IMG/VR virus record: IMGVR_UViG_3300010300_000131
Location: 1 to 21,940 of that record
DNA from: a virus
DNA length: 21,940 bases
Strand: one strand, 5' to 3'
Shown: in pieces, positions 1-21,940 of the stretch
How positions within the stretch are numbered: position 1 is the first letter of the stretch
Layout: each line of letters begins with the position of its first letter
The notes under the pieces: generated by a model
Seen by the model: only the letters and a program-made list of their open reading frames with translations
What the model was told of the DNA's origin: nothing
The model's database searches: none
Made by a program: the position numbers and the translations under genes

Positions 1-1259
1 AACAAAATGGTTATGATGTCCACAGCACCTGATGCCGTGCTCAGTGTGTTGGTGCCTCCTGCAAAAATCATTCTGTTGGCACTGTCTGTGCCATCTGTGA
101 ATGTTCTGTTACCTGTGTTGTCCTGTTCCAAAATCAGTGTGACACTTTGTCCATTTGCCGGATCTGTGAATCCTGTAAATGTGACACTTTCTGTAAGAAT
201 CAATCTCTGTATGTTGCCATCTCTCACATCCACATTGACAGAACCAGCACTGTCTGTGGTTATGGTGTTGATGGTTTCTGTGTAACCCTCTAGATTTGGA
301 TTTATGAATGATTGAAAATTGCAATTCACTGTTTGGTTAAGAGGATTTCTTAAACCAATGTTTTTGCCCAAACCACTATCAAAACCAATGGAAATGTTGT
401 CACCTTCTGCTAGGTTAAATGTGGGTGGTGCCCAACTCAATGTGCCTGCTCCATCCGATGTCAACACATAATCTGGTGAAGGGGAATCACTAAGAGGAAA
501 TCTGTATGATGGCACAAAAACGCTTCCTGTATTGTATGTGCCAAACACAATGGCATTTTCTTCTTGAGTTTGATCTTGACTCACTGCCAATTGTATGTCT
601 TTGTATCTGCCTGATGTGATCCTTAAACCCGGAATGTTTGAATTGTCCAATTGAATACCATGACCATTATTTCCTCCACTGTCTGGGTCAGTTTTACTAG
701 AAATTGAAATACCATGTTCATACAAACGGATCTGAGGTTTATCTGGGTTATAATCGTTTAAAAGTGTGAGCACTCCACCGTGGTTAATGATTTCCACTTC
801 AGAATTTACTGGTGCATTGGGATCATCAGCACTGTCTGGGCCTGTGGGTGTGAATTCCAAACCAACTTCTTTGGTCAGTTTCATCTTCAATCCTGCAAAT
901 TCGGCACTGTCTGCATCATCCACAAAACTGAATCCGTTCACATTCAAATCTTCTGTGAGTGGATTGCCCAAACCACTTGCTGTGGATGAAATGATCACAC
1001 CACCTGTGGAATCTTGATCCACTGTGATGTTGTCACCTGCTGAAATGTTCAACAATTGATAATTGGTGCCTGGTTTTATGGTGCCTGATACGGAATCATA
1101 CACCAACACATCACCATTTTGTATGCCTGATGTGTCCACAAAGTTAACAATATCGTTAACTGCGTCACTCATGGTTTTGAGTTCTGGTCTGCTCTGTGCA
1201 ATTGAATTGTTGTCTGAAGCAAATGCGTTGGAATCTGGTTTGTTAATTGGCCATGCCAT
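1..1259 (-). CDS. Tail fibre protein, 3' end outside window
   Basis: The frame is open from an ATG at 1259 to the left window edge (about 419 residues seen), so the C-terminus is missing. The start shares one base with the preceding stop (TAATG) and has GAGG about 8 bases upstream. The N-terminus (MAWPINKPDS, then a helix ending VNDIV) matches that of the fibre at 18943-19617, and is followed by a DVLVYDSVSG segment also seen in other fibres here. The middle is beta-rich and repetitive (GDNI, GNNGHGIQL). The last 80 residues seen (ANGQS, TGNRTF, DSANRM, FAGGT, LSTASGA) are paralogous to the C-terminal module of the protein at 21043-21940. By that comparison only about 15 residues lie beyond the edge. 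Likely a trimeric host-contact fibre; the receptor is unknown. Confidence 0.85.
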   Translation of the reverse strand, partial: MAWPINKPDSNAFASDNNSIAQSRPELKTMSDAVNDIVNFVDTSGIQNGDVLVYDSVSGTIKPGTNYQLLNISAGDNITVDQDSTGGVIISSTASGLGNPLTEDLNVNGFSFVDDADSAEFAGLKMKLTKEVGLEFTPTGPDSADDPNAPVNSEVEIINHGGVLTLLNDYNPDKPQIRLYEHGISISSKTDPDSGGNNGHGIQLDNSNIPGLRITSGRYKDIQLAVSQDQTQEENAIVFGTYNTGSVFVPSYRFPLSDSPSPDYVLTSDGAGTLSWAPPTFNLAEGDNISIGFDSGLGKNIGLRNPLNQTVNCNFQSFINPNLEGYTETINTITTDSAGSVNVDVRDGNIQRLILTESVTFTGFTDPANGQSVTLILEQDNTGNRTFTDGTDSANRMIFAGGTNTLSTASGAVDIITIL

Positions 1260-2014
1260 TAGGTTATCCTCTGTGTGTTGCCATCAGCATCTGTTTTGTA
1301 ACTGATGAATTTCTGCATCATGATATCAACCGTACAATCTATTCTTGTGCGTTTGCCATATGCATCTATGTTGAAAATATTTAACACAGGAGGGTCTGCC
1401 TGTTTGTCCACAAAGATAACTGGCACATCTGTGGCACCTGCTGTGTCTGCCAAATCAGCAATGAGTGGTTGCACCATGATGCTTTTGATGTTCACAGTTT
1501 CTGTGGTGTTGAGATCCAATTGTCTTGCTCCCACTGAACCCGCCAGTGTGCTGGTGTCTAGATTGGAAATGGTTTGCAGTTCTGTGAATGTGTCCACACC
1601 TGCCGCAAAACGCTGAAATGCAAGATCTTCTGGTGCACCTGCACTGTCTTTGCTGATGTTGAATTGAAATTGAAAATACCTGCCTGTGATGGTGTTGATG
1701 AATGCTGTGTTGGGTGTGATCACCAGTGTGCTGGCACTGTCTATTGCACCACCTGTGGAATCTACGGTATCGCCATAATACACAGTGGTTGTAATAGGTG
1801 CTGTTGCTGTGCAATCAATCACCGGAGTAACTGTGTCGCGTATGCCCAGATCCTGTATGGGTGATGTGAATTGCAGTGTGCTGGCACTGGTGCCATTCCA
1901 TGTGTTAAAATTGTCCCATGTGTAACCTGCACTGTCTTCTGTGCCTGCCCATGTTTCTTGTCCCAGTGTTCTGTATTCATTTGCTGATTGATCGTAAAAT
2001 CCTGTGCCCGGCAT
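1259..2014 (-). CDS. Tail appendage/fibre-associated protein (unknown family)
   Basis: 251 residues directly downstream of the J-like tip gene, with GGAG in the end of that gene serving its ATG. No enzyme motif is visible. The protein is Thr/Asp/Ser-rich and beta-prone. An early aromatic segment (YTWDNFNTW, about residues 31-39) resembles a WDEMGTW stretch near the N-terminus of the appendage protein at 17490-18449, suggesting a shared fold or docking element. It carries two exact DSAG tetrapeptides and ends with a DADGN turn. Position after the central tip protein argues for a virion tail-tip or fibre component. I do not recognise the family. Confidence 0.75.
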   Translation of the reverse strand: MPGTGFYDQSANEYRTLGQETWAGTEDSAGYTWDNFNTWNGTSASTLQFTSPIQDLGIRDTVTPVIDCTATAPITTTVYYGDTVDSTGGAIDSASTLVITPNTAFINTITGRYFQFQFNISKDSAGAPEDLAFQRFAAGVDTFTELQTISNLDTSTLAGSVGARQLDLNTTETVNIKSIMVQPLIADLADTAGATDVPVIFVDKQADPPVLNIFNIDAYGKRTRIDCTVDIMMQKFISYKTDADGNTQRIT

Positions 2015-2015
2015 G

Positions 2016-4691
2016 CTATAACTCCAATGGTGTTATGCCTGGAGGAAGTTGTGGTCCAAAATTTCCCGGCATTTTGAATATGTATAAATTTCTTGCCAAC
2101 CAATTCACATAACTGCTCAAGGTCATGCCTTCATCTGTCAGTGTGCCATTGTACCAATAACTTCTGTAGTAAGGTGTGTTGTAGTAGAAACCACCCTGTA
2201 GATTCATGCCCAATTTGCTGTTGATGTTGTATTCAAACTGTCCTATTGTGGCAATCACTCTGATGGCAAGATAGGTTGGATTGTGAATGAACATGTCATA
2301 TTCTGCTCCCAATACACCTGCTCTCAACACATTGCCCTGTGATGTTTGTATATAATTCTGTGTGAGTGCATAAGGACCCACCTGACTGTTTTGATCAGCG
2401 GCATTCTCAATGGATTTCCAATTGATCACATCTTCTTTGATCAAGGTTTGTGCAGTTGAATTTGGATTTAGATAATATCTTATTCGGTATGTTTCAAAAC
2501 TGGCAATGGGTTTGGCAAATCTCAATTTTATTTTCATGAAATTGTCCAAAGTTTGTCCACCCAAAGTGTATCTGTTTGGATTTTGCACACCCCCGATCAC
2601 TTCTGCTGTTCCCCCTGTGGTTGCTAGACCTTGTTGATTAGCGGCACTCAGAGTGGTGTTGCCTGAACTGTCTTGATAGTATTCTGGCGCAATTCTCATC
2701 AGCGGCATATACTCATTGATTTGTAGTATTTTCTGCACACTGTCATCTTGTCCCAATGCAGGTGCAAATTTGTATTCTGTCATTGGAGTCAAATTGCCAT
2801 ATCTGCCTGCATAAGTTTTTTGATTGTAGGTGATGGTTCTGCCCGTGGTAATTTCTGTTTCAGGCACAATGAATTGATTACAATTTAAATCTGGTCTTTT
2901 GGGTTCTGGTAATTTTGGTCCTGGATCTGGATCATCTGGATCCTGTGGTGTGTTGCCAGGAGGAAATGTGCCTGGATTATCTTTTGGATTGGTTGGCGCT
3001 TTGGGTTGTGGATCTGGTTCGCTTGGTAAAAAGATTGGAGGATCAACCTCTATCTGTGCACCGGACACAAATGGATACACAGTGGCATCATGTTCCACTG
3101 CATCTATCTGCACATTCAATTCACCAGTGATCTGCACACTGATCACTCTGAATGTGACCTGATTCAATTGCAAAACAGGATCTGTTAATCTAATGATATC
3201 ACCTGGTATAATGTCAATCAATTCGGGTGTGGTTCTAAAAGACACTGTGCGTTGTGCCCTTGATTTCTTATAGATCATTCTTGCAAGATCTCTTGCAATT
3301 GCAGGATTGGTCAATGTTGGAAAATTAAATTCTCCAATCAATTCCTCTCCATCAGTGTAGAAAACTGTGGTTGGATCATTGTCTGTGCCTGTGCTCACAA
3401 TGTCATCTTGATCTGAATACACCACCTGTTGATTGGTAAAAGATTTACCTGGATCCACATAGTTCACAATCACTTTGTTGTATTTGGTGCCTTTGGTTTC
3501 TCCACTCAGTGTGATTGGACCCACAAATTCATTGCTGTCCACATCATATGCCACATTCACTGTGCTGGATGTGATATCTGTGGCATTACCACCATCTTCC
3601 ACAATCAATTTGTATCTGCCATCCACATAAGGCAACAGTGCTCTACAACCTGCCACTAATTCTTTAACATTATCAATCAGTGTTGAACCTGTGTTAATCA
3701 CAGCATTCATGGTCATTGCTTTGCCTGTTTGTGTGTCTGAATATGTGACTGTTTGATCAAATTTTTCTGCGGCAATTCTAAAACTTTCTGCATCTATTTC
3801 ATCGTTGGATAATCCACATCCGTATCTGGTGTTTCGCATGTAATCCAATAGACAGTTTGCTGGATTGATACCTGCAAACATTTTGGTTGAAGCACTCACT
3901 TCATCTGCTTGTTGTGTGTATGATCCTGATGTGATGCTGTATGAATCTGTTAGATCTTTTGAACCTGGAGTTAACACACTGGTTGATCTTAAATCCATAA
4001 CTTTTCTGCCTTGCACATGGAATATAACCTGTGGAATACCTCCTGAAAAAACTCTGTTGGTTGATGTGTCAAATGAAAATCTAAATGCCGCATAACACAG
4101 TCCTGTGCCTGTTCTCACTTTGGAATTCCATGTGCCTGCACCCCCACCTGTGTTGAACACAGCACTGGGTTCTGGTTTATTGGGATCACCTGTGTATATT
4201 TCAAAATCAACTAGATCTTTGTAGATACCTGCATTGATTTTGTTGATGCTTTGTGCCGCTGTTCTTCCAGAATCTGTGGTTTGAAAATTGTTTGTGGTTT
4301 TGCCACTGTAGGTAACATCAGCAGGTGTGACCACACGATCATCTATCTTCATCTGTCTAATTCTGTTGATGGGTCCTTCGCATATGGCATATATCACAAA
4401 AAGATATTTGTTGTCAGTGCCATTGGTTTCCGCATGCACCACTGCACCTCCCACTTCTCTTTCACCGTACACCACAGGAATAGGCACATTGGTTCCTGAT
4501 TTGGTTAATTTTACACCATCCGCAACCTGTCCAGGATCAATATCCTGCTGTGGTGCACCAAAAGGTGTGAGCACAAAGTTGAAGGCATCCCCCACAAATG
4601 ATCCAATCTTTTTGACCACATCGGTGAATCCGTCAATGACTTTATCAACGAATTTTTTAACTTTGTCTCTAAATTTTGAAAACCAACCCAT
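2016..4691 (-). CDS. Central tail tip protein, lambda J-like
   Basis: 891 residues. The first about 550 residues resemble the lambda J / TipJ tail tip family: a short helical start, then a beta-rich hub with GVKLTKSGTNVPIPVVYG and GGAVVHAETNG, a VIYAICEGPI segment, and a later region with VSFRTTPELIDIIPGDIIRL typical of the hub. This protein forms the distal tail tip and contacts the host cell. A Pro/Asp-rich linker (about residues 545-602, encoded at 2885-3055) separates the hub from a C-terminal region of about 290 residues, rich in Tyr and Asn, that I do not recognise and that could bind the receptor. Order after tape measure and two tip proteins matches lambda H-M-L-(K-I)-J, without K or I. 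It starts in a TAATG overlap with the upstream gene. Confidence 0.88.
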   Translation of the reverse strand: MGWFSKFRDKVKKFVDKVIDGFTDVVKKIGSFVGDAFNFVLTPFGAPQQDIDPGQVADGVKLTKSGTNVPIPVVYGEREVGGAVVHAETNGTDNKYLFVIYAICEGPINRIRQMKIDDRVVTPADVTYSGKTTNNFQTTDSGRTAAQSINKINAGIYKDLVDFEIYTGDPNKPEPSAVFNTGGGAGTWNSKVRTGTGLCYAAFRFSFDTSTNRVFSGGIPQVIFHVQGRKVMDLRSTSVLTPGSKDLTDSYSITSGSYTQQADEVSASTKMFAGINPANCLLDYMRNTRYGCGLSNDEIDAESFRIAAEKFDQTVTYSDTQTGKAMTMNAVINTGSTLIDNVKELVAGCRALLPYVDGRYKLIVEDGGNATDITSSTVNVAYDVDSNEFVGPITLSGETKGTKYNKVIVNYVDPGKSFTNQQVVYSDQDDIVSTGTDNDPTTVFYTDGEELIGEFNFPTLTNPAIARDLARMIYKKSRAQRTVSFRTTPELIDIIPGDIIRLTDPVLQLNQVTFRVISVQITGELNVQIDAVEHDATVYPFVSGAQIEVDPPIFLPSEPDPQPKAPTNPKDNPGTFPPGNTPQDPDDPDPGPKLPEPKRPDLNCNQFIVPETEITTGRTITYNQKTYAGRYGNLTPMTEYKFAPALGQDDSVQKILQINEYMPLMRIAPEYYQDSSGNTTLSAANQQGLATTGGTAEVIGGVQNPNRYTLGGQTLDNFMKIKLRFAKPIASFETYRIRYYLNPNSTAQTLIKEDVINWKSIENAADQNSQVGPYALTQNYIQTSQGNVLRAGVLGAEYDMFIHNPTYLAIRVIATIGQFEYNINSKLGMNLQGGFYYNTPYYRSYWYNGTLTDEGMTLSSYVNWLARNLYIFKMPGNFGPQLPPGITPLEL

Positions 4692-5278
4692 TATGTTTTA
4701 ATTCCCCATTTAATATCTTCCACTGCCTTGTCAGCATACTGCATAAAATTTTCATATGATTCTCCTCTGCCTCTGCTGAAACCTTGTGGATTTGTTTTTC
4801 TACTGTTGACTTTTCTAAAATTTGCAAACTGACTGGCAATTTCTAGAGTGATGGTTGCTGAATCTTGATTGTTGTTCAATTGATAACCACTCACCTTGCC
4901 CTTGAAAACAATGTAACTGCCATCACCCGCAGAATCTTCAAACAGTATGTTGTTGCTGGTGTTGATGAAACATCTTTTGATGGTAACTGATTTGTTGATC
5001 TGTCCTGACACAGCATAATCTGTGATTGCATTGGTGGCAATAGCACTGAACACAATGTTTACTGTGCTCACTGTGAGATCTCCCACTTCCTGTGTTTCTG
5101 AAATTGAAATTAATTTGTCTGTGGCATTATACAGTTGTCCACCCACTGTTAAATTGTAAGGTGCATCTGTAAAGTATTCCACTGTGTTGTCTGATTTTGT
5201 GAGTTCCAACAACAGCACCGCAATGATGCTTTTGTTTGCCAGTGTGCTGTTCTGTGTGCTGGTTAAATCTCTGGTCAC
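4691..5278 (-). CDS. Minor tail tip protein, gpL/DUF2163-like hub component
   Basis: 195 residues. It begins with a Thr/Ser/Asn-rich segment, then KSIIAVLLLELTKSDNTVEYFTDAP, a beta strand pattern expected of lambda L-like or DUF2163-like hub proteins, which join the distal tail protein to the J-like tip. The C-terminus (SYENFMQYADKAVEDIKWG) resembles the ending of that family, where an aromatic-rich helix precedes ikWG. Both ends share a single base with neighbours (TAATG), so translation is probably coupled. No Cys cluster of the lambda L iron-sulfur type is apparent. Family assignment rests on order and on the C-terminal pattern. Confidence 0.72.
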   Translation of the reverse strand: MTRDLTSTQNSTLANKSIIAVLLLELTKSDNTVEYFTDAPYNLTVGGQLYNATDKLISISETQEVGDLTVSTVNIVFSAIATNAITDYAVSGQINKSVTIKRCFINTSNNILFEDSAGDGSYIVFKGKVSGYQLNNNQDSATITLEIASQFANFRKVNSRKTNPQGFSRGRGESYENFMQYADKAVEDIKWGIKT

Positions 5279-5925
5279 TACAACACCTCACGCACTTCGA
5301 TTGTGAAACTTACTGTGCCATCCACATTGTAATTGTATTCAAATGGTGAACTCAATGCAATCATCAAGAACGCCACATTGTCATATGCAATTGTGTGACT
5401 GGTAGTTACTGCTTCAACCAAAGGCGGAGTGAATTTTAGTGTTTTTCCTCCTGCACTGTCTCCCCCACTGCTACCAACACCTGCACAATTTTCTGTGATC
5501 ATGTATGCTTTGTTGTGATTGCTGAATGTGATCATGTCACCTGCTTTAAGTGTAAGTTCTCCTGTGTCTGTGATCACCTCAACTGATGTGGCACCTGCAT
5601 CTGCATTGGTTTGAACTTCAAGATTGACACTGCCTGTGGTTGTGCCTGAAAAATCACTGATGCCTGGCAACACCACATAAAAATCGTTTAACTGTCCTCT
5701 TAATTGTGCAAGGAATGCCTGTATTGCTTTGAAATCTGCTTGAGTGTATGCAATCATTTTCAATGAACCGGTCCATATGGTGGTTGAATTGCTCACACGC
5801 ACAGTTCTACCACTAGTTGTAGTTGTCACACTCACATTGTCCAATTGTCTAAAATTCACAGACTCAAATTTCACTGTGGTTGGTAGTGTGCTGTTGGGTC
5901 CGTTGATGTATCCTATGTTTGCCAT
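5278..5925 (-). CDS. Distal tail protein, Dit/gpM-like
   Basis: 215 residues directly after the tape measure gene, where lambda M or Dit proteins are found. The N-terminal half is a beta-sandwich type sequence (VKFESVNFRQLDNVSV, then TIWTGSLKMIAYTQADFKAIQAFLAQLRGQ), a pattern seen in tail-tip ring proteins of marine phages. A central stretch (about residues 98-175) with GATSVEVITDTGELTLKAGD, then NKAYMIT, looks like an inserted beta domain. The end returns to the first domain (NYNVDGTVSFTIEVREVL). It should form the ring linking tail tube and tip. It contains one DSAG motif inside a Gly-rich loop (SSGGDSAGGK). Confidence 0.75.
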   Translation of the reverse strand: MANIGYINGPNSTLPTTVKFESVNFRQLDNVSVTTTTSGRTVRVSNSTTIWTGSLKMIAYTQADFKAIQAFLAQLRGQLNDFYVVLPGISDFSGTTTGSVNLEVQTNADAGATSVEVITDTGELTLKAGDMITFSNHNKAYMITENCAGVGSSGGDSAGGKTLKFTPPLVEAVTTSHTIAYDNVAFLMIALSSPFEYNYNVDGTVSFTIEVREVL

Positions 5926-8072
5926 TAGTTGGTAATACCTACTCTTCCTTTCCTGTTGAGTGCTTCATTGACCACACCCACAATGGTTTGTCTTCTGTCA
6001 ATCAACACTTGATCTATGCCTTGTGAATCAATTGCATTGATTGTGAAATTGATATTTACTGATCCACCCATTGCACTGTTTGGAGTAATGGCACCGCCAT
6101 TTGCTCCCATGGTCAGTATCTCAGGACCAGATTCTCCAACAAGGTAACTTGCCCCTGGTGAAACCTGTCCACCTTTTTGTCTAGGTCCTGTGTACTGTGT
6201 GGATTTAATTTTAGCGACTTGAACCGCACCTGTTGCCGCAATCAATGCCGCTACCAAGAAATTACCGGTACTTAATGCTTTCATAACACCTTGTGCTGTG
6301 TTTATAATAGCATCTGCTATTGCTAATGCTTTTGCAATTTTAAATGCTTTTTCATTAATCTGAGCTAATTCATTAATTAACTCTCTACCCAGTGCTATCG
6401 TTAATCCTTTTTTGTTTTTGCCAAATGCTACTTCAATATCTATTTCTTTGGCCTTGCCTTGTTTAATTAATTCTATTACATCTTCTTGTTCTCTTTTTCT
6501 TCTGTCTGCTTCTGCTCTTGCGGCATTTTCTCTTATTTTTGCAATTGCTTTTTGATACTGTTCTTCGCTGATCTTGTCATTGTCTCGCAAAATTTCTAAA
6601 TTTCTATATTTTTCTTCTTCTCCTTTAATTGCTGGATCTTCAAACACAGTGCCACCAACTTCTTTAGCAATCGACGGTAATGCTTTTTCTGCCGCTTGTA
6701 AATCTTTCAGTGCTTTCTGTCTTTCCAACAGTAATCTTAATTCTTTTTCCTGTTCATCGGTCATGCCTTTCAATGCTTTTGCTTTTTGAATATAGATTTC
6801 TGCATCTATTTCATTTGCAATTGCATTTGCTTCTAAATTTACAATATTGTCTCTTAATTTTTCTGTGTATTTGCCCAGTGCCGCTTCTAATTTGTCTTGT
6901 TGTAATTGTTGTAATTTTTGAGCTGTGGTTAGTCTTCTTGATGCATCAGTGTTTGATTCTAAACCTTGATGTAAACTGTGATTAGCATCTGTTAAAGTGT
7001 TTGTGTCTTTTTCTAAAATTCCAAATTTTTGACCTAAACTTACAATTTCATCTTTGAATAACACAATACCACCTACCAACACAGTTGCCGCCGCAATCAA
7101 TGGATTCGCCATTGCCGCCGCAGTCATTATCCTAATGGCCTTGGTCACATTTGCCACGGTGACACCTAAACCTGCCATAGCAACTTTCAATGCGAATACC
7201 TGTTTGACTAAAAATCCTAATGCTAATAATTTGAAAGCAAATTTTAATAAATCCACATTGTCTTTAGCAAACAGTATTGCATTGCCTAAACTTTCACCTA
7301 TTTGATTTGCAAGATTTTCACTGCCTTCACTGGCATCTATGATTGCTCTTGTGACTTCAGTCAATGCCGCAGTTAATCCGCCTTCACCCACTTCATCTGC
7401 AAATATGGCAATTTCATCTTGTAAATTACTGAATGCACCTGTTAATGTTTGTGATTGTCTTTCAATACCACCTGCAAAATCAGTTTTACCAATTCTTTCA
7501 ATAACATCTATAATGTCCAATCCATTATTTCTAATGGTTGTGGTTGTGCCTTTGAAAATAACTTGCAGTTTGTCACCTTCTGTCTTGACCTTAATACCCA
7601 ACTGTTTAAGCATTTCAAATTCACCAGTGGTAGCATTGAATACTGCTCTAGCAACATCATCAATTCTTCTTCCCATACCAGCGGCAATATTACCCACACT
7701 GGTCATGAAGTCTATAGTTGGGTCTAAACCTGCATTTCTAAATGTAATGAATGCACTGGTTACATCTTGAAGTTGGAATGGTGTGGTTTGTGTGAAATCT
7801 TTGATTAAACGGAATGATCTAGCGGCGGCCTCTGTAGAACCCTCCACAGTTACAAGTGTTGCTCGTAGATCCTCAAATTGTCGAATGGTATTGATTAATC
7901 CTCTAACAACTGCCGCCGTACCAATGGCCACCAACGCTCCTGCCGCCGCTTTTGCTAATTTTCTAGTGTTGCCTAAACTTTTGTTTAGACCTTCTATATG
8001 ACCTTTTGCTTTGCCTAGTGCCGCACCTGTTTTATCAACGACGACGAGTTCTAGGCGTACGGTGTCCACCAT
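5925..8072 (-). CDS. Tail tape measure protein
   Basis: 715 residues, one of the longest proteins here, located after the tail assembly chaperone as in lambda-like tails. The N-terminal third resembles the TP901-type tape measure core (FEDLRATLVTVEGSTEAA, then FTQTTPFQLQDVTSAF and TGEFEMLKQLGI). Hydrophobic segments lie near residues 42-60, 275-345 and 580-625. A long Lys/Glu/Ala-rich helical or coiled-coil stretch spans about residues 370-545. The C-terminus is Gly-rich (GGQVSPGASYLVGESGPE), a motif common at tape measure ends. It sets tail length and probably enters the cell envelope during DNA delivery. ATG 8072 is supported by AAGGA about 7 bases upstream. The start lies inside the frameshifted end of the chaperone gene. 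Confidence 0.93.
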   Translation of the reverse strand: MVDTVRLELVVVDKTGAALGKAKGHIEGLNKSLGNTRKLAKAAAGALVAIGTAAVVRGLINTIRQFEDLRATLVTVEGSTEAAARSFRLIKDFTQTTPFQLQDVTSAFITFRNAGLDPTIDFMTSVGNIAAGMGRRIDDVARAVFNATTGEFEMLKQLGIKVKTEGDKLQVIFKGTTTTIRNNGLDIIDVIERIGKTDFAGGIERQSQTLTGAFSNLQDEIAIFADEVGEGGLTAALTEVTRAIIDASEGSENLANQIGESLGNAILFAKDNVDLLKFAFKLLALGFLVKQVFALKVAMAGLGVTVANVTKAIRIMTAAAMANPLIAAATVLVGGIVLFKDEIVSLGQKFGILEKDTNTLTDANHSLHQGLESNTDASRRLTTAQKLQQLQQDKLEAALGKYTEKLRDNIVNLEANAIANEIDAEIYIQKAKALKGMTDEQEKELRLLLERQKALKDLQAAEKALPSIAKEVGGTVFEDPAIKGEEEKYRNLEILRDNDKISEEQYQKAIAKIRENAARAEADRRKREQEDVIELIKQGKAKEIDIEVAFGKNKKGLTIALGRELINELAQINEKAFKIAKALAIADAIINTAQGVMKALSTGNFLVAALIAATGAVQVAKIKSTQYTGPRQKGGQVSPGASYLVGESGPEILTMGANGGAITPNSAMGGSVNINFTINAIDSQGIDQVLIDRRQTIVGVVNEALNRKGRVGITN

Positions 8073-8570
8073 GGTTCATTCCTTTTTGTTGTTGGTCATG
8101 CTGTAATTTAAAATACGAGTTCCACATCTGGATCTCTAGGACGCTGAGTTGCATGACCTCTTCTAATGACTTGCCAAGTGTTTCAGCAATCTTCATAAGA
8201 AGAATTAGCTCACCATCCTCTTTTAGTTTTTTTCCACTTCCTCCATAGCGTATTCACTGGTTGCATTATTCAATTGTGATGCAACCTTGATCAACACTTT
8301 TGGATCGGCCTGTGTCATCAATTCATTCTTGTCGAATTTTGAAAACATCTGCTTACCATCTGGTGTCAATGCTTTGGCAATGACAGATTCAACCAATGCT
8401 TCCACTGTGTCACCTTTGGTTTGCAGTTGAATTATTCTCGATTCAACCTGAAACGAATACACAGGTTTGTAATAAATGTCAGTCTTCCACTCGGGCACAG
8501 ACATTTTTAGTAGTTCACCATTCAATTTGTTTTTGAAATGGTCTTTGATGTTATTCATTACTGAACTCAT
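8035..8570 (-). CDS. Tail assembly chaperone, -1 frameshift product (GT-like)
   Basis: Joined reading frame: residues 1-115 are the chaperone at 8223-8570, then a -1 slip on A-AAA-AAC (8232-8226) opens a 63-codon extension ending with TGA at 8037-8035, for a total of about 178 residues. I translated the extension by hand: it begins LKEDGELILL, contains LGKSLEEVMQLSVLEIQMW and NSYFKLQ, and ends in a basic TPRTRRR tail. The pattern (leu-rich helix, EIxxW, YF) is that of the T part of lambda gpG-T-type chaperones. The G and GT forms normally act together, binding the tape measure and recruiting tail tube subunits. The extension overlaps the first 38 bases of the tape measure gene. Without the slip, 8073-8222 would be an unexplained gap, which supports the model. 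Confidence 0.85.
8223..8570 (-). CDS. Tail assembly chaperone, short form (G-like)
   Basis: 115 residues, alpha-helical and charged (MNNIKDHFKNKLNGELLKM, later DGKQMFSKFDKN and EEVEKN). It sits between tail tube and tape measure, where tailed phages encode the G chaperone. Its stop TAA (8225-8223) comes directly after a slippery A-run, so most ribosomes should make this form and a minority the longer GT form. The ATG overlaps the upstream stop by four bases (ATGA) and has AGAAGGAG upstream. In the family, many copies coat the tape measure before tube assembly and are absent from the finished virion. Confidence 0.85.
   Translation of the reverse strand: MSSVMNNIKDHFKNKLNGELLKMSVPEWKTDIYYKPVYSFQVESRIIQLQTKGDTVEALVESVIAKALTPDGKQMFSKFDKNELMTQADPKVLIKVASQLNNATSEYAMEEVEKN
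8226..8244 (-). promoter_or_regulatory. Programmed -1 frameshift site with internal SD-like stimulator
   Basis: On the minus strand the zero-frame codons are GAA AAA AAC TAA, giving the canonical heptamer A-AAA-AAC at 8232-8226, directly before the stop. GGAGG lies at 8244-8240, seven bases upstream of the heptamer. An upstream Shine-Dalgarno-like sequence near a slippery site stimulates -1 slipping in E. coli dnaX. I saw no strong downstream stem-loop. Confidence 0.85.
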
Positions 8571-8893
8571 CTTATTCTCCTTCTATTTCTTAATGTTGCT
8601 CCCAAGGCCTGCCTCACTATGCCTCTGGGTGCTTGTTTGCTACGCCCTCGTTCTAACAGATCAATGTAAGGCACACGGTTTTGGATCTGAATCTGTCTTT
8701 CCACACTGCTTGATGCTGTGGGGTTAGTTCCTTGTTTCATTTTCCAACCGCGTCTTGCTCTGCCTTTGTCTATTGGAGTTGCGTCTTTGACTTCCTCCAA
8801 TAAAGTGTTTGCGATGCGGGTGCTCACTTTGGTCATTTCTCTACTGACCTTGTTGAACACCGCATCTAGATTTTTTAATCTACCAGATATCAT
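8567..8893 (-). CDS. HK97 gp10-like head-tail/tail completion protein
   Basis: 108 residues, very basic at the C-terminus (RNRRRIR). The sequence DATPIDKGRARRGWK followed by PYIDLLERGRSKQAP and a final helix is the pattern of HK97 gp10-like proteins (tPvdtG-LR, YA-ylE-G, Al). That family is generally placed at the neck or tail completion stage. It differs from the usual order in lying after the tail tube gene instead of before it. Its ATG has no clear ribosome site, six bases after the previous stop, so it may be read by reinitiation. It overlaps the chaperone start by ATGA. Confidence 0.75.
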   Translation of the reverse strand: MISGRLKNLDAVFNKVSREMTKVSTRIANTLLEEVKDATPIDKGRARRGWKMKQGTNPTASSSVERQIQIQNRVPYIDLLERGRSKQAPRGIVRQALGATLRNRRRIR

Positions 8894-8898
8894 TCTGA

Positions 8899-9303
8899 TT
8901 ACACAGTTGCTTCTACTAAAGGTCCTGTTCCTTGGAATGATACTGTTGCTGTTACCAAGTCATCAAATGATGCTGTTCTTGAAACTGAAGTTAGGATCAC
9001 TTCACCTTCGTAAACTGCTCCTGATGATGAGTTTGGTATAAATTGCACATGCAAAGTGGCATCGTTTGCTGGATCAAACACAGTTGCGCCTGTTTCTGTT
9101 GTGTCATACACAACTTCCATAGTGCCTGTGAATTGATGCAATCCTGCCAAATATGTTCTTGCTCCGTCGCCCATTGCTGTGTTTTCAATTACATCTTTTG
9201 TGTGTTCCACAGTCCAAGATCTAACATTCGCCACTGCCGTCATTGCGCCACCGGAATCTGTTCCATACTTCACTGTACCGTTTTCACCTGTAAGTGTTGC
9301 CAT
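8899..9303 (-). CDS. Major tail tube protein
   Basis: 134 residues, almost entirely beta-strand type with many Thr and Val: GTVKYGTDSGG, VRSWTVEHTKDVIENTAMGDGARTY, GTMEVVYDT, ending VTATVSFQGTGPLVEATV. The SWTVEHTKDV-ENTAMGD stretch is typical of siphophage tail tube proteins, which stack as hexameric rings around the tape measure. Length is in the usual range for a single-domain tube protein without an added Ig-like domain. GAGGAG precedes the ATG, and the upstream stop TAA lies just before it. It precedes the chaperone and tape measure genes, as expected. Confidence 0.87.
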   Translation of the reverse strand: MATLTGENGTVKYGTDSGGAMTAVANVRSWTVEHTKDVIENTAMGDGARTYLAGLHQFTGTMEVVYDTTETGATVFDPANDATLHVQFIPNSSSGAVYEGEVILTSVSRTASFDDLVTATVSFQGTGPLVEATV

Positions 9304-9305
9304 GA

Positions 9306-9587
9306 TTATTTCTCCTCGTTATTGTTTTTAAAATCATCCTCTGAATATGTCCAATTGTCTTCTTCCAAATCCATTTCACTGTGTTTGATTTGTTCAATTA
9401 GATCCTCGTTGGATAATTGTGTTGATTGTTTAACTTCTGGTTCTGCAATTTTCAATTTGCGTTTAGAAGTTTTTTTCGTAGATGTGTTTGAAGTTTTTTC
9501 AGTCCAACCTGCATCTAGAAACCTCTGTAATCTGTCTGCTTCTATTTTTTTAGATTCTTGATCTTTGTGTATGGTAATATATTTCAT
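9306..9587 (-). CDS. Small charged protein of the head-tail region, unknown
   Basis: 93 residues. It has a compact N-terminus (MKYITIHKDQE, then ADRLQRFLDAGWTEK), a Lys/Thr/Ser-rich middle (about residues 32-46) and a very acidic C-terminus with many Asp, Glu and Asn. The RFLDAGW segment could form a short helix-turn docking motif; the rest looks disordered. It overlaps the upstream gene by one base (TAATG), so it belongs to the head-tail joining group between tail terminator and tail tube. I do not recognise a family and assign no function. Confidence 0.7.
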   Translation of the reverse strand: MKYITIHKDQESKKIEADRLQRFLDAGWTEKTSNTSTKKTSKRKLKIAEPEVKQSTQLSNEDLIEQIKHSEMDLEEDNWTYSEDDFKNNNEEK

Positions 9588-10036
9588 TATACTGCTCCTT
9601 TGGTAAATGAATATCTCACTTCCACTGTCATTACAAATTCTCCCAGTGGTGGTGTTCTATCAATCACTTCTATTGTTCTTACTCGTGTCGTACTGGCCCT
9701 CGCCTCTGCTAATTCTCTGGTTCTGTCCGCATTGAGTGTTTCTTCTATGCGTTCTATCAATTCATTGCGTTTTTGATCCACAGTGGTGATAGAACCTTGA
9801 CGGCCATCTGCTCTCACAAATCCTCTGATGGCAACTTCTATGATGCCTCTGCGATAACCACCCATGGCATCGTCTTCTCTGGTTTCATTGCCTGTGGTTA
9901 TTAACACAGCAGGAAACTGTGTGATTGCCAATTTGTTCACATCAAATGGTTCGCGTGTCACAATGACAGGTTTTGGTGGTCGCATGTCCTCCAATACTTC
10001 AATGATGTTTTGTGCTATGTTTTCTCTGTTGCTCAT
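9587..10036 (-). CDS. Tail terminator/head-tail joining protein
   Basis: 149 residues. It starts with a helix (NRENIAQNIIEVLEDMRPPKP), then FPAVLITTGNE, a strand pair GIIEVAIRGFVRADGRQG, an Arg/Glu helix (KRNELIERIEETLNADR) and a final strand EFVMTVEVRYSF. This helix-strand-helix-strand order is that of tail terminator proteins (gpU-like), which cap the tube and join it to the neck. It lies three bases after the connector gene and one-base overlaps the next. The family name is inferred from order and predicted secondary structure; a minor neck protein is the alternative. Confidence 0.72.
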   Translation of the reverse strand: MSNRENIAQNIIEVLEDMRPPKPVIVTREPFDVNKLAITQFPAVLITTGNETREDDAMGGYRRGIIEVAIRGFVRADGRQGSITTVDQKRNELIERIEETLNADRTRELAEARASTTRVRTIEVIDRTPPLGEFVMTVEVRYSFTKGAV

Positions 10037-10039
10037 TCT

Positions 10040-10492
10040 TTACCTTTTTAGGCGCAAGAAATGAGTAGGTTCTCTTTCAGCATCATCCACTGTGCCTGAA
10101 GAATCCAAATCATATTCTACACCGTCTCTCAGCACAAGATCCATTTCTCTCTCGTACTCTCGTCTGTAAAATTCCATTTTTCTTTCAAATATGTCCACTG
10201 CTTCGTCAAACTTGGCCAATTTAGGGTATATGTGAAAACCCAATGCTTGATAGCATGCCGCTCTGGTCAATTGACTGGCGGTGTATAGATCATCGTCCGG
10301 TTCATTTTGTCCTGTGGAAATGTATTTTAAATCATACAGTCCAATCTGTTGAGTAGGCCACCATCTAATACGCAAATCTCTAAACACATCTTGTTGTGCT
10401 CTAGAAATTTCGTCAGTGAAGTCTGGTATGCCGTATGACAGAATATCCGGTTCGTATTCAGTGATGTCGCTGATTGTTAAAAGTGTTGCCAT
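10040..10492 (-). CDS. Head-tail connector (adaptor) with C-terminal EF-hand-like loop
   Basis: 150 residues, mostly helical: FTDEISRAQQDVFRDLRIRWW, then LTRAACYQALGFHIYP and a long helix DEAVDIFERKMEFYRREYE. This resembles gp6-type or adaptor proteins that dock under the portal. At residues 128-139 the sequence DLDSSGTVDDAE fits the 12-residue EF-hand loop (Asp at 1 and 3, Ser at 5, Gly 6, Val 8, Asp 9, Glu 12), so calcium binding is plausible. It is the first gene after the non-coding interval and the capsid terminator, and thus probably begins a separate transcript for the neck and tail genes. Confidence 0.8.
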   Translation of the reverse strand: MATLLTISDITEYEPDILSYGIPDFTDEISRAQQDVFRDLRIRWWPTQQIGLYDLKYISTGQNEPDDDLYTASQLTRAACYQALGFHIYPKLAKFDEAVDIFERKMEFYRREYEREMDLVLRDGVEYDLDSSGTVDDAEREPTHFLRLKR

Positions 10493-10544
10493 GCGAGTTT
10501 CTGCTCCATTAAAAATTGATTAAAAACAAGTTCTGCTTGTCAGT

Positions 10545-10552
10545 TATTTATA
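10545..10552 (-). promoter_or_regulatory. TATAAATA box (late-promoter-like) before connector gene
   Basis: The minus strand reads TATAAATA, identical to the T4 late promoter consensus, 52 bases before the connector ATG. It is followed by a 5-bp stem (10540-10536 with 10530-10526) and a T-run. The role is inferred; no phage late sigma factor is encoded in this window. Confidence 0.35.
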
Positions 10553-10581
10553 TCTTTGTGAGTTTTTTGAAAAGATTTACA

Positions 10582-10612
10582 GGGCAACTGCTTATGCTGA
10601 AAACAGTTGCCC
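10582..10612 (-). terminator. Hairpin, 9-bp stem GGGCAACTG
   Basis: Perfect 9-bp inverted repeat (10612-10604 with 10590-10582) and a 13-base loop. Only a broken T-rich stretch follows on the minus strand, so it could be a weak terminator or a structural element of an RNA starting at the box 10661-10654. Confidence 0.4.
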
Positions 10613-10653
10613 CACATTTAAGAGATAAAAAATGTCCGCTGTAAAGCGACAAG

Positions 10654-10661
10654 TATTTATT
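10654..10661 (-). promoter_or_regulatory. AATAAATA box, second of three
   Basis: The minus strand reads AATAAATA, followed at once by a small imperfect inverted repeat (TGTCGCT..AGCGGACA, one bulge) and six T (10632-10627). It resembles the other two boxes in layout. Promoter function is inferred. Confidence 0.3.
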
Positions 10662-10689
10662 TCTGTGTGTGGTAAGAATTGTGTTAAAA

Positions 10690-10728
10690 CTGGGAGAGCG
10701 TTAGAAATGAGCAATTACACTCTCCCAG
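10690..10728 (-). terminator. Hairpin, 9-bp stem CTGGGAGAG with T-run
   Basis: Perfect 9-bp stem (10728-10720 with 10698-10690), 21-base loop, then TTTT on the minus strand. A run of seven T also lies just upstream (10735-10729), and A-rich flanks on both sides would allow termination in either direction. The loop is longer than in typical terminators. Confidence 0.45.
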
Positions 10729-10756
10729 AAAAAAAGTCGTCTATGTCAGACAGTTT

Positions 10757-10764
10757 TATTTATC
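10757..10764 (-). promoter_or_regulatory. GATAAATA box, first of three
   Basis: The minus strand reads GATAAATA only five bases after the T-tract of the capsid terminator. It is followed by a GTCT/AGAC stem and seven T. A start here would restart transcription right after termination. Function is inferred. Confidence 0.3.
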
Positions 10765-10768
10765 ACTC

Positions 10769-10795
10769 AAAAAGAAAGGGCCCGAAGGCCCTTTC
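10769..10795 (-). terminator. Intrinsic terminator after major capsid gene
   Basis: On the minus strand, a perfect 9-bp stem (GAAAGGGCC with GGCCCTTTC, 10795-10787 and 10782-10774) closes a TTCG tetraloop and is followed by five T (10773-10769). It lies 32 bases after the capsid stop codon. It is a classic rho-independent terminator that would limit read-through into the neck and tail genes. Confidence 0.9.
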
Positions 10796-10827
10796 AATGT
10801 TAAGTTTGTTGAAGGTTAACTTATAGA

Positions 10828-11685
10828 TTATAAGTTAGCGTCTCCAATTAATGCTACTCCGTATTCGTCGAACAATTCAGAAACACCATATGCCCAAGAT
10901 CCAACGATTTCGTCAGCTCTTAAAGAAGCATCTCTTTGGTTTTCAATTCTGAACTCTCTTTTGATCATTACGCCCAATGCGTCTTGATGGAAAGCACCGC
11001 CCACGAATGCGCCTGCTGAGTCACCAGTTACTGTGTTTGATTCCACTATAACAAGATTTGCTATACGGCCTACAAAACCAGTTCTGATTGCCTCGTTAGC
11101 AACATCAGAAACATTACCAGAAGCACCAAAAGTGTTTGATAAACTTTTCTTGATCTGGAATGCTTGTTTAGGGTGTAACACACAGTAGATGTCACCTGAA
11201 GGCACATTATTTGATCTCAATAATGCTTGGGCCTTAAATAGGTCTTCCACTGTTAACTCTCTTGCGCCTGAACCCACAACATTTGTTGTGAATCCTGTGA
11301 AAAGAGCGGCAACATCTTTGTCAAATTGTTCTGCTAGTGCACCACCAATTTGAGTTCCCACTGCTTGTGCCACATTGTCTGTAGCAGTTTCTTTCATAAG
11401 ATCAGTTAATGTTACCATTACACCTCTCTCTGAAGCAGTGATTGTTTTAGATGTTGTCACATCAAAAGTGGCATTAGTTAAATCTGCACCATCTGCTGGT
11501 GAAGACACTGCCACTGTTGGGTAGATTGGCACACTTGCTGTTAAACCAGGTGTTCCAACCATGTTGTAGTTACGGATCAGATTTCTCATCACCGATTTTT
11601 CGTTTAATTGGTAAAGTCCCGCTTGAGTAATATTGTTATACAACGCGGTACTTGCCACTGTATCAAATGCATTTGTTGCTGGCAT
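10828..11685 (-). CDS. Major capsid protein (HK97 fold)
   Basis: 285 residues, with a strong AAGGAG ribosome site. Directly after the scaffold gene and before a strong terminator, as for the most abundant virion protein. Features expected of HK97-fold coat proteins: an N-terminal helix region (LYNNITQAGLYQLNEKSVMRN), a strand-rich E-loop region (VPIYPTVAVSSPADGADL), a spine helix (TDNVAQAVGTQIGGALAEQFD), LEU-rich P-domain text (ELTVEDLFKAQALLRS), YCVLHPKQAFQIKK, and a final REFRIENQRDASLRADEIVGSWAYGV typical of coat protein ends. No N-terminal protease site or delta domain is evident; scaffolding is a separate protein. It carries one DSAG turn (VTGDSAGAFVGG). Confidence 0.92.
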   Translation of the reverse strand: MPATNAFDTVASTALYNNITQAGLYQLNEKSVMRNLIRNYNMVGTPGLTASVPIYPTVAVSSPADGADLTNATFDVTTSKTITASERGVMVTLTDLMKETATDNVAQAVGTQIGGALAEQFDKDVAALFTGFTTNVVGSGARELTVEDLFKAQALLRSNNVPSGDIYCVLHPKQAFQIKKSLSNTFGASGNVSDVANEAIRTGFVGRIANLVIVESNTVTGDSAGAFVGGAFHQDALGVMIKREFRIENQRDASLRADEIVGSWAYGVSELFDEYGVALIGDANL

Positions 11686-11704
11686 TTTGATTCTCCTTGG
11701 TTAG

Positions 11705-12412
11705 TTAAACACGAATACCTTTAGATTTCATTATTTCTTTGTAACGAGCTCTATGTTCAGGTATACTCATGTTAAGTTGACTTATATCATTTGTGGCCAA
11801 CGATTCTTTACTGCCCTGTCCTTGTCCTACACCAGAACCTTTTGGTCCTGCTGAAACAAAGTGAGGATTAGATTGAAGAAACTCATTCACCAAGTCTTTC
11901 ACTTGTATTGGATCACCTGCATCATTGTAACGCACTTGTCCTGTTTTTAAATCAATCACATCCACTGTGCCTGCTTCATTCAACTTCAGTTGATTTTTGA
12001 GCAATTGTGTAACCTGATTAGGGTTAATTGCTCTGGCGTTGGACGCCTCTGATAGCAGTGCACCATCAACCTTGATAGAAGTCAGTTCTGACTGATACTG
12101 TTGGATTTTAGAAGTGAATTTTTCCGCTTGTTCTTTCAACAATTGTTCAAATTGACCTCTTTTTTCCAACTCTATCTGTCGGGTCTTTTCTTCCTTCTCG
12201 ATCAACTTTTGATAGTGATCAACATCTATGCTTCCATACTTTTTTTCGTATTTGGCACGCTCCCTCTGTACTCTTTCTGCCACAATCTTGTCTAAATCTT
12301 GTTGACTGAAAGTTTGAGTTTTGGTTTCTTCTTGAACCGTTGTGGGTTCTGCCTGCTCTTTGATTTCAGGTGCAGTGTCCTGAGATTTTACCGCTTGTAT
12401 TTCTGCGTTCAT
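11705..12412 (-). CDS. Capsid scaffolding protein
   Basis: 235 residues directly upstream of the capsid gene. The N-terminus is Glu/Gln/Thr-rich and likely disordered. A long charged coiled coil follows (about residues 38-115, QQDLDKIVAERVQRERAKYEKK then QFEQLLKEQAEKF), next a compact region with LKTGQVRYNDAGDPIQVKD, a Gly/Ser-rich stretch GPKGSGVGQGQG, and a basic C-terminus (RARYKEIMKSKGIRV), as expected for coat binding. This is the usual pattern of scaffold proteins that guide procapsid assembly and then leave. The ATG has an ideal AGGAGG site. No protease Ser/His motif is seen. Confidence 0.87.
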   Translation of the reverse strand: MNAEIQAVKSQDTAPEIKEQAEPTTVQEETKTQTFSQQDLDKIVAERVQRERAKYEKKYGSIDVDHYQKLIEKEEKTRQIELEKRGQFEQLLKEQAEKFTSKIQQYQSELTSIKVDGALLSEASNARAINPNQVTQLLKNQLKLNEAGTVDVIDLKTGQVRYNDAGDPIQVKDLVNEFLQSNPHFVSAGPKGSGVGQGQGSKESLATNDISQLNMSIPEHRARYKEIMKSKGIRV

Positions 12413-12470
12413 TATGTCCTCCTTTTATAATGAGTTGAGTTGACTCCCTGTCCAATGACAGTAACAGTGT

Positions 12471-12478
12471 TATTTAGC
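12471..12478 (-). promoter_or_regulatory. GCTAAATA box before scaffold gene
   Basis: The minus strand reads GCTAAATA just after the stop of the 26-residue peptide gene and 58 bases before the scaffold ATG. A 5-bp stem CTGTC/GACAG with a four-base loop follows at 12461-12448. It resembles the other TAAATA boxes, but is a weaker match. Confidence 0.22.
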
Positions 12479-12480
12479 GA

Positions 12481-12561
12481 TTAGCGTTTTCTTTTGCCTC
12501 GCATTGAACCTTTTGAAGATTTTTTGTTCTTGTTGGGTTTTCTTTTTCCTCGCATTGCCAT
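12481..12561 (-). CDS. 26-residue Lys/Arg-rich peptide with repeated RGKRK
   Basis: Twenty-six codons, ATG at 12561 and TAA at 12483-12481. It starts MAMRGKRK and ends with a second MRGKRKR; the middle is Lys/Asn/Ser. More than half of the residues are Lys, Arg or Asn. An AAGGAG site lies 7 bases upstream, and the gene begins two bases after the methyltransferase stop, so translation is well supported. It shares the RGKR end with the 42-residue protein at 13948-14076. Such basic peptides could bind DNA or the inner capsid, or be substrates of the adjacent enzymes; neither is shown. Very short genes can be spurious, but the ribosome site and repeat argue against that. Confidence 0.7.
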   Translation of the reverse strand: MAMRGKRKPNKNKKSSKGSMRGKRKR

Positions 12562-12563
12562 GA

Positions 12564-13130
12564 TTATGCTCCTTGTTTGTTGGGTTTCATTATGACATCG
12601 CTTCTTAAATGATGTGCAATGTGATAATTCAGTTTCAACAACAGATCAATCACTGTTTGATTTTCGTTGCGTTTGTTTTCAAACATGATGACTGGTCTGC
12701 TGATCATAATTGTATTTAATGCACCTCTAATCACTTCCAATTCACCCTGTTCCACATCAATCTTGATCAAGTCAACACCTTGCAATTTGAAACTGTCCAG
12801 GGTTGTGCCTTGCACTGTGTGACTGGTGGTTTCTTGCCATTTGGATTGTCTTCTTGGTGCCACACTGCCATGTGCAGGATTGTTTGTGATGTTGGGTATT
12901 TGCAATGTCACTGTGCTTTCATGATCCATCAATGCACACTGATGTGCCTGTATTTTTGTATTGGTAATTAATTTTTTAAATGTGTTAGGATTGGGTTCAA
13001 ATGCCACCACTGTGTCAAACAGATCCACAAATGGATGACTGGTGTCACCATCATTGGCACCCACATCTACATATGTGCGTGTTTGTTTGCAGTGTGGTAT
13101 TGCAAACCTACTGATCAGTGTTGAGCTCAT
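12564..13130 (-). CDS. FkbM-family SAM-dependent methyltransferase
   Basis: 188 residues with the FkbM signature in order: YVDVGANDGD (motif I for S-adenosylmethionine, residues 20-29), FEPNP (44-48), TTLDSF (109-114) and DLIKIDVEQGE (120-130), then VIMFENKRNE. FkbM enzymes O-methylate sugars or other small hydroxylated groups; the substrate here is unknown. Length is somewhat shorter than many family members but all core motifs are present. ATG 13130 has AAAGGA six bases upstream and overlaps the ATP-grasp gene end by 23 bases. It lies inside the head gene cluster between portal and scaffold, an unusual place for such an enzyme. The first 19 bases are nearly repeated at 13933-13951. Confidence 0.9.
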   Translation of the reverse strand: MSSTLISRFAIPHCKQTRTYVDVGANDGDTSHPFVDLFDTVVAFEPNPNTFKKLITNTKIQAHQCALMDHESTVTLQIPNITNNPAHGSVAPRRQSKWQETTSHTVQGTTLDSFKLQGVDLIKIDVEQGELEVIRGALNTIMISRPVIMFENKRNENQTVIDLLLKLNYHIAHHLRSDVIMKPNKQGA

Positions 13131-13929
13131 TTTGTATCCTTTTATAGATTATGTCTGTGCCCATTTTGTTTCCATATTTGCCTTTTTTTGGCAATGTGTC
13201 CATTTCAGCAATCACTGTGTGTGTATCACCTATCATGTCTATTCTCATAAATTCAAACATTTCTCCCAAGGCCAATGCTCTGTCAATCTGTGTGGTCCAA
13301 TTTGCAGGTTTTGTAAAATTACCTTTTCTGCTGTTGACCAACACAAAACCCAAATCATTTCCATCTATGTCCACGATGTTTTCGTATTCGTCTTTTATGG
13401 ATATATCTGAAATAACCTGTGTGAATATGTGTTTGCCCTTGTAGATAAAATGTTTATAATCTATTCTGCTGTGGATGTTAGGTTCGCTAAAAAATATTTC
13501 ATCCATGTTTGCATAATCATAAATTTTATATTCCTTCCTATTCAAACTTTTGTTTCTAATCCAATTGACCAGTTCTTTGTATGATTGAATGCCATTGCGA
13601 CCATTACGATTTACTGTGACATTATTGTTGATTACTCTTGCATTGGCACCACTGTACAATCCACATTTGATCCAATAATCATCATGTTTTGTCATATTGT
13701 AAACTGTGTCGATGTCTTTGTCTGCAAAAAGTGTTGGTGCACACCAATCCCCATAATTTTTTTTGATGTGTTGTTTCATTGTGTATTTGTTTTGCATCAC
13801 AGCATACAGAGGAGATTGTGTGCTACGGTGATGACATGATTGAATCAATTTATTCAGAGCAAATGATTCATATCCTAAATCATACTGCAATCGATTTTTG
13901 CTGGCGATGTTTGAACTATAAGGAGGCAT
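13108..13929 (-). CDS. TupA-like ATP-grasp protein
   Basis: 273 residues. The pattern agrees with TupA-like ATP-grasp enzymes: NKYTMKQHIKKNYGDW (about 47-62), DYWIKC then SGAN (84-96, nucleotide-binding lysine K88 and loop), RIDYKHFIYKGKH (155-167), TKPANW (206-211), and FEFMRIDMIGD followed by AEMDTLPKKGKYG (225-252) with R229, D231 and E242 as likely ATP/metal ligands. The family includes teichuronopeptide ligase TupA and joins acids to amines or decorates surface polymers. The ATG at 13929 has no clear ribosome site and sits inside an 11-codon frame starting at 13951, so coupling is likely. It is flanked by 19-base imperfect direct repeats, suggesting insertion. It looks AT-richer than the portal gene. 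Substrate unknown. Confidence 0.8.
   Translation of the reverse strand: MPPYSSNIASKNRLQYDLGYESFALNKLIQSCHHRSTQSPLYAVMQNKYTMKQHIKKNYGDWCAPTLFADKDIDTVYNMTKHDDYWIKCGLYSGANARVINNNVTVNRNGRNGIQSYKELVNWIRNKSLNRKEYKIYDYANMDEIFFSEPNIHSRIDYKHFIYKGKHIFTQVISDISIKDEYENIVDIDGNDLGFVLVNSRKGNFTKPANWTTQIDRALALGEMFEFMRIDMIGDTHTVIAEMDTLPKKGKYGNKMGTDIIYKRIQNELNTDQ
13112..13130. repeat. 19-base imperfect direct repeat, copy at methyltransferase start
   Basis: Matches 13933-13951 at 17 of 19 bases. This copy holds the start codon of the methyltransferase gene and the end of the ATP-grasp gene. It contains two palindromes: ACTGATCAGT (13110-13119) and TGAGCTCA (13122-13129). Confidence 0.85.
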
Positions 13930-13951
13930 TATTAATCAGTGCTGAGCTCAT
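13916..13951 (-). pseudogene. Remnant methyltransferase start (MSSALINNASL)
   Basis: An ATG at 13951, overlapping the stop of the 42-residue gene (ATGA), opens 11 codons reading MSSALINNASL before TAG. The methyltransferase begins MSSTLIS. The likeness suggests this was the original methyltransferase start before the ATP-grasp gene was inserted. It could now act as a coupling leader for the ATP-grasp gene. Confidence 0.5.
13933..13951. repeat. 19-base imperfect direct repeat, copy before ATP-grasp gene
   Basis: Partner of 13112-13130, offset 821 bases, 17 of 19 identical, with the TGAGCTCA palindrome conserved at 13943-13950. The two copies bracket the ATP-grasp gene almost exactly. Confidence 0.85.
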
Positions 13952-14076
13952 CTGCGTTTGCCACGATAACCTGCGGCCCTGATTGCTCTGCCTTGTCTTT
14001 CTGCTTGTTTTTTTGTTTTGTAAATTTTACCACTGGTGCCCCAACGGTATCCACCCTTGACTTTTCTAACTGGCAT
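13948..14076 (-). CDS. 42-residue basic head-region protein
   Basis: Forty-two residues, ATG at 14076, TGA at 13950-13948, with AGGAG six bases upstream inside the portal gene end. It starts MPVRKVKGGYRWG, continues SGKIYKTKKQAERQGRAI and ends AAGYRGKRR. The compact GGYRWG-SGK-Y pattern followed by a basic helix is typical of small proteins found near head genes of marine phages, whose role is not known to me. It could bind DNA or the portal. It directly precedes the ATP-grasp/methyltransferase pair and shares the RGKR ending with the 26-residue peptide on the other side of that pair. Confidence 0.8.
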   Translation of the reverse strand: MPVRKVKGGYRWGTSGKIYKTKKQAERQGRAIRAAGYRGKRR

Positions 14077-14078
14077 GA

Positions 14079-15599
14079 TTACTCCTGATTTAGTAATTGC
14101 TGTTTCGCTGTGTTGATGTCTTCTTGTGTGATTTCAGAATGCAGTTGCAGTATCTGTTGATCTGTGTAACCTTGCATGATCATTTCTTTGATGTGTGCTG
14201 ATCTGTCAATGGTTGTGGTTACTGGATGTTCCATTTCCTCTTCTTCATCTTCCAAATCCATGGCATCATCTTCCATCACAGTTCTATAAATTTTCTTGTC
14301 TATTTCTGCATTGATTCTAGGATCTGATATGTTGGATTCTTTGGCCATCTTCAATATTGAAATGTCATTTGCTCTGTCCTGTATGGAAAATGATCTTGGA
14401 TATTCTATTTCACCATCAAATGTGGTGCCTTGATACAGTGCATACAATCTCCATATCTGTTCTTCTGCGTGTTCAAACTGTGCGGCATAAGTGGCCAATT
14501 TACTGCTCAATTGACTGAACTCTGATGATATGGCAACTCCTGATAATCTTCTAGACTCTGGAGATCTAATTCCGCCTAGGTGGTTGGTTCTGTCAATGGA
14601 TTCAATTTTTTTCTCCATGGCACTCAACACAGATTCTATTGATGCACCTGATGGTTGTAGCAAGAAAGGTTTTAGATTGCCATCCAAATTTTGTGGCATC
14701 TGTATGATTGAACCTGCACCTGCTGATGCTTCTGTGTCCACAGTTTTTACCAAAGTGGGATGATTGGTCAATCTCACAATCTGTTCTATTTCAGATGAAA
14801 ATTCGAACAGTTCTCTGCAGATGTCCGCCGTGTCTCCCAATGGTGAAACACCAATGCCTCTGATGGGTGATCTCTGTGCATACACACAAACTGCTGGCAC
14901 TCGGCCCAATTCGTTTGGCATGGTTTCCACATATTCACCTTCTTTGCGATCATTGATTTTGTAAACATTGATTTCATCTGGTGTGTATTCTCTGATGTAT
15001 TGTGTGCCACCAATAATTTCTTCTTTGACCTTTAGATAGGTTAGACTGTAAAATCCGTTTGATTGTCTTTCATATTTCCAATCCAAAACATCCATGGGTT
15101 GAAACAGTGACACATAAGGTCTGATTTCCTGTTCTAATTCTTCTGCTCTGGTCATTGCTTGACTGTTGATTTTGTCCACAATTACCCAACAGTGACCATA
15201 CACCATGCTCCATGTTGCCAGGTCTTGTAGCAGTTGTGTAAATGATCTGCCATCCAAATCACAATCCTGCATGAAGGCATTTACATTGGGTTCAGTGGCA
15301 AGATTGCCCATGTATCTAACAGGTTCTTTTCTAAATAAAAATGAATTGAATATCGAGGCCACACTCTTCACATGATTGTCGTAACCCACCATTCTCAATC
15401 TTTTTTCGTAATCATCTCTTGATTCGTAGTAGTATGGTTCTAGATATTTGCCCAAGAAATAGTTGAAACCACCGTAGTATGAATCCTGCAAAAACTGCCA
15501 TCTGTTCACAAATGTTTGATATGCTTCATGTGTTTCCACAATGTAAGACGCATAGTTTCTTGTGTCACCTTTGATTAATCTGTCTCGTATAACTGCCAT
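14079..15599 (-). CDS. Portal protein
   Basis: 506 residues, directly after the terminase large subunit (one-base TAATG overlap). The N-terminal part (YVETHEAYQTF region and YYYESRDDYEKRLRMVGYDNHV), the LATWSMVYGHCWVIVDK segment, DVLDWKYERQSNGFYSLTYLKV and a later helix-rich core with AMEKKIESIDRTNHLGG and SGVAISSEFSQLSSKLATYAAQFEHAEEQIWRLY match dodecameric portal proteins of the DUF4055/SPP1-like type. It forms the vertex through which DNA is packaged and the tail is attached. The C-terminus is acidic (DDAMDLEDEEEEMEH) then helical. No head protease or MuF gene follows; the accessory island does. Confidence 0.9.
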   Translation of the reverse strand: MAVIRDRLIKGDTRNYASYIVETHEAYQTFVNRWQFLQDSYYGGFNYFLGKYLEPYYYESRDDYEKRLRMVGYDNHVKSVASIFNSFLFRKEPVRYMGNLATEPNVNAFMQDCDLDGRSFTQLLQDLATWSMVYGHCWVIVDKINSQAMTRAEELEQEIRPYVSLFQPMDVLDWKYERQSNGFYSLTYLKVKEEIIGGTQYIREYTPDEINVYKINDRKEGEYVETMPNELGRVPAVCVYAQRSPIRGIGVSPLGDTADICRELFEFSSEIEQIVRLTNHPTLVKTVDTEASAGAGSIIQMPQNLDGNLKPFLLQPSGASIESVLSAMEKKIESIDRTNHLGGIRSPESRRLSGVAISSEFSQLSSKLATYAAQFEHAEEQIWRLYALYQGTTFDGEIEYPRSFSIQDRANDISILKMAKESNISDPRINAEIDKKIYRTVMEDDAMDLEDEEEEMEHPVTTTIDRSAHIKEMIMQGYTDQQILQLHSEITQEDINTAKQQLLNQE

Positions 15600-16843
15600 T
15601 ATCTAACTCCTTGTGTTGTTTTGCTGAATGACCATCTTGTGGGTTGTTGAATATCAATTTCTCTTTTCACAGGATACAAATAATCAATCAAATAACCCAC
15701 AGCATCCGACATGTGAGTGTTTTCTGTGTTTTCTACTTGATAAGAATTTTCTCTGTACTGTAGAGATTCTAAACTTTTGATAATCTGTTTGCATTTTGGA
15801 TCTATGAACACTGATCTGATTCCTTGTGAGTTTTTTAGTTTACTATTTACAGCATTGACCCTGTCTCTGATGGGCGGATTGGCATTTTTGTAATGCACAT
15901 TGAATCCTGCATTTTGCAATATTGAAATGTCTGTTCTTCCACCTGCAGATGTTCTTCTCTGTTTGCCTGCCGCATCTGGATACACATGGATTCTTGAATT
16001 TGGATATCTTCTTTTCAATTCATCACATATCTGTTCTGTGCTGGATTCATTGATTGATATTTCATCAATAAAATATAAACAATTGTTTTGAATCACAGAT
16101 ATTGCCACACTGAATGGTGAATAGTTGAAGTCCATACCACAGTGTATTTGCATTTTTTCTAAACCACTGCATGGTTTAACCACTTCTGATCTATCAAAAT
16201 TATAATACACACTGCCTGCATATGTTAAGAATGTAGATTCATATTCTTGTTGGTATGTTCTTTCATCCAAATCTCTTTTTGCATCTTCTAATTCTTTTTG
16301 ATCAACAATTCCACCATCTATGGTCTTGAAACTGAATGCGTCCCAATCATCTGTGTGTTTTGCTGTGCTGTACATTTGATGTGAAAAAGATCCAACACCT
16401 TTTGGGGTGCCTATGAACAATGCTTTGCCTTTTCTGTCTGACAGTGTTGGTCTCAAAACATTTTTCCACAATTCTTCATCTAAATCTTGATATTCATCCA
16501 TCACTAAAAAATCTAATCCAACACCTCTTAACCCGTCTTTGTTCTCTGCACCTTTCAGTGTGATTTTAGATCCTGATTTTAATCTTAATGTTAATTCTGC
16601 TTCATTGCTTTGTTCCAACCACTTGTATTCTTTCAACATGTTCTTCAACTGCTCCCACACAATGCCTTTTGCTTGTCGATAACTGGGTGCCACATACCAT
16701 ACATTTTTGTTCATGTCACTGGCATGTCTCATCAATTCACATATGGCCACAAAAGTTTTTCCAAATCTTCTTCCGCACACAGCAGTTCTAAATCTTTTGT
16801 TTGAATTTACAATTTCACCCTGTGCTTTGCTCAATTGAATCAT
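15599..16843 (-). CDS. terL: Terminase large subunit
   Basis: 414 residues, the DNA packaging motor. The ATPase has Walker A CGRRFGKT (residues 23-30), an adjacent VWYVAPSYRQAKGIVW segment, Walker B LVMDE (113-117) and the coupling motif LFIGTPKG. The nuclease domain begins with HCGMDFNYSPFSVAI (catalytic Asp), has DEISINESSTEQI and a later YPDAAG Asp, and ends with THMSDAVGYLIDYLYP, typical of large terminases. Length is usual for the family. It overlaps terS and portal genes by one base each (TAATG). Confidence 0.95.
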   Translation of the reverse strand: MIQLSKAQGEIVNSNKRFRTAVCGRRFGKTFVAICELMRHASDMNKNVWYVAPSYRQAKGIVWEQLKNMLKEYKWLEQSNEAELTLRLKSGSKITLKGAENKDGLRGVGLDFLVMDEYQDLDEELWKNVLRPTLSDRKGKALFIGTPKGVGSFSHQMYSTAKHTDDWDAFSFKTIDGGIVDQKELEDAKRDLDERTYQQEYESTFLTYAGSVYYNFDRSEVVKPCSGLEKMQIHCGMDFNYSPFSVAISVIQNNCLYFIDEISINESSTEQICDELKRRYPNSRIHVYPDAAGKQRRTSAGGRTDISILQNAGFNVHYKNANPPIRDRVNAVNSKLKNSQGIRSVFIDPKCKQIIKSLESLQYRENSYQVENTENTHMSDAVGYLIDYLYPVKREIDIQQPTRWSFSKTTQGVR

Positions 16844-17160
16844 TATTTGTCCTTTTCAGTTTTTATTGTGAATTGGAATGGCAATGGTTGTTTGTCCTGT
16901 GATTCCTGATGTTGATCTTTTTGACCACAATAGTTTTTTCCTAGGTGAATCATCATTTTTACATCACCTTTTTCTGCTTTTTCCATCTGTAACTGTTTGA
17001 TGTGTGCTTTGCCCAGCAATTTGCCTTTTTCGTAATATTTCTTGTATTTTCTGTCCAAGGTGGTTGTGGTTATGCCCACACTGGTGCAAATCTCAATCTT
17101 TGTGCATTGATTGAACGCCAATCTTTCTATTTCTTTCACATCTACAATCTTTTTGGGCAT
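16843..17160 (-). CDS. terS: Terminase small subunit
   Basis: 105 residues. The N-terminus is a helix-turn-helix (KEIERLAFNQCTKIEICTSVGITTTTLDRKYKKYY, about residues 8-43) for recognising the packaging site. A second helical part has EKAEKGDVKMMIHLGKNYCGQKD (about 59-82), a hallmark of phage small terminases (GN/D-xx-M-I-LGK-xxGQKD). The tail is Gln/Lys-rich and likely disordered. It lies directly before terL with a one-base overlap. Confidence 0.9.
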   Translation of the reverse strand: MPKKIVDVKEIERLAFNQCTKIEICTSVGITTTTLDRKYKKYYEKGKLLGKAHIKQLQMEKAEKGDVKMMIHLGKNYCGQKDQHQESQDKQPLPFQFTIKTEKDK

Positions 17161-17489
17161 TATATCTGTCTCTCCAATACTCGGATTCTAAAATTTCTAG
17201 AATCTTGCAGTGCATTTCCTGTAACAATTTTGAATTCTATGTTGTAGATGTTGCCTGCTGTGCCACCTGAAATAAATGCTGTGGCAATGTAATCTGTCTT
17301 GGTGGTTGAATCAATCACCAATGGTGCGGCATCACCTGAAATGGTTTGTGCTGTGACTGACAGTGTGCTGATGGTGTCTCCTGTGGGCATCCAATTGGTC
17401 CAGTCTAATGAATAGTCTAGAACTGCATAAGGATCCTTGTCAATGTATCCTCCGACTCTGTCTTGTTTGTATCCTGTGAGTGTTGCCAT
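17160..17489 (-). CDS. Small virion appendage protein (beta-sandwich)
   Basis: 109 residues. The motif KDPYAVLDYSLDWTNWMPTGDTI (about 19-41) and the ending DSRNFRIRVLERQI are recurrent in small structural proteins of many phages, where they form an Ig-like or fibre-adaptor fold. The middle has TDYIATAFISGGTAGNIYNIEFKIVT, a beta pattern. It follows the fibre-like gene 17490-18449 directly and overlaps terS by one base. Likely a decoration or fibre-adaptor protein; exact role unknown. Confidence 0.75.
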   Translation of the reverse strand: MATLTGYKQDRVGGYIDKDPYAVLDYSLDWTNWMPTGDTISTLSVTAQTISGDAAPLVIDSTTKTDYIATAFISGGTAGNIYNIEFKIVTGNALQDSRNFRIRVLERQI

Positions 17490-18449
17490 CTATCCTTCTC
17501 TCCTGTCTATTGCTGATCCTGCCACATCCACCAGATCCAATGTTTGAACTTCCAATTGTCTGGTTTCTGAAGGTATCATGTATGATCTTGTTTCTTGTTC
17601 TAAGATATTTATACGGGTCTCTGTCTTAATGGAATGAATTCTAAAAGGATCCAACACAAATTCCCTTGCAAAACTGGTTGTGATGGTGCCTATGTTGATC
17701 ACAACAGGACCTGCACCTATAAACACACTGGTGTTTGGTGGTGTTATGTCTGCGTTTAATGAAATGTTTGCAGTGCTTCTAAAAATGTCAAGAGGTTCCT
17801 CAACTGAAGTAGAAATAGTGACAGGTATGGTGATATCTCCAAATGTGCCACTCAATGCCGCTCCTGAGAATCCAAACACCTGTTGTAATTCTGCTGTGCT
17901 GAGTTGAACTCTGCCTGGTGCAGAAGTCAATTGTAAGTTTGTGGTGATGTCTGCTGTGCCCAGTGTGGTTAGTTGTGTGTCTGCTGTGGTGCTGATGCTA
18001 CAATCAATCTGTGCTTGTGCCAATTGTCCCACAATGCCATCCTGCACTGTGACTGTGCCAATGTTGATGGTAGTTTCGCCTTGTGCTGTTAATATGGCAT
18101 CTGCTGTGGTGGTAATGGTGGCCACAGTGAGTGTTTCACCTTCTCTCTGTGCTGTTGCTGTGACAGAAAAACCTGTGTCACCCTGTATGGATGCTGTTGC
18201 TTGTTTTGTTAATGTTGCTGATTGAGAAGTGGTTACAGCAACTGAAATGTCGGATTGCACTGGTTGGAAAACCAATGCATCTGCTGAGAACCCTGTCCAG
18301 TATTCCTGTGTGGGAGTCTGCCATGTGCCCATCTCGTCCCATGAACGATCGGGTGCAAGAAACAGATCAGCAGTTGCAGACACATCGAATGTGATCTGAA
18401 CATAACTGTCTGTGACATATCCCTCCTGGACATACCTGATGTCTGCCAT
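17490..18449 (-). CDS. Thr-rich fibre/appendage protein
   Basis: 319 residues, strongly beta-prone with many Thr, Ala, Ile and Val and few charged residues. After SWDEMGTW (about 36-43), repeated strands follow (SQSATLTKQATASIQGD, TATAQREGETLTVATITTTADA, STTADTQLTTLGTADI). The C-terminus with RINILEQETRSYMIPSETRQL (about 279-300) resembles a conserved ending of phage appendage proteins that I have seen next to proteins like 17160-17489. No enzyme motif. ATG has GGGAG upstream. A TATAAATA inside it (17613-17606) is probably a coincidence. Confidence 0.75.
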   Translation of the reverse strand: MADIRYVQEGYVTDSYVQITFDVSATADLFLAPDRSWDEMGTWQTPTQEYWTGFSADALVFQPVQSDISVAVTTSQSATLTKQATASIQGDTGFSVTATAQREGETLTVATITTTADAILTAQGETTINIGTVTVQDGIVGQLAQAQIDCSISTTADTQLTTLGTADITTNLQLTSAPGRVQLSTAELQQVFGFSGAALSGTFGDITIPVTISTSVEEPLDIFRSTANISLNADITPPNTSVFIGAGPVVINIGTITTSFAREFVLDPFRIHSIKTETRINILEQETRSYMIPSETRQLEVQTLDLVDVAGSAIDRREG

Positions 18450-18466
18450 CTAGGTTCTCCCGGTGA

Positions 18467-18898
18467 TTATGACAGTGTTACTGTGATAGAATTTGTAGAA
18501 AATTGTAGACTGTCTGAATCAGAAACTGTTTTTGCAGTTGCTAAAGATCCATACACAATCACTTCACCATCGCCTGCAGAATCCGTTTGGTCTTTGTCAA
18601 GGATGGCCAATGCAACTATTTCCCCCCAATCACCGCCTGATGCTGTGAAAGTGACTGAACCTGCTGAAGGTCCTTGTGCTTGTCCACCAGATGCCGCTCC
18701 AAATGTGATAGATTGTCTGCTGTATCCGTTGCCTGCTACTTCGTTGGTTAGTATTCCTTGTTCTAAATTTTCCAGTGTGTTTCCTGTGGAATCTGATGCT
18801 GTGAACAGTGCCACATACACCGTTGCGGGTGATGTAAGACTTGCTGTACCCAAAATATGATCCAGGATCTTTACTTCATATGAATTTGACGCACTCAT
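18467..18898 (-). CDS. Tail fibre adaptor-like structural protein
   Basis: 143 residues with a familiar phage pattern: SYEVKILDHILGTASLTSPATVYVALFT at the start, GYSRQSITFGAASGGQ in the middle, GDWGEIVALAILD, then VYGSLATAKTVSDSDSLQFSTNSITVTLS at the end. Proteins with this order are common beside fibre genes of marine and alphaproteobacterial phages and are thought to be structural. AAAGGAG precedes the ATG. The 44-base gap upstream holds a TAAATA box within a 6-bp hairpin. It contains DSTG and DSAG turns. Confidence 0.8.
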   Translation of the reverse strand: MSASNSYEVKILDHILGTASLTSPATVYVALFTASDSTGNTLENLEQGILTNEVAGNGYSRQSITFGAASGGQAQGPSAGSVTFTASGGDWGEIVALAILDKDQTDSAGDGEVIVYGSLATAKTVSDSDSLQFSTNSITVTLS

Positions 18899-18931
18899 GT
18901 GTTTCTCCTTTGATTTTTGTTATAACACGAT

Positions 18932-18939
18932 TATTTATT
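18932..18939 (-). promoter_or_regulatory. AATAAATA box inside a hairpin loop
   Basis: The minus strand AATAAATA lies in the 11-base loop of a perfect 6-bp stem TAACAC/GTGTTA (18945-18940 with 18928-18923), 33 bases before the ATG at 18898. The stem overlaps the stop of the upstream gene. Promoter-like by resemblance only. Confidence 0.3.
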
Positions 18940-18942
18940 GTG

Positions 18943-19617
18943 TTAACTCAATTTTTCGAATATGGTTAATGTTTGTGACAGTATTTCTCTTTCTGTGACA
19001 TTGTTCCAACTGATCGCCATTTCAAATGTCTCACCTGCTGTGATGGTTCTCACTCTTTTGCTGACTTCAGTCAATCTCAAATTGAATGATGCATTTGCTA
19101 TGGTGCTGGATTGTGCCTGTATGAGACCAAGATCCTGTTGGCCTGCACTGTCCTGTCCATTAATTTCTGATGAAGTGCTGGAATTTCCTGTTAAACTGAC
19201 ACCACCCACGAATGTGTGTGTCACAATGTATGTGCCTGCTGTGAGTTGAAAAGAATTCTCACTGGCACTGTCACCTGTTAAATTTTGTATGAGATTGTTG
19301 GGATCTCTCAGCACTTGAAATGAGGATGCCACTGTGCTGTCTGAGACACCTTGTCCCAAACCAATATTGCTGTTGGTGGTCAAAAGATATGCTGTGGGTG
19401 TGCCCAATGATGTGGAGGCGACCTGTTCCCATACACCTGAAGATGATGAATATTGTAAAAGATCTCCATCTGTGGGTGATGAAATATTGAATGTGTCAAT
19501 GATGTCATTCACATTGTCGAAATTCTGTTTAATGTCTGCACGAGCTGAACTGATTGAGTCGGAACCCGCATCAACATTTGTGGTACTTGCTTTTGATCCT
19601 GATGGCCATGTAGGCAT
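18943..19617 (-). CDS. Tail fibre-like protein with shared N-terminal motif
   Basis: 224 residues. The N-terminus (TWPSGSKASTTNVD, SDSISSARADIKQNFDNVNDIIDTFN) is clearly related to that of the fibre at 1-1259 and is the likely attachment part. A GDLLQYSSSSGVWEQV segment follows, shared in pattern with the two other fibres. The rest is a beta-rich domain (TAGTYIVTHTFVGGVSLTG, RTITAGETFEMAISWNNVTE) that resembles C1q/TNF-like tip domains in layout; this fold guess is weak. AAAGGAG lies upstream of ATG 19617. Confidence 0.8.
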   Translation of the reverse strand: MPTWPSGSKASTTNVDAGSDSISSARADIKQNFDNVNDIIDTFNISSPTDGDLLQYSSSSGVWEQVASTSLGTPTAYLLTTNSNIGLGQGVSDSTVASSFQVLRDPNNLIQNLTGDSASENSFQLTAGTYIVTHTFVGGVSLTGNSSTSSEINGQDSAGQQDLGLIQAQSSTIANASFNLRLTEVSKRVRTITAGETFEMAISWNNVTEREILSQTLTIFEKLS

Positions 19618-19635
19618 TGTTGTTCTCCTTTATGC

Positions 19636-19643
19636 TATTTATT
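19636..19643 (-). promoter_or_regulatory. AATAAATA box before fibre gene 18943-19617
   Basis: The minus strand AATAAATA overlaps the stop codon of the LamG gene and ends 18 bases before ATG 19617, leaving room for AAAGGAG. A very short leader would result if it were a promoter. Confidence 0.3.
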
Positions 19644-21033
19644 ATGCTGGTGGATCGTCTGTGATTGTGGTTGATCCATTGGTGCCATCGCCGTGTATCA
19701 ATAACTCTGTGCCTGCATCTGATTCAAATGCCGCTGTGGGCACTGTGAGTGATGTGCCTGAATATCTTGCAAAACTTGAAATTCTGAATTCATCCACATA
19801 ACCTGGTGGTGTGTAATTCTCTGCTCCAATTGAGTTGTGCCATATACGCATTTCTGTGTGTGCATAATTGTTGGTGTCTGCATAATCTGATCCCACCTGT
19901 GAACCATCCACAAACAATCTTGTGACACCTGATTCTCTCTGCACCACAATGTGTTGCCATGTGTTGGCACTCAAACAGTTTAGTGCTGTGATTCTGTTGG
20001 CAGTGTTGTAAAAATATAGATCATCTGCGGCACCATCTGAGGGATATGAGTATATCAATATTTTTGTCAAAGCACTGGAACCTGCTCTGAAGTCTATGGC
20101 GAATCTGTCCAATGCAGTGAGATATTGGAACCATTCAATGGTGAAGTCACCTGTGCCAAAGTCTAAATTGTTGGTGGCATTATCTGATATTGTGATATAA
20201 TCACCTGTGCCATCCATGTAGATTGATGATCCACCAAATTTACTCTGACTGGTTGAAATTTGTGTGTTGCCTGACAATGTGAGAGACATTGAGTCTGATG
20301 ATCTATTACTTGGATCATCTAAGATTGCTCTGCTACCATTGGTGCCATCACCATGTATCAACAGCAGTGTGTTGGCATCTGGTGTAAATGCTGTGGTTGT
20401 TGGTGTGAATCCTGAGGTGTATCGTGCTGTGTCTGAAACTCTGATTTCATCCATGTAACCTATCATCTGTGTTGATGTGGCGCCGTTGGATCCAAACCAC
20501 AGTTGACCTGAATCTGCGTAAGAATCGCCTGTGGCATCATATGTTGTGGTGGATGCCACACCATCCACATACAGTGTGATGATGTTGCTGGCCTTGACCA
20601 ACGCCACATGATACCATGTGTTGGTGCTGGCACCGTTCTGGTGATTGATTGTGGGGTTACCATGACCTGAACCCAAATACTGGAATGGATCTCCTGCCAC
20701 ATCGCCTCGCATACTGACCACCCAACCAAATGCGCCAAATGTGGTTTTTCTGTTGGAGAATATGTAGTCCACTGAATTAACAGCATCATGACGCACGAAT
20801 GCTTCAATGGTGTAGTCACCATCAAACATGATGTCACCCAAATCTGTTCTGCTGGTTGGTTTGATGATATCACCGTTAGCACCCAATCTTATAGAAGCAC
20901 CGCCAATTTGAGATTGTGTTGTGCTGATCTGAGCATTGCCTGCCACTGTGATTGTGACTGATTCTGATGTTCTTGTTGATACAGGTTCAAAAACCCTTGC
21001 CAATGTGTTTAATCTAAATGCGCCTAATGGCAT
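19642..21033 (-). CDS. Tandem LamG/concanavalin A-like domain protein
   Basis: 463 residues built of two LamG-like (Laminin_G_3/ConA-like) domains, about residues 25-225 and 245-445. Each has the series GGASIRLG or GGSSIYMDGTGDYI, FTIEWF or YTIEAFVRH, NTWYHVALVK or NTWQHIVVQR, LYVDG or LFVDGSQVG, and GYMDEIRVSDTARY or GYVDEFRISSFARY. Such domains bind glycans, so a role in host surface recognition is likely. Each unit ends with LLIHGDGTNGS; the second copy of that linker is followed only by a few residues before the stop, as if a third unit was lost. Repeat period is 220 codons. AAGGAG precedes ATG 21033. Confidence 0.92.
   Translation of the reverse strand: MPLGAFRLNTLARVFEPVSTRTSESVTITVAGNAQISTTQSQIGGASIRLGANGDIIKPTSRTDLGDIMFDGDYTIEAFVRHDAVNSVDYIFSNRKTTFGAFGWVVSMRGDVAGDPFQYLGSGHGNPTINHQNGASTNTWYHVALVKASNIITLYVDGVASTTTYDATGDSYADSGQLWFGSNGATSTQMIGYMDEIRVSDTARYTSGFTPTTTAFTPDANTLLLIHGDGTNGSRAILDDPSNRSSDSMSLTLSGNTQISTSQSKFGGSSIYMDGTGDYITISDNATNNLDFGTGDFTIEWFQYLTALDRFAIDFRAGSSALTKILIYSYPSDGAADDLYFYNTANRITALNCLSANTWQHIVVQRESGVTRLFVDGSQVGSDYADTNNYAHTEMRIWHNSIGAENYTPPGYVDEFRISSFARYSGTSLTVPTAAFESDAGTELLIHGDGTNGSTTITDDPPA
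19676..19702. repeat. Direct repeat of LamG linker, terminal copy
   Basis: Encodes the IHGDGTNGS linker. It matches 20336-20362 closely, exactly 660 bases (220 codons) away, marking the LamG repeat period. Confidence 0.85.
20336..20362. repeat. Direct repeat of LamG linker, internal copy
   Basis: Partner of 19676-19702, with only a few base differences over 27 positions. It lies between the two LamG domains. Confidence 0.85.
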
Positions 21034-21042
21034 GTGATCTCC

Positions 21043-21940
21043 TTATGAGAAGTTGGTTGACAGTGAAGCATAATAAGTGCCACCTGCATAAAAAATGGTC
21101 ATGATATCTGTGGCGCCACCTGCTGTGCTCAGTGTGCTAGTACCACCTGCAAACAGCATTCTGTTGGCAGAATCCAAACTTTCAGAGAATGTTCTATTCC
21201 CTGTACCGTCTTGATGTATGATCAATGTTAAACTTTGTCCGTTTGCCACACTGTTGAATCCTCCAAATGCCACAGCACCTGTCAGAGTGATTTCCTGCAC
21301 ATTGCCGTTGGCCACATCTGGTGTGATGGTTGCCGCATAACTCAATTGATACACAGTTTCTGAATAATCTTTAAGATTGATCTGACTGAGTGTTTGATCA
21401 CCACCCACCACTGGTTGGTTGAGTGGATTACTGAATGCCACTGTGAATTCACCTGCTGAATCTGGTTGTGTGATGGTGATGTTGTCACCTCCCACAATCT
21501 GTGTGTCTATGATATCTGATGTGAGTGCGAATGTGCCTGTGCCACCTGGAATAGTGTGAGTGTTAATGGTGCCTGTGATGTCAGCATTGCCATCTATGTC
21601 CAAACTGTCTGCTTGTAATTCTCCTGTGATATCAACACCATCTGATTTTGTTGTGAATTTTAAATTGTTGTCATAGTAAATTGCCACTCCGCCATTCTCT
21701 GTGGCAGTAATCATCAATTCACCTGTTGAACCGTTGATGGATACTGTGCTTCCTGTGATGGCATTGCCATTCACTGCTAAATCACCACCTAATGTTGGGG
21801 TGGTGTCTGTGCTGATGTCCAATGCTTGATGTTGCCACACACTGGTAGCAGAATTATACACAAGATAATCATTGTTTGCCGCCGCCGCTGTGTCCACATC
21901 TTCTGCATCTTTGATTCTTCTTGAAAAAGTTGGTCGCACC
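21043..21940 (-). CDS. Tail fibre protein, 5' end outside window
   Basis: About 298 residues seen; the frame is open to the right edge. The first codons (GTG CGA CCA) give no reason to place a start there, and RIKDAEDVDT followed by DYLVYNSATSVWQ looks like an internal fibre segment, so the gene probably begins outside. The middle has LGGDLAVNGNAITG, a beta-helix-like series with VDITGELQADSLDIDGNADITGTI, typical of phage fibre shafts. The C-terminal 90 residues (ANGQSLTLI, TGNRTF, DSANRMLFAGGT, FYAGGTYYASLSTNFS) form a tip module duplicated in the fibre at 1-1259. Confidence 0.85.
   Translation of the reverse strand, partial: VRPTFSRRIKDAEDVDTAAAANNDYLVYNSATSVWQHQALDISTDTTPTLGGDLAVNGNAITGSTVSINGSTGELMITATENGGVAIYYDNNLKFTTKSDGVDITGELQADSLDIDGNADITGTINTHTIPGGTGTFALTSDIIDTQIVGGDNITITQPDSAGEFTVAFSNPLNQPVVGGDQTLSQINLKDYSETVYQLSYAATITPDVANGNVQEITLTGAVAFGGFNSVANGQSLTLIIHQDGTGNRTFSESLDSANRMLFAGGTSTLSTAGGATDIMTIFYAGGTYYASLSTNFS

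Follow-up and report, generated by a model that had tools for sequence, protein, structure and literature searches.

Sugar-modifying genes are already known in phages, and several described systems can be compared with the locus reported here. In pelagimyophages, a variable island of the structural region contains LPS-related genes, which also occur elsewhere as clusters of two or three and were explained as a means of coinfection avoidance (PMC7029224). The sugar genes of SAR11 and jumbo phages were likewise read as modifiers of the host envelope (PMC7029224, PMC7824862). In mycobacteriophages, capsid and tail-tube subunits are reported to bear glycans (Freeman, 2023, cited in PMC12619734). 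Among bacterial enzymes, the TupA-like C-terminal domain of Cj1438 (Cj1438C), which belongs to the capsule pathway of Campylobacter jejuni, was reported to amidate the glucuronic acid in the capsule of this bacterium (PMC11800379). The closest described phage is DSL-LC06 (OR003941, proposed family Nanhuiviridae, PMC10611076), a related lake phage with a portal 57.6% identical to ours, the same order of head genes and FkbM and glycosyltransferase genes in its genome.

The stretch of DNA that was analysed, called the window below, is the 21,940-base record of an uncultured aquatic phage, in which the recognised large genes all lie on the minus strand. They are transcribed in the order terminase large subunit, portal, 42-residue protein, ATP-grasp, FkbM, 26-residue peptide, scaffold, major head protein and tail genes. 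The features discussed here are the following:

15599..16843, minus strand: terminase large subunit (phrog_2, PF03237)
14079..15599, minus strand: portal, the upstream border of the swap site (phrog_145, E 5e-63)
13948..14076, minus strand: basic protein of 42 aa (phrog_31267 family), beginning MPVRKVKGGYRWG
13933..13951, minus strand: left copy of a repeat, ATGAGCTCAGCACTGATTA, which begins in the stop codon of the 42-residue gene and reads MSSALI, like the FkbM N-terminus
13108..13929, minus strand: TupA-like ATP-grasp protein of 273 aa (PF14305, our own TupA profile and invariant residues)
13112..13130, minus strand: right copy of the repeat, ATGAGCTCAACACTGATCA, which is the start of FkbM (MSSTLI)
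12564..13130, minus strand: FkbM-family SAM methyltransferase of 188 aa (PF05050, TIGR01444, phrog_8156, AlphaFold2 model)
12481..12561, minus strand: basic RGK-repeat peptide of 26 aa, just upstream of the scaffold gene
11705..12412, minus strand: head scaffolding protein, the downstream border of the swap site (phrog_206, E 3e-14)
10828..11685, minus strand: major head protein (phrog_267, PF25209)

The genes are tightly packed, with 2 nt from the end of the portal to the 42-residue gene, 18 nt from the latter to the ATP-grasp gene, a 23-nt overlap between the 3' end of the ATP-grasp gene and FkbM, and 2 nt from FkbM to the 26-residue gene. In our reading of the sequence, Shine-Dalgarno-like stretches accompany the 42-residue gene (AGGAG), FkbM (AAGGA) and the 26-residue gene (AGGAG), and none was seen for the ATP-grasp gene. 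The preliminary description of this DNA had placed these four open reading frames, with their order and overlaps, between portal and scaffold, and had noticed a common RGKR tail on the two peptides. All of this was recovered, with the neighbours identified by phrog matches and the peptides ending in YRGKRR and MRGKRKR. An assembly artefact can be dismissed, since the same four genes recur on three other contigs with 99-100% protein identity.

The methyltransferase is a member of the FkbM family, as had been proposed. It matches PF05050 with 75.8 bits (Pfam) and TIGR01444 with 85.2 bits (NCBIfam), well over the cut-offs, as well as phrog_8156, and its SAM motifs D22-x-G-A-x-x-G28 and F44-E45-P46 are invariant in 27 phage sequences. 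Its AlphaFold2 model (pLDDT 93.5) has as top PDB match the solved FkbM protein 2py6 (E 2e-7), with which it shares motifs and fold. Compared with FkbM proteins at large, the enzyme of the window is a short form from a phage subfamily that is tied to head genes, and it shares 40-53% identity with its relatives in marine phages. FkbM-type methyltransferases are common in surface-polymer clusters, an example in our material being locus L162. The best bacterial relative among the scanned genomes (36%) lies in Vibrio rhodolitus, in a cluster that also contains glycosyltransferases, a flippase-like gene and rhamnose-precursor genes; a TupA ATP-grasp gene (PF14305, 147.9 bits) is located 2.5 kb away. 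This supports the earlier suggestion that TupA and FkbM enzymes meet in surface-polymer clusters. However, the Vibrio locus illustrates the link and gives no measure of it, since a TupA gene was near FkbM in one of six bacterial FkbM loci.

The assignment of the ATP-grasp protein to the TupA family also held. The general Pfam scan overlooked it, but a direct search gave 41.9 bits against PF14305 (cut-off 25), and a profile that we built from six bacterial TupA proteins gave 44.2 bits, whereas none of 200 shuffled sequences scored above 5.9 and the reversed sequence scored -1.2. In phage numbering, K48, Y139, E149, D157, R229, D231 and E242 are invariant between the phage protein and five bacterial members, and the lysine of the vIKxxH motif is also retained; the roles of these residues in binding ATP or metal are inferred from the TupA family. 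The phage enzyme resembles the TupA-like amide ligases, of which the domain of Cj1438 is an example, in its match to PF14305 above the curated cut-off and in the conserved K, E, DYK, R-x-D and E residues, but it is a free-standing protein of 273 aa located in a phage head operon, and is only 16-21% identical to the bacterial TupA members aligned with it. It appears divergent and yet looks active, as a predicted amide ligase. Single-sequence AlphaFold2 prediction gave an unusable model (pLDDT 31), and a PDB sequence search with this protein and FkbM returned nothing useful.

TupA-like amide ligases are rare in phages. Two bacterial TupA queries matched 4 of 50,697 phage records, all of them without annotation, and the one that was opened is flagged UNVERIFIED. 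An exact-peptide scan of 84,980 genomes yielded no confirmed relative of the ATP-grasp protein, and PF14305 found no match in 50 related viral records, in a search whose controls gave no matches either. Searching the proteins of 398 genomes from a single phylum gave no relative either, which shows little given that identity to bacterial TupA proteins is only about 20%. As no close relative was found, the substrate of the phage enzyme could have drifted from uronic acids.

Across the lineage, the gap between portal and scaffold genes measures 0.3-2.7 kb and differs widely in content. It contains a cupin, an FkbM, a GT9 heptosyltransferase-like gene and a second FkbM in L010, Methyltransf_24 with GT9 in L014, and GT9 alone in L017, while Methyltransf_24 is the sole enzyme in L023 and L070 and FkbM stands alone in L040 and L045. 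In two relatives, Methyltransf_24 is also weakly similar to CmcI/rhamnosyl O-methyltransferases. The gaps of other relatives hold small membrane-protein-like genes, or peptides and nothing else, and that of DSL-LC06, despite a homologue of the 42-residue protein at the same site, harbors no enzyme, its sugar genes being located about 7-13 kb away, upstream of the terminase. The gap is therefore a swap site whose enzyme cargo changes, and enzymes of sugar modification recur in it. The cargo of the relatives (GT9 heptosyltransferase-like, FkbM, Methyltransf_24, cupin) belongs to the same chemical class as that of the window and counts in favour of a sugar substrate. It weighs against a direct modification of a head protein, of phage DNA or of nucleotides, in which no glycan would take part. 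The site among head genes would suit such an activity, and proteins or nucleic acids are the substrates of certain ATP-grasp and methyltransferase families, but neither TupA nor FkbM is known as a nucleic-acid family and the cargo of relatives is glycosyltransferase-like, so that we hold direct modification to be very improbable.

Two comparisons show how the cargo may move. The FkbM proteins of L010 and L045 are 96% identical despite portals that are 79% and 61% identical, respectively, to the portal of the window, which suggests horizontal exchange. L046 and L040 form a natural empty/occupied pair with nearly identical flanks, of which only L040 has an FkbM gene (188 codons), located at the stop codon of the 26-residue gene. 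The allele of this small gene also differs between the two loci, and in L040 it nearly equals that of the distant L068, a switch that locates one crossover inside its RGG repeats; the basic peptide gene thus supplied a repeat for cargo exchange in a relative. The pelagimyophage island similarly holds sugar-modifying genes of the structural region in small swappable sets, but it is large (mean about 45 kb), includes tail fibres and belongs to T4-like phages (PMC7029224), whereas the genes described here occupy a small, well-delimited site, with an empty/occupied pair, in an unrelated small phage. In 58 relatives, the portal is followed by a conserved small gene (for example L034 6521-6811), which encodes at most 96 aa, gives a weak match to a histone H1-like family (PF07432, 28.5 bits) and is absent from the clade of the window.

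The two basic peptides were surveyed in the portal-to-scaffold interval of 80 loci, which form 33 clusters at 90% portal identity and 36 cluster-states. The preliminary description had considered that the enzymes might act on these peptides, which they immediately adjoin, and peptide modification by ATP-grasp enzymes is indeed known from RiPP loci. The precursor of a graspetide would travel with its enzyme, but both peptides occurred without any enzyme in 8 of the 36 cluster-states and an enzyme without the 42-residue protein in 5, and presence of peptide and enzyme were unrelated (Fisher p of 0.71 for the 42-residue protein, 0.65 for the 26-residue peptide and 1.0 for both), the counts for the 26-residue peptide being lower bounds, as the motif filter demanded closeness to the scaffold and missed L040. 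The latter peptide is kept in most relatives, whether enzymes are present or absent, and most relatives have peptides but no enzymes. The place of FkbM varies too, from before the fused peptides (L045) to between the peptides (window, L010) or after the 26-residue peptide (L040), and FkbM occurs in T4-like phages at unrelated loci and without the peptides, a pattern that the preliminary description had itself named as evidence against its proposal. In composition, the 26-residue peptide contains no Asp or Glu and therefore cannot be a substrate of the graspetide type, modified on carboxylate side chains, and the 42-residue protein has a single Glu. Moreover, the ATP-grasp protein matches TupA and no peptide-ligase family. 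A cassette modifying the peptides was thus rejected on co-occurrence and composition, and we find it scarcely credible.

Other features of the peptides place them among the genes of the phage head. Both families are fused into one open reading frame (MPVRKV...GRAIMAMRGGKKKKKTRGGKKKK) in 3-4 clusters, the short fused protein being seen in L037, L039, L042, L045 and L073-L075. The 42-residue protein is a widespread small phage protein, which in Edwardsiella phage Edno5 constitutes the N-terminal part of a protein annotated as head maturation protease and in phages of Aeromonas, Roseobacter and Streptomyces occurs by itself. Since relatives swap the enzyme genes at this site, the peptides are ordinary head-region genes, and neither dedicated partners nor substrates of the enzymes.

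In the window, the ATP-grasp gene is bracketed by the two copies of a 19-nt direct repeat, identical at 17/19 positions and 821 nt apart. An equally good repeat was found somewhere in the region in 14/200 shuffles, hence it is notable only for its position at both gene borders, which was noticed post hoc. It is probably an insertion scar; in the simplest reading, FkbM formerly came directly after the 42-residue gene, the two overlapping by ATGA, and insertion of the ATP-grasp gene would have taken place at the FkbM start. This scar-like repeat, and the patchy distribution of the cargo, with TupA confined to one clade among the relatives examined, would also be expected of passengers, that is, of recently gained sugar genes for whose function the phage would be under no selection. 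However, the frames are open with catalytic residues intact on four contigs, and the same site has been refilled repeatedly with one enzyme class, which makes mere passengers quite improbable.

We consider it marginally probable that the two enzymes form a late-expressed cassette for glycan decoration, made of an amide ligase and an O-methyltransferase, carried in the swap site and probably directed at the host surface. This site of the late head operon would be filled with sugar-decorating enzymes, emptied of them and filled again. The ATP-grasp enzyme would activate a carboxylate, probably on a sugar of the uronic-acid type, and join it to an amine to form an amide, whereas FkbM would methylate a sugar hydroxyl. 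Both would be produced late, alongside the head proteins, and would alter a surface glycan, most likely the envelope polysaccharide of the host, so that the dying cell and its debris would cease to bind progeny or rival phages. The host envelope is favoured because the sugar genes of SAR11 and jumbo phages were so interpreted by those who described them, and because a pair of finishing enzymes requires a pre-existing glycan when no glycosyltransferase is recognised beside it. No glycosyltransferase was recognised in the window, which ends near the position of the glycosyltransferase cluster of DSL-LC06, so that further sugar genes may be located beyond its end. The record is probably incomplete, and a comparison of its right end with other viral contigs, made for its extension, gave no match.

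Late expression would fit a virion target equally well. The pair could finish a glycan on the phage's own capsid or tail, in synchrony with the head proteins, as the genes overlap within the late head operon and such a late position is seen in two unrelated lineages. The nearest relatives of the window FkbM are found in marine T4-like phages, where at least 41 of 66 loci, counted without dereplication of the contigs, have the same subfamily directly behind the head-closure gene gp4 (phrog_218 on two examples), near terminase genes. The glycans reported on mycobacteriophage capsids and tail tubes (cited in PMC12619734) offer a precedent. On the other hand, 19 of the 66 T4-like loci lie behind a UvsW-type helicase, the lack of a recognised glycosyltransferase in the window also speaks against this reading, and position in an operon gives timing and not target. 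Decoration of the virion is consequently possible but rather unlikely. Its extended form, that capsid or tail would bear an amidated, O-methylated glycan and the gap would be a dedicated, exchangeable virion-coat locus evolving by crossovers in basic peptide genes, is in our opinion unlikely. Because one FkbM subfamily is recurrently tied to head genes, in two phage lineages that are unrelated, the choice between host and virion coat becomes a testable one.

Some further observations concern these T4-like loci and the window. FkbM was seen between gp4 and the terminase genes in L088, L108, L112 and about 40 T4-like loci. Some T4-like FkbM loci have a cupin that closely resembles the one in L010 (PF07883 in the latter), and this very similar protein thus accompanies FkbM in both the small-phage lineage and T4-like phages (L010 6767-7123; L090 5098-5457; L094, L104, L106). 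No RNA element or tRNA was found within the window, and PADLOC gave no defence-system match for the 42-residue protein, ATP-grasp and FkbM. Finally, two appendage-like proteins at the opposite ends of the window (3-1259 and 21043-21939, minus strand) have a common C-terminal module, ..GQSxTLIxxQDxTGNRTF..DSANRMxFAGGTxTLSTA.., to which the C-terminus of the DSL-LC06 protein encoded at 9053-9892 is similar.
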